From Armatimonadota bacterium (lineage in GTDB: Bacteria; Armatimonadota; Fimbriimonadia; Fimbriimonadales; Fimbriimonadaceae), in the NCBI GenBank assembly GCA_025360125.1, contig JANYCU010000035.1:62001-126000 (forward strand): 64,000 nucleotides of DNA. Direction: 5' to 3'. The position numbers were made by a program, and so were the translations under genes. Shown piece by piece: positions 1 through 64,000 of the stretch. Under the pieces are notes generated by a model. The model worked only from the letters and a program-made list of their open reading frames with translations, ran no database searches and was not told the origin of the DNA. The stretch's first letter is position 1, and each line of letters starts with the position of its first letter.

Positions 1-2
1 TC

Positions 3-347
3 GGTAACGGCTTTGTGGTGTGCTCCTTCTGCCCCCGAATGCTCGATTACCATCCCGAGGCGATTGTGGTTCCGTACGTGCATAGCAACGTTGATAGCGA
101 TGAAGTCTTGTACTATTGCAACGACAAATTTGGCTCTCGCAAAGGCATTGAAGAAGGTTCGATCACGATTCACCCGCTCGGCGTTCCCCATGGACCGCAG
201 CCCGGTGCGGTCGAGGCTTCGATTGGTGCGACGAGGACAGAAGAACTTGCGGTTATGGTCGATACCCATCGTCCGTTTAAGCTGACCAAGTACGCGATGG
301 AAATCGAAGAGCCTGAGTACTGGAAGAGTTGGCAAACGGGTAAGTAA
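3..347 (+). CDS. hmgA: Homogentisate 1,2-dioxygenase, C-terminal part (5' truncated by window)
   Basis: Homogentisate dioxygenase opens the aromatic ring of homogentisate to maleylacetoacetate in tyrosine/phenylalanine breakdown, using non-haem Fe(II). The frame is open from the first base of the window, so only about the last 114 residues are seen. They contain the family's hallmark stretches: SFCPRMLDYHPEA, YVHSNVDSDEVLYY, SITIHPLGVPHGPQPGAVEAS and TEELAVMVDTHRPFKL. The histidines and glutamate in these segments belong to the cupin-like iron centre. The C-terminus ends normally at a TAA. Symbol and function are confident by motif; the rest of the protein and its operon lie outside. Confidence 0.93.
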   Translation, partial: GNGFVVCSFCPRMLDYHPEAIVVPYVHSNVDSDEVLYYCNDKFGSRKGIEEGSITIHPLGVPHGPQPGAVEASIGATRTEELAVMVDTHRPFKLTKYAMEIEEPEYWKSWQTGK

Positions 348-491
348 ATCGATGTCTTGCTTCTTCCTTGAACTTTAACGATGGCAAAGTTCCAAAGCTG
401 GCGAAACACTCCTAGTCGGGAGTGTCTTCGTTAATTGCTGAGAAGTTGGATAAATCGCCTTCGAAATGGTTTTGTGAGTAACCATTTGCTA

Positions 492-497
492 TACAAT
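492..497 (+). promoter_or_regulatory. -10-like TACAAT giving a leaderless start at GTG 505
   Basis: TACAAT is followed by 7 bases and then GTG at 505. Transcription would begin at about the start codon, leaving no leader. No clear -35 is visible. The same geometry recurs at other genes in the window. Confidence 0.5.
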
Positions 498-504
498 AGT
501 GCCA

Positions 505-2016
505 GTGAAGAGGGTTTCGGTTTGGATTATTGGAATAGGATTAGTCGCGTTAATTACGCTTTTTTTTCGATCTTTCCGGCACCAATTAACAGTTGGTAGC
601 GCCTTTGGGTTACATGTCTCTCGGATAGCGTTAGTTGACACCACTGCTCAAAAGGCGTTTGATGATCAGGGTAATTCGATTTCAATGGAAGACCCATACG
701 TTTCGGACTATAAAAGCCCAAATCGAAAGGACCGAATTTTTAGCCGAAAGATGATCTTTTCTCTTCAGGGCGCGAGAACTGTGCGAGTCAGCTTCAAAGG
801 ATTCTCCAATTCATGGACCAACATAAATGATGGTAGATGTGAAGTTGGATTCCCGATTGAAGATAGTCAGGCTTCAATTCCCTATCAGATTCAAGCAACC
901 ACAGACGACTGGCAAGAAGTAGCTTCGTGGACTCCCAATAATCCTTCCAAGAACTTCAGCCTTGAAGAACAGAAGAATGCGTTCCCCGTCAATGACCAGG
1001 CGAAATCGACGATCTCGATTTCGGCAACAAATTTTCCGTCAAACGATCCAGAAGATCTCGGCGAAGATTTCAAGATTGTCTGCGAACCGAGTGACGATCG
1101 CAGTTCGGGCTGGTCAACACTCCACAAAAAAGATAATCATTTCATCTTTGATTCATACCTAGGAAAGTTGGCTGACCTAAAGAAAGTCTCCGTACAGCGG
1201 AGGACTTATCATAATGTCAATTCTGGCATTCTGGCATTTGGAGCAAAGGGGGATGAGCATAACATTGTCCAACCAAACCACCAAGTAAGACTTGTATCCG
1301 TGCGTCAACCTACTGGTTACCCTAAAGATTCGGGAGAGCAATGGACACCGGAAGGGAAAAAGGAGCCCTTTCAATACTACAACGGGGGATATATCGATAT
1401 GGGTTCAAAGGTCCCAGGGGTACCGATGGAAGGATTTCGTTTCCTCGTTCTTGGACTTTTAGTCGGTGAATTCGAACCTGAGGCAACATTGCGAACAAAG
1501 CCACCATTTGCCCATTCTGGAATTTCGTTCGGCTATACCGGACAAATAGTGAATGGAATGAAGGAAGCGTTCCTTGGCATTGGGTCCGTCAACCCGCCTG
1601 ACTTGTGCAACTTCGATGTTTCCCTTGGAGTCGGTGTATTTACTGAAATCGCCCGATCATTCACACCGACTTATCTTTCTCCCGGGAACGAACCGGAGGG
1701 CACCTATGTCGTTCAAGACTATGTCTCCAAATATCACAACGAACAAACGATATCTCGATCCTGCTTTATTCGTATTCCTAAGGGCCATGAAGATTCAGAA
1801 TTCAGAGTCTCCTGGATTGATTCTCAGGGAACTGAACATTCGGAGGGAATGATGACCGATTCAAAAACGCACGCGGGCGTTCAAGTCAATGCAAAGATAA
1901 TGAATAAATTGGGCCTTGCAGGAATCGTCCTTAGAGCAAGGAAACTTAAGCGCTTTCAATTTAATGATGTTCACTTGCGTCCTCTCACTTTTTCTTTGCC
2001 GCCCATCAAGCAGTAA
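505..2016 (+). CDS. Unknown membrane-anchored extracytoplasmic protein
   Basis: I do not recognise this protein of about 503 residues. It begins with a short basic stretch and one hydrophobic helix (WIIGIGLVALITLFF, residues about 7-21), followed by a long soluble, beta-rich, Ser/Asn/Gly-rich region. That suggests a signal-anchored protein facing the periplasm or outside. There is no cysteine lipobox and no catalytic motif I can name. I chose GTG 505 over GTG 499 because the TACAAT at 492-497 would place the transcript start beyond 499. It stands alone between hmgA and a PEP-CTERM gene. It is more A+T rich than its neighbours, which may indicate an accessory gene. Confidence 0.75.
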   Translation: MKRVSVWIIGIGLVALITLFFRSFRHQLTVGSAFGLHVSRIALVDTTAQKAFDDQGNSISMEDPYVSDYKSPNRKDRIFSRKMIFSLQGARTVRVSFKGFSNSWTNINDGRCEVGFPIEDSQASIPYQIQATTDDWQEVASWTPNNPSKNFSLEEQKNAFPVNDQAKSTISISATNFPSNDPEDLGEDFKIVCEPSDDRSSGWSTLHKKDNHFIFDSYLGKLADLKKVSVQRRTYHNVNSGILAFGAKGDEHNIVQPNHQVRLVSVRQPTGYPKDSGEQWTPEGKKEPFQYYNGGYIDMGSKVPGVPMEGFRFLVLGLLVGEFEPEATLRTKPPFAHSGISFGYTGQIVNGMKEAFLGIGSVNPPDLCNFDVSLGVGVFTEIARSFTPTYLSPGNEPEGTYVVQDYVSKYHNEQTISRSCFIRIPKGHEDSEFRVSWIDSQGTEHSEGMMTDSKTHAGVQVNAKIMNKLGLAGIVLRARKLKRFQFNDVHLRPLTFSLPPIKQ

Positions 2017-2244
2017 CCCAAACTATTCGCCGAAAAATCTTTTGTATCAATGGTGTCGCTTCGTGGCTCCCTCATGTTGGGTTTGAAATTTGGAATGGGA
2101 TTTTCGGCATCCGCATAAATGCTTGATTTCCATTTCAATAGGTTCCATGGGGCGTGTTCGACGGCTTTGGGAACCAGCAAGCCCAAAAAATGATCTAAAA
2201 TAGAGGTTCGGGCGAGCCGACTTGGCTTACCTATTTTTGAATTG

Positions 2245-2875
2245 ATGAAAATTTTGGCTACGCTTGGGCTTGTTGCACTATACCATTAGTGCGCATGCAA
2301 CACTTTTTACGTTTAACAGCGGTCCGATCGACTTGCTCGACAATGGTCCGGCATCACCGAGTCCAGTAGATTTCAACGTCACGGGTCTCGATGGCAATGT
2401 GACCAACGTGGGAATTTATTTTAACGGAATGACTCACGCCTTCCCCGAGAACCTCGGCGCGGTTTTGTTTAGCAGCAGTGGACACGGCACATTACTGTTT
2501 GATGGTCCGGGCGACCTGGCGACGATTGGATCGTGGGATTGGAAGCTTGACGAATCGGTTACGTCGACAAAGCTGTCCGACACGGGCATCAATCCGACGG
2601 GATTTTATGCCGCGGTGCAAAAGAAATTTAATGATACGTTTACGGGCGCACCCACGGGCCCATATGGCTCGTCGCTTCTGGACTATAACGGATTGACCTC
2701 GTCTCAGGCGTTAGGGCATTGGCTTTTGTACATTGAGGACTTCGTTCCGCCCGACGCTGGCACGATTCAAAATGTTCAGCTTCGGATAACAACAAACCCC
2801 GTTCCCGAGCCAGCTACATTTGCGGCGTTGGGCCTGGGAATCGTTGGTTTGATACGAAAGCGAAAGCGTCGCTAG
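2245..2875 (+). CDS. PEP-CTERM surface protein, apparent frameshift in signal peptide
   Basis: The mature part resembles a proprotein-convertase P-like beta domain ([30 protein letters not shown]). It ends in a textbook PEP-CTERM sorting tail: VPEP, a hydrophobic helix, then RKRKRR. Such proteins are exported and processed by an exosortase. ATG 2245 begins a good signal peptide ([12 protein letters not shown]) but meets TAG at 2287 in that frame. The +1 frame continues with [11 protein letters not shown] and stays open to 2875. Skipping one base near 2281 would give one continuous signal peptide ending in AHA. The alternative is a TTG start at 2264 with a poor, short leader. This could be an assembly error, a recent mutation or, least likely, programmed frameshifting. 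Confidence 0.75.
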
Positions 2876-3840
2876 ACAATCGTCCGGAAATACTCGATTG
2901 TGGCGGCGAGGCCGTCTTCGAGGGAGGTTGTAGGCTCCCAGCCAAGAATCTGCTTGGCGCGGGTCGTATCCGGCCGGCGTTGTTTCGGATCATCCTCGGC
3001 GGCAGGCATATGCTCAATGCGAGAAGTCGATCCGGTTGCCTTAATTACTGCTTGAGCAAACTCCAGCATCGTGCGCTCTTCTTGCGAGCCGATGTTCACC
3101 GGGTCATGCTCGTTGCTCATCATGAGCCGATAAACGCAGTCGATCGCATCCGCATAGTAGCCAAACGACCGGGTGTTCGAGCCATCGCCATAAACCGTTA
3201 GCGGCTCACCACGAAGGGCTTGCGACACGAAGTTGGGAACGACGCGCCCATCGTCTAGGCGCATACGCGGTCCGTAGGTGTTAAAAAATCGAATGATGCG
3301 GGTATCTACCTTTCGGTAGCGATGATACGCCATCGTTATTGCCTCGCCAAAGCGCTTCGCCTCGTCGTAGACGGATCGAATTCCGATCGGGTTAACGTTG
3401 CCCCAATAGGATTCGGGTTGGGGTGAAATGACCGGATCGCCATAGACCTCGCTGGTTGAAGCAAAAATGAACTTCGCCCCTTTCACTGTGCAAAGATTTA
3501 AGCAGTTTTCTGTGCCATGCGAACCAACTCGCAGAACATCGAGCGGGATTCGTTTAAAGTCATCAGGTGAAGCTGGCGATGCGAAGTGAGCGACAAAATC
3601 AACATCTCCGGCGACCTGCAAGGAGGTCGAGCAGTCTTGCTCAAGCACGAGTACGTTAGGATTACTGCCTAGGTGAGCGATATTTTGGCGAGACCCAGTC
3701 ACAAAGTTATCAACAATAACAACCCGATGGCCTTCGGCCAAAAGTCTGTCCGCCAAGTGCGAACCGAGAAATCCTGCACCGCCCGTTAAAACTACACGCA
3801 CGATTCTATTGTGGTCGAAAAGCCCACGCGGTAAAGTCAT
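2872..3840 (-). CDS. UDP-glucuronate decarboxylase (UDP-xylose synthase) type SDR
   Basis: An extended short-chain dehydrogenase that likely converts UDP-glucuronate to UDP-xylose with bound NAD. The Rossmann motif [11 protein letters not shown] is near the N-terminus. The active-site Ser/Tyr/Lys lie in STSEVYGDP and [10 protein letters not shown], and the spacing and the preceding NPIGIRS are those of UXS enzymes rather than RmlB. It pairs with Ugd (4378), which makes the UDP-glucuronate. The ATG at 3840 faces the next gene's ATG across 3 bases; GTG at 3801 (VRVVLTGG) fits the family N-terminus better and would leave 42 bases between the genes. A neighbouring function such as dTDP-glucose dehydratase is possible but less likely. 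Confidence 0.85.
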
Positions 3841-3843
3841 TGA

Positions 3844-4296
3844 ATGAATTTGCCTGTTGGTGTTGTGATCAAAAGCTTGAGTTTATTTACGGATTCGCGA
3901 GGAAAACTGAGTGAGCTTTTTCGATCCGACGAGTTGCCAGATGGCTTTCTACCCAGCATGGGCTACATCAGCGTGACCCATCCGGGAATATCTCGTGGCC
4001 CCCACGAGCACACTCACCAGACCGACCTCTTTGCCTTCGTTGATGGAGACTATGAGCTTAGATTGTGGGAAAACCGACCTGGATTCGAGCCATGGGAGGC
4101 AAGAATTCTGGTTGGAGCAAATAATCCAACGGCCGCCATCGTTCCTCCGGGGGTCGTCCACGGTTACAAGAACGTGGGAACCGCCGATGCCTACGTCCTC
4201 AATTTTCCCGATCGACTGTATGGGGGGCCAAATCGAAGCGAGCCAGTCGATGAAATTCGGCACGAAGAAATCGATTCTCCCTATTCGATGGATTAA
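3844..4296 (+). CDS. RmlC-like cupin, dTDP-4-dehydrorhamnose 3,5-epimerase-related
   Basis: A 150-residue cupin related to sugar 3,5-epimerases. Visible family features are an N-terminal [15 protein letters not shown], a conserved [12 protein letters not shown] carrying the catalytic-type histidine, and [12 protein letters not shown] followed by NFPDRLYGG. It is shorter than classical RmlC (about 180 residues), so it could be a WxcM/FdtA-like isomerase or a non-catalytic relative. It starts 3 bases from the divergently oriented UXS gene, and Ugd follows on the same strand. The context says nucleotide-sugar supply for the polysaccharide made by this locus; the exact substrate cannot be read. 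Confidence 0.75.
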
Positions 4297-4377
4297 AAAT
4301 GGCGTATTAAGCCTCTGTATTCCTGAGATGAGAGCTCGTATGAGCCGTTAATAATATATTGGGTCTCGAAAAATTTT

Positions 4378-5670
4378 ATGAAAATTGCGGTGGTAGGAAC
4401 GGGTTATGTTGGGTTGGTTACGGGCTTGGTGCTGGCGGACCTCGGAAACCAGGTTATTTGTGTCGATAAGGATCAAAACAAACTTGACATGATCTTGTCG
4501 GGAACTCCTCCGATTTTTGAGCCAGGACTGGAAGAAGTCTTGAAGCGGACTCTGAAGAGCGGGCACTTTACGGCAATCAATTCGATCAAAGACGCCGTAC
4601 AGGCCAGCGAAGTCGTTTTTATCGCGGTTGGAACTCCTCCTGGTGAGGATGGTCACCCCGACCTCACTGCGGTCCGAATTGTAGCCGCGGAAATTGGCAA
4701 AAGCATTACGAAGCACACCGTTGTCGTAAACAAATCCACAGTCCCCGTCGGTTCGGGCGACATGGTCGAACTGATTATCCGTGAGCAAGGCGTTCCGGCT
4801 GAGTTATACGATGTGGTGAGCAACCCAGAATTTCTTCGCGAAGGATCGGCGATCCAGGACACTCTTCGACCGGACCGGATCGTCATTGGGGCCAAGCGGC
4901 GAGAAGCGGCTTTGAAGCTGATGGACCTTTACGCTCCGCTTCAGTCTCAAATCATCGTAACCGACCTCAACTCGGCTGAGCTGATCAAGTACGGGGCAAA
5001 CAGCTTTTTGGCAATGAAGATTTCCTTCATCAACGCGCTCAGCCGCGTCTGCGAAATGTGCGACGCCAACATCGTCGACGTTGCCCAGGGCATCGGTTCT
5101 GACTCGCGGATTGGCTCGCAATTCCTGAATGCCGGACTCGGATGGGGCGGTTCATGCTTCCCGAAAGACGTGCAAGGAATGGTCAAAACCGCAGAGGGGC
5201 TTGGTTATGATTTCGACCTACTCAAAGAAGTCATTCAGATCAACGACGAGCAAACCATCAACTTCATCAATCGAATTGAAAGCCACCTTTCTGGCCTGAA
5301 CGGTAAAACCGTTGGCCTGCTTGGCCTGGCGTTTAAGCCGAATACCGATGATATTCGCGATGCAAAGTCGCTTATTATCATCGAAGAGATTCTCAAACGA
5401 GGCGGTACCGTTCGGGCTTACGATCCGGTTGCGGCCGATAACCTCAAGGAAGTCTTTGGCGAGGTCACGTACTGTTCGACTGCCTACGACGTCGCTGAGG
5501 GTGCGCATGCTGTAATCATGGTTACCGAATGGAATGAGTTCAAAAACCTTGATTTCGAGCGACTCGGCGCGCTTGCGAAGGGTAAGGTTCTGTTTGACGG
5601 TCGACGAGTTTACAACCGACGCCAAGTAGAAGGCTCCGGTTGGGAATATCATACGATCGGAAGCCGATGA
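4378..5670 (+). CDS. ugd: UDP-glucose 6-dehydrogenase
   Basis: Oxidises UDP-glucose twice to UDP-glucuronate using NAD+. The 430-residue length is typical. It begins with the Rossmann motif GTGYVGLVTG, has PEFLREGSA in the first domain, and carries the catalytic cysteine in GWGGSCFPKDV (Cys260). GLAFKPNTDDIRDAKS opens the C-terminal UDP-binding domain. The product would feed the UXS at 2872-3840. Its stop codon overlaps the next glycosyltransferase start (ATGA, 5667-5670), so the two are translationally coupled. GDP-mannose dehydrogenase is the alternative in this fold, but the UXS neighbour favours UDP-glucose. Confidence 0.92.
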   Translation: MKIAVVGTGYVGLVTGLVLADLGNQVICVDKDQNKLDMILSGTPPIFEPGLEEVLKRTLKSGHFTAINSIKDAVQASEVVFIAVGTPPGEDGHPDLTAVRIVAAEIGKSITKHTVVVNKSTVPVGSGDMVELIIREQGVPAELYDVVSNPEFLREGSAIQDTLRPDRIVIGAKRREAALKLMDLYAPLQSQIIVTDLNSAELIKYGANSFLAMKISFINALSRVCEMCDANIVDVAQGIGSDSRIGSQFLNAGLGWGGSCFPKDVQGMVKTAEGLGYDFDLLKEVIQINDEQTINFINRIESHLSGLNGKTVGLLGLAFKPNTDDIRDAKSLIIIEEILKRGGTVRAYDPVAADNLKEVFGEVTYCSTAYDVAEGAHAVIMVTEWNEFKNLDFERLGALAKGKVLFDGRRVYNRRQVEGSGWEYHTIGSR

Positions 5671-6887
5671 TTCTCAATGTGGTGACCGTTTGTGATGGAG
5701 CTGGCCTAACGGGCGGCACCGAAAAGGTTGCTATTACTTCGGCCATTGAACTCAAAAAATCGGGAATCCGGAGTATCTATTTTGCGGGAGAGGGTGAGCT
5801 TCATCCCTCCCTCATCGAAGCCGGAGTCGAAGCCAAAAGCCTCAAGCTCACCGACGCATATAACACTAAGAGCAAACGGGAACTGCTCTCCCGATTCTTT
5901 TGGAACGAATCGGCGGGCGACAACTTCGCTCTATTTCTTGCCAATTCAGGCCTGGATCCCGCCACAACGGTTATTCACTTTCATAGCTTCCGCCGAGTTC
6001 TGAGTGGCGCGGTAGTTAATCGGGCCGCGATGGCGGGCTTTAAGCTAGTCTTCACTCTCCACGACTTTGGCCTCGTATGCCCCAACACTAGCTTCTTCAA
6101 CTTTCCCCATCAGTCGATCTGCAATCTCAAACCGATGTCAGTAGCTTGCCACCTTTCCCAATGCACCCACAGCGGCTTCCCGATGAAGGTGATGCAGATG
6201 GGCCGAGCCTGGGCATTGCGTAATGCCCACGTTATTGACAAGTTTAGTCATTTCATTTATGTTTCGGAATTCAGCCGGGGCATATTAGAATCGTTCATTC
6301 CCGTAACGACTCCCCAGACCGTGCTTTACAACCCTGTTAGTGACGGGCAAGAATCAATTGCTGAGCCTGACCAATCAGACCTGTTTACGTACGTTGGGCG
6401 GCTTTCGCCCGAGAAGGGTGGAGTGCTGTTTGCCGGGGCCGCCAAGATCGCCAATGTTAAGTGCCAATTCATCGGCACCGGGCCCGAAGAAGAGAAGATT
6501 CGTAACGCGAATCCCGACGCCGTCTTTACGGGTTGGCTCGAGGCTGACGAGGTCGCATCCAAGATTCGGTCCAGCCGCGCCGTCGTAATGCCCTCTCTTT
6601 GGGCCGAAACAGCGGGCCTGAGCGTTATTGAAGCGGTTTCGCGAGGAATCCCCGTTATCGTTGCTGACCGTTGTGCTTCGGTCGAGTACATGAAAAATAA
6701 GCGGAGCGGGCTGACATTCTATTCGGGTGACGTTGGCTCACTCGTGAAAGCCCTTGGTCAGATGACGCCGGAAAAGGCCAAAGAATATGGCATTAACGCC
6801 TACCAAGATTATTGGCAAAGCCCACTCACGACGTCGAAGTACATGAATGGGCTTTACGAGCTGTATGAGAGGGTGTTGCAAGGATGA
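5667..6887 (+). CDS. GT4-family glycosyltransferase
   Basis: A retaining GT-B enzyme that probably adds one sugar to a lipid-linked repeat unit at the inner membrane. The N-lobe has GLTGGTEKVAITSAIEL, and the C-lobe has YVGRLSPEKGG, GTGPEEEKI and the E-x7-E type signature in SLWAETAGLSVIEA. ATG 5667 overlaps the ugd stop by 4 bases. A cysteine-spaced segment at HDFGLVCPNTSFFN and beyond is shared with the enzymes at 9407 and 10615, marking them as paralogues. The last codons lie inside a 13-bp inverted repeat (6868-6880 with 7005-7017). Donor and acceptor sugars cannot be told. Confidence 0.88.
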   Translation: MILNVVTVCDGAGLTGGTEKVAITSAIELKKSGIRSIYFAGEGELHPSLIEAGVEAKSLKLTDAYNTKSKRELLSRFFWNESAGDNFALFLANSGLDPATTVIHFHSFRRVLSGAVVNRAAMAGFKLVFTLHDFGLVCPNTSFFNFPHQSICNLKPMSVACHLSQCTHSGFPMKVMQMGRAWALRNAHVIDKFSHFIYVSEFSRGILESFIPVTTPQTVLYNPVSDGQESIAEPDQSDLFTYVGRLSPEKGGVLFAGAAKIANVKCQFIGTGPEEEKIRNANPDAVFTGWLEADEVASKIRSSRAVVMPSLWAETAGLSVIEAVSRGIPVIVADRCASVEYMKNKRSGLTFYSGDVGSLVKALGQMTPEKAKEYGINAYQDYWQSPLTTSKYMNGLYELYERVLQG

Positions 6888-7017
6888 TCATAAATAGGAT
6901 TTTAGCCTCAGCAGCTAATTCATAGACATCCGCGAGCAATTCTGAACCTAAGAATTAGTTGGCTCGTAAACTACTGAGGCAGCGATTTCGCGCTTCCGTA
7001 TCCGTGCAACACCCTCT
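6868..7017. repeat. Nested inverted repeat between convergent genes
   Basis: A perfect 13-bp inverted repeat (6868-6880 and 7005-7017) encloses a second pair (6906-6911 CCTCAG with 6974-6979 CTGAGG) and a third (6915-6921 CTAATTC with 6952-6958 GAATTAG). The outer and middle pairs are separated by 25 bases on each side, so the segment could fold as one long interrupted stem. It lies at the meeting point of two convergent genes. It may be a two-way terminator or a small non-autonomous element that supplied the last codons of the upstream gene. Confidence 0.55.
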
Positions 7018-7029
7018 ACAAGCAGGTTC

Positions 7030-8064
7030 CTAGTTCTTAACTGAGCCTTCTCGGGCGCGGTCATCGTCGGCTTTCGCCATCGCTTCAACCAAGCCTTCAA
7101 AGCTCATTTGTCGCTTCCAACCAAGGGCATTTTGTGCCTTTGCCGGATCGCCGATCAGCAAGTCAACTTCGGCCGGACGGTAGAACTGCGGGTTAATCTT
7201 GACGACTACCTTGCCCGTTTTCGAGTCAGTGCCAATTTCGTTGACGCCTTCGCCCGTCCATTCGATATTCATTCCGAGTGCCTTTGCGGCGTTCTCGACG
7301 AAGCTTCGAACCGTATGCGTCTCATTGGTCGACAAAACGTAGTCATCGCCTTTTGGCTGCTGCAACATTCGCCACATGCCTTCGACAAAGTCTCCGGCGA
7401 AACCCCAATCTCGCTTGGCATCCATATTGCCCAGTTCGATATGGCTTTGATGTCCGTACTTCACGTTGGCGAGGCCAGCCGTGATTTTTCGAGTTACAAA
7501 TTCAAGACCACGCAACGGCGACTCGTGGTTAAACAGAATTCCGCATGAACAGTGGAGGTCGTAGGACTCTCGATAGTTGACCGTGATCCAGTGGCCATAA
7601 AGCTTGGCAACACCGTACGGCGAGCGCGGATAGAAAGAAGTAGTCTCCTTTTGGGGAACTTCTTGCACCTTGCCGAACATTTCGGACGTTGAAGCCTGGT
7701 AGAACCGGGTTTCTGGGCTGTACTGTCGGATCGCTTCGAGGATTCGTGTGACGCCAATTGCATCGGCTTCGGCGGTATACAACGGCACTTCGAACGAAGC
7801 CGCAACGAAGCTCTGGGCGGCAAGGTTAAAAAATTCGTCAGGCTTGTGGTCTTGAACCACTTTGCAGATGTTGGAATATTCCAATAGTTCCATCGGAACC
7901 AACTTCACCTTATCGCGAATGCCAAGAAAATCAAGTCGCCAGAGGTTAACCGACGCGCTTCGACGGGCAGCTCCGATGACGTTATAACCCTTCTCTAAAA
8001 GTAGTTTTGCAAGGTAAGAGCCGTCTTGGCCAGTTACCCCGGTGATCAATGCAGTTTTTGCCAT
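7030..8064 (-). CDS. gmd: GDP-mannose 4,6-dehydratase
   Basis: Converts GDP-D-mannose to GDP-4-keto-6-deoxymannose, the precursor of GDP-fucose, GDP-rhamnose or GDP-perosamine. The 344-residue protein has the NADP motif TGVTGQDGSYL, the active-site STSEMFG and YGVAKLYGHW, and the family's FNHESPLRG. It is 17 bases downstream of a GT4 gene on the same strand. No fucose synthase or reductase (GMER, Rmd) is seen in the window, so the final sugar is unknown. Confidence 0.94.
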   Translation of the reverse strand: MAKTALITGVTGQDGSYLAKLLLEKGYNVIGAARRSASVNLWRLDFLGIRDKVKLVPMELLEYSNICKVVQDHKPDEFFNLAAQSFVAASFEVPLYTAEADAIGVTRILEAIRQYSPETRFYQASTSEMFGKVQEVPQKETTSFYPRSPYGVAKLYGHWITVNYRESYDLHCSCGILFNHESPLRGLEFVTRKITAGLANVKYGHQSHIELGNMDAKRDWGFAGDFVEGMWRMLQQPKGDDYVLSTNETHTVRSFVENAAKALGMNIEWTGEGVNEIGTDSKTGKVVVKINPQFYRPAEVDLLIGDPAKAQNALGWKRQMSFEGLVEAMAKADDDRAREGSVKN

Positions 8065-8081
8065 ATATATTGGGACCGTTA

Positions 8082-9218
8082 TTAATTTACGGCAAATTGA
8101 AGGGCAATCTCTAGCTTCTTAACCGAATGATGCCAAGAAAAATCCTTGACTCGGGTGAATCCTCCCTCCATATAAGTCTTACGCCGGACTTCGTCAGTCA
8201 AAGCATCGGTCATCGCTTTAGCAATGGATTCGTCAGAGGTTGGGTCGCAGTAGAAGGCAAATTCTCCGCAGACTTCAGGAAGTGAACTGGTCTTGCTCAC
8301 AATAACCGAGGTGCCGACTGTCATGGCTTCCAGTGGTGGGAGTCCAAATCCTTCGACGAAGGATGTGAGGGCAAATGCCCTGGCCCGTTGCATCAGTACA
8401 TTCAGTTCGAGGTCAGAAACATACCCAAGAAACTCGATATCGTCTTTTGCCGGCGATGCGGACCATGTTGTGCCGACAGAAGAATCCAGCCAGCCTTTTG
8501 CACCAGCGATGAGCAACTTGAGATCCTTCATTCGCGGGTCCCGTTTGAGGATATCGAAGCCCCGAATCAGGCCATCTAGGTTCTTTCTCGGCTCGATCGT
8601 GCCAACCGAAAGGATATATTGTTCGGCGTTAAACTTAGCCATATCCACTTGACCCAACTCTTCGTCCGTTAGGAGGTGGATGTCGTTACCAAGACCATAG
8701 GGAGTGACAAATATCTTGTTCGGCAAACTTTTATAGGCTTGAGCAAGCTCCTCCTTGGAGAACTCGCTGCCCGTCACTACAGCTTTCGACTTTTTGCAGG
8801 CAAAGGCCGTAAGCTGGTCAAGGATGATTCTCTTTCTCGGCGGATACCATTCAGGATGGGTGCGGGGAAATGCATCGTGGGCAAACACAACCATTGGTAT
8901 CTTGCAGAACACGGGGAGCGCGAGAAATAATGAAAGGACCAAATCGGCCTTTAGCCGCATTGCCTCTTGGCCAATTTTGAAATGCTCCCACCAAACCCTT
9001 TGCTTTGAACTGGTGATCGAGATCGGGTGCCATGTGACCCAGGGGCACTCCCGCCAATGTTCGGGCATTTTGACGTCGCTTCGGATGAATACATCGAACT
9101 GATGTCCGAGGTCCGTGATTGTGAGTTCGTTCAGAACTGCGAACATATGCCGCCCAACTCCAGCCAGCTTCATACCTGGCTGGGTCGTCACCATCAATGC
9201 TGAAACGCAAATTCGCAT
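8082..9218 (-). CDS. GT4-family glycosyltransferase
   Basis: A GT-B glycosyltransferase of 378 residues. The N-lobe carries GVGRHMF, and the C-lobe has SVGTIEPRKNLDGL, IAGAKGWL, FLGYVSD and the donor-site FVEGFGLPPLEAM. This resembles mannosyltransferases of the WbaZ/MtfB type, and the same signature occurs in 11850-12959. It precedes gmd on the same strand and likely forms a two-gene operon with it. A TAAACT lies 9 bases before the ATG, a possible near-leaderless promoter. The substrate is not deducible. Confidence 0.88.
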   Translation of the reverse strand: MRICVSALMVTTQPGMKLAGVGRHMFAVLNELTITDLGHQFDVFIRSDVKMPEHWRECPWVTWHPISITSSKQRVWWEHFKIGQEAMRLKADLVLSLFLALPVFCKIPMVVFAHDAFPRTHPEWYPPRKRIILDQLTAFACKKSKAVVTGSEFSKEELAQAYKSLPNKIFVTPYGLGNDIHLLTDEELGQVDMAKFNAEQYILSVGTIEPRKNLDGLIRGFDILKRDPRMKDLKLLIAGAKGWLDSSVGTTWSASPAKDDIEFLGYVSDLELNVLMQRARAFALTSFVEGFGLPPLEAMTVGTSVIVSKTSSLPEVCGEFAFYCDPTSDESIAKAMTDALTDEVRRKTYMEGGFTRVKDFSWHHSVKKLEIALQFAVN

Positions 9219-9292
9219 GTGCGAGTTAGTTTACTGAAGCGTGATCACCTCAGCCATGTGAACGACGTCCGGAATCAAGGTTTTTGACCCTG

Positions 9293-9318
9293 GTATTTTT
9301 TCTAGCCAGTAAAAATAC
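9293..9318. promoter_or_regulatory. 8-bp inverted repeat in divergent GT intergenic region
   Basis: GTATTTTT (9293-9300) and AAAAATAC (9311-9318) are perfect inverted copies 10 bases apart. They lie in the 188-base gap between divergent glycosyltransferase genes, which also holds an 8-bp palindrome GTGATCAC at 9241-9248. A shared operator or a small hairpin is possible. Confidence 0.35.
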
Positions 9319-9406
9319 TGTACGATACATTTGTTGAAATCCAAACAAGGGATGCTGGTTGTCACGCTTCAATCAACCGATAATTACTCTTTGCAGGTCT
9401 AGTTAA

Positions 9407-10618
9407 ATGAACATCATCATGGTCTGCGAATCGGCATTGGTATCGGGTGGAGCCGAAAAGGTTGCTATTCAAGAGGCAATCGAACTCACCAGACGCGGCC
9501 ACCAAGTAGGGTTTATTGCCGCCAACGACTTGGCCGATCCTGGATTGGAATCGGCTGGGGTTTCCTGTTTACTTTTGGATACTCGAAGCTTTTTTGAAGA
9601 AACAAACCGGAAGGCGAAGTTCCAGAAGCTCATGGCAAACCCGGCGATAGGGGCCAAGGTTCAGCAATTTCTTTCCAAATATGAACCCAAAGTAACAGTT
9701 GTTCACCTACATACGTTTCGTTTAAAATTATCCGGCATAGTTGCACATATCGCTCAACAAATGGGATTCCGAACCGTCCTTCACGGACACGATTATTCGA
9801 CGATTTGCCCAACTTCGTTATTGTTCGACCATCGAACCGGAACCAATTGTGACCGTCGCCCAATGTCGCAATCTTGTTTAACATGCGAGTGTCAAAATCA
9901 GGCGTGGAAATACAAACTTCCAAAATTGACGAGTTTCTTTTGGAACCAAACGGTCTGGCGGATCAATCAAAAATCGGGCGGTATTATTCACATTTCCGAA
10001 CTTGAGCGAGCAACCACCGAGCGAGCACTTGCTCGACCGATCCCGGGCTTTTCGGTACCGCCGATTTCGGGCTTTCACCGAGTGAGCCGAATCGAGGCCG
10101 AAAAGAACCAGAATCTGCTTTTCGTTGGCAGGCTTACCCACGAAAAAGGCGTACTGCCATTTCTTGAGGTGTGTTCTCGGCTCAATGTCCCTGCGGTAGT
10201 ACTTGGCGATGGTCCGCTTAAGGAGTCTCTTCAGACCCAGTTTCCGAATGCCCGATTTGCGGGCTGGCTCGATGCGGATGCGATCCTTGCTGAGCTCAAT
10301 CAATCACGGGCTCTCATCGTTCCGTCGCTGTGGCGCGAAACCCTTTGCCTCAGTGTTATTGACGCCATGCACGTAGGCGTTCCCTGTGTCGTAAGCGAGA
10401 CAGTTGGTGCGAAAGATTATATTGAGTCTGGAGTCAGTGGAATTGTTTACCCACCAGATGATCTCGACGAGGCGATTGGCTTCCTCTCAGACGATTTAAA
10501 GGTCGCGAAAATGAGCGAGGGAGCATTTGCTCGGTTTGTTACCGCGCCGATGACGGTTCAGCATCACGTTGACCAATTGATCGCGGTCTACCAATCTGTC
10601 CTGGAGGCAAAGCCATGA
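9407..10618 (+). CDS. GT4-family glycosyltransferase
   Basis: A paralogue of the enzymes at 5667 and 10615, 403 residues. The N-terminal VSGGAEKVAIQEAIEL matches them, as does the cysteine-bearing segment (HDYSTICPTSLLFD, then C-x-x-RPMS-x-x-C). In the C-lobe are FVGRLTHEKG, GDGPLKESL and the donor site SLWRETLCLSVIDAM. It leads a three-gene run with 4-base ATGA overlaps (10615-10618 and 11850-11853). It probably builds the polysaccharide repeat unit at the cytoplasmic face of the membrane. Confidence 0.88.
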   Translation: MNIIMVCESALVSGGAEKVAIQEAIELTRRGHQVGFIAANDLADPGLESAGVSCLLLDTRSFFEETNRKAKFQKLMANPAIGAKVQQFLSKYEPKVTVVHLHTFRLKLSGIVAHIAQQMGFRTVLHGHDYSTICPTSLLFDHRTGTNCDRRPMSQSCLTCECQNQAWKYKLPKLTSFFWNQTVWRINQKSGGIIHISELERATTERALARPIPGFSVPPISGFHRVSRIEAEKNQNLLFVGRLTHEKGVLPFLEVCSRLNVPAVVLGDGPLKESLQTQFPNARFAGWLDADAILAELNQSRALIVPSLWRETLCLSVIDAMHVGVPCVVSETVGAKDYIESGVSGIVYPPDDLDEAIGFLSDDLKVAKMSEGAFARFVTAPMTVQHHVDQLIAVYQSVLEAKP

Positions 10619-11853
10619 CCCCGGGTCGCGTCATAATCGCGGTTGAAGGCGGAGCTCCCACTGGCGGGGCCGAGCGAATCGCTTTCGACACAGTTCGAAT
10701 TCTTTCTCAACAGGGCGTGCCGACTACCATTCTTTCGTCGGCCAAAGCCGTCGATTCCGCATTTGCGAACCTTCCGGGGGTTGATACTATTTGTCTGAAC
10801 CTACCCCTTCACTTCGAGCGGTTCTTTGCCGCGGGTAAGGCGGGAATGGTGTTAAACCTGCTCGAAGACCGCACCATGCGACCGATGTTCGAGCAGATTT
10901 TACGTACTCTCGATTCCCCGCAAACGATTCTTCATGCTCACGGCTTCCACAATTTCTTCACCCAAGCTTGCCTTCACGTTGCGACCGACTTAAAGCTGAA
11001 GACCGTCGTGACGTGTCATGACTTTGGGCTTACGTGCCCAAACGCAACCCTGTTCAATTACCAAACGTCAACAATTTGTGAGCTGAAGCCGCTTAGTGGC
11101 GAATGTAGAAAGTCGGCCTGCATGGGCGCGGACGCCATGCGTCTCAAGCAGCTCCGTTTTGCTCGGTCATGGGCAAGCACCAAGCTCCATCGGGTTCCTC
11201 AGAGACTGAATAAGATCTTGGCGGTTTCCGACTTTGAAAGGGAGATTTTGCAGCGACAGGTTCCCGCTGGTGTCAAAGTTGAGAGCCTATTTAACCCAGT
11301 TGATCCCGCTTCTATGGTCCGCCAAAACCCTTCCCAATCCCAGACCTATCTGTGGATCGGACGCATGACGCAGGAAAAGGATGGCGTAACTCCCGCCACC
11401 GTTTGCCGTGACATGGACCTGCCGCTGACGTTTGTAGGTGAAGGTCCACTTCAGGGCGAAATCCAGCAAGCTAACCCCGACGCGACTTTTCTTGGTTGGC
11501 TCTCGCCAAGTGCGGTCAAAGAGCAACAGTGCAAAGCAAGAGCCCTACTGATGACGTCGAAGTGGCATGAAACTGCGTCGCTTGTTGTTCTCGAGAGCTT
11601 AGCCGCCGGAATCCCGTGCGTGGTACCAACCACCTCAGCGGCGACTAACTGGATTGAGGACGGCGTCAACGGATTGACCTTCGAAGCCGGGAATGCATCT
11701 TCATTGGCTTCTGCCCTCGCTAAACTCAAGGATGACGCGACCGTTGAGACGATGAGCAAACGGGCATTCGAGATGTATTGGCAGGCTCCATTTACCGTAG
11801 AGCGATATCAGAACGACCTCATGCGCCACTACGAGGGGGCCCTGAACCAATGA
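10615..11853 (+). CDS. GT4-family glycosyltransferase
   Basis: Third member of the paralogous set, 412 residues. The N-lobe contains PTGGAERIAFDTVRIL and HDFGLTCPNATLFN followed by spaced cysteines. The C-lobe has WIGRMTQEKDG, GEGPLQGEI and SKWHETASLVVLESLAAG. It is coupled to both neighbours by ATGA overlaps. Sequence relatedness to 5667-6887 and 9407-10618 suggests local duplication followed by change of acceptor specificity. Confidence 0.88.
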   Translation: MTPGRVIIAVEGGAPTGGAERIAFDTVRILSQQGVPTTILSSAKAVDSAFANLPGVDTICLNLPLHFERFFAAGKAGMVLNLLEDRTMRPMFEQILRTLDSPQTILHAHGFHNFFTQACLHVATDLKLKTVVTCHDFGLTCPNATLFNYQTSTICELKPLSGECRKSACMGADAMRLKQLRFARSWASTKLHRVPQRLNKILAVSDFEREILQRQVPAGVKVESLFNPVDPASMVRQNPSQSQTYLWIGRMTQEKDGVTPATVCRDMDLPLTFVGEGPLQGEIQQANPDATFLGWLSPSAVKEQQCKARALLMTSKWHETASLVVLESLAAGIPCVVPTTSAATNWIEDGVNGLTFEAGNASSLASALAKLKDDATVETMSKRAFEMYWQAPFTVERYQNDLMRHYEGALNQ

Positions 11854-12959
11854 GAATCGGGCTTCAAGCCACCAACATCTTTTTTGAAGGTCCAAAGCAC
11901 GCGGGAGTATCTCGGACTTCGCTCCGGCTTCTCAACTCCATCTTGCTGCACACGGAACACCAGTACGTCATCTTTGTCCGCCACGATTCCCCAGTTCCCG
12001 ATCACTGGCTCGCATTGGACCATGTTACGGTTGTCCGCGCATGGTCGAGAACCCGGTCTTGGCACTGGTTGGGGCGGGACTTAGAGCCGATCAAACACAA
12101 ACTCGACGCGTGGTTTTCGGTCAGCGGATTTGTTCCTCGAACTCCGGGGCTGGTCAAAGGCAGCCTTGTCCACGACATTTTCTGGCGGAAATACCCGCAA
12201 ACTTACACTGCGGAGGACATCGACATTCATGAGAAAATGGCCAAGAACATTGCCAGATATTCGACCTTCATCGCCTGCAATAGCGAATCTACCGCTCACG
12301 ATTTTGGCCAGACATTTAATATCCCTCCTGACCGATTTGTCCCCCTCCGCTTCGGCGTCGGGCAGGACATCGACGGAGTAACTGGTGACCTTCCGCGTCC
12401 GGATTGCCTGCCGACGAGCAACGAGTATCTCTTCTCGATTAGCACGCTTGAGCCACGCAAGAACTTGCCGATGCTTTTCGAGGCGTTCGCCAAGATTCAA
12501 GAATCCTATCCCCATTTGGACATTGTCATTGCGGGAGCGAAAGGCTGGAAAACCGACGGCATCACTGATCGGATCGAGGATTTGGGCTTAACTGGACGAG
12601 TTCATTTCCTCGGATTTGTGCCCGACGCGGAAGTCGCAGCCCTGTTCCAACATTGCCGAGTAGCGGTGACCGCCAGCTTCGAAGAAGGATTTGGAGTACC
12701 GGTTCTCGAAGCGATGACCTTTGGGGCAATCGTTGCCGCGAGCAATTCACCCGCGATCAAAGAAGTTGGGGGTGACGTTCCGTTTTACTTCGATCCATCC
12801 AACTCGGATTCGATTGCCGCTGGGCTTACCGATGCACTGTCCATCCCCGATCGGGAATCGCGAATCGCAGCGGGCAAAGACCGTTCAAAGCTCTTTTCGT
12901 GGGCAGATTCAGCCCGGGCTTTACTGCAGGGAATTGAGTCGCTGGTGCGAAACAAGTAA
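11850..12959 (+). CDS. GT4-family glycosyltransferase
   Basis: A 369-residue GT-B enzyme beginning MRIGLQATNIFFEG; ATG 11850 overlaps the preceding stop, so longer upstream frames are not used. It carries SISTLEPRKNLPML, IAGAKGWK, FLGFVPDAE and SFEEGFGVPVLEAM, the same class as the enzyme at 8082-9218. It ends 1 base before the stop of the convergent flippase gene, so there is no room for a separate terminator. The sugar specificity is unknown. Confidence 0.88.
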   Translation: MRIGLQATNIFFEGPKHAGVSRTSLRLLNSILLHTEHQYVIFVRHDSPVPDHWLALDHVTVVRAWSRTRSWHWLGRDLEPIKHKLDAWFSVSGFVPRTPGLVKGSLVHDIFWRKYPQTYTAEDIDIHEKMAKNIARYSTFIACNSESTAHDFGQTFNIPPDRFVPLRFGVGQDIDGVTGDLPRPDCLPTSNEYLFSISTLEPRKNLPMLFEAFAKIQESYPHLDIVIAGAKGWKTDGITDRIEDLGLTGRVHFLGFVPDAEVAALFQHCRVAVTASFEEGFGVPVLEAMTFGAIVAASNSPAIKEVGGDVPFYFDPSNSDSIAAGLTDALSIPDRESRIAAGKDRSKLFSWADSARALLQGIESLVRNK

Positions 12960-12960
12960 G

Positions 12961-14493
12961 TTAGCCAGACAAGCCATATAGGCGAGCGACGGGTCCAACT
13001 CGGCGTATCATCGCCTCCAATCCGCTCGGCAACTCGACTAAGCCAAGTCGCCGATAAAGAGCCCCAATCAGAATGCAAAGAGCTGGAATCAGCAAAACGG
13101 CTCCGTAACTCCACCGACCAGGCGTGGTTTGGGCCAAAATAAGCATCGTGATGAATCCGAACATCGCACCAAGACCAACGATTTTTAGTGTCAGCATCAA
13201 CATCTCCCGCACCGAAATTTCGGGAACTCCGTACTTCGAGCAGTAGTAATGAATGGGGACAATTTGCGCAACGTCAATAAAACAGTTCATCGACGCGGGA
13301 CCAATCAGACCGTAACGGCGTGCCAAGTATCCAGTCATTGAAAGGGTGATGACTGAATTCCACATCGAGAAAGGCAGCATCATTTGCGGTTTGCCTTGGG
13401 CAAAAAAGACCCGCGTGATGGTGGAGTGGTGCAGTTCTAAGCCATTATAGATTCCCATCAGGAACACGAGTAAACCAAAATGCTCGAATTGTCTATTGAG
13501 CCACGCTCTTTGAATCACATCGCCAAATCCGCTGACGAACATGATTCCAACCGCCGCTACAAAGCCGATGAATTTGAAATTTCGACGGAAAATTTCTGCC
13601 AGCTTGTGTGGCTCATTGGCCGAAACGTGGGTCATTTCCGGCGTTACTGACTCGGCAATCTTCCCAAATGCTTCTAGCAAAATCTGCGGGATTCGGCACG
13701 CCAGCGAGTAAATACCCGACATCTCTCGCCCCAAAACATTGAAAACGATCACCTTGTCGGCAGTACCCGCGATTCGGGTCGACAGCCCAGCAATATAGCT
13801 CTTCATCCCCATTCGGATGATCTCTCGGTTGCACTCCCGGTCGAACTTGGGCAGGATCGGGAAACCCGTCTCTCTGGTCCGAATGAACCAGATTTTAACA
13901 ATGAACTGAAGCAAAGAATCGATTAGTGTCCCGAGCAAAATCGCAACCGGAGATCGCAGAACAAAAACAAGGACAATCGTTATGCCAATTGCGATTACTG
14001 GAATCACCGACGTTAATGCTGCCACTTTTGCAAACTGTTCGCGGGCGTTAAAAGGTGCATTGTAAGCTGAGCCATATACGTCGAAGAAGAACTGAGTTCC
14101 CGCGAGGAAGCAAAGCAGGCCCAGCTGGGGATAGTTATGGAGCTCTGGCGAACTGCCCAAATAAACGGGACCAAAATAGAGTCCGATCGCGCCGAGCGCT
14201 CCAATCACGAGGTGCAAAAATAGTCCAGAGCGAAAGACGTTCCAAGCCTTTTCTTCGTCGACCCGAAAGGTCTTAGAGAGAATCTGAATAAGGCCTTGGG
14301 GGATATCGAGGTCGACAAACTGCCATAACACGCGGACAGTGGCAAAATAGCCTGCCACGGCATAGTTTTCGATGCCGAGAACTCGGACCGCAGCGGCCAC
14401 GCTGATGATTTGGAGAAAAATAATGACAAAGCGCAGCCCAACGAGCCAAAGAACCCCGGTTGAGCGACTGCTTGTTTCAGACATGGACGCCAA
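12961..14493 (-). CDS. Wzx-like polysaccharide flippase (MOP/MATE fold)
   Basis: A 510-residue polytopic protein with about 12-14 hydrophobic helices, starting LRFVIIFLQIISVAAAVRVLGIENYAVAGYFATVRVL; this N-terminal pattern is typical of polysaccharide-biosynthesis flippases. It would move undecaprenyl-linked repeat units to the outer face of the inner membrane. It overlaps the upstream Wzy-like gene by 17 bases and follows the Wzc-like gene, so 18021-12961 behaves as one assembly and export operon. The family is recognisable by topology and context more than by a catalytic motif. Confidence 0.82.
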   Translation of the reverse strand: MASMSETSSRSTGVLWLVGLRFVIIFLQIISVAAAVRVLGIENYAVAGYFATVRVLWQFVDLDIPQGLIQILSKTFRVDEEKAWNVFRSGLFLHLVIGALGAIGLYFGPVYLGSSPELHNYPQLGLLCFLAGTQFFFDVYGSAYNAPFNAREQFAKVAALTSVIPVIAIGITIVLVFVLRSPVAILLGTLIDSLLQFIVKIWFIRTRETGFPILPKFDRECNREIIRMGMKSYIAGLSTRIAGTADKVIVFNVLGREMSGIYSLACRIPQILLEAFGKIAESVTPEMTHVSANEPHKLAEIFRRNFKFIGFVAAVGIMFVSGFGDVIQRAWLNRQFEHFGLLVFLMGIYNGLELHHSTITRVFFAQGKPQMMLPFSMWNSVITLSMTGYLARRYGLIGPASMNCFIDVAQIVPIHYYCSKYGVPEISVREMLMLTLKIVGLGAMFGFITMLILAQTTPGRWSYGAVLLIPALCILIGALYRRLGLVELPSGLEAMIRRVGPVARLYGLSG

Positions 14494-15907
14494 GCAACCG
14501 AAGGGGTCGCCTCAAAACCTTACGAATGGCGATGATGATGTCGCTCACCTTGCTCGAATCCAATTCTTCACGCCAAGTTGCCGCTCCGAGCCCCAAGATC
14601 AACGCGTAGTAGAACCCAACCGGAGAATAGATCAGGCTGTTTCCCGTCAAACTGAGGGCGAGAATCGAAATGGTTGAAACAATGGCGATAAAGGCCCACT
14701 CGCGGGCGGCCAAGGAGTCTCTCGCGGCTCGAATGACACATCCCCCAACAATGGTCATAAAGGTGATGCCGACGATGATGAGGCCCAAATATCCAAAACA
14801 AGCAAACGTGGTGATGTAATAGTTGTCGAGAACGACGGAGGACCACTTGTCAACTTTCATCGAGTTTGTTCCCATCATGAGGTTGGGGTCGGCACCAATT
14901 CCGGTCATTGGCCGCATTCGAATAATTGGTTGAAGCTGCTTCCATGCTTCTTGGCGGGCCATAAGCGCAGGGTCATTGGCTGCTGGACGCAGGCCGTATT
15001 CGAATTTCTTAGGAAACAGGATCAGCGGAACCGAAAGACTCGCCAAGATAACCACGGTGAATACCATGCCCAGGTTCTTGTTTCGCCGAAACTGAAAGTA
15101 AATAATCGGAGAAAGCCCAACCACCAGCCCGGCGTAATACATTGAGCGGTATTGGGCGCACAGAATAACCGTTGCAAAGCCGAGAACGCCGACCCATTCC
15201 TGCCACTTTAGGTTTCGATTGATGATCGGAGCACCACATAGAATCATTCCCGCAAATCCCTCAAAGCCAAGCTGAGAAGGATAGTCGGTGGTCCCAACTG
15301 GCCTGAAGATCGACATTTCTAAGTTCGTTGTAAAGGTGTGGAGAGCCCACCCAACCCCTAAGAGCTGCATCATTCCGATAAGGCCCGAAAAGCCGAAGAA
15401 AATGAGAATTGTCGTCTTAATCCACTTGCGAATTTCGGGGCCGCAATAGACGGCTTGCATGACCGCCAGCCCAACCATCAGATAGTTGACCAAGTGCGAA
15501 GTTTGCCACCCCATTGTCAAGAGGAGAGTTCGCCCAATATCCTTATTGATCAAAATGCCATCGAAAATGGCATATGCATAAAAAATGAGGACAAAGACAG
15601 CCGCAAACGGCACACGAACTGGAATCTTAAACAGCGCAATGCCCGTTAACAACTGCAAAAAGCAGGAAGCCGGAACCATGTATTCCAACATCCAACCAAA
15701 TCCGGCCACGGCTTGGTTGAATTTCAGAATCGTGATGAACATGCAGATAAGCGCATTCAAATAGGCCCAAATCATAAATGCCCGACGAAAGCCAAACATC
15801 TTTCGATCAGGATCTTTCGCTCGGCGGACCGTATCAAAGACAAAGTTTGGCGCCGCAGCATCCGGAAGGGCTGCGGGAAGCGCCAACTTTTGGGTCCTGG
15901 TTTGCAT
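14477..15907 (-). CDS. O-antigen ligase/polymerase-like (Wzy) membrane protein
   Basis: A 476-residue protein with many transmembrane helices and a larger extracytoplasmic loop in the second half (about residues 275-340, containing RQEAWKQLQPIIRMRPMTGIGADPN). That loop pattern is seen in the Wzy_C O-antigen ligase/polymerase family. It lies between Wzc-like and Wzx-like genes, which supports polymerisation of flipped repeat units. The start ATG 15907 is 2 bases from the stop of the upstream gene. Whether it polymerises or ligates cannot be decided from sequence. Confidence 0.8.
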   Translation of the reverse strand: MQTRTQKLALPAALPDAAAPNFVFDTVRRAKDPDRKMFGFRRAFMIWAYLNALICMFITILKFNQAVAGFGWMLEYMVPASCFLQLLTGIALFKIPVRVPFAAVFVLIFYAYAIFDGILINKDIGRTLLLTMGWQTSHLVNYLMVGLAVMQAVYCGPEIRKWIKTTILIFFGFSGLIGMMQLLGVGWALHTFTTNLEMSIFRPVGTTDYPSQLGFEGFAGMILCGAPIINRNLKWQEWVGVLGFATVILCAQYRSMYYAGLVVGLSPIIYFQFRRNKNLGMVFTVVILASLSVPLILFPKKFEYGLRPAANDPALMARQEAWKQLQPIIRMRPMTGIGADPNLMMGTNSMKVDKWSSVVLDNYYITTFACFGYLGLIIVGITFMTIVGGCVIRAARDSLAAREWAFIAIVSTISILALSLTGNSLIYSPVGFYYALILGLGAATWREELDSSKVSDIIIAIRKVLRRPLRLLGVHV

Positions 15908-15909
15908 AC

Positions 15910-18021
15910 TTATCTTCTAGCTACACTGGCTCCAGTACGGGTACCAAACGGCTCTTCGGTCGGAGATCCATTGGTTAAAACAATGCTCATGTCTTTCGCG
16001 CCAGACTTGTGGAGAATCTCCTGGGCAACGGGGATTGCTCGGTAGCTCGTGGTCTTGGCACTGATGACCATACACACTTCATCGACATACTGCGCAAGCC
16101 GCGAAGCATCGGCAAATACATCGACTGGCGGACAGTTGATGACGACCATGTCAGCTTTGCCTCGAAGATCCTCGATGAGTCCACTCATGTGCGATGAGTT
16201 AAAGTCTGATAGGCCAGAGGCTGATGCCGCGCCAGCCGGAAGGATCATCAAATTCTCGTGCTCGGTAGCGACAAACAGGTCCGTAGATTCGCCGGGCAGA
16301 ATCGTTCGGCCCAAAATTTCGGCAACACCGCTTCGGCCTTCAACACCAAAGAGTTCGCTAAGACGTGGAAGTCGCAAGTCGCAGTCAACCAGGGACACTC
16401 GTGATCCGGTCTTCGCCATTGCTACTGCAAATTCAGCGGCCGCACCAGTCGAATCAACATCTTCACCGACCGCGGTAAACAAAACGACCCCAGGGCGATT
16501 CTCTTTCGCCATCATTGAGAACGCCATATAGCGGAAGCTTTCAATTGGCTTAAAGTCGGAATTTCGGATTTCCGAATAGTGTCGTCGCGCCAGAGGTTTG
16601 GGCATCATCGGAATCGATGCGGCAACTGGCAACGCAGTCAGTTCGGCTAGTTGCCAACTTGTGTGAACAGGGAGCTTGAACGACTCCATCGCGAAGGAAT
16701 AGGCAAGTCCGATAAGAGAACCGACAATCGCCGCGAGGATAACGTATTTCTTGGTATCAGGGGCTACTGGGTCGCTGATTCGCTCAGGGTCAGCCAAGTT
16801 TTGTATTTGGCTCGTCTGGCCTTCACTAACGTTCTGAAGTTCCTCAACCCATTTCTGGTTCTTTTGATACTGCTCTTCGTAAACCAATCGGTTTCGCGAA
16901 AGGTCGAAAATTTTCGATTCCATGACCGGATATGTCGCGGCTTCTGTTTCCGCCGCAATAATCTGGGCGTTTATAGGAGCAAGTGTTTCGCGGAGGCTAC
17001 TTACTTTGACTTGAGCTGTAGCGACTCGGCCTTCTAGCTCAGAATAAACTGGATTGGGAACGGTTAGCTGGCCGGACTTGACTGTTTTCCCTTTCTTCTC
17101 TTCCTTTTCAAACTTAATTTTGAGGTCGTTGTATTTTTCAAGAGCGCGTTGGACACTAGGTGCTTCATCTGAGTACCGTTGTCGCTCATTGGCCAAATCG
17201 TTCTCGGCCTGTAACATTAACGTGCGATAAGCGTTGACCTGCGGATCCATGTCGTTATTCGACGACCCTAACATGTAGCGAGGAATCTTCAAGATCGATG
17301 CTTTTGTTGTTGCCAGCTCGGCCCTAGCACCTTCAAGTTCAGATTCGGTCAGCGACCGACGCTCGCGTAAGCGAGCGAGCTTTTCTGTCATCGATACGTT
17401 TCCGGCCTGAACATCGACAATATGGTGATCCAACTTGAGGGTGCGGAATTGATTGTCAATCGAATCAAGCTTTTGCTTGGCTTTCTTCGATTGCGCCGTC
17501 ACCATGTCAAGGGCACCGCGAACGGCTTTTTTCGATCGGTCTTTTCGATAGTTGGCAAACGAAGTTGCAACGTTGTTGGCAATCGAGGCTGCGTCTTTGG
17601 GACCATAAGCTCGAACGCGAATCTTGACCACCCGCATCTGCTCGGGAGCGTACTGGTTGAGCGAAGCTGGGATATCCAAGTCAAACATCGGATACAACTC
17701 TTGGAATGACTTACCGGAGGCGAGGTCTTCACCCGTTGAACTCGTTCCATTCATCTCTTTCGAGGATGCCTTTAATGCATCGTCAAAAATTCTTTGGGAT
17801 CGAATCATTCCCGTATCCGAGTCGAGGTCGTTGACCGTTCCAGAAAGCAAAACCTTTTTCAATTCTTGTGGCATGGTGGGGTCAGATGAAATCTGCGGAC
17901 TGCCTGCCATGACTTCAACGACCGCTTCATAGAGTTTTGGTGATCGCCAGGCGATGAAAAAGCCGAACAACCCTGCGATTATTGCGGCAAATAACGTTCT
18001 TCGAATATGGACTTTTAACAT
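15910..18021 (-). CDS. Wzc-like polysaccharide co-polymerase with degenerate BY-kinase domain
   Basis: This 703-residue protein regulates chain length and export. Residues 1-30 are an N-terminal membrane helix and about 30-150 a Wzz-like domain. Long coiled coils follow at about 160-400, a second helix at 427-447 (AAIVGSLIGLAYSFA), then a cytoplasmic domain from about 490 resembling bacterial tyrosine kinases. The Walker A position reads AVGEDVDST where active kinases have GEGKST, so the lysine is replaced by Asp. Walker A' (LVDCDLRLP) is kept. Walker B is VINCPPV with Asn for Asp. The C-terminus (GTRTGASVARR) lacks the tyrosine cluster. It is probably a scaffold without kinase activity. Confidence 0.88.
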   Translation of the reverse strand: MLKVHIRRTLFAAIIAGLFGFFIAWRSPKLYEAVVEVMAGSPQISSDPTMPQELKKVLLSGTVNDLDSDTGMIRSQRIFDDALKASSKEMNGTSSTGEDLASGKSFQELYPMFDLDIPASLNQYAPEQMRVVKIRVRAYGPKDAASIANNVATSFANYRKDRSKKAVRGALDMVTAQSKKAKQKLDSIDNQFRTLKLDHHIVDVQAGNVSMTEKLARLRERRSLTESELEGARAELATTKASILKIPRYMLGSSNNDMDPQVNAYRTLMLQAENDLANERQRYSDEAPSVQRALEKYNDLKIKFEKEEKKGKTVKSGQLTVPNPVYSELEGRVATAQVKVSSLRETLAPINAQIIAAETEAATYPVMESKIFDLSRNRLVYEEQYQKNQKWVEELQNVSEGQTSQIQNLADPERISDPVAPDTKKYVILAAIVGSLIGLAYSFAMESFKLPVHTSWQLAELTALPVAASIPMMPKPLARRHYSEIRNSDFKPIESFRYMAFSMMAKENRPGVVLFTAVGEDVDSTGAAAEFAVAMAKTGSRVSLVDCDLRLPRLSELFGVEGRSGVAEILGRTILPGESTDLFVATEHENLMILPAGAASASGLSDFNSSHMSGLIEDLRGKADMVVINCPPVDVFADASRLAQYVDEVCMVISAKTTSYRAIPVAQEILHKSGAKDMSIVLTNGSPTEEPFGTRTGASVARR

Positions 18022-18038
18022 TCGCTTTGACTTTCCCT

Positions 18039-18067
18039 ATAATAACAATTGGCAAAATTTGAACCAA
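18039..18067 (-). promoter_or_regulatory. Promoter for the wzc-wzy-wzx operon
   Basis: On the minus strand TTGGTT (18067-18062), a 17-base spacer and TATTAT (18044-18039) precede the ATG at 18021. The leader contains GGGAAAG, a usable ribosome-binding site. This is the best -35/-10 pair I see for the export operon. Confidence 0.5.
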
Positions 18068-18224
18068 TCGCCCAATCTTTGACTAACCTTCTAACATTAT
18101 TGATCATTTCAGGGTTCCAAACCCGCCACGAACCCAGTATTAGTCCTAGCAATTTTACCTGCGAGTTCGTTTGATTCAATTCCTTAACGAATGGTTCCCA
18201 ACAGTTCTGATACGGATTCAAACA

Positions 18225-19772
18225 CTAGAATCGCGAAATGTCGGCTGAATTGACCAGAGCCAAAGCAACGCAATTGTCCTTATCCATGACTTTGATACGC
18301 CGCGAATCCGGAAAGCCAGTCCGCTTATGGTTGATGAGCAGCAGGTAAATCGGCTGACCTCTAAAGCTGCGACTCTGTTTGTAATCTACTTCGATTCGGT
18401 CGAGACTCTTGTCCAATTGTTCGGCGTCGGATCGGCCCTCGCTCTCGCTCGCGACAAAGTCCAGAATCGGATTTCCAGGCTTTACGACTATCGGCTGTTG
18501 AGTTGGAAACATGTAAATACCCGGCATGATCAGCGGCTTTTGGGTCATGGCAAAATACGAGACCATTCGCAAACCAGGGTTCCAAGTCGTGCGGTCAAAT
18601 GATGCTTCAAGGTTCAAATCGACTGTTACAACCAATGAACCCGCTGGGATCGCGTTCACCATTTTCTCGACTTGAATTGCTTCACGATTTCCTGCAGTTA
18701 GGTGGTTGTCGATTGGAATCAAGAGTCCAAGCCCGATCGCAAATAACACGCCCACCCGGGCCATTTCCATGGCTTTACTCGAGCTTTGTTTCCAAACGGT
18801 GAGAGCGAATAGAAACGCAAGGCCGATCGGCACAATTCGTCCATCCAGGTTCATGACGAGTTCCAGCCCATAGGGACAGATCAAGAACAAAACCAGAAAG
18901 AACAAGATAACTGGTATGTCGTCGCGCCGTAATTTGACAACCCGAAAAACGAATAGCAGTGCCAAAACACCAAACAGGATCGATGTACACAAATAAAGCT
19001 TTGGGCCAACCTCAAACGCTGACCGGATTAACCAAAGCTTGTTCAATGGCGTAGTAAATCTCCACTGCTTCGTCTCCGACGCAACTGAACCTATTTTAAA
19101 CAGGACTCCAACCAATAGCGTCAGCACGGTCGAGACCGTTAGGGTCGCCTTTCCGACAGGAGTTTTTCGCTCGACAAAGCCTTTATAGAACATCAAGGCG
19201 AGGATGATGAGGCTGACCATCATGTGCCCAAAATATGTGAGCAGAACCGTGATGAACAAAAAAAACATCCGATTCTTTGGAGCTTCAATCATCTCGGCAT
19301 AATAATAGATTAGGGGGATGAAGGATGCGGCGAACGCAAAATTGAGATAACCCATCAGCACCGAGACATTGAAGAACATCAACGGGGCAAAAAAGATTAC
19401 GGGCGAACAGCGGCCATCATTTCGACGCACTGACAACCGATATATTCCCAAAGACCATGCTCCGAGGGCGATCAATAGCAACCCGTGAACCACCAGTGCA
19501 GGATCGATAAACCGTCCCAGAACGGTCGAAATGATATCGACACCTAGGTTTGGCGTGAGTCCAAAATGAACAGAATAAAGGTCCTTCGTCGATGCCAAGT
19601 CGGCATCGCGAGTTAGGAGATAGTATCGGGACAGGTGATTTGGCAGGTCATGTAAAGGCAAATACTTTGTATAAAAGAGTCCACAAACACAAAAGGCTAC
19701 GAGTGACCAGTAAAACCTGGCATAAAACAAGTTTGGCAAAGGTGCCGACTCTTGACGACTTTCGGGGGGCAT
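18225..19772 (-). CDS. Polytopic membrane protein, GT-C-like, function unknown
   Basis: 515 residues with about 10-11 predicted helices, followed by a soluble C-terminal part from about residue 390. The first loop after helix 1 reads YTKYLPLHDLPNHLSRYY. An acidic residue in an early extracytoplasmic loop is typical of GT-C transferases, which use lipid-linked sugars outside the membrane. I cannot assign a specific family. It lies between the initiating sugar transferase and the Wzc-like gene, so decoration of the polysaccharide is a reasonable guess. A role as a transporter or polymer-modifying protein remains possible. Confidence 0.7.
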   Translation of the reverse strand: MPPESRQESAPLPNLFYARFYWSLVAFCVCGLFYTKYLPLHDLPNHLSRYYLLTRDADLASTKDLYSVHFGLTPNLGVDIISTVLGRFIDPALVVHGLLLIALGAWSLGIYRLSVRRNDGRCSPVIFFAPLMFFNVSVLMGYLNFAFAASFIPLIYYYAEMIEAPKNRMFFLFITVLLTYFGHMMVSLIILALMFYKGFVERKTPVGKATLTVSTVLTLLVGVLFKIGSVASETKQWRFTTPLNKLWLIRSAFEVGPKLYLCTSILFGVLALLFVFRVVKLRRDDIPVILFFLVLFLICPYGLELVMNLDGRIVPIGLAFLFALTVWKQSSSKAMEMARVGVLFAIGLGLLIPIDNHLTAGNREAIQVEKMVNAIPAGSLVVTVDLNLEASFDRTTWNPGLRMVSYFAMTQKPLIMPGIYMFPTQQPIVVKPGNPILDFVASESEGRSDAEQLDKSLDRIEVDYKQSRSFRGQPIYLLLINHKRTGFPDSRRIKVMDKDNCVALALVNSADISRF

Positions 19773-19780
19773 GCTCGGTT

Positions 19781-20461
19781 TTAGTATGCGCCCTTACCTG
19801 TGACGACGGCAACTGGCGTAAGCCACACGATTTTGATGTCGGTGCCAAAGCCGATCTCGTCGACATACTTCAAGTCCAACTCGATCATTTCGTTGAACGG
19901 CAAATCGCTGCGCCCCATTACCTGCCAAAAGCAGGTCATTCCTTGAGGAACTTCCATCCGCCGCCGTTCTGTATCTGTCAATTTATCGCCCTGGTGTACG
20001 GGCAGCGGGCGGGGGCCGACGAGGCTCATATGGCCCAGAAAAACGTTGATTAGCTGAGGAAGCTCGTCGATGCTAAATCGGCGCATGAAGCGACCGATGG
20101 GAGTAACCCGTGGGTCATTCTTCATTTTGAAAATCGCTCCATCCTTTTCGTTGTGATTTTCTTCAAATTCTGCTTGCCGAGAGTCCGCATCAACGTACAT
20201 GCTGCGGAACTTCAAGAAGTGAAAAATCTCGCAGTGATGGCCGTATCTTTGGCTCTTGTACACAACTGGCCCTGGCGAGAAAAGGTAGATGAGGACGGAA
20301 ACAATCAGGAACGGAATGAATAGGATTAGGAGCAAGAAACCAGCAGCAACTGCATCGAGCACTCGCTTTAGACGCAAATACCCGGCTGCATTCAATGCTT
20401 TTGGCTCCGCTTTTAGATCGTTTTCGATGACGATCACTTCATTCCCGCTTGTACGAATCAT
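19781..20461 (-). CDS. Undecaprenyl-phosphate sugar phosphotransferase (WcaJ/RfbP catalytic type)
   Basis: Starts repeat-unit synthesis by moving a sugar-1-phosphate from a UDP-sugar to undecaprenyl phosphate. The 226-residue protein is the short, catalytic-only form: one hydrophobic segment (residues about 34-57), then the conserved core with FLKFRSM, RFSIDELPQLINVFLG, MSLVGPRP and DLKYVDE. The long N-terminal membrane region of WcaJ/WbaP is absent, as in PglC-like enzymes. It is 8 bases upstream of the GT-C-like gene on the same strand. The donor could be UDP-glucose or another hexose. Confidence 0.92.
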   Translation of the reverse strand: MIRTSGNEVIVIENDLKAEPKALNAAGYLRLKRVLDAVAAGFLLLILFIPFLIVSVLIYLFSPGPVVYKSQRYGHHCEIFHFLKFRSMYVDADSRQAEFEENHNEKDGAIFKMKNDPRVTPIGRFMRRFSIDELPQLINVFLGHMSLVGPRPLPVHQGDKLTDTERRRMEVPQGMTCFWQVMGRSDLPFNEMIELDLKYVDEIGFGTDIKIVWLTPVAVVTGKGAY

Positions 20462-20545
20462 ACTTTACCAGCCTAAAAAAACAGGCAACATTGCCAAAGC
20501 TCAACGATGAGCTAAAAATATATTTGGTCAATTTCTTGACCGAAG

Positions 20546-22375
20546 TCACTCTACTGTAACCGATTTAGCAAGATTGCGAGGTTGATCGATGTCGCAGCCA
20601 TTCAACTTTGCCACATGGTAGGCAAACAATTGTAGCGGGATGATTGCTAACAAGGCATTAAGGAACTCGAATTTTGTCTTGGGAATCTTAATCACGTGTT
20701 CGGCAACTTGATCCATTAATTCGTCTTCCGATGTTGTGATTGCAATGATTCGTCCGCCTCGGGCTTGAACCTCCTTAATGTTTGACACCACTTTGTCGCG
20801 AATGTTCGGGTCGGTTGCGCCAAAAATTGAAACCACGTTCTCGGTGACTAGGGCTAAAGGTCCATGCTTCATTTCGCCAGCCGGATATTCCTGGGTCGGG
20901 ATGTAGGCAATCTCCTTCAGTTTCAATGCTCCTTCCATCGCTACAAAGGCATCCGCGCCTCGGCCCAAGAAGAAACAAAGCGGCATGTCCTTGTACTCTT
21001 CTGCAAGCTTTTCAATTTGCGGCTCCAACTTAAGACACTCCGCCATTAGCTCGTCCATTCGCCCAATTTCCGAAATCCACTCATCAATTCGGACTCCGGG
21101 TACCTCTTGAACCTGGGCGATATACAAAGCGAGGAGGGCAAATACCATCACCTGAGCGGTGTAAGCCTTGGTACTCGCAACCGAGATCTCTGGTCCGGCC
21201 TGGGTAAAAATCGTTCGGTCGCATTCGCGCGAGATGGCTGAACCAACGACATTGACGATTCCCAATGTTCGGATTCTTCTCTGCTTACAAAGTCTCAGTG
21301 CTGCAAGGGAATCAAGGGTCTCTCCGCTTTGGCTTACGAAAATTGCCAGCGACTTGGGTGAAAGTACCGGATCGCCGTAACGGAATTCCGACGAGAAGTA
21401 AACGTCGGTAGGCAATCGCAAGGCACTCTCAAACAGGTGCTTGCCCATCAGTCCGGCATGATATGCCGTTCCGCACGCGATGATATTCACTCGGTCGATC
21501 TCGTTCCAAACATGATCGCCAAAGATGCCTTCCAGTCGAATCTTGCCTTTCTCGTCGATGCGGCCCGTCGTGACCTGACGCATAACTTGAGGCTGTTCGT
21601 GGATCTCCTTTCGCATGAAGTGCTCGTACCCACCGCGCTCGGCGGCATCGATATCCCAATCGATATGAGTAGGTTCAATGGCTAATTCTTTACCATCTCC
21701 ATCAATGAGCCGGATCCGTTCTTTGGTCAAAATTGCGATCTGATTCTCCTCCATAATCACGACCTCTCGGGTGTATGGCAACAACGCGGGGATATCCGAC
21801 GCCAACATGTTCTCGCCAATTCCAATGCCAAGGACTAATGGCGACGAGTTTCTTACGCAAACGATCTTGCCTGGCTCGCTAAGGCTCATCACGACGAGGG
21901 CGTAGGCCCCGCGCAGTTTCTTGACTGCTTTCCGGACGGCTTCCTCGAGGGGAACTCCGTCGGTATATTCTCGGCCAATGACGTGAGCGGCCACTTCGGT
22001 GTCGGTCTGCGATGAAAATTTGTGAGAGTGAGCGACCAAGTCTTGCTTCAACTCAAGGTAGTTCTCGATGATCCCGTTGTGGATGATCGCGATCCGCTCG
22101 AATCGGTCGTAGTGGGGGTGAGCGTTTTCGTCGGTTGGTCCGCCGTGAGTGGCCCATCGGCTATGGGCGATTGCTAGCTCGGCGTGTTTTGGAGAATCGT
22201 GAAGGACCTTGCCAAGTTCGGAAAGCTTCCCCGCCTTCTTGGTGACTTGGATGCTTCCTCCGTCCAGATAGGCAATTCCTGCACTGTCATAGCCACGATA
22301 TTCGAGCCGCTTGAGTTGGTCAAAAACAACGTCAACCGCGTTCTTTGGTCCGACATATCCGGCGATTCCACACAC
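20546..22375 (-). CDS. glmS: Glutamine-fructose-6-phosphate aminotransferase
   Basis: Makes glucosamine-6-phosphate, the first step to UDP-GlcNAc for peptidoglycan and the polysaccharide locus. The 609-residue protein has Cys2 (MCGIAGYVG) as glutaminase nucleophile, then two SIS domains (FVSQSGETLDSL and the C-terminal KHGPLALV region), ending LAKSVTVE. The start is GTG at 22375. A TACACT hexamer lies 6 bases upstream (22387-22382), so the transcript has essentially no leader and there is no room for a glmS ribozyme. It closes the polysaccharide region on the same strand. Confidence 0.96.
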   Translation of the reverse strand: MCGIAGYVGPKNAVDVVFDQLKRLEYRGYDSAGIAYLDGGSIQVTKKAGKLSELGKVLHDSPKHAELAIAHSRWATHGGPTDENAHPHYDRFERIAIIHNGIIENYLELKQDLVAHSHKFSSQTDTEVAAHVIGREYTDGVPLEEAVRKAVKKLRGAYALVVMSLSEPGKIVCVRNSSPLVLGIGIGENMLASDIPALLPYTREVVIMEENQIAILTKERIRLIDGDGKELAIEPTHIDWDIDAAERGGYEHFMRKEIHEQPQVMRQVTTGRIDEKGKIRLEGIFGDHVWNEIDRVNIIACGTAYHAGLMGKHLFESALRLPTDVYFSSEFRYGDPVLSPKSLAIFVSQSGETLDSLAALRLCKQRRIRTLGIVNVVGSAISRECDRTIFTQAGPEISVASTKAYTAQVMVFALLALYIAQVQEVPGVRIDEWISEIGRMDELMAECLKLEPQIEKLAEEYKDMPLCFFLGRGADAFVAMEGALKLKEIAYIPTQEYPAGEMKHGPLALVTENVVSIFGATDPNIRDKVVSNIKEVQARGGRIIAITTSEDELMDQVAEHVIKIPKTKFEFLNALLAIIPLQLFAYHVAKLNGCDIDQPRNLAKSVTVE

Positions 22376-22381
22376 CTGTAA

Positions 22382-22387
22382 AGTGTA
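22382..22387 (-). promoter_or_regulatory. -10-like TACACT, leaderless start of glmS
   Basis: TACACT on the minus strand ends 6 bases before the GTG of glmS. This leaves no 5' leader for a ribosome site or a riboswitch. Confidence 0.45.
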
Positions 22388-22497
22388 CCTACCCCTGCGC
22401 GAAGCCGGAAAGCCGGGAGGCTTTTTGAAAATAAGCCTAAAAGGTTCTTAGCTTCTTTGCTTATTCCGTTTTTCTGCGTCCTCCGCTTCTTGGCTTC

Positions 22498-23778
22498 CTA
22501 TGTTTTTCGCAATCGCGTCATCGCAACCGTAGTGAACACCGCCGCAAAGCCGCACAACCACGCCACCGGAACAAGGGTTCCTGCGAGTCCACTGCCGCGC
22601 GTCATCACCGCATCCACCCCATCGACGGCCCATCTAACTGGAATAATCGCCGAAACGGTTTGCACCGCTTTGGGCATCATGGACATTGGGAACCACGCTC
22701 CACCCAGCATCGACATCATCAATACTGCAAGCACAGAAAGACCTCGGCTTTGCGCTTCGGTCTTGCCGAGAGATGCGACGAAAAGTCCGAATCCACCAGT
22801 CATGAGCGCAGCCGCAAGTGTGACCAGAACCAGTCCCAGCCAACTGCCCTCAACTCGAAAACCAAAGACCGCCATCCCGAAAAGCATGACTCCTGAAAAG
22901 ACAAAGAACGCAATTGCCCACGACCCGAGTCCTTTTCCAAGCACGAGTGATGTGGAGGCAACCGGCGCCGCCTTCATCCGCGTCCAGACCCCAGTTCGAC
23001 GGTCGCGCAATAAGCCCATCGCCGCATCGATGCCAAAGAACATGATCCCCTGCACCGCCATTCCACCAAAGATGTGGGCTCGAGTGGCGTTTTTATCTGC
23101 ATCGGACGAACTCGAAGCAGTCATCGAGGTCGCCTTGATCTCAAACGGCTGCTTCATGCCACCGCCATTCTCGGTTGAGCCCGCCACGCTTCCACTCCGA
23201 TTAAGTTGGGACATCTCGTCTATCATTCGCTGCCAACTTTCCTTTCGCTTCGGGTCGGTTTCCGCGCTCATCGCAAGTTGCATGTTGTTAATCGCGCCGT
23301 CACCCGACATTCCAGCTCGCGAAATTTCTTGCATAAGGGTTTGCATCAATGCGCCCTGCACCACCTGACGTTCGATGCTCTTGACCGGATCGTAAAGTTC
23401 CTCGATCTGGGGAGGATCGCCGGCGAACAGCGCAGTTTTAGCTTTTTCCGCAAACCCTTTTGGAAAAACGACGGCGACGCTTTTCTTGCCTTCTTTCACT
23501 GCGGTTTCGGCCGCCTTTCGATCGGTAACCTCAATAGCGATTGCATCGCTGGACTTCAGCTTCTCGATCATCTGGGTGGTGATCGGGTCGTTATCTTCGT
23601 TCACGACCAACACCGCAATTTTGGTCGCTGCTTTGGGGTCGCTCGCTCCGCCGCCCATCACAAATGTGAAGAAGGAGGCGATGGCGATGGGAACCATGAA
23701 ACTGATGAGCATGCCCTTTCGGTCGGCGGCGAAAAGACGGAGATCTTTTAAGGCAATGGCAAGTATGTGCTTTAACAT
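22498..23778 (-). CDS. ABC-2 type transporter permease
   Basis: A 426-residue permease of an ABC exporter. An N-terminal helix (residues about 22-42) is followed by a large extracytoplasmic domain up to about residue 240, then five more helices (residues about 245-420). This is the ABC2_membrane_3/YhgE-YbhR architecture used by drug or lipid exporters. Its ATG shares one base with the stop of the ATPase gene at 23778 (TAATG), so the two form a coupled pair. The substrate is unknown. Confidence 0.88.
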   Translation of the reverse strand: MLKHILAIALKDLRLFAADRKGMLISFMVPIAIASFFTFVMGGGASDPKAATKIAVLVVNEDNDPITTQMIEKLKSSDAIAIEVTDRKAAETAVKEGKKSVAVVFPKGFAEKAKTALFAGDPPQIEELYDPVKSIERQVVQGALMQTLMQEISRAGMSGDGAINNMQLAMSAETDPKRKESWQRMIDEMSQLNRSGSVAGSTENGGGMKQPFEIKATSMTASSSSDADKNATRAHIFGGMAVQGIMFFGIDAAMGLLRDRRTGVWTRMKAAPVASTSLVLGKGLGSWAIAFFVFSGVMLFGMAVFGFRVEGSWLGLVLVTLAAALMTGGFGLFVASLGKTEAQSRGLSVLAVLMMSMLGGAWFPMSMMPKAVQTVSAIIPVRWAVDGVDAVMTRGSGLAGTLVPVAWLCGFAAVFTTVAMTRLRKT

Positions 23779-24710
23779 TAGTCCCTCAGAGATTTCCCGG
23801 TGCTTTGAAGGAACACCTGTTCAAGTGAGCCGCGCTCGACCCGAAGGTCTTCGAAAGCAATATTATTTTGTTGAAGACGGTTCACAGATTCGGCGATGGC
23901 CCGGGCATAGTTAGTCGGCAGCATTTCAATGGTGTTATCCATGCGAATGACTTTGCCAAAGGCTGGCTCATTGAACAGTTTGTCGACTTGCTCCGTCGTC
24001 TCCGCGTCGCTGAACGCGAAGGTGAGTTTAAATCTTGATTCGAGAGTGCCGAGCAGTTGTTCAAGCGTTCCTTCGATCATCACTTTGCCGTTGTCGATGA
24101 TCGCGATTTGGTCGCACATACGCTCGATCTCCTCCATATAGTGGCTGGTGTAAATCAGCGTCATTCCGTCGGCTTTCAATTTTTCCAGCACGTCAAAAAT
24201 GGCGTTCCGACTTTGGGGGTCGACGCCAACGGTTGGCTCATCAAGGACGAGAAGTTTCGGTTTATGAATCAGTGCTACTGCGATATTAAGTCGGCGTTTC
24301 ATGCCGCCGGAAAAGTCTTTTATCGGTTCATTGGCCCGATCTTTGAGTCCAACGATGTCCAGGACTTCGTTCGCTCTCGCCTCCATTTCGGCTTTATCGA
24401 CTCCGTAGAGCGATGCAAAGAAAGAAAGGTTCTGATGACAGTTAATTTCATCGAAGAGGGCGATTTCTTGGGGAACATAGCCGATCTTCTGTCGGATCGG
24501 ATCAGTCTCCGATTTGATAGCTTGACCATCGATGAGGACTTGGCCCTGGTCAGGGTTGAGCGTGCCCACAATCATCGAGATCGTGGTCGACTTTCCCGCG
24601 CCGTTAGGGCCGAGGAGTCCGAAGCAAGTTCCCTGCTTGACTTCGAAACTGACTCCATCTACCGCCTTGATCTCGTCAAACGACTTGACTAACGACTGAA
24701 CCACAACCAC
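23778..24710 (-). CDS. ABC transporter ATP-binding protein
   Basis: A 310-residue ATPase partnering the permease that follows. It has Walker A GPNGAGKST, signature FSGGMKRRL, Walker B LLVLDEPTVGVD and an H-loop TSHYMEE. The extra C-terminal 80 residues are typical of DrrA/CcmA-like exporters. The start appears to be GTG 24710. A strong hairpin at 24761-24807 separates it from the upstream E1 gene, so it likely has its own promoter. Confidence 0.93.
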   Translation of the reverse strand: MVVVQSLVKSFDEIKAVDGVSFEVKQGTCFGLLGPNGAGKSTTISMIVGTLNPDQGQVLIDGQAIKSETDPIRQKIGYVPQEIALFDEINCHQNLSFFASLYGVDKAEMEARANEVLDIVGLKDRANEPIKDFSGGMKRRLNIAVALIHKPKLLVLDEPTVGVDPQSRNAIFDVLEKLKADGMTLIYTSHYMEEIERMCDQIAIIDNGKVMIEGTLEQLLGTLESRFKLTFAFSDAETTEQVDKLFNEPAFGKVIRMDNTIEMLPTNYARAIAESVNRLQQNNIAFEDLRVERGSLEQVFLQSTGKSLRD

Positions 24711-24760
24711 GCAGATTGGTACGAAACAGCAAGTACGAAAGTTGCAGGTTAGTTTGCAGT

Positions 24761-24807
24761 CGAGAGTTTGGAGTTAAGAGTTTATTTCTCCTAACTCCAA
24801 ACTCTCG
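24761..24807. terminator. Strong hairpin after the fused E1 gene
   Basis: A perfect 16-bp stem (24761-24776 with 24792-24807) encloses a small loop. It lies 9 bases past the E1 stop and before the ABC operon on the minus strand. There is no clear T-run, so it may act as a pausing or mRNA-end structure rather than a classic terminator. Confidence 0.55.
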
Positions 24808-24815
24808 GCTCCTAA

Positions 24816-26774
24816 CTATTCCATCACAACATTGATAGCATCCACGACCTGCTGAACATCCGGCAGCGCCGCGTATTCGTAAATCGGGTTATAGCCAACG
24901 TGGACATCGTCTCGGCAGACTAGCTGCGGTGGCGACAGGAACAAGTTAAATCGCTCGGGCTTGCTGACCATGTTGCTGATTATGCTCTCACCAAATCCGC
25001 ACGTCTTCGTATCTTCGTGGACTACAACCAGCCGTCCGGTCTTATCGACCGACTTCGTGATCGTTTCGTAGTCGCATGGCACAATCGAGATCAGGTCGAT
25101 GATTTCGCACGAAACGCCAGACTTTGCAACCGCTTCTTCTACCAATTCGATGGTGTTGCCATAGGTTACGATGGTGACATCTGAACCTTCAGCCACTATT
25201 CGCGCCTGTCCAAACGGAACGGGCTTGATGTCAGTCACTTCGCGTTGCATGCGAAAAATATGTTTGGGAATCAAAACGAACGAAGGATCGTCGCCATGGA
25301 TGCTTGTCCAAAGGATCCCCGCCGCGTCCTCCGGCGTGCTTGGAATTGCAACCCGCAACCCAGGAACGTGAGCCAAGGAAGCTTCGTTCGACTGGCTGTG
25401 CCACAAAGAACCGCCCGGCAAATACGCGCCATAAGGGGCGTAAATGGTGATCGGACACTTCCATTCGCCAAAGGATCGCCATCGGAGCGTCGACATGTTT
25501 GCGACGATCTGGTTCCAACCTGGCGAGATGAAGTCGATGAATTGAAGTTCGAACACGGGGCGCCAGCCATATGCGGCCATGCCGATTCCGACACCCATGA
25601 GGGTTGCTTCGGCGAGTGGTGAGTTGAAAACTTGCTTGGGGAACGACTCGCTGAGCCCTTTGGTTACTCCGAACACGCCACCCTTCGGATCTTCGATATC
25701 TTCACCAAAGAAGACAATCTTCGGATCGTTCTCAAGTGACTTTGTGAACGTCTGGTTGATGCTGGTGACCATCGTCATTCGACCGGGAGCGATTGGTGGT
25801 GCTTCGGCAACACAGGCTGCGCCCCAGCAGTCTTTCATCACTTCTTCGGCCAGCGGATCGTCTAACTTTTCTGCCTTTAAGTAGTCCTTATCGACTGAAT
25901 CGGCGATCTCATCTTGAATCTTTAGGAACGACTCTTCCGTCAGCGTTCCTTCCGAAATGAGTTCTTCTTTGAGGAGCCGAATCGGGTCTCGGTGAGTCAT
26001 CTCTTCGATTTCGTCGAGATCTCGGTAAACCCGGTGGTCGTCAGAGGAAGTGTGAGAAGACAAGCGGTCGAGATCGACCCACATCATCGTCGGACCATCG
26101 CCTTTGCGTGCCTTGTCGATCGCTTTCTTTCCGGCCTCAAAAACCTCACTCGTATGGCGACCGTCAACCTTCACGTAGGAATTCTCGTCTACGATTCCCA
26201 AATGGAAAGGAAGAAATTTCTCGGTCGGAGTCGAAATTCCGTATTTGTTATCTTCAACAACGAAAATTACAGGCAGGTTTTCTTGAACCGCGAAGTTCCA
26301 TGCTTCGAAGAACTCTCCCTGACGCGATGATGCGTCGCCGACCGTCGCGATAACCACAGAATCTTTTCCATCAAGCTTCATTGCCCATGCGGTACCACAT
26401 GCAGGTAAAAGGTTCGCCGCGGTGATCGTGCATACGCTAACAACGTTGTGCTTTCGGCTGCTGTAGTGGCCCGGCATTTGTCGCCCGCCGCTACTGCTTT
26501 CTCGCTTAGCGAAGTAGGCCACGGCGAGTTCATAGGTGGATAGGCCCCGGCCAAGCATCAAGCCACGGTCACGATAGTAAGGGTAAATGTAGTCATCTTC
26601 CCGCAAAGAAAGAGCCATTGCCCCCAGCGCCTCGTGCCCCATTCCAGAGACTTGGAACCAGCCTTTGCTCTGTCTAAGAAGAATGCCCTCTCGTCGGTCA
26701 CCCTCACGGCTCATCATCATGAGTCGGAGAAAATCGAGTTTATTGAGCACGTTAGATGCCTGAATTGTTGACAT
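24816..26774 (-). CDS. Fused 2-oxoacid dehydrogenase E1 (alpha + beta)
   Basis: Thiamine-diphosphate enzyme that decarboxylates a 2-oxoacid, probably branched-chain, and loads lipoyl-E2. It is a single chain of about 652 residues. The alpha part (1 to about 320) has the ThDP motif GDASSRQGEFFEAWN through EDNKYGIS, and SSHTSSDDHRVYR. The beta part (about 335-652) has FFGEDIEDPKGGVFGVTKGL, FNSPLAEATLMGVGIGMA and YAPYGAYLPGG. Separate subunits are the usual form. I chose ATG 26774 because GGAAAG lies 7 bases upstream; ATG 26789 is in frame but has no such site. E2 and E3 are not in the window. Confidence 0.9.
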   Translation of the reverse strand: MSTIQASNVLNKLDFLRLMMMSREGDRREGILLRQSKGWFQVSGMGHEALGAMALSLREDDYIYPYYRDRGLMLGRGLSTYELAVAYFAKRESSSGGRQMPGHYSSRKHNVVSVCTITAANLLPACGTAWAMKLDGKDSVVIATVGDASSRQGEFFEAWNFAVQENLPVIFVVEDNKYGISTPTEKFLPFHLGIVDENSYVKVDGRHTSEVFEAGKKAIDKARKGDGPTMMWVDLDRLSSHTSSDDHRVYRDLDEIEEMTHRDPIRLLKEELISEGTLTEESFLKIQDEIADSVDKDYLKAEKLDDPLAEEVMKDCWGAACVAEAPPIAPGRMTMVTSINQTFTKSLENDPKIVFFGEDIEDPKGGVFGVTKGLSESFPKQVFNSPLAEATLMGVGIGMAAYGWRPVFELQFIDFISPGWNQIVANMSTLRWRSFGEWKCPITIYAPYGAYLPGGSLWHSQSNEASLAHVPGLRVAIPSTPEDAAGILWTSIHGDDPSFVLIPKHIFRMQREVTDIKPVPFGQARIVAEGSDVTIVTYGNTIELVEEAVAKSGVSCEIIDLISIVPCDYETITKSVDKTGRLVVVHEDTKTCGFGESIISNMVSKPERFNLFLSPPQLVCRDDVHVGYNPIYEYAALPDVQQVVDAINVVME

Positions 26775-26806
26775 AAATCTGCTTTCCATTTCGCCGTTGA
26801 AAGGAT

Positions 26807-26825
26807 CGACAGGGGTTGCCTGTCG
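26807..26825. promoter_or_regulatory. Inverted repeat in the E1 leader
   Basis: CGACAGG (26807-26813) and CCTGTCG (26819-26825) form a perfect 7-bp inverted repeat with a 5-base centre. It lies between a minus-strand -10-like TACAAT (26838-26833) and the E1 start, and could be an operator or a leader hairpin. Confidence 0.4.
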
Positions 26826-26857
26826 CCTTCCTATTGTACCGCTTTCATTAATGACGC

Positions 26858-28546
26858 CTAGTTTGGCGGAGGTTGACTTTTGTCGTTAAATTCTTTGAAA
26901 AGTTCTTCGGTTTGTTTCTTAACCTTGTCTCGAAAATCTTGAGGCATCTCGCCGTACGGTGCGGTCTTGACGGTTTCTTTTTCAAAGAAAAAAGTATAGG
27001 AGAATGGACGGTTCAGGGTTGATCGAAAAGAAATCGTGACGGCATCGCCAGCCACTAGGGTGACCTTGCGTTCATTGAGCTTCTTTTCAACCATCGGCCA
27101 TGTGTCTCCATACCACGTGACATTCCTGCTCGCCATTTCCGGGTCCATAGCTAACGGCGCTATCTCTGAAAATATGATTCGTTGGGCGGGTTCAATTTTG
27201 GTAGTCACGTCTCGTATTTGCTCTCGGCCACTTGGTCCGAAGTAATAGCCAAGCGTCTCATCATTTGGAAATGTTTCGGAGAATTCAAAGCTCGAGTTGG
27301 TACGACCATGGAGCAGGGTATCTCCAAATAGGCCGTTTCTCGTACTCTGCAACCGATTGATCGTTGTGCCATTGTTTCGGTCGATTAGTTCGAGCCCTTG
27401 AAGCGTCGGTAGGAGAGGATAGATTTCGAGAAATAGCTCGGGAATTTTTCTTTGCTGGGCAAGGGTGCCTGCTAAGTAGGTCAACAACTCAAAGTCGCTT
27501 TGTAGTCCACTCTCAGCAACCCAGTGGGCATAACGGTCAATGATAATTGAGCAGTCAAGTTCTTGCCTGATCCCGGCAACCTGTTGCTCGAGCACACGAC
27601 AATCTTCTGATCTTGGCAAGAATGGCGGCAGGACCATCACAATTTGATCGCATTCGAACGCCCGATACCCGAGCGAAGTGAGATAGGATTCGGCGGTTCC
27701 TCCTTGCCTCACAAAATTGACGATTTCAAAGTCGTTGGCGAGTATGGCAACTGGCTTCTGATTATTTGGATCCCGGTTGAAATAGTGCTGCTTGAACCAC
27801 CGTAGCAATCCAGCTTTGTCGATTTCACGCCAGTCAAACTCCTTCGTCTTAACCCCGTCACGGGGAATGCCATCCGATATTTCGCCTGCCTTTAAGATTC
27901 TTTTCTTGTCGGCTCCCAAGCAGTCGAATGAATTCCCAGGGATTGGACTGCTGGGATCAAAATCGTTAAACATCACCTTTTGCAACTCAAGGGACTTTCC
28001 TAACGAATCATGTATCGAAAGATAGGTCACGAAACGTGTGTCGATCTTTCGAATGAGAATATATAGTCTCAGGTCCGGCTTCCGCCACTTCTTCTCAGCA
28101 CCTTCGTATAATTTATTTGCAAGAATTGTCGAGCTTGGCGACAGACCAGACGCACCTGATTTGTCGATGTAGATCCATTTCCCTCCAATCAGTCCATTGA
28201 GCGGAAACGATTCCGGATTAAGGTCAACAAGGAGCTTTTTGAGGTCGCTTTGCGGTCCCGTCGCAAGCTGAAGTTTCCAGTTCGCCAGCAACTTGGTCTG
28301 AGACTCGCCCTGACCCTTTTCTGATTCATGAGCGAGATCGGAAGCCCGCCAAGCTGTAAGTTTTTTGCATTCGGATGCCAACTTTGCTTTCGAAGTTTCA
28401 TCCCACTGCCCCAAAAGAATCCACCGATGTTTAGCGGCCAGAGTTCGTTCGCGGCCAGATATGTCGGCAGCCCTTAAGATATCTGCACTCGTCGTGATTG
28501 CCTTTTGCTGAGAGATCAAAAGTAGCAATGGTAGCAGAGCAATCAT
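26858..28546 (-). CDS. Unknown secreted protein
   Basis: I do not recognise this 562-residue protein. A hydrophobic N-terminus (IALLPLLLLIS, residues 2-12) suggests a signal peptide, so it is probably periplasmic or secreted. The body is mixed alpha/beta, with no metal or nucleotide motif I can name. It starts 4 bases after the stop of 28551-29069 and is probably co-transcribed with it and with the duplicated module upstream. Confidence 0.75.
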   Translation of the reverse strand: MIALLPLLLLISQQKAITTSADILRAADISGRERTLAAKHRWILLGQWDETSKAKLASECKKLTAWRASDLAHESEKGQGESQTKLLANWKLQLATGPQSDLKKLLVDLNPESFPLNGLIGGKWIYIDKSGASGLSPSSTILANKLYEGAEKKWRKPDLRLYILIRKIDTRFVTYLSIHDSLGKSLELQKVMFNDFDPSSPIPGNSFDCLGADKKRILKAGEISDGIPRDGVKTKEFDWREIDKAGLLRWFKQHYFNRDPNNQKPVAILANDFEIVNFVRQGGTAESYLTSLGYRAFECDQIVMVLPPFLPRSEDCRVLEQQVAGIRQELDCSIIIDRYAHWVAESGLQSDFELLTYLAGTLAQQRKIPELFLEIYPLLPTLQGLELIDRNNGTTINRLQSTRNGLFGDTLLHGRTNSSFEFSETFPNDETLGYYFGPSGREQIRDVTTKIEPAQRIIFSEIAPLAMDPEMASRNVTWYGDTWPMVEKKLNERKVTLVAGDAVTISFRSTLNRPFSYTFFFEKETVKTAPYGEMPQDFRDKVKKQTEELFKEFNDKSQPPPN

Positions 28547-28550
28547 GGCT

Positions 28551-29069
28551 TTACAACTTCACAATTTCGCCGGAAATAGTGATCCCTTCTCCGCTGGGCT
28601 TTCCATCGGCTTTCGGGTCTCCGGCAGCATTCTTCTTGGTGTCCTTCGACTCAAAAATCAAAATGGTTTTGGGGTCTTTGATGTCGCCTTTATACTTGCC
28701 TGCAACCGCAGTGTTGATTGCAAAGCCAAATTGATCCGGGGTTGTATCGAGGTCGGGCCGCTTCAGCTTTTTCTCAGCTTCGCCCTTTTTCAGGTTCTGG
28801 GTCTGCAATCGAATCAACAAGTCGTCCATCCACTTCTCAGCCTTGGGGTACGAATCCTCGGACGAGTGGTACAGGTCGGCGGCGGTCTGCATCGCTTTGA
28901 GTCGATCCCGAATATCTCCTTTGTAAGCCTCAGTACCTGAGACATCCTTTTGAGTCAAAACTCCTACGAGTGAACGGAGCGCCTTGCCCTCGGGAGTGAA
29001 CCAGCCGATCCCACAGCCAATAACCAGAACAACCAGGGCTCCTCGGGCAATCTTCTTTCCTTTCGACAT
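28551..29069 (-). CDS. Unknown membrane-anchored protein
   Basis: 172 residues with a basic N-terminus and one helix (ALVVLVIGCGIGWF, residues about 11-24), then a soluble extracytoplasmic region. The layout (an N-terminal anchor, then SYPKAEKWMDDLL and FGFAINTAVAGKYKGD) recalls the short pseudopilin-like proteins common in related genomes, but the pilin cleavage motif is absent. A minus-strand TTGAAG, an 18-base spacer, TACAAT and 8 bases lead into the ATG, so it is probably leaderless and starts a transcript with 26858-28546. Confidence 0.75.
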   Translation of the reverse strand: MSKGKKIARGALVVLVIGCGIGWFTPEGKALRSLVGVLTQKDVSGTEAYKGDIRDRLKAMQTAADLYHSSEDSYPKAEKWMDDLLIRLQTQNLKKGEAEKKLKRPDLDTTPDQFGFAINTAVAGKYKGDIKDPKTILIFESKDTKKNAAGDPKADGKPSGEGITISGEIVKL

Positions 29070-29077
29070 ATAGGTTC

Positions 29078-29107
29078 ATTGTATCGCAGGCCAAAATCCT
29101 ACTTCAA
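29078..29107 (-). promoter_or_regulatory. Promoter TTGAAG-N18-TACAAT, leaderless
   Basis: On the minus strand TTGAAG (29107-29102) and TACAAT (29083-29078) are 18 bases apart, and the ATG at 29069 follows 8 bases after the -10. The -35 overlaps the last codons of the upstream gene. Confidence 0.55.
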
Positions 29108-29833
29108 CAAAGAAATGATCTGATAGAATTCGGGAGTTACTTGCACGCCTCCATTTTCGTCCATCAAGATTGCATACTTCATCACAATTTTTTTCTCTCC
29201 CAAAAAAACGTCTCTGCTTCCGAGACATGCCTTTAGGATCGACTTACCCAGAATTACCGAGAAACGCGAATTGTCGTCTTCATATTCTAAGACTGCATTT
29301 TGCTTGGTCGGATCAAAGGCTGTATACGAATTATCAATATTCAACTCCTTAACCGCTTGATATTGCATAAGCGCAAACACCCTGGGCGAGTTACTCTCCG
29401 TAAACTTCAAGCACTCCTTGATTTCCAAATTCTCCTTACTTGCTCTGAGAATGCATGAGAATGAGACTTCACATCGTGTACCGATGACGTCGACCGTATC
29501 CGAATCCAAGGACATCGTGTTGCCCAACGAAAATCCAGAACTCAACACGTTGTTATTCCACTGAGCACGTTGGCCCTTTTGAAATTCTTGACCTTCCTTC
29601 CGCCAAATCGCATGAATGGAAACTTGAGAGGCCGAAGAATCAAACATGTCACAGCCAAACCTAAGTCGGTCTCCTTTTTGATATAGGTTTACGGGCTTAA
29701 ACTCGCTGAGGCTTGCGACGTTGGCCCGAATTATGGCTTGCAGGTCTGCTCTTTCGTCTGGTCTGGCGAATCCCGACCCCAAAGTAATCCCAACAAGTGA
29801 TATCCAAAGTATTTTCGTATGATGATTTTTCAT
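29099..29833 (-). CDS. Unknown secreted protein, copy 1 of duplicated gene B
   Basis: 244 residues with a signal-peptide-like N-terminus (ILWISLVGITLGSGFARP). It is clearly homologous to 30505-31236: both share SQVSIH/Q, GNNxLxxGFxLGNTMS, CEVxFSxILR, PRVFALMQxQAxxEL and a C-terminal LxACLGSxDVF then ILMDENG. Two cysteines near C-E-V and A-C-L-G are conserved. Its function is unknown. The ATG shares a base with the stop of gene A (TAATG at 29833), so translation of the two is coupled. Confidence 0.78.
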   Translation of the reverse strand: MKNHHTKILWISLVGITLGSGFARPDERADLQAIIRANVASLSEFKPVNLYQKGDRLRFGCDMFDSSASQVSIHAIWRKEGQEFQKGQRAQWNNNVLSSGFSLGNTMSLDSDTVDVIGTRCEVSFSCILRASKENLEIKECLKFTESNSPRVFALMQYQAVKELNIDNSYTAFDPTKQNAVLEYEDDNSRFSVILGKSILKACLGSRDVFLGEKKIVMKYAILMDENGGVQVTPEFYQIISLLK

Positions 29834-30405
29834 TACATTTTCTTGTGTTGTTTTGGATTTATTGCAATCTCATAGGCAGGCAGCCAACCAACGCCAGCCG
29901 AAGATGCTAAATTGGAGGTGTTGTTGTGCGTCCACAATTCGTCCCAAGCTAATCCACCGTATGGAAACTGATACCCATTGTGGAAGTAGAGGGGCATTAA
30001 CCAGCTCGTGTAATCACATTCAAGCCACGGATTTCCATACCAATCATAGGCATAAGCACTGGTTGCATCATAATATGAGCTCGCAAGCCGGAGAGGCGAA
30101 TGATAGCCGAATATCTCCTGCTGCCAAGGTGTACTGACTTGTTCAGCCGCTTTTAAAGATTGCGTGACAATATAGCCATCATACCAATCTGAACCAAATT
30201 GTCTGTTTGGTACTTCCATAATCATTGTGTCCCCTTCCATTCCTTGCGCTTCCAAAGCGGTCCAAAGTAATGTAGACACATCGTCGCACATCATGTTGTG
30301 GAAATTTGAGGCACCTACTGACCCAGCTGGGTATTGACCAAAAAAAGTATACCAATTATCAATGCCGATACCAATATCAGGATCTAAAGATCCTCCTCCT
30401 CCCAA
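29833..30405 (-). CDS. Unknown protein, gene A of duplicated module, possibly transglutaminase-like and N-terminally broken
   Basis: 190 residues beginning GGGGSLDPDIGIG, rich in Trp, Tyr and Asn. The stretch MCDDVSTLLWTALEAQGMEGD resembles the Cys helix of transglutaminase-like folds, and GGLAWDELW resembles the His strand (usually HAWNEV) but with Leu for His. This is inference only. The only in-frame start is TTG 30405. A good leaderless ATG at 30424 (TACAAT, 7 bases upstream) is one frame off, so the gene may be frameshifted at its 5' end. A remnant of a second copy lies at 31242-31385. Confidence 0.6.
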   Translation of the reverse strand: MGGGGSLDPDIGIGIDNWYTFFGQYPAGSVGASNFHNMMCDDVSTLLWTALEAQGMEGDTMIMEVPNRQFGSDWYDGYIVTQSLKAAEQVSTPWQQEIFGYHSPLRLASSYYDATSAYAYDWYGNPWLECDYTSWLMPLYFHNGYQFPYGGLAWDELWTHNNTSNLASSAGVGWLPAYEIAINPKQHKKM

Positions 30406-30504
30406 TCTTCCTTCGCTTCGACATATCCTTTATTGTATCGGACGAATTACGGATAGTATTGTTCAAGAATCGCCCACAAGCCGAAACGCACCGCCGACAG
30501 TCCG

Positions 30505-31236
30505 CTAGCTGAGTGAAGAAACAATATCAATGAATTCTTGGGTCACCTTGATGATGCCATTCTCATCCATTAAAATTGGATCTTTCATGGTTGTTTTCTT
30601 GGAACCGACAAATACGTCTTTGCTACCAAGGCAGGCACTTAACGTCTGCTCGCCTTTCCTTATGATGAATTTTGATTGATCGTCAGCAAATATAAGCTCA
30701 AGGCTAAGGTTTTTCGCATCAAAACTGGAATACGTACCATCCAATTCTAATTCTCTAAGTGCTTGGAATTGCATTAGCGCAAAGACCTTGGGCGCATTGG
30801 CCTCACAGAACTGAATTTGTCTTTTCGAATCCATTTCCATTCGGTTCTCCCGGAGAATATTTGAAAATGTAACCTCGCAATTATTGCCAATAATATCGAT
30901 TGATCCGTTATTTCTTGACATGGTGTTGCCTAGGGTAAAACCGAATTCAAGCTGATTATTTCCCCAACTTGGACGCGAATGACGATCAAACTCTACTTGC
31001 TTTTTAAAAATAATAAGCTGAATTGAAACCTGTGAAAAGGACTTATCAAGAAAGTCGCACATCAGTCGACCAGACCAATTCTTCTGGACATTATTTTTTG
31101 GCTCGAAGTCCTTTAGTGCTAAGACATTTCCGCGAAGAATCTTGACCAAATCTTGATGAATTTGGAATTTTTTATACCCCATAATGCATAGAGCGGTGAG
31201 AACCACAGTACCAAACAAACTTATGTTCTTCTTCAT
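30505..31236 (-). CDS. Unknown membrane-anchored protein, copy 2 of duplicated gene B
   Basis: 243 residues starting MKKNISLFGTVVLTALCIMGYKKF, a signal anchor. The rest is homologous along its length to 29099-29833, including NTMS, NCEVTFSNILRE, APKVFALMQFQALREL, SACLGSKDVFVGSKK and DPILMDENG. ATG 31236 is chosen because the frame upstream of it covers the tail of the gene A remnant read in another frame. Function is unknown; a partner or inhibitor of gene A's product is one guess. Confidence 0.75.
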   Translation of the reverse strand: MKKNISLFGTVVLTALCIMGYKKFQIHQDLVKILRGNVLALKDFEPKNNVQKNWSGRLMCDFLDKSFSQVSIQLIIFKKQVEFDRHSRPSWGNNQLEFGFTLGNTMSRNNGSIDIIGNNCEVTFSNILRENRMEMDSKRQIQFCEANAPKVFALMQFQALRELELDGTYSSFDAKNLSLELIFADDQSKFIIRKGEQTLSACLGSKDVFVGSKKTTMKDPILMDENGIIKVTQEFIDIVSSLS

Positions 31237-31241
31237 ATTCT

Positions 31242-31385
31242 TCAATTCCCAGGATCCTGTATGTGCCCTTTGGGATTTATCGCTAGGATCACTGGGGCGA
31301 CCCAGCCGACCGAAGGGTCTGAAGCATAATATTGGTTGGTCCCAATGGCCCAAACCTCATTCCATGCCAGCCCACCATTCGACAC
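31242..31385 (-). pseudogene. Remnant of a second copy of gene A (C-terminal 47 codons)
   Basis: Read on the minus strand, this frame gives GGLAWNEVWAIGTN, SVGWVAPVILAINPK and a stop. It aligns with the C-terminus of 29833-30405 (GGLAWDELW, GVGWLPAYEIAINPK). Upstream, TCCGATACAATAA and TGTCGAA also match the promoter region of the intact copy, so an internal deletion has joined the promoter to the last codons. It ends 5 bases before gene B copy 2, the same order as in the other copy. Confidence 0.7.
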
Positions 31386-31414
31386 TTATTGTATCGGAAT
31401 TTAGGTTCATCTGT

Positions 31415-31420
31415 CACAAT
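31415..31420 (+). promoter_or_regulatory. -10-like CACAAT, leaderless start at GTG 31428
   Basis: CACAAT is followed by 7 bases and GTG 31428, the first codon of the PLP enzyme. A TTGTAT at 31390-31395 (19-base spacer) is a weak -35 candidate. Confidence 0.4.
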
Positions 31421-31427
31421 ACAAGCT

Positions 31428-32402
31428 GTGGCTGTGCCGATCGATCTTCCAAAAGTGAGCCTGATTTTGGCGCCAACCCCGCTCCATCGATTAGATAGAA
31501 TGTCCGATCGACTTGGCATTGACCTTTGGATCAAGCGGGACGACCTGACTGGGTTCGCGATGGGCGGGAACAAGGGTCGAAAACTGGAATACCTCATGGG
31601 CGAGGCGTTGGCACAGGGCGCAAACACTATCGTGACGTGCGGCGGAGCCCAATCCAACTTCGTGCGCCAGCTCGCCGCAGCCTGTTCGCGGTTCGGCATC
31701 CGGTTCATCGCGGTTGTCATGCCGCTTCCGTACGAATTTGAGCCCGTCGAGGGAGGTCTAAAGGCTTCGGGCGGAAATATCTTGCTGGATGAAATCCTTG
31801 GGGCGGATATTCGCATCCTTCCCAACGGGACCTGGGACCACCTGTTCGCCGAAACGTCAAAGGTCGCCGAAGAGTGCCGAAGCGCAGGAGCCAACGTTTA
31901 CGAAATTCCGATTGGCGGAAGTTCTCCTCAAGGGGCGTATGCGTTCTACGAAGCCGGCAAAGAATTGCTGGACCAGGACTCGCGCTTCGACCTGGTTATC
32001 GGCGCAAGTTCTTCTGGCTCGACCCAGACAGGGCTAACCTACGCTTTACACGGCACGGGAATTCCGTTTCATGGCATCGCATGCGATCCCGAACCGGAAA
32101 TGGTTCTCGAATTCGCCACCCTCGCAGCTGGTGTCGACGAAATCACGGGGATGAACCTCAATCTCAAACCGGAGGCATTCACTTTTGATCTTCGTTTCGT
32201 CGGTCCCGGTTACGGAGTGCCCAGCGAAGGTTGTATGGATGCTATTCGACTATTGGCTCAAAAGGAAGGCATCTTTCTTGACCCGGTCTACTCGGGCAAG
32301 GCGTTTCATGGCCTGATCGAGATGGCCCAAGCTGGGGAAATCAAGGGTCGCGTCTGCTTCTGGCACACGGGTGGAAGTCCGGCGTTGTTTGCTATGAGTT
32401 AA
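31428..32402 (+). CDS. PLP-dependent D-cysteine desulfhydrase / ACC deaminase family
   Basis: A fold-type II PLP enzyme of about 324 residues. It has PTPLHRLDRMSDRLG, IKRDDLTGFAMGGNKGRKLEYL (Schiff-base Lys in GGNKGRK), CGGAQSNFVRQLAAAC, IPIGGSSPQGAYAF and FWHTGGSPALF, the usual C-terminus. D-cysteine desulfhydrase releases pyruvate, sulfide and ammonia; ACC deaminase is the close alternative. I chose GTG 31428 (GTG 31434 is also possible) by the position of the -10 and the family start; longer upstream frames would overlap the remnant on the other strand. Confidence 0.87.
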   Translation: MAVPIDLPKVSLILAPTPLHRLDRMSDRLGIDLWIKRDDLTGFAMGGNKGRKLEYLMGEALAQGANTIVTCGGAQSNFVRQLAAACSRFGIRFIAVVMPLPYEFEPVEGGLKASGGNILLDEILGADIRILPNGTWDHLFAETSKVAEECRSAGANVYEIPIGGSSPQGAYAFYEAGKELLDQDSRFDLVIGASSSGSTQTGLTYALHGTGIPFHGIACDPEPEMVLEFATLAAGVDEITGMNLNLKPEAFTFDLRFVGPGYGVPSEGCMDAIRLLAQKEGIFLDPVYSGKAFHGLIEMAQAGEIKGRVCFWHTGGSPALFAMS

Positions 32403-32450
32403 GAGAGGGCGCTTCGCCTCAGCGTGCGAAGCGTTTAGCGCAACAGATTT

Positions 32451-32474
32451 GCTAGCAGCTTGAGGCTAGCAGCT
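32451..32474. repeat. Short direct repeat GCTAGCAGCT x2
   Basis: GCTAGCAGCT at 32451-32460 and 32465-32474, separated by TGAG. GCTAGC is self-complementary, so the pair can also fold. A variant GCTAACAGCT occurs twice at 48030-48039 and 48052-48061, and CTAGCAGCTT at 47870-47879, all in gene ends. Confidence 0.5.
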
Positions 32475-32478
32475 GTTT

Positions 32479-32574
32479 TCACGCGTCGCGTAATCCCTTG
32501 GCCCAACGAAAGAGCAAATAAATCCCAATCGACAATACGAGTTCGAGAAACATTGCCCCGGCAGACATATCCAT
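32479..32574 (-). CDS. Putative 31-residue membrane protein
   Basis: A short frame starting MDMSAGAMFLELVLS and ending FRWAKGLRDA. It has one clear hydrophobic helix (about residues 8-23) followed by a basic tail, the layout of small inner-membrane proteins. GGAAG lies 9 bases upstream of the ATG. It sits just after the efflux-operon terminator and would need its own promoter, which I cannot identify clearly. It overlaps other frames that look non-coding. Moderate to low confidence; no homologue is known to me. Confidence 0.4.
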   Translation of the reverse strand: MDMSAGAMFLELVLSIGIYLLFRWAKGLRDA

Positions 32575-32631
32575 ACCTGGGTTCTTCCGCGTTAATGACG
32601 AATGTAACCAGTAATGCAACGAGCAAATATA

Positions 32632-32660
32632 AAAAGGGCGCGAATCAATCGCGCCCTTTT
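32632..32660 (-). terminator. Rho-independent terminator of the efflux operon
   Basis: A 12-bp stem (32632-32643 with 32649-32660) with a 5-base loop, GC-rich in the middle, followed on the minus strand by a T-run (CCCTTTTTATATTTG). It lies 19 bases past the RND stop codon. Confidence 0.88.
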
Positions 32661-32678
32661 CCTGTAAGTGGGACTTAC

Positions 32679-35600
32679 CTAGCTCGTCACTTCAACCGGA
32701 GCGCTTGACTCATCGTGGCTCAATATTTCAGAACCGGGGTTGAATCCGTCCGGACCGCCGAACGGCATCGGCTTCTTCATCCACTTGGCGAACAAGTTCG
32801 ACAAGTCATCGAAGATTGTGTATGAACACGGAATGACGACCAGAGTCAGCAGCGTCGAAAGGATGATTCCCCCCAGAACGATGATGAAGATGCTTTGTCG
32901 GAACTCCGAGCCGCGACCAAGACCGATAGCCACTGGAAGCGATCCACATATCAACGCAAGCGTCGTCATCATGATTGGACGAAATCGGGTCGGCCCCGCC
33001 TCAACAATCGCATCGTGCCGATTCCGGCCCCGTTCACGAAGCGTATTCGTAAAGTCGACCAGCAGAATCGCGTTCTTACCAACCAAGCCAACCAGTGCGA
33101 TAACTCCCAAGAACCCGATAACTGAGAACGAGTTGTCGGTCAAGATCAGAGCAAGCAATGCACCAACCATCGCCTGAGGCTGAGCCAACTGAATGATCAT
33201 CGGATACAACCAGTTGTTATACAGAGCCGCCAGAACCGCATAAACCGAGAAGATACCAATCGCAAACGCGGTGAAAAGGAAGACCATTTCGCGTTGCTGG
33301 GCGTCTTGTTCACCCAAAAGCTTGAACTTAACATTTGCAGGAACTAAGTGCTCCTTCTCAACCCATTTCGTGATATCGCCTGCGACAACACCGTTGGAGA
33401 ACCCAGGGAGCAAGTCCGCCGTGACTTGTATTTCTTCAGCTCGGTCACGGCGATTAATTGCCGTCAAACCAGGTTGCTCATCGAGCGTCGCCAGTTGGCC
33501 AACGTACACGGGTCTCCCTTGATTGAATCGTAAAGGAACCATCGTTAGTGTTTCTGGATTGTCGCGATCAACGTAATCCAACATGACGCGGACGCCATAT
33601 TCCCGGCCATTGACGCGCAATTTATTGTCGTCATTACCTTGATACAAGGCTCGCACCGCCGCACCAATCGACGCCGCATCCATATTCATGTCGGCAGCCT
33701 TTCGGTAATCCGGGCGAATTTGCAGTTCTGGCTTTCCAGATTTGACGCTGACGTCAGGGTTCAATATTCCTGGGATTGCGCCGCCCGCCAAACGGTCACG
33801 AATGTCCGCCGCAGTACGGGTTAGCAATTCTCGGTCATCCGACCGAAGCGCAATTTGAACCGCACGTCCGAATGCAAAGCCAGATACCCCGGCAATTCGA
33901 ACATCGGCACCCGGAATCTTTCCGATTGCCTTCGTCAGGTCGGCAACGATTGAGTTGCCTTTGTTGTCGCGAAGCTTCTCTTTGTTGCCGCTGAGCTTAT
34001 CGATTGTTGATCGCTTCTCGAAAAGTTTGCCCGTGACTTGGCCAAAGTTTGAGTTCGACGTATCGCCACCAAAGGCAGTTCCCGACTGCTTTCCAACTTC
34101 GGTCAAAGTAAATTGAATGTCCGGGTGCTTAATAAAGACCGCCTCAACCTGCCGAGCGACCGCGTCGGTCTGAGCAAGACTCGATCCAACTGGAAGTTCA
34201 ATCGAGGCTCGAACTTGAACCGCGTCGGTTGGGGGCAAGAATCCAAACTTAAAGATCGGCTCTTTCTTCCAGTGGCCATAGCCTAATCCAATAACGGCAA
34301 TAGTTGGGAAGACGAGTCCGAAGAGCAATCCGCCCCAGATTGGCCGCATCGAGAATCCTTTGAAGAGTCCCCAGATCGAACCAACGATGCCATTCAACGT
34401 GAGGAACAACAAAATTGCGATAACCGGAGCCAGCTTGGCATCCGGAAGCTTTCCTGAAGCAGCCATTCCAATCGCTAACACAAGCCCAAGAACGCCTGTC
34501 ACCCAGCCAACCTGTTTTGGAACGACGCCTTTCATCAACGCACCCATTCCAACCGACACAATTCCGAGCCAAAGGTAAACCATTTGGATGGGCATGGTCG
34601 TCTTAATTGCTGACCTGATGTCGGGTGCGGCAGAACCAGCAATCAGCATGAAGACCGAGATGAGAACAGTATTTCCGGCGATGAACGTGAACCAGCGATG
34701 GCTCAGCGCCCACTCAAGAACTCGTCGGTAGCCTTGCTCAAACCGGGCAAAGCGATTCTCAAACGCAGTAGCAAATTTCCCTTGACTATGTTCGACATCT
34801 TCACCGCGTCGGAACCATCGTGAGGCCAGAAGTGGCGTGAGGGTAAACGACACGAACAGGGACGTCAAAACCGCAAAGACGTAAGTGATCGCCAGCGGCT
34901 TGAAGAACTGACCAGCGATGCCGCCAGCAAATCCGACCGGAAGGAATACAACGACGTCAGCAAGGGTAATTGCCAAGGCTGCCGTGCCGATTTCGTTTCG
35001 ACCATTAATCGCTGCTTCACGTGGATCTTCGCCCAACTTGAGGTGCCTAAATATGTTTTCTAAGACGACGATGGCGTCATCGACAAGAACACCAATAGCG
35101 AGCGACATTCCCAACATTGACAGTGAGTTGACGGTGAAGCCAACCGCTTTCATCGCGATAAACGCGGCAAACAAACAGGTCGGAATTGCCAACGCAACAA
35201 TAAGGGTTCCCCGCAAGTCATGCAAGAAGATGTAGACGATAAGCGCAACCAGGATAATGCCAAAGATAAGCGAAAACGTAACGTCATTCAGCGACTCGTC
35301 GACCAAAATCGACTCGTCGTACTGGGTCTTAAATTTGATCGGAAACTGCTTCTCGAGAACTGGCATCATCGCCTTGATGGCGGTGTTGACCTCGAGCGTA
35401 TTACCTTCCTTCGTTTTTTGAACCGAAAGAGCAACCGTGTCATCGCCATTCAATCGAGCAATTCGGGTTCGCTCTTTAATCGTGTCTTCGACGTCGGCAA
35501 CTTCGGTAAGCGGGATTTGCTTAGCCTTCGCGTTCGGATTGCTCGTGTCGGGAACCTTCACCACGATCTGCTTGATCATGTTGACGCTCGTAAAGTCACT

Positions 35601-36287
35601 CTTGACCCGAACCGAGATATCTCGTCCGCCCGTAACAAACTTACCGCCCGGAATATTGGCGTTTGCGTACTGAACCGCGGTCAAAACATCGCTCACTCCA
35701 ACGCCATACTGAAGCAACTTATCTTTCTTGAGTCGAACTTGGATTTCGCGAACGTCACCGCCGCTGACGTCAACCGTAGCGACTCCGTTTACTTGGCTAA
35801 ATTTATCGACAATTTTGTCTTCGATCAGGTCTCGGAGCTGCTTACTAGAAAGCGTAGGGCTGCTCACGGCCAAGTTCAAAATCGGCTGGGCCGAGTTATC
35901 AAACTTAGTAACCGTTGGCTTCAAAGCATCTTTCGGCAAGCTGTTTGAAATCGAATCAACCTTGGTTCGAACGTCGTTGAGGGCAACGTCGGTCGAGACA
36001 CCAAGCTCAAGCGAAATAACCACCGCGGAAACGCCTTCTTGGGAAATACCCTGAACTTCGCGGATGCCGCTGACGCCCGAAACCGCTTCCTCAACCTTTC
36101 GGGTGATGAGTTGGTTAATATCGTCAGGACCAGCACCTGGGTAGGTGGTCTGAACGGTGATGGTGCCAAAGTTAACTTCCGGATTATTTTCCTTCCGCAT
36201 TCCTTTGAACGAGAGCGTTCCGATAAGGATCGCCGAGATGACGAGAATAAAGATCAGGACTGGACGAGAGAGGGCAAGTCGGGTCAT
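32679..36287 (-). CDS. RND efflux pump (AcrB/HAE1-like) with extra membrane insert
   Basis: Inner-membrane proton/drug antiporter of a tripartite pump. At 1202 residues it is about 150 longer than AcrB. TM1 is at 8-28; the porter domain follows; TM4 carries the proton-relay Asp pair in GVLVDDAIVVLENI (403-404); and the later GLVGKNAILLVDF carries the conserved Lys. After TM7 (about 535-553) there is an insert of about 120 residues with four further hydrophobic stretches (about 568-586, 592-611, 619-643, 650-670) before the porter domain resumes at FGFLPPTD (682-689). The gene starts 6 bases downstream of the MFP gene. Confidence 0.93.
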   Translation of the reverse strand: MTRLALSRPVLIFILVISAILIGTLSFKGMRKENNPEVNFGTITVQTTYPGAGPDDINQLITRKVEEAVSGVSGIREVQGISQEGVSAVVISLELGVSTDVALNDVRTKVDSISNSLPKDALKPTVTKFDNSAQPILNLAVSSPTLSSKQLRDLIEDKIVDKFSQVNGVATVDVSGGDVREIQVRLKKDKLLQYGVGVSDVLTAVQYANANIPGGKFVTGGRDISVRVKSDFTSVNMIKQIVVKVPDTSNPNAKAKQIPLTEVADVEDTIKERTRIARLNGDDTVALSVQKTKEGNTLEVNTAIKAMMPVLEKQFPIKFKTQYDESILVDESLNDVTFSLIFGIILVALIVYIFLHDLRGTLIVALAIPTCLFAAFIAMKAVGFTVNSLSMLGMSLAIGVLVDDAIVVLENIFRHLKLGEDPREAAINGRNEIGTAALAITLADVVVFLPVGFAGGIAGQFFKPLAITYVFAVLTSLFVSFTLTPLLASRWFRRGEDVEHSQGKFATAFENRFARFEQGYRRVLEWALSHRWFTFIAGNTVLISVFMLIAGSAAPDIRSAIKTTMPIQMVYLWLGIVSVGMGALMKGVVPKQVGWVTGVLGLVLAIGMAASGKLPDAKLAPVIAILLFLTLNGIVGSIWGLFKGFSMRPIWGGLLFGLVFPTIAVIGLGYGHWKKEPIFKFGFLPPTDAVQVRASIELPVGSSLAQTDAVARQVEAVFIKHPDIQFTLTEVGKQSGTAFGGDTSNSNFGQVTGKLFEKRSTIDKLSGNKEKLRDNKGNSIVADLTKAIGKIPGADVRIAGVSGFAFGRAVQIALRSDDRELLTRTAADIRDRLAGGAIPGILNPDVSVKSGKPELQIRPDYRKAADMNMDAASIGAAVRALYQGNDDNKLRVNGREYGVRVMLDYVDRDNPETLTMVPLRFNQGRPVYVGQLATLDEQPGLTAINRRDRAEEIQVTADLLPGFSNGVVAGDITKWVEKEHLVPANVKFKLLGEQDAQQREMVFLFTAFAIGIFSVYAVLAALYNNWLYPMIIQLAQPQAMVGALLALILTDNSFSVIGFLGVIALVGLVGKNAILLVDFTNTLRERGRNRHDAIVEAGPTRFRPIMMTTLALICGSLPVAIGLGRGSEFRQSIFIIVLGGIILSTLLTLVVIPCSYTIFDDLSNLFAKWMKKPMPFGGPDGFNPGSEILSHDESSAPVEVTS

Positions 36288-36292
36288 GGTTC

Positions 36293-37744
36293 TTATGCTC
36301 CCTTGGTGGCAGGAGCGACGCGAATTTTCATGCCGTCAACCAATGCGCCTTGCCCCTTCGAAATCACCTGAGCTCCACTCGTGAGGCCCTTTACTTCGAT
36401 CATGGTCCCCTTCTTGAGTGCAGTGGTTACCACCACCTTTTTGGCTTTGTTACCTTCGGCCACCATGATGTATTTGACCCCATCCCGATTAATGATCGAG
36501 TCTTCGCTGACCAACATCGCGCCTTTATCCTCGGCAAGGACGACCGAACCGTTGGCAAACATGCCTGGCTTGACCATGCCGTTGAGTTCATTAAATTGGA
36601 TGCGGATGTTGAAGAGACGTCCGACATTATCGCCTTGCGGACTCACCGCAAGAACTTTGCCTTGGAACTTCTTCCCAGGAACCGCGTCAACCGAAATGGA
36701 GACTGGAGTTCCAGCTAGAACTTGTCCGACCTTATCGCTCGGAACTTGTCCTTCAAAGTAGACTCCCATTCCCCCAACGAGTCGAGCAATCGGCGTTCCT
36801 GATGCAACAACAACACCTGCTTGCAGAGGCTTTCCGTAAATCCTTCCGGAGAAGGGCGCACGAATCGAAGTGTCCCGCAGGTTTTTCTCCGCTACTTCAA
36901 GTTGGGCTCTCGCTGAGCTAACTTGAGCCCGGGCACTATTCACCTGATCAACTAAGACGATATCGAGACCCTTTGAAGATTTGGCAGATTCCAGTGCCTG
37001 CTCGGCTTGTCTCACTGCTTCTCGCGAAGACTCAATGTCTTCGGGGCGCACTTGATTTTGGATCAGTTTTGCAGATTGCACTGCATTCTGATACTGGGTC
37101 ATAGCGTTCTCATAGTTATTGAGCGCGGTGTCGAGTTGAGATTCGGGCAAAGCACCTTCTTTAACCAGTCTTCGAACCCGTTCGAGGTTTTTCTTTGCGG
37201 TATCAAAATTGCTCTTGGCTGAAACCAGATTGTTTTCCGCTTGCTGCCTCTCTTCGGGTCGGGCACCGTTGAGAGACTTTTGAAGCTGCGCTTTTGCCGA
37301 GCGAAGGGCTGCTTCGGCTTGGTGTACGGCGGCGGTTGAACGGCGAGGAGTAAGTCGGGCGTTCGAAGTTGCCTGGGCCAATTGAGCCGAAGCACTGGCC
37401 AACGCAGCTCGGGCCTGTGCGGCTTGCTGAGCAATATTGGCCGAGTCCATTGTCGCGACGACTTGGCCTTGAGAAACCATATCGCCTTCTTTCACAGAAA
37501 CCGATTGAATCTTTCCTCCAACTTGCGCGCCAATCTGCACGTCGTCGCTGGTTACAATTTCACCGTTGACCTGAAGCAGATCTTGAATATCCTCGATCTT
37601 GATGGACGAAACCGACACTTCTCGTAACGGGTCGTTGACGACTTCCGAAGTCGTTTTCGCCGACTCCTGACTCTTACGATCAACACATCCGGACGCGCTA
37701 AGCGCGACCGCGAGTACCAAAATTCCAATTCCCAGATTCCTCAC
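36293..37744 (-). CDS. Efflux membrane-fusion lipoprotein (AcrA/HlyD-like)
   Basis: Periplasmic adaptor joining the RND pump to the TolC-like channel. The 483-residue protein begins with a lipoprotein signal ending LSASGC, so it is anchored by Cys. A split lipoyl domain (VGGKIQSVSVKEGDMVSQGQVVATMD, and IRAPFSGRIYG) encloses a long alpha-hairpin rich in Ala/Gln (about residues 110-285); a beta-barrel and membrane-proximal domain follow. The hairpin is longer than in AcrA, which suggests contact with a long outer-membrane channel. Its start overlaps the TolC stop by 4 bases. Confidence 0.93.
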   Translation of the reverse strand: MRNLGIGILVLAVALSASGCVDRKSQESAKTTSEVVNDPLREVSVSSIKIEDIQDLLQVNGEIVTSDDVQIGAQVGGKIQSVSVKEGDMVSQGQVVATMDSANIAQQAAQARAALASASAQLAQATSNARLTPRRSTAAVHQAEAALRSAKAQLQKSLNGARPEERQQAENNLVSAKSNFDTAKKNLERVRRLVKEGALPESQLDTALNNYENAMTQYQNAVQSAKLIQNQVRPEDIESSREAVRQAEQALESAKSSKGLDIVLVDQVNSARAQVSSARAQLEVAEKNLRDTSIRAPFSGRIYGKPLQAGVVVASGTPIARLVGGMGVYFEGQVPSDKVGQVLAGTPVSISVDAVPGKKFQGKVLAVSPQGDNVGRLFNIRIQFNELNGMVKPGMFANGSVVLAEDKGAMLVSEDSIINRDGVKYIMVAEGNKAKKVVVTTALKKGTMIEVKGLTSGAQVISKGQGALVDGMKIRVAPATKGA

Positions 37745-39063
37745 TTTTTCCCTTTCATCTCCGTTTCTAGTTGTCTCATTGCTTCTTCGATGTTGTCTGC
37801 GCCAACTGCTCTCTGCAGGTCGGCGTAAGCACCATAGTAGTCGTACATTGAGTTAATTAAATTGTTTTGGGCGTTGGCCCATTGCGTTTCCGCATCGATA
37901 ATTTCCAGCACTGTGCCTTCGCCAGCGTCCCTTCGAATTCTCGAAATGCGGACAACTTCCTTCGCCAGCTCGCTTTGCTCATTCGCTGCGGTTTGGCGAG
38001 ACAATGCGTTGGCCATATTCGATAGCGACGATCGCACTTCTTGAGAAATGCTGAGCTTCAGCAGGTCAAGATTGTTCTTGGTCTGGTTGATCGTCGCCTG
38101 GGTCTGAGCCATTTTCGCCCGAGCAACTCCCGAGTCGAACAGTGGGACCGAAAGGAGAATCATCGCCGTGTTCACTTCTCGCTGAGGATTCAATCCGACG
38201 GGATCGAGTGTTTGGTTGTTTTGTAACGTCATGTTCAGCGACGGCGCGCCAGACTGACCCGCATAAATCTTGGCCGCATTGAGCGCGACGACCGTGTTTT
38301 GTAATGAATGGGCTTCTGGTCGGTGGACCTGTCCTAACACCACAAGGCTATTTGTGGAACTCTGAACACCGGGTAAACCGCTCATGTCTTGTGGATCAAA
38401 ATCGGCGTCAATTGGACGGTTTATAGTAAGGTTCAAAAGCTGCTTTGACACTTCAAAGTTGTTCTCTGCATTGAGAACATCGGAATCCGCCGATGATTTT
38501 TGAGCTTGAAGTCGCTTCAAATCAATCAGAGCAATTGCCCCCGCCTTAAACTGCTTATCGGCCTGATCGACTCGGGCAATGATATTGACTCTTGATTGCA
38601 GAGCAATCAGAACCAATCCTTTGGCCCGGAGAACGTTCAAATAGGCTCGACGGGTACTTTGTTTAAGGTCATTTTCTGTAGCCTGCTTGGTATCTCGCGA
38701 TGCTTGAACTCCGGCTTTTGCCGCCTTCAAATTGGTTTTCCAAATGCCAACAATGTCAATCGGCATGGTCAACTGCGTGTACCAGGTGTTGGTATCAATG
38801 GGTGTAAACGTGATCGTTTGACCACCGAGAACTGCACTCGAACCATGGCCATATCGGAGGTATTGGTAGTAAGTGGTGACTTTCGGACCCAAGTTGCCTT
38901 TGGCTTCTCGAACCTTTTGCTCGTTTTGGCTGACTGTCTCTTGCGCGCTCTTCACGTTGTAAGAGTTCTGTAATGCCACGGTGACGGCCTGGTCCATCGT
39001 CAAGACATCGGCATTGCCAGGCAACATGGATAGGGCGATTGAAATTGCTTTAACTGTGATCAT
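37741..39063 (-). CDS. TolC-like outer-membrane efflux protein
   Basis: The exit duct of the tripartite pump, 440 residues. After a signal peptide it shows the OEP pattern: LTMDQAVTVALQNSYNVKSAQETV at the N-terminus, repeated long helices with Ala/Asn-rich heptads, and a second half beginning with RPEAHSLQNTVVALNAAK that repeats the first. It overlaps the AbrB-type regulator by 4 bases upstream and the MFP gene by 4 bases downstream, so the operon is tightly coupled. Confidence 0.9.
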   Translation of the reverse strand: MITVKAISIALSMLPGNADVLTMDQAVTVALQNSYNVKSAQETVSQNEQKVREAKGNLGPKVTTYYQYLRYGHGSSAVLGGQTITFTPIDTNTWYTQLTMPIDIVGIWKTNLKAAKAGVQASRDTKQATENDLKQSTRRAYLNVLRAKGLVLIALQSRVNIIARVDQADKQFKAGAIALIDLKRLQAQKSSADSDVLNAENNFEVSKQLLNLTINRPIDADFDPQDMSGLPGVQSSTNSLVVLGQVHRPEAHSLQNTVVALNAAKIYAGQSGAPSLNMTLQNNQTLDPVGLNPQREVNTAMILLSVPLFDSGVARAKMAQTQATINQTKNNLDLLKLSISQEVRSSLSNMANALSRQTAANEQSELAKEVVRISRIRRDAGEGTVLEIIDAETQWANAQNNLINSMYDYYGAYADLQRAVGADNIEEAMRQLETEMKGKK

Positions 39064-39314
39064 TCTTCCTCGGCTGCGATTCTCGCCTCGATTCGTTGGA
39101 CACTGGCGGAGAATTCGTCAAGAAAGTCGCGAACCGCGTCGATCTTGAAGATCATCAGACCTTCGTGGATAGGGTGTCGCATAAACAGAATTTTGTCTCC
39201 TGGTTCAATTCCTAGATCTTGGCGAGCTTCCGCGGGTATGACAACTTGCCCCCGCTCCCCAACCGTGGCGGAACCAAAGAAGGCCTCATCGAAATTCATG
39301 CACTTTTTAACCAT
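39060..39314 (-). CDS. AbrB/SpoVT-type transcription regulator
   Basis: An 84-residue swapped-hairpin DNA-binding protein. The AbrB core is SATVGERGQVVIPAEARQDLGIEPGDKILF (about residues 14-43), and the C-terminal helix could mediate multimerisation. ATG 39314 is chosen over an upstream in-frame start because a minus-strand TACATA (39327-39322) lies 7 bases before it, matching the leaderless pattern of the window. Two tandem ATGTATGA copies overlap this promoter. As first gene of the efflux operon it probably controls its own transcription. An antitoxin role is the usual alternative for AbrB proteins, but no toxin gene adjoins it. Confidence 0.85.
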   Translation of the reverse strand: MVKKCMNFDEAFFGSATVGERGQVVIPAEARQDLGIEPGDKILFMRHPIHEGLMIFKIDAVRDFLDEFSASVQRIEARIAAEEE

Positions 39315-39322
39315 AATCGAAT

Positions 39323-39339
39323 ATGTATGAAATGTATGA
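39323..39339. promoter_or_regulatory. Tandem ATGTATGA repeats over the abrB-efflux promoter
   Basis: ATGTATGA at 39323-39330 and 39332-39339, spaced 9 bp start to start, overlap the proposed -10 of the regulator gene. This is a likely operator for the AbrB-type protein encoded next to it. Confidence 0.5.
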
Positions 39340-39456
39340 TAGCTCAGCAAACAGAGAAATTGCTACACTGATCTACGAAATCCCTATCAACCACGTTGCA
39401 GAATTCATGCCAAAAAGTGACTAAATTGAGCGGCAAGGAGCAAATCTAGACAAAAA

Positions 39457-39487
39457 AATCGCCTCGTCCTACTGGAGCGAGGCGATT
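39457..39487 (-). terminator. Rho-independent terminator of rplU-rpmA
   Basis: A 10-bp stem (39457-39466 with 39478-39487) and, on the minus strand, a run of seven T (plus-strand A 39452-39458). It lies 19 bases after the rpmA stop. Confidence 0.9.
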
Positions 39488-39505
39488 CTAATTGATTTTT
39501 AAAAC

Positions 39506-39769
39506 TTAAGCTGAGATTTGCTCGGCGTAAACCGCGATTCGTCGCTTGTTCTTCGGTCCTTCAAACTTTACTTGACCATCGATCAAAGAATAGATCGTGT
39601 GGTCTCGGCCGATGCCGACATTTGGACCTGGGTGAAATTGGGTACCGCGCTGTCGAACGATGATGGCACCTGGCTTGACAATTTCGCCGCCGTACTTCTT
39701 GATTCCCAGTCGTTGCGAATTACTATCGCGACCGTTCCGTGTTGATCCTTGACCTTTTTTATGTGCCAT
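39506..39769 (-). CDS. rpmA: 50S ribosomal protein L27
   Basis: An 87-residue L27. It begins [29 protein letters not shown] and contains [23 protein letters not shown], both diagnostic. L27 lies near the peptidyl-transferase centre. There is no N-terminal extension of the kind cleaved in Firmicutes. It follows rplU by 3 bases in the usual rplU-rpmA order, without the small protease gene found between them in Firmicutes. Confidence 0.97.
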
Positions 39770-39772
39770 TTA

Positions 39773-40090
39773 TTAGCTTCCTACCACCACATCGGTGACT
39801 TTCAAGTGAGTCTCTGGCTGACGGTGTCCCCATCGCTTTCGCTCGTTTTTCTTTGGCTTATAGTTAAAAGCGTTAATTTTCTTGGCTTTGCCTTGGCGAA
39901 CAATCTCGCCGACAACCTTAGCACCCTTGATGAATGGGCTACCAATTTTCGTTTTGCCACCGTCAACGACTGCAACGACTTCTGTCAGTTCAACCGTTGA
40001 ACCAACTTCGCCTTCTAGCTTCTCGATGATCAAAACATCGCCCTTTCCTGCGGTGTATTGCTTTCCACCAGTCTTTACGATTGCATTCAT
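39773..40090 (-). CDS. rplU: 50S ribosomal protein L21
   Basis: 105 residues, normal length. It has the L21 features IVKTGGKQYTAGKGDVLIIEKLEGEVGS and the basic C-terminal YKPKKNERKRWGHRQPETHLKVT. It is the first gene of the two-gene ribosomal operon. GGAG lies 9 bases before the ATG, so it has a normal ribosome site, unlike many genes here. The promoter is probably within 40150-40240 but is not clear. Confidence 0.97.
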   Translation of the reverse strand: MNAIVKTGGKQYTAGKGDVLIIEKLEGEVGSTVELTEVVAVVDGGKTKIGSPFIKGAKVVGEIVRQGKAKKINAFNYKPKKNERKRWGHRQPETHLKVTDVVVGS

Positions 40091-40285
40091 TTTCTAAAAC
40101 TCCAGTCACATTAGCGTTGACTAGGCGCAATTGGAAATTATGGCAAGAATCGCCAAGAAATTTCTACTCCCAACGGGTAAATAAATCCGCTGACACGGGG
40201 GTCACCCGCGTGAAGAATTAATATTCTACCCAAAAAATTGAACATTGACGTCAAAATCCCAGTCACTTGCATTATCCTGATGGTT

Positions 40286-42034
40286 ATGTCGCGTTGGATT
40301 GGCCTCCTTTTTGTCCTTACTTCGATCTTCCTTTGCTCGTGTTCGAGCCCAAATCAAGCTACGGGCCTTACCTATGTAACCGACTGGTCCCATCGTCTCA
40401 CTTCGGGTGAGATAACTGGTACCTCGCAGAAAGTCAACATTCTTGACAGCGCGGGATTGCCAGTCACCACCGTCATTTTGCAAAATGTCGCCGCACCCGT
40501 CGAAACCTCAAATATCGACTTGCCAAACGGCACCTACCTTCTTCAAGTCCAACTCTTTTCATCACCAAATGCCGCTGGCACGATGACTGGCGTAATGGAA
40601 GTTCCTCTCACGGTAGCAAACAACCGACCCATGATTCGAAGCATGGTTGGTGATGCAGTCGACGGAATTACCATTGGTCCCGACCAGGCAACGATGCAGG
40701 TCGGACGAGGACAACAATTCCGAGCATTTGGTATCAATTCCTCAGCACAGAAGACCTTTATCACGCCCGACTCTCTCACATGGTCCGTCCTAGGCGGTGT
40801 CGGCACCGTAACCACTGACGGAAACTTTACTTCAACTGCAATCGGCACCGGAACAGTTCGCGCCCTTTATACCAATGGACGAATCGGATCCGCTCAAGTA
40901 ACCGGAACCCCGCCAACGACAACTCACGGAAAGTGGACAATCCTGGTCTACATGAACGCAGCCAATGACTTGCAGCAATTCTCGGTACTAAACATGAATC
41001 AAATCGAGCGTGTTGCCAGCAACCCTGATGTCCGATTCGTGGTCCAGTGGAAGCAGTTCCCGGCACAATTCTCCGGTGGGACCTTTAACGGTACTCGGCG
41101 ATATTTGGCTAGTTCCGATTTTAGCAACAACATTAATTCGACTCTTCTTCAAGACATGGGGACCTCAGTCGATATGGGTTCCACTCAAACTCTTCACGAG
41201 TTTGTCACTTGGGGCAAAGCCAACTTCCCTGCCGATCACTATTGTTTGATCGTGTGGAACCACGGAAACGGGTGGCGAAGATCCCTCTCAAATCTTGATC
41301 TCACTCGTGCCGTCTCGTACGACGATGAAAAAGGAACTTCGATCCAAATTTGGGACCTCAATCAGGCGCTCGGATCTGAACATTTCGACATGATTTCATG
41401 GGACGCTAGCCTCATGCAAATGATGGAAGTTGCCTACGAAATCAAAGACAACACGGATTACATTATCGGTAGCGAAGAGAGCCCCCCCGCTGAAGGCCTC
41501 CCGTATGATCTCGTCTTTGCCCCTTTCAGGGATAATCCTACGGATACACCCAAAAACCTATCCAAATCCTTCGTGGACGGGATGTTAGCGGTGACCGCAT
41601 ACAACAGCAAAAAGATCACCCAAAGCGTCATCGATACGTCCAAAATTTCGGCTTTGGCGACCGCCATCAGCACCCTGGGTACTGAGCTAAAGAATAATTC
41701 GGTCAGCCTAACCGCCGATATTCAGGCCGCACGTAGCGCGACTCAGGCTTACAGCCCAACATCAGTTCGCGTCTATCGAGACATTACCGACCTGTGCTTG
41801 CATATCGAGTCGAATACCGCGATTGGTTCAGTCCTTACTGCGTCGTCCGCAGTGCGAACCGCATTAAGCAACGCAGTGGTATGGGAAGGGCATAACTCAA
41901 ACTCTCCGAACAGTCACGGACTTTCGATTGACTTCTCTTCAGGATCGACCTTCGCTGCTTCATCCAGCGACTACGCACTCATGAAAATGGCGCTGTCGAC
42001 ACAATGGGATGAGTTCTTAACTATCGCCCCATAA
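40286..42034 (+). CDS. Clostripain-family (C11) lipoprotein with Ser at the catalytic Cys position
   Basis: 582 residues. The signal ends SIFLCSCSS, a lipobox, so it is an exported lipoprotein. The N-terminal part is beta-rich (a Big-like domain around FGINSSAQKTFITPDSLTWSVLGGVGTVT). The C11 peptidase domain begins WTILVYMNAANDLQQ. The catalytic His is kept in VWNHGNGWR (His326), but the nucleophile motif, normally DaClM, reads WDASLMQMMEVAYE, giving Ser375 (AGC, 41408-41410). ATG 40286 is chosen for the signal peptide; ATG 40280 and TTG 40238 are in frame. TTGACG (40245-40250) and CATTAT (40270-40275) may be the promoter. Confidence 0.85.
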   Translation: MSRWIGLLFVLTSIFLCSCSSPNQATGLTYVTDWSHRLTSGEITGTSQKVNILDSAGLPVTTVILQNVAAPVETSNIDLPNGTYLLQVQLFSSPNAAGTMTGVMEVPLTVANNRPMIRSMVGDAVDGITIGPDQATMQVGRGQQFRAFGINSSAQKTFITPDSLTWSVLGGVGTVTTDGNFTSTAIGTGTVRALYTNGRIGSAQVTGTPPTTTHGKWTILVYMNAANDLQQFSVLNMNQIERVASNPDVRFVVQWKQFPAQFSGGTFNGTRRYLASSDFSNNINSTLLQDMGTSVDMGSTQTLHEFVTWGKANFPADHYCLIVWNHGNGWRRSLSNLDLTRAVSYDDEKGTSIQIWDLNQALGSEHFDMISWDASLMQMMEVAYEIKDNTDYIIGSEESPPAEGLPYDLVFAPFRDNPTDTPKNLSKSFVDGMLAVTAYNSKKITQSVIDTSKISALATAISTLGTELKNNSVSLTADIQAARSATQAYSPTSVRVYRDITDLCLHIESNTAIGSVLTASSAVRTALSNAVVWEGHNSNSPNSHGLSIDFSSGSTFAASSSDYALMKMALSTQWDEFLTIAP

Positions 42035-42039
42035 AAAAT

Positions 42040-42062
42040 GGGCCCGCAACTAAGGCGGGCCC
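42040..42062. terminator. Hairpin after the C11 gene; T-run on the minus strand
   Basis: An 8-bp stem GGGCCCGC (42040-42047) / GCGGGCCC (42055-42062) follows the C11 stop. The A-run at 42033-42038 makes it a classic terminator only for minus-strand RNA, so something may be transcribed leftward through 42063-42290. Confidence 0.7.
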
Positions 42063-42290
42063 GATGGGCTTGGAGGGTTTATGGTCACCGGACTCTTATT
42101 GGGGGATAGGATCGGTCCGGTTCTTGCTTGTCTCTCTAGTGAAGTCACCTTCACCGACTGACAAGTTTGATGTTCCGCGAAACCTGTGCCAAATACCCTG
42201 TTGGGATACGGGGATCGGGCTAAGGACCTGAAAAGCGGTCAATTTACGAGGCTGCAACCGGCAAATGACAATCGCCCACAAACAAAAAGA
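42063..42290. ncRNA. Candidate structured RNA between two terminators
   Basis: No convincing protein frame. Two stems are visible: ACCGGAC (42087-42093) with GTCCGGT (42115-42121), and a nested hairpin CTTGTC (42127-42132) / GACAAG (42160-42165) holding GTGAAG (42139-42144) / CTTCAC (42149-42154). A terminator bounds each side, at 42040-42062 and 42291-42309. It does not match 6S, SRP, tmRNA or a riboswitch that I can recall. Direction is uncertain; minus is favoured by the left terminator. Confidence 0.35.
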
Positions 42291-42309
42291 CCCCGCCGAT
42301 GTGGCGGGG
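42291..42309 (-). terminator. Flagellin terminator
   Basis: Stem CCCCGCC (42291-42297) / GGCGGGG (42303-42309) with a 5-base loop. On the minus strand it is followed by TCTTTTTG. The plus side is also T-rich, so it may work both ways. It lies about 33 bases past the flagellin stop. Confidence 0.82.
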
Positions 42310-42341
42310 CTTTGGTCTTTGTCTTTGTCTTTCGAGTGATA

Positions 42342-43766
42342 TTACTTGAGCAATGAGAGCACTGCTTGGCCGGACTGGTTAGCCTGGCTGAGCATTGCCA
42401 TGCCAGCTTGCTGCATGACTTGCCACTTCGTGTAAGTTGTCATCTCTTGAGCGACGTCGAGGTCTCGGATTGAGCTTTCGGAGTTCGAAAGGTTCTCTTT
42501 CATGCTCGCCAATGTTCGGTTGTTTGATTCCAAAACGTTTCGTTGGAAGTTACCGATTCGGCCCCGCATTTGGCTGACTTCATCAATTGCTTTGTCGATG
42601 ACCGCAAGAGCAGCACTCGCACCAGCCGAAGTCGATACATCGATGGCTGCAAGGCTAGACGTGGTCGATGAAACTCCTGATCCCAGTTGTCCTGCACTCA
42701 TATTACGGAGCGCAAGGTTCGCCGTTGTGTTAGCCAAGAATCCAATTTGGAAGCTTGAGTCTTGAGCGATAACTTGTCCCATCAACTGGGTGTTAACCGC
42801 GTTGCCACCAGTGGTAATCGTCAACTTGTTACCGTTACTATCAGTCAGCGATAGACCGTCGGCACCAGCCGCACCACCAGTATAGAGAACGCTTTGTCCG
42901 CCCATCAAAACGGTTGCTGTTGCGTTGGATCCTGTAACCGATGCCGAAGTGTTCGCTGCAGACGAGACCGCACCAGATGTATCAACAAAGTTGATTGATC
43001 GGTTCGTACCCGTTTGAGTCTGAGTAAAGATCAATTGGTTACCCGCAGTAAATGATGCAGTGACGCCAGTTTGACCAGAAGCTGCGTTAAGCATGGATGC
43101 AATGCTTGCACCAGATGTTCCTGCAGTAACGGTGAAGCTGACACCATTGACACTGATCGAACCAGAGGCGGCTGCACCAGCAGTCAACAAGGCGGTTGCC
43201 GTGTAAAGTGCTGCAGTTGCGACGACTGTTTGGTTGATCGTGACAAGACCAGTTTGAGTGATTGTAGCGTTGTTCGCAGTACCGCCGAAGCTAAATCCTG
43301 CAACCTTTGAAGTGTTCGAAATTTGGGTTGTTACACCAGCGGAACCGTCGAGGAGCTTTCGACCCGAGTAAGTTACCGATGATGAGATTCGATTGATCGA
43401 AGTGATAATCGAGCTGATTTGATCTTGGTTAGCCGCAAGTTGAGTTGCAGTTAAAGTGGCTGAGTTACCGGATGCGATCGAGAGGCCCCGAGCATCGTCA
43501 AGAAGCTGGTTCATTTCTCCAAGCGCATTTTCTGCGGTCTTGGCGAAGTTCATCGCTTCTGTGTTGTTTCGCATGGCCGAATCCATGGAGCTGATTTGTG
43601 ATCGGAAAAGTTCGGATGAGATGAGACCAGCAGGATCGTCAGAAGCATCTGCAATTCGCAGACCTTTTGAGAGTCGGCCCATTGATTTGGACATATTTGC
43701 TGACACGTTTGATACGCTGTTGTAAGCGCCCAAAGCTTCTACGTTTGTGTTTATTCGAAATGACAT
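42342..43766 (-). CDS. Flagellin
   Basis: Structural protein of the flagellar filament, 474 residues. The conserved ends are present: MSFRINTNVEALGAY and LSKGLRIADASDDPAGL at the N-terminus, and DVAQEMTTYTKWQVMQQAGMAMLSQANQ at the C-terminus. The middle (about 170-330) is a Thr/Ala/Ser/Gly-rich variable domain. ATG 43766 has GGAAGG upstream; a longer frame would add an unrelated N-terminus. No other flagellar gene is in the window. The upstream minus sequence GGTCGATA (43792-43785) resembles a sigma-28 -10 element. Confidence 0.95.
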   Translation of the reverse strand: MSFRINTNVEALGAYNSVSNVSANMSKSMGRLSKGLRIADASDDPAGLISSELFRSQISSMDSAMRNNTEAMNFAKTAENALGEMNQLLDDARGLSIASGNSATLTATQLAANQDQISSIITSINRISSSVTYSGRKLLDGSAGVTTQISNTSKVAGFSFGGTANNATITQTGLVTINQTVVATAALYTATALLTAGAAASGSISVNGVSFTVTAGTSGASIASMLNAASGQTGVTASFTAGNQLIFTQTQTGTNRSINFVDTSGAVSSAANTSASVTGSNATATVLMGGQSVLYTGGAAGADGLSLTDSNGNKLTITTGGNAVNTQLMGQVIAQDSSFQIGFLANTTANLALRNMSAGQLGSGVSSTTSSLAAIDVSTSAGASAALAVIDKAIDEVSQMRGRIGNFQRNVLESNNRTLASMKENLSNSESSIRDLDVAQEMTTYTKWQVMQQAGMAMLSQANQSGQAVLSLLK

Positions 43767-43784
43767 TTTTGACCTTCCATTGTC

Positions 43785-43812
43785 TATCGACCCGTCGCTC
43801 TTGCCTTTTGGA
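43785..43812 (-). promoter_or_regulatory. Possible sigma-28-like flagellin promoter
   Basis: On the minus strand an AAAAGG-type block is followed about 10 bases later by GGTCGATA, similar to the sigma-28 consensus GCCGATAA. The transcript would start about a dozen bases before the flagellin ATG, leaving room for GGAAGG. The rest of the 304-base gap to 44071 shows nothing clear beyond the next gene's -10. Confidence 0.35.
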
Positions 43813-44057
43813 CTCGGGCTCCTATCTGAAACCATTCCGTGGCTTCGAGACTAGGTAATCGGATCGATGAACCTCGTTCAATTACCTGTTTCCACGCCAG
43901 GTAGAAATACCATCCTAGTAAAAATACCGGGATTCGAAAAACCCTGACATTTATACTTGGGGGAAGTTGCTGGCATAGGCTCAGGCTTCTCCTTACCCAA
44001 AGTCTAGTTGCCTTGGACTTTCCCTCTTCTTTCGCTTCCCTCGCCATCCCCCTGAGA

Positions 44058-44063
44058 TACACT
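44058..44063 (+). promoter_or_regulatory. -10-like TACACT, leaderless start at GTG 44071
   Basis: TACACT, then 7 bases, then GTG. No ribosome-binding site can fit. No clear -35 is visible. Confidence 0.5.
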
Positions 44064-44070
44064 AGAATTC

Positions 44071-44958
44071 GTGACCACCCTCCTCGTGACCTGGAAAGAG
44101 CCAGGTCAAGTCGGCATTGAAGCCGCATGGAATGCCCGAAAGAACGGCGCTGATCTCGTCACCATGATCGAAAAAGGCCTCGCGGCCTGCGAAATGGACC
44201 CCAGCCTGATGGCCATTGGCCTTGGCTCTCTTCCCAACTCCGACGGAGATCTCGAACTAGACGCTGCGATCATGGATGGCCGAGACCTCAATTGTGGAGC
44301 TGTGTGCTCGGTTCGAGGAATTGCCCCAGTTATCTCTGTTGCCCGCATGGTGATGGAGAAAACCCCGCACGTTATGCTAGCAGGAGATCAGGCCCGGAGG
44401 TTCGCGATTGAGAACGGCGTCGTTCCGATCAACCTCATGACTCCTGAATGCATTGCCAAATACGATGAATGGAAGCGAGGCGAGGATGAAAAATTCTTTG
44501 TTCACACCATGAATGAATCGCACGACACGGTTACCATGGTCGGGCTCGAAACTGGGCCAGACGGCAAACCTCACCTGGTCGCAGCATCCGCGACGAGCGG
44601 CCTTGCTTGGAAAATGCCCGGCCGAGTCGGAGACTCACCAATTGTTGGGGCGGGCATCTATGCCGACGATGAAATCGGGGCTGCCGGAGCAACGGGTCTT
44701 GGCGAAGAACTGTGGAAAGCGTGCGCATCTTATCGATCTGTGCGGAACATGGAGGCGGGAATGACCGCCCAAGAAGCATGCGAAGAAACAGTTCGCCATA
44801 TGATGCGTCGCCAAACTAACTCAACCGACCTCCCATGCGTTGTCATGGCTCTTCGAAAGGACGGGGATATCGGTGCCGCAACCACAAAAGGCGAATTTCC
44901 TTTTTGGATTTGCCGAGATGGTGATATAGAATTCAGAGAACATCTTGCTCTGACATAA
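44071..44958 (+). CDS. N4-(beta-N-acetylglucosaminyl)-L-asparaginase / type-2 asparaginase (Ntn hydrolase)
   Basis: A 295-residue Ntn-hydrolase precursor. The family cleaves itself before a threonine that becomes the nucleophile; here this is Thr153 in SHDTVTMVGLE. Other motifs are AAWNARKNGAD at the N-terminus, GLGSLPNSDG, LDAAIMDG, GAVCSVRGIAPVISVARMVMEKTPHVMLAG, and after the cleavage site VGDSPIVGAGIYADDEIGAAGATGLGE. It has no signal peptide, so a cytoplasmic aspartylglucosaminidase or isoaspartyl peptidase role is likely. selB starts 1 base after its stop, an unusual pairing in one transcript. Confidence 0.9.
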   Translation: MTTLLVTWKEPGQVGIEAAWNARKNGADLVTMIEKGLAACEMDPSLMAIGLGSLPNSDGDLELDAAIMDGRDLNCGAVCSVRGIAPVISVARMVMEKTPHVMLAGDQARRFAIENGVVPINLMTPECIAKYDEWKRGEDEKFFVHTMNESHDTVTMVGLETGPDGKPHLVAASATSGLAWKMPGRVGDSPIVGAGIYADDEIGAAGATGLGEELWKACASYRSVRNMEAGMTAQEACEETVRHMMRRQTNSTDLPCVVMALRKDGDIGAATTKGEFPFWICRDGDIEFREHLALT

Positions 44959-44959
44959 A

Positions 44960-46804
44960 ATGGCCATACTCATCGGAACTGCAGGACACGTCGATCACGG
45001 AAAGACTTCGCTGATTCGCGCTCTAACGGGAGTCGATACTGATCGCCTACCTGAAGAAAAGAAACGAGGCATGACAATTGATGTTGGATATGCTTTCGTC
45101 TCCTTACCAAAATCAGGTCGGGTTTCTATCGTCGATGTTCCTGGTCACGAGCGATTCTTAACCAACATGCTTGTTGGAGCTATGGGTGTTGACGTCGCAA
45201 TCCTCTGTATTGCAAGCGACGAGGGCGTCAAACCCCAAACCGTCGAGCACCTCGAAATTCTCGAAATGCTGCCCACGAGTACTCTCATTGTCGCGCTCAC
45301 GAAGTCCGATTTGGTCGATGCCGAACTCCTTGAATTGCAAAAGCAAGAAGTTGAAACTTGGCTCGGGAAAAGCCGATTTCGCAAATCGCTCGTTATACCT
45401 GTCTCGGCAGAAACCGGAGCAGGGATGTCAGACCTAATTGTGGCACTCGATAATACGGTTCAAGAATTTGTGCCTCCACCCGACCCCAATCCACTCTGGT
45501 ATATGCCAATTGATCGGGCATTTGTCCTGCAGGGTCTTGGGTCAGTCGTGACTGGCTACATTGCTCGTGGTAGTGTAAGCGCTCCAACCGATGCAGTTCT
45601 CATGCCCGGCAACAAAAGAGTCCGGATCCGAACGATTCAAGTTCATGATTCGGCTGTTGAGTCAAGCGAGCGCGGGAACCGTACCGCGTTTAATATCACA
45701 GGAATCGATGCTGAAGAAGTTCGTCGAGGAATGATTATTGGAGCCGCAAATGCAGTGGTGGAAACCAACATCGTCGATCTCAAGATCAATTGGATCGTTG
45801 AACCTAATCATGGAATGGAAGTCCGCATCGCGATCGGCTCTGAAGACGCATTCGGCAAGCTCTTCTTGAACGATACCGATACTTCAATGGCCCAAGTTCG
45901 ATTCACCAACAGTTGTGCCGCGACCAAGGGACAACCCGTCATCGTCCGACGACACAGTCCGGCAACGCTTCTCGGAGGCGGCACCGTCATTACTCCAAGT
46001 GCTCAAATTCGCCGAAAAAGCGATACGATTCGTTATGTTGATCTAACTAACGTCGAGGAAGGCATCATTGCGGCCATTCACGAAGATCCTAACGGAGTCG
46101 CAACTCAAGAAATTTGTCGTCTCATGGGTGTCAGCCAACAACAGCTTGGCGACCATTTTGAACGACTCATCAAAGAGCGCAGGATCATGGGCTTCGCTGG
46201 AATTTGGTATCAGCCTCAAGTGTTTTTGGCGCAGGCGAACATATTCCTGACTGCGCTGAGCGATCTGCACGATGAGTATCCGATGCTATTAGCCCATTCC
46301 CGTGAGCAAGTTTTAGTGCGAACAGGTCAAAGATGGTCAGGCAAGCCACTCGAGCGAATCCTCGCCAAACTCGCCGAACTCGGCAAGATTGATGTGATCG
46401 GCACTCGAGTCAAACGTAAAGAATTCAAAATAACCCTGAACCCGAAACAAGAATCCTTCTTGCAGCGAGTCGAAGCAGAACTCAACAAGACGCTTATCAA
46501 CGTCCCGTACGCAAGCGACCTTGCGTCCGACCTCTCCGTACCAGTTCAGGCCATTGACGAAATTTTGATCATGGCTACGAACGCGGGGCGAATCATCAAA
46601 GTCCTCGACAGCCTTTACTACACATTCGATCAACTCGAACGCATTAAAGACAATTTGCGCAATGTCTTTGGGTCAAGGCCATTTATGGCTTCCGAGGCCA
46701 AAGATGCACTAGTGACATCTCGAAAGTTCATCATCCCAGTTCTGGAATACCTGGACACAACGGGATTCACGTCCCGCATTGATGATCGCAGAGTGATTAA
46801 CTAA
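44960..46804 (+). CDS. selB: Selenocysteine-specific elongation factor
   Basis: GTPase that delivers Sec-tRNA to UGA codons marked by a SECIS element. The 614-residue protein has GTAGHVDHGKTSLIRAL (G1), GMTIDVGY (G2), DVPGHERF (G3) and TKSD (G4), followed by the EF-Tu-like beta domains. The C-terminal half contains winged-helix repeats that bind SECIS (about residues 370-614). The start ATG is 1 base after the asparaginase stop. selA, selC and selD and any obvious selenoprotein are not in this window. Its stop codon overlaps that of the convergent gene at 46801. Confidence 0.93.
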   Translation: MAILIGTAGHVDHGKTSLIRALTGVDTDRLPEEKKRGMTIDVGYAFVSLPKSGRVSIVDVPGHERFLTNMLVGAMGVDVAILCIASDEGVKPQTVEHLEILEMLPTSTLIVALTKSDLVDAELLELQKQEVETWLGKSRFRKSLVIPVSAETGAGMSDLIVALDNTVQEFVPPPDPNPLWYMPIDRAFVLQGLGSVVTGYIARGSVSAPTDAVLMPGNKRVRIRTIQVHDSAVESSERGNRTAFNITGIDAEEVRRGMIIGAANAVVETNIVDLKINWIVEPNHGMEVRIAIGSEDAFGKLFLNDTDTSMAQVRFTNSCAATKGQPVIVRRHSPATLLGGGTVITPSAQIRRKSDTIRYVDLTNVEEGIIAAIHEDPNGVATQEICRLMGVSQQQLGDHFERLIKERRIMGFAGIWYQPQVFLAQANIFLTALSDLHDEYPMLLAHSREQVLVRTGQRWSGKPLERILAKLAELGKIDVIGTRVKRKEFKITLNPKQESFLQRVEAELNKTLINVPYASDLASDLSVPVQAIDEILIMATNAGRIIKVLDSLYYTFDQLERIKDNLRNVFGSRPFMASEAKDALVTSRKFIIPVLEYLDTTGFTSRIDDRRVIN

Positions 46805-47382
46805 ACCCGAATTCGCTCGTTTCGAATCACGCCGACGCCGACTGGACCAACTTCCTGCGTCGTCAGTTCACTTCGACTCGCCTTGACGTGACCAGAAACT
46901 TTGTCGATCGTCGCTTCCAACTTCGAAAGCACATCGAGCGCGTACTGATCAGCGCCCCGCCGGGTTTGGGCGGCTTCCCGCTCAGCCGAGTTTCGAATCT
47001 CTTCGGCTTGGGCCTTGCTCAATTTCAAAACTTCGCTTTGGGCAATCAGATGCTCTTGCTGCTCCTTGGCAGTTGCGATGATCGAGAGAGCGTGCTCTTC
47101 TGCCTGCTGCAACAATCGCTTGCCTTCTTCTTGAGCCTTCTGGAGAGCTATTTCTGCGTCGACGCTGGATTGCTCTTTGATCTTCTCAGATTCTTTAATA
47201 TTGAAAGAAGCGTTTTTCAGTTCTGATGGCAAAGAATTCTTGATCTTTGTAAGAACCAATCCGATCTCTTGCTTGTCAAGACCATAGGAGAACCGACCGA
47301 TCAAAGTTCGGGGATCTTCAATTGCAAGGAGCTGCAACTCCTCAAGTAAAGCAAAGACATCTTCCATAGGCGTACCAGACAT
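46801..47382 (-). CDS. Coiled-coil protein, DivIVA/V-ATPase subunit-like, unknown
   Basis: 193 residues starting MSGTPMEDVFALLEEL. An N-terminal globular part (about 1-70) is followed by a long charged coiled coil (about 75-165) rich in Ala/Gln/Glu, like DivIVA/SepIVA or the stalk subunits of rotary ATPases. ATG 47382 is chosen over upstream starts because CAGAAT on the minus strand lies 7 bases before it. It is convergent with selB, with overlapping stop codons. A scaffold or division-site role is a guess. Confidence 0.7.
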   Translation of the reverse strand: MSGTPMEDVFALLEELQLLAIEDPRTLIGRFSYGLDKQEIGLVLTKIKNSLPSELKNASFNIKESEKIKEQSSVDAEIALQKAQEEGKRLLQQAEEHALSIIATAKEQQEHLIAQSEVLKLSKAQAEEIRNSAEREAAQTRRGADQYALDVLSKLEATIDKVSGHVKASRSELTTQEVGPVGVGVIRNERIRV

Positions 47383-47389
47383 TTTACAC

Positions 47390-47395
47390 ATTCTG
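47390..47395 (-). promoter_or_regulatory. -10-like CAGAAT, leaderless start at 47382
   Basis: CAGAAT on the minus strand ends 7 bases before the ATG of the coiled-coil gene, the same geometry as other leaderless genes here. Confidence 0.4.
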
Positions 47396-47438
47396 CGAAA
47401 AATCGGTTCCACATTGTGGAAAACAAGCAAAACATCTC

Positions 47439-47467
47439 TTGAACAAGTAGACATATTTCTGTATAAT
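47439..47467 (+). promoter_or_regulatory. Consensus promoter TTGAAC-N17-TATAAT
   Basis: TTGAAC (47439-47444), 17 bases, TATAAT (47462-47467), then 9 bases to the ATG at 47477. It is the closest to consensus in the window and gives a transcript with almost no leader. Confidence 0.75.
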
Positions 47468-47476
47468 GGTTTTCCT

Positions 47477-47854
47477 ATGAAACTGAAATGGGACTACATC
47501 GGCGTTGTCTCCGCCGACATCGCTCGATCGGTCGACTTCTATCGCTTGTTGGGGATACCGCTGCCCGACGCCGTCGACGACCATGTCGAAGTCGAACTTG
47601 AAAATGGGATGCGATTCGCCCTCGATTCTTTGGATCTGATGAAAAGCCTCGGCCATTGGGAAGAGCCTGCTGGTCACCGAATGGGAATGGCGTTTAACGC
47701 GGGATCACCTGGCGGGGTCAATGAGGCATTTCAAGCCATAGTGGATGCAGGCTTCGAAAGCATGACTGAACCATTCGACGCATTCTGGGGCCAACGGTAT
47801 GCCCAAGTCAAAGATCCGGACGGTAATCCGGTGGACATCTACGCGGCACTGTAG
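47477..47854 (+). CDS. VOC (glyoxalase/bleomycin-resistance) superfamily protein
   Basis: 125 residues, a single glyoxalase-fold unit. WDYIGVVSADIARSVDFYRLLG opens the fold, and FWGQRYAQVKDPDGNPVDIYAAL closes it with the typical DPDGN-x-x-(D/E) metal-side strand. Such proteins dimerise to form a metal site; members include lyases, dioxygenases and antibiotic-binding proteins, so no substrate can be named. ATG 47477 fits the promoter just upstream. It is a single-gene unit, followed by repeat-containing intergenic sequence. Confidence 0.85.
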   Translation: MKLKWDYIGVVSADIARSVDFYRLLGIPLPDAVDDHVEVELENGMRFALDSLDLMKSLGHWEEPAGHRMGMAFNAGSPGGVNEAFQAIVDAGFESMTEPFDAFWGQRYAQVKDPDGNPVDIYAAL

Positions 47855-47869
47855 AAGGAACAAAGTTCC

Positions 47870-48061
47870 CTAGCAGCTTGATTGAGTGACTCTGCCCTGA
47901 GGGGCAATTCAAGTTAGCCCAGTGCGAAGCGCTGGGTAATAGTGTCATTTCTTTGCGAGCTGAAGGTTCGCTTTAATCCAGAGGGGCAAAGCTACTCCCT
48001 ACGGATCGATTGGATTTTCATTCTTTCTTGCTAACAGCTGAAGGCTTCCCTGCTAACAGCT
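47870..48061. repeat. Intergenic hairpins and GCTAACAGCT repeats
   Basis: The gap between the VOC gene and sdhC holds a strong hairpin CCCAGTGC (47918-47925) / GCGCTGGG (47929-47936), with one G-T pair. GCTAACAGCT occurs at 48030-48039 and 48052-48061, and CTAGCAGCTT at 47870-47879. Similar words occur at 32451-32474. They look like a small repeat family at gene ends. Confidence 0.5.
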
Positions 48062-48063
48062 AA

Positions 48064-48780
48064 CTATCGCGTCAGTCCAACATTCGTATTCGGAGCTTGC
48101 TCAGTAGAAACCGGAGCGACTGGCGTACCTAGCGGCTTGTGCATAAAGAAGCCCGCAAGTGCGACCCAACCCATCAACGTGACGGCAATGAACACAACCC
48201 CCGAAATCTTCTGGATCCGTTGCTGAGCCGCTTCGGTGACCGTGATGCCCCAGCGGATGCAGAAATTCCAAAGTCCGTAGCCAAGGTGGTACGAAGCAGA
48301 AAGAATTCCAACCATATAAATCAACAGCAGCAGCGGATTGTGTAGCTTTGCCGCCCAAGCATCGTACTTAATGATCTCGGCGTTACCGGACGCATATTTC
48401 AAGACCGTCGTTGATATGACGTGGTAAATCAAGAAGAAGAAAATTGCCACGCCACTCGCGCGCTGGAGGAAAAACATCCGGTTCTCCGACCACTTGTATT
48501 TGGTCGTGAAGTAGTTATTTTTTGCTCGATTAATGATGAGGAGTCCATAAGCGGCATGAAAAGCCAACGGAACCCAAATCATCGCAATCTCCATCGCCAG
48601 CAAGAAGTGCTTGGGCATTCCCTCAAAGAACTCAATGACCGAGTTAAATTTCTCTGGGCTGGCAATCGAGAAAGTATTGAGTGCCAAATGCTGCACCATA
48701 TAGTAGCCAACTGGCAAAACACCCGTTATCGAGTGAATGCGGTGCATTACATAGTCTTCACGAGAGATCGTCAGTGCCAT
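48064..48780 (-). CDS. sdhC: Succinate dehydrogenase cytochrome b558-type subunit
   Basis: Membrane anchor carrying haem for complex II. The 238-residue protein is of the B. subtilis type, with five helices and several helix histidines (MHRIHSITG, YYMVQHLALN, AFHAAYGLL, LIYHVIST, ASYHLGYGLW) suited to bind two haems and use menaquinone. A C-terminal extension rich in Pro/Val is less usual. sdhA and sdhB do not follow; the gene ends in repeat-bearing sequence, so the catalytic subunits are encoded elsewhere. It is divergent from eno, with 43 bases between starts. Confidence 0.87.
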   Translation of the reverse strand: MALTISREDYVMHRIHSITGVLPVGYYMVQHLALNTFSIASPEKFNSVIEFFEGMPKHFLLAMEIAMIWVPLAFHAAYGLLIINRAKNNYFTTKYKWSENRMFFLQRASGVAIFFFLIYHVISTTVLKYASGNAEIIKYDAWAAKLHNPLLLLIYMVGILSASYHLGYGLWNFCIRWGITVTEAAQQRIQKISGVVFIAVTLMGWVALAGFFMHKPLGTPVAPVSTEQAPNTNVGLTR

Positions 48781-48820
48781 TTCTTACCGCGAAGGTTACC
48801 CGTCTAGCGGTAATCTTTAG

Positions 48821-50113
<1,293 letters not shown>

Positions 50114-50129
50114 TCCCCTATTCGTAGGG

Positions 50130-50155
50130 CCAGGGACAGTTAATCTTTTCCCTGG
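50130..50155. terminator. Hairpin at the end of eno
   Basis: CCAGGGA (50130-50136) pairs with TCCCTGG (50149-50155), 16 bases after the eno stop. It overlaps the last codons of the convergent gene, so it may serve both. No strong T-run follows. Confidence 0.45.
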
Positions 50156-51171
50156 TCGGCGTACATGAAGTAGCTCTTTCCTGGGCCTGTCGCCTTCAAA
50201 TAAATATCCATTCCTGGCTTCGTGAGTCTGGCGTTGATGTCACCGACCGAGATGATCCCGGCGAACGGAAGTAGCGCGGTATTGTCTTGTGCGTTCGGCA
50301 CCGGAATCAGAACCGAATTCGTGCCAGCCAACTGGCTCTGCGCGTCGAAGATCCGCTTAATCGGCAGAAAAACATCTGGGTAATTCGTTCGCTGCTCGGG
50401 TGCGACAGGGATGAATGGTCCGGCAATCCCGGTCATCGAGAACGGAATCTGATTCACCGAACCATGGCAATCCATGATTCGGCCGTCGACATACTCGTGC
50501 GGATCGCCCGATACTCCCCGAATCGGCTTTGTCTTCGCATCATCCTTTCGCTCTCCCCAATGCTGGAGTCCGCGGTTGCCCAGAAGCTGCGTCGCGTCGC
50601 CGATCCATGTCGGAATGATTGGCTGGCCTCTCATCGTGAGCAATTCGAAATGTCCAGCTGCGTAAGCTCGTGATTCGGTCAATGCGTTAAGGGCGGTAAA
50701 GTACCCTGGCCCGCTATCCGATCCTCCATCAAGTGCCATCATGACTCCGGTCACGACGCTATCTCGCATCTTGAACATCAACATGGCCCGAATTGGCTTC
50801 CATGGCGCCCATCCACTTCCGATTCCGGTGCTGCGTACAATCGACACACCGTCGCCGCCACTGACCGTGAACGGCATCACAAACTTACATTCCCCAATTT
50901 GAGCCAACATCCGCTGGGCTCCAGTGATATCAGGCTCCGTAACCGGAATCATTTTCCGACCGGTCAACTGCTCAACGTCGGCGGACTTCTCTCCGACCAT
51001 GCCCGGCAAAGCCGAGACTAGCGAGTCGAAATTTACAGACCCGTCCGCCATCATCTTTGGCGGGTTGTGCTTGATGTTTGACCGAGTCGTGTTGATCGAC
51101 GCTGACTGAGCGCATGCCAAGCCAGCTACTGCAAAGGCACCTAGCGAAAGAAGAGTAAGTTTTGTTTTCAT
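50140..51171 (-). CDS. Unknown secreted protein
   Basis: 343 residues starting MKTKLTLLSLGAFAVAGLACAQ, a clear signal peptide cleaved after AQ, so exported. I recognise no family. A central Gly/Ser-rich region (GGSDSGPGYFTALNAL) and conserved-looking Trp/Pro stretches are visible. ATG 51171 is chosen for the signal peptide; an upstream in-frame start would bury it. It is convergent with eno. Confidence 0.78.
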   Translation of the reverse strand: MKTKLTLLSLGAFAVAGLACAQSASINTTRSNIKHNPPKMMADGSVNFDSLVSALPGMVGEKSADVEQLTGRKMIPVTEPDITGAQRMLAQIGECKFVMPFTVSGGDGVSIVRSTGIGSGWAPWKPIRAMLMFKMRDSVVTGVMMALDGGSDSGPGYFTALNALTESRAYAAGHFELLTMRGQPIIPTWIGDATQLLGNRGLQHWGERKDDAKTKPIRGVSGDPHEYVDGRIMDCHGSVNQIPFSMTGIAGPFIPVAPEQRTNYPDVFLPIKRIFDAQSQLAGTNSVLIPVPNAQDNTALLPFAGIISVGDINARLTKPGMDIYLKATGPGKSYFMYADQGKD

Positions 51172-51266
51172 CCCGTTTTCCCCACAATGGCAAATTTCCA
51201 CAGTTCTTCCTGTGACTGATGGAACCAACCAAAGGTTCGTCGCCTAGACCATAGGTCCCTTCAACA

Positions 51267-51767
51267 TCAATTCTGAACGTTGCTTTGATTCTTTGGCGTC
51301 AACAAGGCCTGCCACATCTTCTCTTTCTCGGTGCCACCGTACCCGGTTACCGTCGCCATTCGAATCAAGCCAAAAACGAAGAACACCGCCACAAAACCAA
51401 TAAAAAATTGATTCATCAGCTTCGAATCAATCATGAATCGCTGGCCCTTGAAATTTCCGTACAGGCTAGCTAAGCCCAAAAACGTAAAGCCTAAGTACAT
51501 CGGCACGCCAAGTGGGTGACTATGAAAGGCCGCGCCGATGTGGCCATGCAAAAAGTTCGTCCACGAAGTAGTGAGTCCGCAACCGGGGCAAGGTCGGTGA
51601 AAAAGTAAAACGCTCGGACAAGGTGGCAAACCAAGCTGCTGGTGCGTTCCGTGACCAACGCCGTCGGGATGCAAATACAACCCAATCGCCGTACAAACCG
51701 CCCAAGCCGCCGTCCACATTAGCTGGGCGCGGACTACTAACGGACGGGCGGGTTCAAAGAGTTGCAC
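51267..51767 (-). CDS. DUF2752 membrane protein
   Basis: 166 residues with about four helices. The hallmark PPCPSVLLFHRPCPGCGLTTSW (Cys-Pro and CPGC motif after the first helix) identifies DUF2752, small integral membrane proteins of unknown function with conserved cysteines. I chose GTG 51767, just past the truB stop at 51772, with a CAATAT 6 bases upstream; ATG 51719 is the alternative and would trim the first cytoplasmic segment. Frames further upstream overlap truB and are unlikely. Confidence 0.78.
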   Translation of the reverse strand: MQLFEPARPLVVRAQLMWTAAWAVCTAIGLYLHPDGVGHGTHQQLGLPPCPSVLLFHRPCPGCGLTTSWTNFLHGHIGAAFHSHPLGVPMYLGFTFLGLASLYGNFKGQRFMIDSKLMNQFFIGFVAVFFVFGLIRMATVTGYGGTEKEKMWQALLTPKNQSNVQN

Positions 51768-51771
51768 AGTT

Positions 51772-52644
51772 CTATATTGCCCCACTAAGGGCTTCAGTAG
51801 GAATAACGCATTCTGGTTGTAACACGTTGCCAAGAACTGACGCAACCGAAATAATTTCCCCGCTTGGGTCAGCCAAAGCCACAAACTCATCGGTCGCGTC
51901 GATAAGGTTCGCCACCGCACCACCATTCCGAACTCGCATCGTCTCGTGGTCCGAAAGCAATCGGATCTGCATCGGGAGAAGAGCCTTCTTGAGCGGAATC
52001 AAATCTGCTTCACTCACCTCGTCGATTGACTTTGCATTTTCAATCGAAAACGCCCCGATTCGCGTTCGAACGAGCGACTGCAAGAACGCCCCACACCCGA
52101 TTCGTTCGCCCAATTCATGGGCAATGGTTCGTACGTATGTCCCGCCTGAACATTCAATTTCTAATTCAACGGTTGCCTCGCCCATGGCCAAAACGTCCAT
52201 TCGCTCAACATGAATCGTCCGGGACTTTCGCTCAATTTCGATGCCTTGGCGGGCCAGCTTGTACAGCGGTTGACCCTGCACTTTCACTGCGCTATACATC
52301 GGCGGGATCTGTTCAATCATTCCCAGCATGGACGGAATCACATCTTCCAACTGATTCACCAGGTCATGCGGGATCGGTGCCTCACTGGTAATTTCCCCTT
52401 CTGAGTCATAGCTGTCGGTCGTAACCCCAAACCGAACGACGGCGCGATACACCTTTGGTTCTAGAGGCAAATACTGTAAGAATCGAGTCGCGGGTCCAAC
52501 CGCGACCACTAGAAGGCCCGTTGCCATTGGGTCAAGTGTCCCCGCATGGCCAATCCGCTTGGTGTTAAACTTCCGCCGCAGCTTGCCCACAACATCGTGA
52601 GACGTAAATTCGAGCGGTTTATCGATCAGGACGATGCCAAACAT
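51772..52644 (-). CDS. truB: tRNA pseudouridine(55) synthase
   Basis: Makes pseudouridine 55 in the T-loop of tRNAs. 290 residues, with the catalytic Asp38 in HAGTLDPMATGLLVV, then YRAVVRFGVTTDSYDSEGE, QIPPMYSAVKVQGQPLYKLARQG and CSGGTYVRTIAHELG. It has the C-terminal extension found in TruB-I bacteria. Its start overlaps the nrnA stop by 19 bases, the common nrnA-truB order of the nusA-infB-rbfA neighbourhood. ribF, often next, is absent. Confidence 0.96.
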   Translation of the reverse strand: MFGIVLIDKPLEFTSHDVVGKLRRKFNTKRIGHAGTLDPMATGLLVVAVGPATRFLQYLPLEPKVYRAVVRFGVTTDSYDSEGEITSEAPIPHDLVNQLEDVIPSMLGMIEQIPPMYSAVKVQGQPLYKLARQGIEIERKSRTIHVERMDVLAMGEATVELEIECSGGTYVRTIAHELGERIGCGAFLQSLVRTRIGAFSIENAKSIDEVSEADLIPLKKALLPMQIRLLSDHETMRVRNGGAVANLIDATDEFVALADPSGEIISVASVLGNVLQPECVIPTEALSGAI

Positions 52645-53606
52645 TTGCGCATCCCCTCGACCAATTGGTGTTCCGCGTCGGCCAAGCTTCCTTCAAAATT
52701 GCATCCGGCTGCGTTTTTATGTCCGCCGCCGCCAAATTCCCTCGCCACTTCGGCCACATCAAACCCGCGACGACTACGAAGCGAACATCGAATCTTGCCG
52801 GGCTTCGCTTCTCGCAGCAACGCGGCAATCTGCACCGTCTCGATGCTTAAAAGCTCGTTCACAAACCCCTCGGTGTCTTCGTCGGTGGCGTGCGCCCACT
52901 CAAAGTCCCGATGACTCAGCACGCCCCAAGCCAGCCGGTCATCCATATCGAGCTTCATCGTCTCAAGGGCATGGCCGAGTAGGCGAGCAGACGAAAGTTG
53001 GCGATTTTGGAAGATCTCCTCGGAAACTAACTCCAGATTCGCCCCTTTTTCGAGCAAAACCGCTGCGGCTGATAAGGCGCTTGACGAAGTGTTTCGGAAT
53101 CGAAATGATCCGGTATCGGTGGCAATACCTGTATATAAGCAGGTCGCCATGTCGGCGCTAATTTCTGCGTCGAGAGCCTCAAAAATTCGAGTCAAGATCA
53201 GGGCCGTTGCCGCCGCGCCAATTTCAATAATGCGCACGTCGCCCGGTGCCTCGTGGGGAACGTGGTGGTCGATTACCATTAACCGTTTGATGTTTTCAAA
53301 GTAGGGTGCGGTAGTGCCAAGTCGGTCAAATGACTCCAAATCAACAATAATCCCCAAATCGTGGTCCGCCGTTTCAGGCACCTGCCGAATTCGGTCGACG
53401 GTCGGTAGAAATCTCAAGTTCTTTGGTGCCGAGTGGTGGCACAAGACTTCGACTTTCTTGCCGATTGACTCAAGGTACAGAGCCAACCCAAGTGCAGAGC
53501 CCAAAGCATCGCCGTCTGGGTTCAAATGCGTGCCGATTAAGATTTTCGATGCTTTTCCAATCTCGGCTTGGAACGCCTCTAATAGTGTGGTGTCAATCGT
53601 CATCAC
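52626..53606 (-). CDS. nrnA: DHH-family oligoribonuclease / pAp phosphatase (NrnA type)
   Basis: A 326-residue DHH-DHHA1 phosphoesterase that degrades nanoRNAs and 3'-phosphoadenosine 5'-phosphate. Metal-binding motifs are HLNPDGDALGSALGL near the N-terminus, DLESFDRLG, the DHH-type VIDHHVPHEAPG, and GGGHKNAAGCNFEG in the DHHA1 domain. GGGAG lies upstream of ATG 53606. It is translationally coupled to truB. The family also includes c-di-AMP/pGpG hydrolases, so substrate preference is inferred from context. Confidence 0.92.
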   Translation of the reverse strand: MMTIDTTLLEAFQAEIGKASKILIGTHLNPDGDALGSALGLALYLESIGKKVEVLCHHSAPKNLRFLPTVDRIRQVPETADHDLGIIVDLESFDRLGTTAPYFENIKRLMVIDHHVPHEAPGDVRIIEIGAAATALILTRIFEALDAEISADMATCLYTGIATDTGSFRFRNTSSSALSAAAVLLEKGANLELVSEEIFQNRQLSSARLLGHALETMKLDMDDRLAWGVLSHRDFEWAHATDEDTEGFVNELLSIETVQIAALLREAKPGKIRCSLRSRRGFDVAEVAREFGGGGHKNAAGCNFEGSLADAEHQLVEGMRKCLASS

Positions 53607-53894
53607 GCGCTCCCGCTTAAGGTGTATACCCTTTTCATACTCCGATTCATTCCTCCGTACACTTCAAAAAGCTAGTTACCTCGTTGTCCCCTGCCTTCGC
53701 ATTTGCTTTCGCACTTACCCTGGCACTCGCGCTTGCCTCTTGCCCGTTACCTCTTTTGAAAGAGGTCGGTGAGCGAGTTCGATTGAATCAATCGTAACTG
53801 TAGAGCAAACCGGGAGATTGCTTTTCTTTGCCTGACAACTTTTTTGGAATCACGGAAATGAAGCTTGCCAAAAATTAGACTCCCAGTTCCGATC

Positions 53895-55034
53895 CTAGAA
53901 AAACCGTCGCTCCGTCCCCCGCTCCAACGTCTGCTCCAAGTACTCCGCCAGCTCGGTATGAAAGCGTTCAACGCCAAAAGCCCGCGAATGTTCTTTCAAA
54001 ACATCGGGGTCAAACTGCTTCTTTTCGAGCCGCTGAACCGCCGCCCACAACGCCTCTGGAGTCTGCTCCGAAATATGCTCGCCAAAGTCCTGCGTCACCG
54101 TCTCGGCTGCGCCCCCCTGATCGAACACTACGACAGGTAGCCCCGCGGCCATCGCTTCGACGGGAACAATTCCGAAGTCTTCGTAAGCGGGAAAAAGCAC
54201 TCCCCGGCTTCGACTGAGCAAGCCTTTCAGTTCCGGGTCGGGCAATCGGCCATGAAACACCACATTCGACATCCCCATTGCCATCGCTTTTAAGGCGGCT
54301 TCTTGGGGACCAGCGCCGACAATATTCAGCCTAAAGCCGCCCAGCTTAGCCGCTTGAATGGCAAGGTCAAACTTCTTATACGGAATCAGCCGACTCCACA
54401 TGGTGTAGCCTTCGTCATCGGTTACTCGCGGAGTATCCAGCCACTTCTCGACATCGACGCTGGGGTAGAGCACGTTATCGACGGGCCGTTTGTAAATTTC
54501 TTCGACCCGCTTCGCGATGGTCCACGAGTTGCCGACGATGAAGGTTGGGTTCTTCGAAGACTCCAAATCAAGCCGCTTCAGGCGGTTGACGATCATTTGC
54601 CTGACGAATCCGGTTCCGGCTCGGTTGTCGATATCCGGGAACCACAGCGACCTCGCGGGCGAGTGGTAGCAGCAGAAGTGCGCCGCCCCTGGTGCGGGTT
54701 TGGCGTGGTGTGCGAAGGTGTGCGAAAACGTGACGACGAGGTCGAACTCGCTGAGGTCGAATGAGCGGTAGCAGTCGGCAAGAATCGGAGAATACAAGTA
54801 ATGCTTTGCCTTCGACAGCGGCATTCGGTTGACCCAGTGTGATCGGACGTCTTTGCCCTGCAGCCATTTCAGCTTCTCAGGATTGAATTGCGCGACGTAG
54901 ATCGGGACGGATGGCATCGCAGTGTGAGTGACGCGCAGTACCTCTTCGGCCCCACCCATCACCGTCAGCCAGTCGTGGGTAATACAGACCTTTCGAGCAG
55001 ATGTGATCGCGTTTAGCCGCTCGATTGCCGTCAT
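53895..55034 (-). CDS. GT4-family glycosyltransferase
   Basis: 379 residues. It begins with KVCITHDWLTVMGGAEEVLRV and has FSHTFAHHAKPAPGAAHFCCYHSPARSLWFPD, MWSRLIPYKKFDLAI and the donor site AYEDFGIVPVEAMAAG. This is the WbaZ/mannosyltransferase-like group of GT4. It is an isolated gene outside the polysaccharide locus. A GATAAT (55047-55042) lies 7 bases before the ATG, giving a leaderless transcript. The 288 bases downstream to nrnA hold no gene I can support. Confidence 0.88.
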   Translation of the reverse strand: MTAIERLNAITSARKVCITHDWLTVMGGAEEVLRVTHTAMPSVPIYVAQFNPEKLKWLQGKDVRSHWVNRMPLSKAKHYLYSPILADCYRSFDLSEFDLVVTFSHTFAHHAKPAPGAAHFCCYHSPARSLWFPDIDNRAGTGFVRQMIVNRLKRLDLESSKNPTFIVGNSWTIAKRVEEIYKRPVDNVLYPSVDVEKWLDTPRVTDDEGYTMWSRLIPYKKFDLAIQAAKLGGFRLNIVGAGPQEAALKAMAMGMSNVVFHGRLPDPELKGLLSRSRGVLFPAYEDFGIVPVEAMAAGLPVVVFDQGGAAETVTQDFGEHISEQTPEALWAAVQRLEKKQFDPDVLKEHSRAFGVERFHTELAEYLEQTLERGTERRFF

Positions 55035-55041
55035 TGGTTCT

Positions 55042-55047
55042 ATTATC
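55042..55047 (-). promoter_or_regulatory. -10-like GATAAT, leaderless start at 55034
   Basis: GATAAT on the minus strand, 7 bases, then ATG of the glycosyltransferase gene. No ribosome-binding site fits in between. Confidence 0.5.
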
Positions 55048-55124
55048 GGCTATTGAAGGGGACATGGGCAGATTTTCAGCGAAATAAGCGGGGAAGCGGA
55101 AGAAGAAGCAAACGTGGCGGGGTT

Positions 55125-55260
55125 TGGGAGCCTGGGCTCCCAGCCCGGATGTTCTTCGATAGCGATCCTCTTTCGCTAAGCCGCATTTGCGGACGAGGTG
55201 CGATCCCTGGGAGTGCGTCCCGATCCCCGGGGCTCTTTGTTTTACCCTTTGAAAGAGAGC
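55125..55260. repeat. Intergenic GC-rich inverted repeats
   Basis: The gap between the glycosyltransferase and the ATPase holds GGGAGCC-TG-GGCTCCC and a second GC-rich stretch near 55205-55235 with CCCGATCCCCGGGG. They resemble extragenic hairpin repeats; a related one (GCAGGCT-GGA-AGCCTGC) lies near 61368-61386. No coding signal is seen. Confidence 0.45.
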
Positions 55261-55302
55261 TGGAAAGTATAATAGTCCTGATATGTTGTCAATTTCTGAA
55301 GG

Positions 55303-57765
55303 TCACGCAGACTTCTTGATTAGTCCAAAGTTTGACCGACTACAAGAGCATGTCAAATTCGTTTCGGTTGGGCCATCGGTGACAATAAACATGAGAGAGT
55401 TACATGAAGGACATCGGAAGCAATCCATAAAACTCCGATAAGCCTCGCATAAGCGACTAAGCTCAGATTCATCGAAAGTAGCCCACTCGTTGTAATGCAC
55501 CGCAGGATTCAATATCCAATGCTCCTTATTAGTCTCTGCCATCGCAAGGTCAAAGGCTGATATTCGAGCGGAGACATTTGAGGCAGCCTCGGTATTTGTC
55601 CAACTATTCGCGGCAACTTTTGCCTTCTCAAGAGCTTTCTTAAACTTGGTTATGGCCGCGTCCTTTAACGGTCCGAGAGTCCATTGATGACTGGAACTGT
55701 AGGGGACGAGTGCTGAGAGTCCATCGCACAACGATTCAAATTCTAGCTCAATGTTATGTCGTAGTAGCGATGCCGCCTCAGAAATCAAATTCGAACTAAT
55801 CAATTTTTGTGCTTCATCGAAATAACCTGCTTGCTGTTCCATCCTGGGGCCATCGCTAACAGTCCATCCAGAAAATCTCCATTGATTTGCCTTCTTCACC
55901 AGTCCAAACTTACAAAGCTGCTCCGACCAAACACGCTCATGAGTTGTGATTACAAATTGAAAGTCTCCAAATTCCATCTTCAGTAGTTCGGCCACTCGTC
56001 GTCGATGTGCAGCATCCACGCTCATAACGACGTCGTCCAGGACGATGATACGAAGAACATCCTTGTTGAGCCTTTCCGTCAGGGCCAGAAAAAGACAAAG
56101 ACCCATTCCGTCCTGGTGACCTTCGCTATGGAGGGCATGAGGGGGATGCTGTCCGCGTCCGAAAAAGTCAACGGTTAAATTCAGGCCAGCTTCTGTTGGC
56201 TCTAAAATAGCTTCGAAAGAAGCTTCATCTGAGTTATTTATGAATCTGTACAGTTCTCGGAACCTGTCCTTAATGGAGTCATAAAGAGATTGGAGAACCT
56301 GATCGCGAGCTTTGATGAAGGAATTATACAGAAGGACTGTATTGGCTTCGACAAGTTTTGCCGCCACCTCATTCACTCGACAAGCAATCAGTTGCTCTAT
56401 CAGTAGGTCGGTCCTGGTCAAAACATCCCACTTCTCTGAAAGCTTTGTCTTTTCACTTCTTTCCTTCGGAATAATGCTTTCCAGATCCTTCAGGACAGGG
56501 AGAGCTCCATTCGGCATGCAAAGCTCTGAAAATTCGGACGAAACATGCTCGGGAATTTCCAGAGATGATTTCATTCGATCCATTTCACGCGCCAGCGAAT
56601 CGACTGACTTTAACCAACTTGCGAACAGGGAGCTAGAGACGGGATTCTTTAGATTTGCAAGGACAGTTTGAAGCCTTGAAACGACAACAATTACTTCATT
56701 TAGCGATAGTTTGAGTTGGTCTACATGATTCCGAAATTCTTGGGCGATCCTCGATTCAGATTCAAGAAATATTCTCTTCTTCTGCAAATATTCTGCCAAC
56801 TCTCCAGTCTCCCAAGCTTTGTCACACAGAACACAATCGCTATCTGAATCCAGCATGGGAAGCGCCAAATCAATCATCGATTGCTTGGATGAAATACTTA
56901 CAGCCTTGGCACGATCCTCCAGGCGATCAAGAATGAGAGCGGCTTGAAGCAAATTACGACGCCTATTTTCATGTGCGTTTGAATTTGCAAATCCTCGTAA
57001 CGTGTCAATATCTACCTTGACCTGTAGCCAGTTAATTTCGACGCTAGCTTCATCGGGTTTGAAGTTAAGACCTTGCTTGGTGTCGGCTTTGGACAAATTG
57101 GATAGGACTTCGCCGCCAAAAGTCGCACGGAGTTTATTAATTGCATCGAGAACATCAGTTCCAGAATATTTGCCTACGCCTAGTTGCAGAGCAATCTCGT
57201 TCCTTTTGGAAAGAGTCGCATTCTTTTTTGACGTGTAGTCAGCTTTTGACGAATTTTCTAGCTTCTTTATTGTCAACCTTGTATTGTCAATGTTACTTAA
57301 GTTCAAAAGAGCTTGAATTTGTTCTAGCCGCGCTCTTGGCGCAGCCGTAATAAATTTCACCAACTCTCTACGGGAAAGAGAAAACTCTCGGCCAGCTATT
57401 TTAGCAAAATATGATTCCACTTGATTGGCGTTACCTTCGACAACCGTTATCAATTCCGGAGTCTTAACGCATCTAGAAATGGTAACCAGCTGCTTTATGC
57501 CCGGTATTGCAAGTTTAGCCGTGACCATCGACTCTTCCAATTTCTTCGAGTCAACATGCGGACCATGCTTTTTTAGCGTAATGCCAGCTGTGCCGTCACC
57601 TTGGAGTCTTGAGATTTTGCCTGTAAGTAAGAATTCAATAGCATCGATTACTCCACTCTTGCCGGATCCATTTGGTCCTGAAATCAAAAGGTTGTGTGAT
57701 TGAATATCCAGTTCTATGTCCTTTAGCCCTCGAAAATTCTTAATGCTGAGGTTAATTACCTTCAT
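55303..57765 (-). CDS. SMC/Rad50-like ABC ATPase with zinc hook, Lamassu LmuB-like
   Basis: 820 residues. Walker A is GPNGSGKSG (30-38), the ABC signature region LHSEGHQDGM (545-554), Walker B IIVLDDVVMS (573-582) and the switch His TTHE (609). Between them are long helical arms (about 150-540) with a zinc-hook-like CVLC (311-314). A C-terminal region of about 170 residues adds helices and a possible zinc ribbon (CPSC near 785, CSC at 806). Such ATPases sense or hold DNA ends and trigger a partner nuclease. The start overlaps the small upstream gene by 14 bases, and an Mrr-type nuclease gene precedes both. The region is visibly A+T rich. Confidence 0.88.
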   Translation of the reverse strand: MKVINLSIKNFRGLKDIELDIQSHNLLISGPNGSGKSGVIDAIEFLLTGKISRLQGDGTAGITLKKHGPHVDSKKLEESMVTAKLAIPGIKQLVTISRCVKTPELITVVEGNANQVESYFAKIAGREFSLSRRELVKFITAAPRARLEQIQALLNLSNIDNTRLTIKKLENSSKADYTSKKNATLSKRNEIALQLGVGKYSGTDVLDAINKLRATFGGEVLSNLSKADTKQGLNFKPDEASVEINWLQVKVDIDTLRGFANSNAHENRRRNLLQAALILDRLEDRAKAVSISSKQSMIDLALPMLDSDSDCVLCDKAWETGELAEYLQKKRIFLESESRIAQEFRNHVDQLKLSLNEVIVVVSRLQTVLANLKNPVSSSLFASWLKSVDSLAREMDRMKSSLEIPEHVSSEFSELCMPNGALPVLKDLESIIPKERSEKTKLSEKWDVLTRTDLLIEQLIACRVNEVAAKLVEANTVLLYNSFIKARDQVLQSLYDSIKDRFRELYRFINNSDEASFEAILEPTEAGLNLTVDFFGRGQHPPHALHSEGHQDGMGLCLFLALTERLNKDVLRIIVLDDVVMSVDAAHRRRVAELLKMEFGDFQFVITTHERVWSEQLCKFGLVKKANQWRFSGWTVSDGPRMEQQAGYFDEAQKLISSNLISEAASLLRHNIELEFESLCDGLSALVPYSSSHQWTLGPLKDAAITKFKKALEKAKVAANSWTNTEAASNVSARISAFDLAMAETNKEHWILNPAVHYNEWATFDESELSRLCEAYRSFMDCFRCPSCNSLMFIVTDGPTETNLTCSCSRSNFGLIKKSA

Positions 57766-57988
57766 TTTTTTCTCTAACGGAAGACTGAATCAACTTTCGT
57801 AAATCTTGCTCCGAAATAGAAGTTGATTCACTAAACGAGACTTGAAGCGCTAACAAGAAAGATTGATCGACATCTTGGCTCTCAGCAATATTTGAAAGCA
57901 TCTTGTCAACAATTTGCCGTTCTAGGCTCAGGTTGGTTGCTGTAGTCGCAGCACATTCTTCGTTCTCTTCATGATCCAGTTCACTCAT
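57752..57988 (-). CDS. Small acidic protein between nuclease and ATPase, possible middle component (LmuC-like)
   Basis: 78 residues from ATG 57988: MSELDHEENEECAATT, then a helical segment (LSLERQIVDKMLSNIAESQDVDQSFLLALQVSFSES) and a charged C-terminus. It is strongly acidic at the start, with no known motif. The frame stays open upstream to 58168 from a TTG (138 residues, containing CRGNNHARYWRNHDG), so a longer product cannot be excluded. Its position between effector and ATPase, with a 14-base overlap into the latter, matches the small middle component of ABC-3C/Lamassu systems. Confidence 0.65.
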   Translation of the reverse strand: MSELDHEENEECAATTATNLSLERQIVDKMLSNIAESQDVDQSFLLALQVSFSESTSISEQDLRKLIQSSVREKNEGN

Positions 57989-58219
57989 TTTTATATCATC
58001 CCATCTTATTGCAACAAGGAATGTGTATTTCAGCACAATTCTATAATCAACTTTTCCCGGGCAAGTGCCATCATGGTTGCGCCAGTACCTGGCGTGGTTA
58101 TTACCGCGGCACTTACTCCGACTACTTACTTGGACTGATTGGAAGTAAGAGACGTCAGAATTTGCCAAATCTCCGGTGTACCAGCATCTACATTCATGTC
58201 TTCTATTTCGGTAGAAGAT

Positions 58220-59515
58220 TTACACCAAATCTGACGACTTTTCATTGCGAGGTTGCCTGACGTCATCTCGAATACTGCGAAGCTTGGCGATGAAGTCCTC
58301 GCCGTCTTCCAGAGTCAGAATTTCATTGTTACGTTTCGCAAATCGATGCGATTCAGGCATGAACGTCGATGTCGTAACTAAAATTCCCTTATTGAATCGT
58401 CCGTCTGTCACCACCCCATGGAGGGATCTTACAAGCTCAGGTCCCACTTTGGACTTTTCGGCGTATCGTTTGCACTCGACCGCTACGATGAACTTGCCCA
58501 TTCCAGCGTCCATCTTTGCAATAACGTCAACTCCTCCGTCTCGAGTTTGATTGGTAAGTTTCACTTCGTATCCCATGCGATCAAAAATTTCGGCGACTAA
58601 TTCTTCGAATCGGCGGGGGTCCAAGCCAAATCGCAGATCCGGATTTTGAATTAGTTCAGCGATCAATGGATCAAATTGATTTGCTGCAATGAGAATGCGC
58701 TCCCGTTCGGCCCCGGCAATTTCCTCTTCACTTGGCTCGCTGACTTGCTCAGGCAAAGCCAGTTGTATTTCATCAGCAAATCTGAATGCGGTGTCCCGAT
58801 CGAGCCTTCCCGTCAAGTCCAGCAATACTTGCTGAGTATGTAACTTACGGTGGTCAAGGCTAGTGGCAAAAATATCTGCATCTAACCCTGCGAAATTCTG
58901 CTCGAATAGTTCGCCCAACAGATATCTGGCACCAATCTCAAGAGTCCTTGTCCGGATAAATTGCTCCAGACTTGTAGAATAATTTAAGCCAGCCATTAAC
59001 GCGTTCGTGGTGCGAAATGGTGAGGTTAGCTGATCAAAGTCCCGGATCCCCGTCATTGTGGGAAGGGATTCCTTTGAGACCTTTCCTAATATCGATGTAT
59101 ATTTGAAGGCCTCGCTAAAATCATCCAATGCCTTGATCCGTGAAGCCAATTGTTCGGATAAGAGACCCTGGCGGTATAAATTCGAAATATCGAAAGAATT
59201 ATTTTTCGCTACTTGATCAAACAGCGAAGAGTGAGCAAACTGAGCCGTTATGCCCTTCAGTTGATCTGTAAACACGCTCTGATAACGCCCAATTGTGTCT
59301 GCTGGGATGCCCTTCATGATTTGTTCGATTCGCGATGTTATCCCAGCCTGTCTCCTAAGAGAGTCAAGCGAATTATTTGCCTTGACAATATCTTCGAATA
59401 CATCAGAAGGTGCAGATTTTGGATTGGATAACTTGGGCTTCGATTTTCGACTTGATGGATCGATTTTTGAGTCTCCCGAAGATTCACCATCAACCTTATC
59501 AATGCTCTCATCCAT
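58220..59515 (-). CDS. Mrr-type restriction endonuclease-like protein (Lamassu LmuA-like effector)
   Basis: 431 residues. The first 40 or so are polar and probably disordered. A helical domain of unknown type follows (about 45-260), then a C-terminal PD-(D/E)xK nuclease of the Mrr_cat class: FEELVAEIFDRMGYEVKLT (303-321), DGGVDVIAK with catalytic Asp330, and VECKRYAEK with Glu347-x-Lys349. All key residues are intact. Mrr enzymes cut methylated or foreign DNA; in Lamassu-Mrr the nuclease is the effector. TAGAAT (59527-59522) lies 6 bases before the ATG, so transcription of the cassette probably starts here. Confidence 0.87.
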   Translation of the reverse strand: MDESIDKVDGESSGDSKIDPSSRKSKPKLSNPKSAPSDVFEDIVKANNSLDSLRRQAGITSRIEQIMKGIPADTIGRYQSVFTDQLKGITAQFAHSSLFDQVAKNNSFDISNLYRQGLLSEQLASRIKALDDFSEAFKYTSILGKVSKESLPTMTGIRDFDQLTSPFRTTNALMAGLNYSTSLEQFIRTRTLEIGARYLLGELFEQNFAGLDADIFATSLDHRKLHTQQVLLDLTGRLDRDTAFRFADEIQLALPEQVSEPSEEEIAGAERERILIAANQFDPLIAELIQNPDLRFGLDPRRFEELVAEIFDRMGYEVKLTNQTRDGGVDVIAKMDAGMGKFIVAVECKRYAEKSKVGPELVRSLHGVVTDGRFNKGILVTTSTFMPESHRFAKRNNEILTLEDGEDFIAKLRSIRDDVRQPRNEKSSDLV

Positions 59516-59521
59516 AACAAG

Positions 59522-59527
59522 ATTCTA
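59522..59527 (-). promoter_or_regulatory. -10-like TAGAAT, start of the nuclease-ATPase cassette
   Basis: TAGAAT on the minus strand, 6 bases, then the ATG of the Mrr-type gene. It would drive all three genes of the cassette. Confidence 0.45.
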
Positions 59528-60089
59528 TCATGGTGGCTACGGCAACTGCTTTGAAGGGAGAGACGTCCTGCAACGGGACATTGCTGACACCACGATCGGA
59601 CACGCCATTGTTTTTCGAATATCCAAGATAATAAAATATAGCCGAAACATTTCTACTATATTCTACGTCTTATATAGACATGGCTCGACAAATCAGCTTT
59701 CGGGATGACGCATGTTTCGTTCAAGAAAATCCGCGTCACCGGGGATTCCTTCCTCGCCACTTGGCCAGCCCCGAGGCTTTAGGAGCATTTTTTTTCAATA
59801 TCATTCGCGTTCGGACGCGAAACGAGTTATCCCGTTTTTTTTTCGTCCACCACTTTTGTCGTCTCTGCGACATCCCACAAAATCGACACAAAGTGAGTCA
59901 AAAAAAGTTAGGGTACTTTTTTTCATCACCCCCGCTTTTTGAACCTGACCTAATTCTAGGCTAAGTTCGAAATCGACCGCTCTTTGAAAACTAAATAGTC
60001 GTAATAAGAGACAGCGAGACAAGTCTCGGGAACTCCGTTCCTCCAGGCCAAAGCGCCGATAAATCGGCGGACTCCACATAAGAGGCAAC
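59528..60089. other. Long intergenic region with rRNA-leader-like segment
   Basis: 562 bases without a supportable gene. 59528-59800 is A+T rich with no clear signal. 59780-59930 holds several T and A runs of seven to nine. On the plus strand TTGAAC (59939-59944), 17 bases, TAAGTT (59962-59967), then a boxA-like CGCTCTTTGA (59978-59987) with AAACTAAATAG, as in rRNA operon leaders. Three hairpins follow: CGAGAC/GTCTCG (60015-60028), GGAAC/GTTCC (60029-60041) and CGCCGA/TCGGCG (60054-60069). No rRNA follows; the convergent gene ends at 60090. Confidence 0.45.
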
Positions 60090-61286
60090 TTATCCCTTCA
60101 ACTTCTCGACGAGTTCGGGGCGGAGTTTTTTGATGTTCTCCAAATACTTAGGTTCATTTTTGTACATTGAAATTGGGAAGGCGGCAATCGCGTTATCGAG
60201 ACATGCGAGACTCTTCTTGTAGTCTTTCACGTCTCGATAGAACAGGGCGAGAGCCCAGTACTTATCCAGTTCATCCTTCTGGATCGTCTCCAGAATGGCA
60301 TCGGCAATTTCTTGAAATAGAGGAGTTGGCTCATTCGACTTGCTGGACAAAACCATTGCTCCAAAGACGATTTGAAGGCTCGGCATATCGTTCTTAGCGA
60401 TTAATTCATGAAGCTTCTTTTTCCAGGCATTGTGATCGTCGCCAGCCAAAATCACGAACTCGACCTGCTCGGTTTTATAGGTCGGATACCGTTGTTTGAA
60501 GTCAGCAAGGTTGACTTTGGCGTCGTCAAACTTTTGCGCTCTGATCAGTTCGACGACCTTATTCAGGCGAATTTTGAGACCCTCAGTCGCGAGATATTCA
60601 CGAAGATCATCCGTTTTCGCAGTTGGATACTTGACGACCAATTGGTCGATCTTTACCTTGGCTTCATCTTCCTTACCGTCACGAATGAGTGAGTAAATTG
60701 CCTCTCGGGCCGCCATGAGGTCGGCATCGAGTTTTGCTTTCACTTTCGCGTCATGAAACTTGGTCTTCGCCATCGCGACGTTGAAGGTTCCTGCTTTGAT
60801 TTCGGCCAACGGCTGGTCCATGTCGAGGGGATGGCCGATCCAGAGGATCTTATTGTTGCGCACGATGTACGCGTTGGGAATGAACGTTTGTCCGGTCGCC
60901 TTCATCCAGGTGACGTACATTCCAGTTTTGTTGCCCGAGTAACCGACGTTGTATTTCATCTTGTCGCCCATCTCGTCGATGAACTTCTTGACATTCTTCC
61001 CGTCGTCGTCTTCTCGCACTCCAACGCCGATGAAGGTGACATCTTTAAACTTCTTGGCGAGTTCGGTGACGTGGGGAATGCTGAAGCGGCACGGTCCACA
61101 CCAAGTCGCCCAAAATTCTACGACGTAGGTTTTATCCTTCTTAAAGGCCTTGACCGCGGTGCCTTTGTACCAAGTTTTGATGCTGAGGGCGGGAGCGTGC
61201 GAGCCTGGCTCGAGTTCGGCAGCTTGCGCCAGGGCAGCGGTGAGCAGAATGACGGTTAGTATTAGGGGTCTGAACGCGGTCCGCAT
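60090..61286 (-). CDS. Exported thioredoxin-like (TlpA/ResA type) protein with helical C-terminus
   Basis: 398 residues. The signal peptide ends AALAQAAEL. The thioredoxin domain (about 24-165) carries the redox motif WCGPC in FWATWCGPCRFSIPHV and the cis-Pro loop QTFIPNAYIV. From about 170 the protein is mainly helical and looks like degenerate TPR-type repeats (LIRDGKEDEAKVKIDQLV, LIRAQKFDDAKVNLADF, LFYRDVKDYKKSLACLDNAIAAF). It probably acts in the periplasm as a thiol reductase whose repeats bind a partner. TAGAAT lies 7 bases before the ATG, implying a leaderless mRNA. Confidence 0.87.
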   Translation of the reverse strand: MRTAFRPLILTVILLTAALAQAAELEPGSHAPALSIKTWYKGTAVKAFKKDKTYVVEFWATWCGPCRFSIPHVTELAKKFKDVTFIGVGVREDDDGKNVKKFIDEMGDKMKYNVGYSGNKTGMYVTWMKATGQTFIPNAYIVRNNKILWIGHPLDMDQPLAEIKAGTFNVAMAKTKFHDAKVKAKLDADLMAAREAIYSLIRDGKEDEAKVKIDQLVVKYPTAKTDDLREYLATEGLKIRLNKVVELIRAQKFDDAKVNLADFKQRYPTYKTEQVEFVILAGDDHNAWKKKLHELIAKNDMPSLQIVFGAMVLSSKSNEPTPLFQEIADAILETIQKDELDKYWALALFYRDVKDYKKSLACLDNAIAAFPISMYKNEPKYLENIKKLRPELVEKLKG

Positions 61287-61293
61287 ACTTCCT

Positions 61294-61299
61294 ATTCTA
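61294..61299 (-). promoter_or_regulatory. -10-like TAGAAT, leaderless start at 61286
   Basis: TAGAAT on the minus strand, then AGGAAGT and ATG. The AGGAAG is too close to the ATG to act as a ribosome site, and it would lie upstream of the expected transcript start. Confidence 0.5.
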
Positions 61300-61401
61300 G
61301 CGATGTGGGGCAGGGGAAAGTTCCGAGTTGATTTGACTTCGTGGCATCTGAAAGATCATTCAGCGAAGCAGGCTGGAAGCCTGCGCTCCATAGGCTCCAA
61401 C

Positions 61402-62541
61402 TTATCGAGTCGTGAATTTCCAAGCCTTCGTGTAAACCGCGCCTGTATTGTCGCGTAACTTCAGGTTCACCGAATAAGTCTTGCCCGATTCAAGCGGCTT
61501 CTTCGGAATCAAGATGACTGAGTTTTTCAAATGCTCGTCATTCTCAGGCGACAGCTCGTAGCGTTCGATCTCTTTGCCAGCTGCGGTTGTAAAGGAGGCG
61601 GAAATGATCGAAACTGATTTGACCTTGTCACCATAAATCGTTGCCACGACAGGATAGCCCAAGACATGGTCGGCTCCGGCAAACGACCGGGTCGGATTCG
61701 GGGATTCGTTATTCTCCCACGACGGTGCGATATTCAGTCCGGATACTGGTGGCGACACGAACAAGCCGTCCATCGTCATTCCGTCACCGTCAACCGTCAA
61801 ATTGCCATCCTTGTAGCTGGCACCCGCAATCACGAGTCCCGGCTTCATCATGCTGATGCGGTGATAGGGGGCATCCCAAAGGCCAATGATCCCATCGGCC
61901 GAGCATGTCGCGCCCGTCGATACGACCTCCCAACTGCTACCAACATGGCCGAACAATCCGACCCGGTCGGCGGCACCCATTCCGGTATATCCTGGGTTGG
62001 CGGGGTCTTCGTTGTGACCGCCTTCTTTATTCAAAGTTAGATAGTTGGTGTGGGCCGTCGCGGCCAAGTTAAAGCAGGGATCAAATCGAATTGGGCCAAA
62101 GCCGTGCTCCGATCGGATCTGATTGAAGATTCCCAAGACATGCTTGGCATCAGCCGGAATCTCATCCTGGTTTTGGACAGCGTCGGATCGAATCGTGACC
62201 GTCCACTTCTTGTCAAACTTCGCCCAGTCGTCAACCTTGACCTTGGCCACCACTGAATAGGTTCCTGGGGGCATCGGCTCACTTGACTCGAAGAAAAGCT
62301 CCTTTTTGCGGTTATCGTACTTTGCGTCGACCTCTTTTCCGTTAATAATGAACGAGGCGGCGGTGATTTTGGCGTCGCCATCTGCCCAAACTTGCCAGAC
62401 AAATTTTGGATTGCGAACCTTAATATCCTTGGAAGGACCAAACCCCGCCGACCAAATCTGAATTTGGGATTGCTGAGCCCAGGAAGCCGTTGTCGTGGCG
62501 GCTAGCCCGAAGAGCACGGTCAGGAGTTTAATTTTGGTCAA
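61402..62541 (-). CDS. Secreted CAP (SCP/PR-1) domain protein
   Basis: 379 residues with a signal peptide (TVLFGLAATTTASWAQ). The N-terminal third is a beta domain. The CAP domain (about 130-255) begins LGIFNQIRSEHGFGPIRFDP and has CFNLAATAHTNYLTLN followed by the cavity His in GGHNEDPANPGYTGMGAADRV. A C-terminal Ig-like domain (FTTAAGKEIERYELSPEN, SGKTYSVNLKLRDNTG) resembles bacterial Ig-like repeats. CAP proteins are secreted and bind lipids or other ligands; the function here is unknown. The start codon is TTG 62541; I see no better in-frame ATG. Confidence 0.85.
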   Translation of the reverse strand: MTKIKLLTVLFGLAATTTASWAQQSQIQIWSAGFGPSKDIKVRNPKFVWQVWADGDAKITAASFIINGKEVDAKYDNRKKELFFESSEPMPPGTYSVVAKVKVDDWAKFDKKWTVTIRSDAVQNQDEIPADAKHVLGIFNQIRSEHGFGPIRFDPCFNLAATAHTNYLTLNKEGGHNEDPANPGYTGMGAADRVGLFGHVGSSWEVVSTGATCSADGIIGLWDAPYHRISMMKPGLVIAGASYKDGNLTVDGDGMTMDGLFVSPPVSGLNIAPSWENNESPNPTRSFAGADHVLGYPVVATIYGDKVKSVSIISASFTTAAGKEIERYELSPENDEHLKNSVILIPKKPLESGKTYSVNLKLRDNTGAVYTKAWKFTTR

Positions 62542-62761
62542 TGGTCTACTCTCGGTCAGAAACTCTGGGCCTTAAGGACTAAAGAGAGATTGTACGATGG
62601 TTTTCGTACATCTTTCCTATGAGTTTCTTATCTTTTTTCCAGAAGTCTCGACCTATTTTTTCCATTAGAACGAATAAATTCACCCAGCAAAGTTGTCATG
62701 TAAAATTAAGGACTCTGTAAACTCGAAAAACACCCTAGAATATGTATAAGTCACATCGCGC

Positions 62762-64000
<1,239 letters not shown>

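Follow-up and report, generated by a model that had tools for sequence, protein, structure and literature searches.

Two related genes, here called B1 and B2, lie side by side in the window (the whole 64-kb stretch of DNA analyzed), each preceded by a piece of another gene, A. The locus therefore raises the question of how this arrangement came about and which function the two genes may have. In the sequence-only reading it had been regarded as a duplicated A-B unit, one A of which had been deleted down to its last 47 codons, and the kept B had been taken as a hint to a toxin-immunity or enzyme-inhibitor pair. The features of the locus are as follows.

28551–29069, minus strand: gene C, host flank, 172 amino acids; present in all 20 genomes from the genus
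29039–29086, minus strand: R1, promoter and start of gene C, from comparison with R2; contains the word CGATACAATNA
29099–29833, minus strand: B1, intact predicted immunity or inhibitor gene, 244 amino acids; 45% identity to B2, hydrophobic N-terminus
29833–30405, minus strand: A, 5′-truncated effector-like gene, 190 codons from TTG; partial profile match and alignment to relatives
30396–30440, minus strand: R2, copy of the gene C promoter and first codons, now leader of A; 79% over 48 bp to R1
30505–31236, minus strand: B2, second intact predicted immunity or inhibitor gene, 243 amino acids, hydrophobic N-terminus; homology to B1
31242–31385, minus strand: A′, remainder of a second A (final ~40 codons), in a 47-codon ORF starting with GTG in the host leader; match to the end of A
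31386–31398, minus strand: R3, host promoter copy adjoining the desulfhydrase gene; word CGATACAATNA
31410–32402, plus strand: D-cysteine desulfhydrase-like gene, host flank on the opposite side, with an approximate start; adjoins gene C in six relatives

Layout of the Locus

Read 5′ to 3′ on the minus strand, the order is desulfhydrase promoter side, R3, A′, B2, R2, A, B1, R1, and gene C. The homology of the two B copies was borne out (45% identity over 238 amino acids, E = 3e-71). A and A′ share 47% identity over 38 amino acids (E = 6e-10), a match confined to the C-terminus of A, and A′ was also recovered in the genome search (E = 2.7e-5). The earlier assignment of the 47-codon piece to the C-terminus of A is thereby upheld for its last ~40 codons, whereas the start of the ORF lies in the host leader; the notion that this copy lost its middle has to be given up, since everything 5′ of the homologous codons is gone. 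Changes at codon positions 1, 2, and 3 number 106, 84, and 160 between B1 and B2 and 19, 13, and 29 between A and A′. The third-position excess in both comparisons indicates that both pairs diverged largely as coding sequence. The ORF adjoining gene C (26858–28546, minus strand, 562 amino acids) yielded no Pfam match above the cut-off, and its counterparts beside gene C in genomes G084 and G097 show 30–32% identity at most.

Gene A Encodes a Putative Cys-His-Asp Enzyme

A search of the genome contigs with A of the window alone yielded no match. The first relatives came from two loci (L007 and L008), after which a profile search of the phylum was built; a six-row alignment, used as query, found further loci. 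The profile search detected A in 32 of 291 Armatimonadota genomes, a distribution which rules out that A is a conserved housekeeping protein, the possibility that the sequence-only reading had named as speaking against its proposal. An N-terminal A fragment at G141:C13 turned out to be a mere contig end. Carriage by a phage or plasmid found no support, as searches with two A queries against plasmids and with one against phages gave no matches.

Intact A proteins comprise ~400–460 amino acids and consist of a signal peptide, an Ig-like domain and a C-terminal domain, in which a Cys, a His, and an Asp are invariant in all 33 full-length members. One of the intact genes is that of Armatimonadetes bacterium Uphvl-Ar1 (CP021423). 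The copy in the window covers only positions 251–369 of the 391-position family profile; it retains the three residues, whereas signal peptide, Ig-like domain and the beginning of the catalytic domain are missing. The picture of one intact and one deleted A is thus ruled out, as both copies are truncated. The profile search found no further A in the genome of the window, which contains three B genes.

No Pfam entry matched A and no curated family fits it. Its order of Cys, His, and Asp is that of the transglutaminase-like superfamily (PF01841), with similar spacing, and the Cys motif aligns with Transglut_core around the Cys only, at the weak E-value of 0.0025 (hhalign; 0.39 for B as control). 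In contrast to that superfamily, A lacks a Pfam match, shows only this weak profile match and has an Ig-like domain in front. The structure prediction proposed earlier was carried out for A with AF2 (13 sequences); it supported the Ig-like part only, and the catalytic fold was not reached (mean pLDDT 49). Apart from the signal-peptide-like N-terminus and the Ig-like domain, no carrier domain was detected by Pfam in A from Armatimonadota.

Gene B Combines a Fast-Changing Domain With a Stalk-Like Domain

B1 consists of a signal-peptide-like N-terminus, a fast-changing N-domain and a C-terminal stalk-like domain. Pfam, a sequence search against solved structures and the fold itself all identify the latter as a copper amine oxidase N-terminal domain, the model of B2 matching domain 1 of E. 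coli amine oxidase; the fold of the N-domain was not reached. In the comparison with the staphostatin and Spi inhibitors, searches of Pfam and NCBIfam gave no match for B beyond the stalk-like domain.

A full-length B profile built without the genus of the window yielded E-values of 5e-4 to 3.5e-3 for B1 (3.5e-3), B2, the third B of this genome (B3) and overlapping ORFs; nothing else matched among 58 window ORFs and 200 shuffles. The N-domain of B1 was not recognized by profiles without its own genus, and B1 and B2 are to be seen as weaker, putative members of the family. B3 is located on another contig (G000:C36; L006, 7951–8706, minus strand) with no A beside it. It lies close behind a tRNA gene (GCA-reading, as judged by eye) and is followed by a short aspartic-protease-like ORF.

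A and B Are Paired, and A Is Repeatedly Lost

Other A-B pairs, for which a search had been proposed, are common, and the order A then B is conserved: an ORF lies directly downstream of A in 39 of 40 loci and is mostly recognizable as B. The exception is found in G009, where a shorter B match is located further downstream. Profiles leaving out the respective genus recognized 29 of the 39 B N-domains. In 38 of the 39 downstream ORFs the N-terminus is hydrophobic and signal-peptide-like (from hydropathy only), and on this basis a type II toxin-antitoxin system, where both partners are cytoplasmic, was rejected.

Partial A genes in front of B are not restricted to the window. G183 contains a full A-B pair followed by two units of a partial A and B, and G184 and G034 have the same layout; debris of A precedes an intact B in G130:C163 and G141:C18. 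Truncated A tips with a partner B are present in the window, G183, G184, G034, and G130:C163, with the caveat that several frameshifts lie in metagenome assemblies and may be errors. Tandems of the type A-B-B occur in G098, G146, G138, and G126, and solo or tandem B genes in several further genomes. At one site, G129 and G130 can be compared directly: the flanks are 91% identical on both sides, G130 carries A and B, G129 carries B only, and the two B proteins diverge over their first ~75 residues. Just upstream of the solo B of G129 (L137), a decayed 97-bp piece resembles the end of a B (73%), which suggests that it could be a trace of an earlier tandem arrangement.

No intact A without B was found among the loci with enough sequence. 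Independent occurrence of the two genes, which had been named as an argument against a functional pair, is therefore seen for B but not for A. A decays repeatedly while B stays, and this, together with the pairing, is what would be predicted for a toxin-immunity or enzyme-inhibitor pair; the retention pattern invoked by the sequence-only reading is recovered to this extent, with the addition that B also exists without any A.

A Variable Block Spans the Two Genes

In closely related pairs, the first ~200–240 residues of A and the stalk-like domain of B are alike, whereas similarity is lost in the catalytic half of A and in the N-domain of B. For six such pairs, divergence was determined at four-fold sites in codons with unchanged amino acid. 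In five of them it was 0.60–0.83 in the block compared to 0.15–0.58 in the flanks (p = 0.014 to 4e-10), with the reservation that the block limits had been set from amino-acid identity before the synonymous test, which introduces a bias; in the sixth (G049/G051), no difference was seen between block and flanks (p = 0.25). Relaxed constraint on the protein alone does not raise synonymous divergence. The raised values in the block hence imply that its history differs from that of the flanks, either by exchange of the block or by gene conversion of the flanks. We infer exchange as the cause, although the pattern would look no different after gene conversion of the flanks. A and B also co-vary (Mantel r = 0.81, 30 pairs). 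A of the window starts roughly at the start of the block and resembles a tip that lacks the constant part.

Origin of the Modules in the Window

The promoter words noted earlier as common to both modules are real: CGATACAATNA has three matches in the window, where 0.06 would be expected, and all are located at module boundaries (R1, R2, and R3). They are, however, no property of the A-B unit. The third copy precedes gene C, and the 79% match over 48 bp between the leader of A (R2) and the gene C promoter plus first codons (R1) indicates that this leader is a copy of the gene C start; a role of the words as private A-B signals is thus ruled out. In G097 and G084, which belong to the same genus, gene C and the desulfhydrase gene are divergent neighbors separated by a short gap with the same promoter word, and four further relatives show the same adjacency. 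As gene C directly adjoins the desulfhydrase gene in these six relatives, the 2.3 kb holding A′, B2, A, and B1 are most simply regarded as an insertion, inside which no transposase or integrase ORF was seen.

Gene C is 67–69% identical to its orthologues at the empty site of G097 and G084 and thus closer to them than B1 is to B2 (45%). This suggests that the two modules had probably diverged before being joined at the desulfhydrase-gene C site, an argument that a fast rate of B evolution would weaken. The duplication of a complete A-B unit with later cutting of one A, as originally proposed, is not supported, given that both A copies lack their 5′ part and that the divergence of B1 and B2 exceeds that of the gene C orthologues. 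A better fit is provided by two modules that had diverged beforehand and are each flanked by a host promoter copy. A modified duplication history, in which one full-length A-B pair entered, was tandemly duplicated and later lost the 5′ parts of both copies at different points, the R copies resulting from a duplication end inside gene C, is possible but rather unlikely. In its favor, the units lie next to each other, have the same orientation and show homology over their whole length, and R2 would be left by a duplication with its end inside gene C; however, it would require that each of the two deletions began immediately after R, the layout of truncated A plus B recurs in other genomes, and the low identity of B1 and B2 relative to gene C tells against it as well, unless B evolves faster. 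This history is compatible with any of the functional readings given below and can be true together with each of them, which is why the respective probabilities do not sum to one.

In G141 (L069, L071, L081, L108, and L147), several A-B copies are similar over a stretch that begins ~95 bp ahead of A and stops where B ends, as if the unit spread as one piece; no transposase was seen. One A of this genome is preceded by 100 bp that correspond to the start of the gene following another A-B unit (L108, 9524–9623; L069, 6231–6330), which places the start of a host gene in front of A, similar to the window.

Function of the A-B Modules

The modules of the window are probably orphan tip-immunity modules of an undescribed, Sec-exported effector-immunity system resembling polymorphic toxins. 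The latter are known for a toxin-then-immunity order, a constant and a variable part, truncated tips, and strings of leftover or solo immunity genes, with transglutaminase-type toxins (Tox-TGase) as one class and Sec export among the listed pathways (Zhang et al., 2012, PMC3482391). The A-B loci share with them the order of the genes, a constant N-terminal part and a variable C-terminal tip that changes with the partner (five of six pairs), as well as truncated tips and tandem or solo B. Unlike polymorphic toxins, A from Armatimonadota shows no RHS, FhaB, LXG, or VgrG carrier, only a signal peptide and an Ig-like domain, and falls outside the curated families; both A and B have signal-peptide-like N-termini; and the variable block has its end within the partner gene, leaving the stalk-like domain of the latter constant. 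Protection by orphan immunity genes is known, recombinase-associated acquired interbacterial defense being one example (PMC12247911). The retention of an immunity-like B without its effector is similar; the A-B modules differ in having no recombinase and in that a solo B keeps traces of A or stands alone, and B is a putative protector.

A full-length A, absent from the genome of the window, would be secreted and would combine the Ig-like domain with a transglutaminase- or papain-like Cys-His-Asp domain directed against competing cells, with their proteins or wall components as targets. B, whose gene directly follows A and which is presumably exported as well, would bind and block A, its fast-changing N-domain conferring specificity and its stalk-like domain remaining constant. 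New specificities might arise when recombination between the constant flanks swaps the block of catalytic half of A and N-domain of B; a block that is displaced or comes in would then leave a truncated A tip followed by an intact B, as in the window, and B might be kept for its ability to protect against A-type enzymes of neighbors. Toxicity, binding of A by B, protection, and this reason for the retention of B are what we infer. With more reserve, we consider that the loci may represent an undescribed family of exported effector-immunity pairs with members in several phyla. Its exchanged unit, composed of the catalytic half of the effector and the specificity domain of the immunity protein, would start inside the effector gene and end inside the immunity gene, move between two constant homologous ends, change as a matched pair and leave tip-plus-immunity modules behind.

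The main rival is a protease-inhibitor pair, in which A would be a cysteine protease or transglutaminase that is exported to serve nutrition or the envelope, and B a dedicated inhibitor shielding the envelope of the producer, comparable to staphostatin with staphopain and Spi with SpeB, with no competitor involved and B persisting by chance or owing to a second role. The triad and the predicted export suit such a pair, and neighboring co-transcribed protease and inhibitor genes are known, those staphopain-staphostatin and SpeB-Spi pairs likewise consisting of a secreted Cys-His enzyme and an adjacent small partner gene, while inhibitors of Bacteroides fragilis are predicted to be periplasmic or membrane-bound (PMC2873492). 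A natural A-B fusion, as found in Catalimonadaceae, would fit an enzyme with a built-in inhibitor and is unusual for toxin and immunity protein, which speaks against the effector-immunity reading. In contrast to these known pairs, A and B match no curated family save for the stalk-like domain of B, B is larger and carries that domain, and the A-B pairs vary and have often lost all but B. Since sparse distribution, a variable block and repeated B without A are unexpected for a housekeeping pair, we regard this explanation as unlikely. A role of B as chaperone, foldase, or anchor needed for export or folding of A would agree with its adjacency, predicted export and co-variation with A, but is very improbable, as a dedicated helper is not expected to persist where A is gone and shared descent also yields co-variation.

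No paper on such weapons in Armatimonadota was found in the open-access literature. If A is toxic and B protective, this little-studied phylum would gain a recombining effector-immunity family with named parts, and a clean case of toxin and immunity protein changing specificity together would be at hand. The reading as A-tip/B modules would also explain short C-terminal gene pieces in front of intact genes in Armatimonadota genomes.

Relatives Beyond the Phylum

With the six-row A alignment as query, related loci were detected in Burkholderiales, Sphingomonas, Bacteroidetes, Acidobacteria, Wenjunlia, KSB1, and Catalimonadaceae. The A domains of these other phyla are homologous to A from Armatimonadota (hhalign, E = 4.7e-22) and share the Cys-His-Asp triad. 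In the loci of Burkholderiales, Sphingomonas, Bacteroidetes, and Wenjunlia, the domain forms the end of proteins of more than 1000 amino acids; Pfam identified LamG domains in the one tested, from Burkholderiales, and hydrophobic segments were seen in three of the large proteins. These LamG-type relatives have no variable tip, which tells against the effector-immunity reading. Most of the loci from other phyla contain a small gene behind A, which is fused to A in Catalimonadaceae bacterium JC749, and this small partner weakly resembles the N-domain of B (E = 0.015). In Sphingomonas and Bacteroidetes (L165, 5258–6313, and L166, 459–1439, both plus strand), the LamG-type A protein and its partner are neighbors of a third gene of 326–351 amino acids, which has no family match and, as judged by eye, is alike in both.
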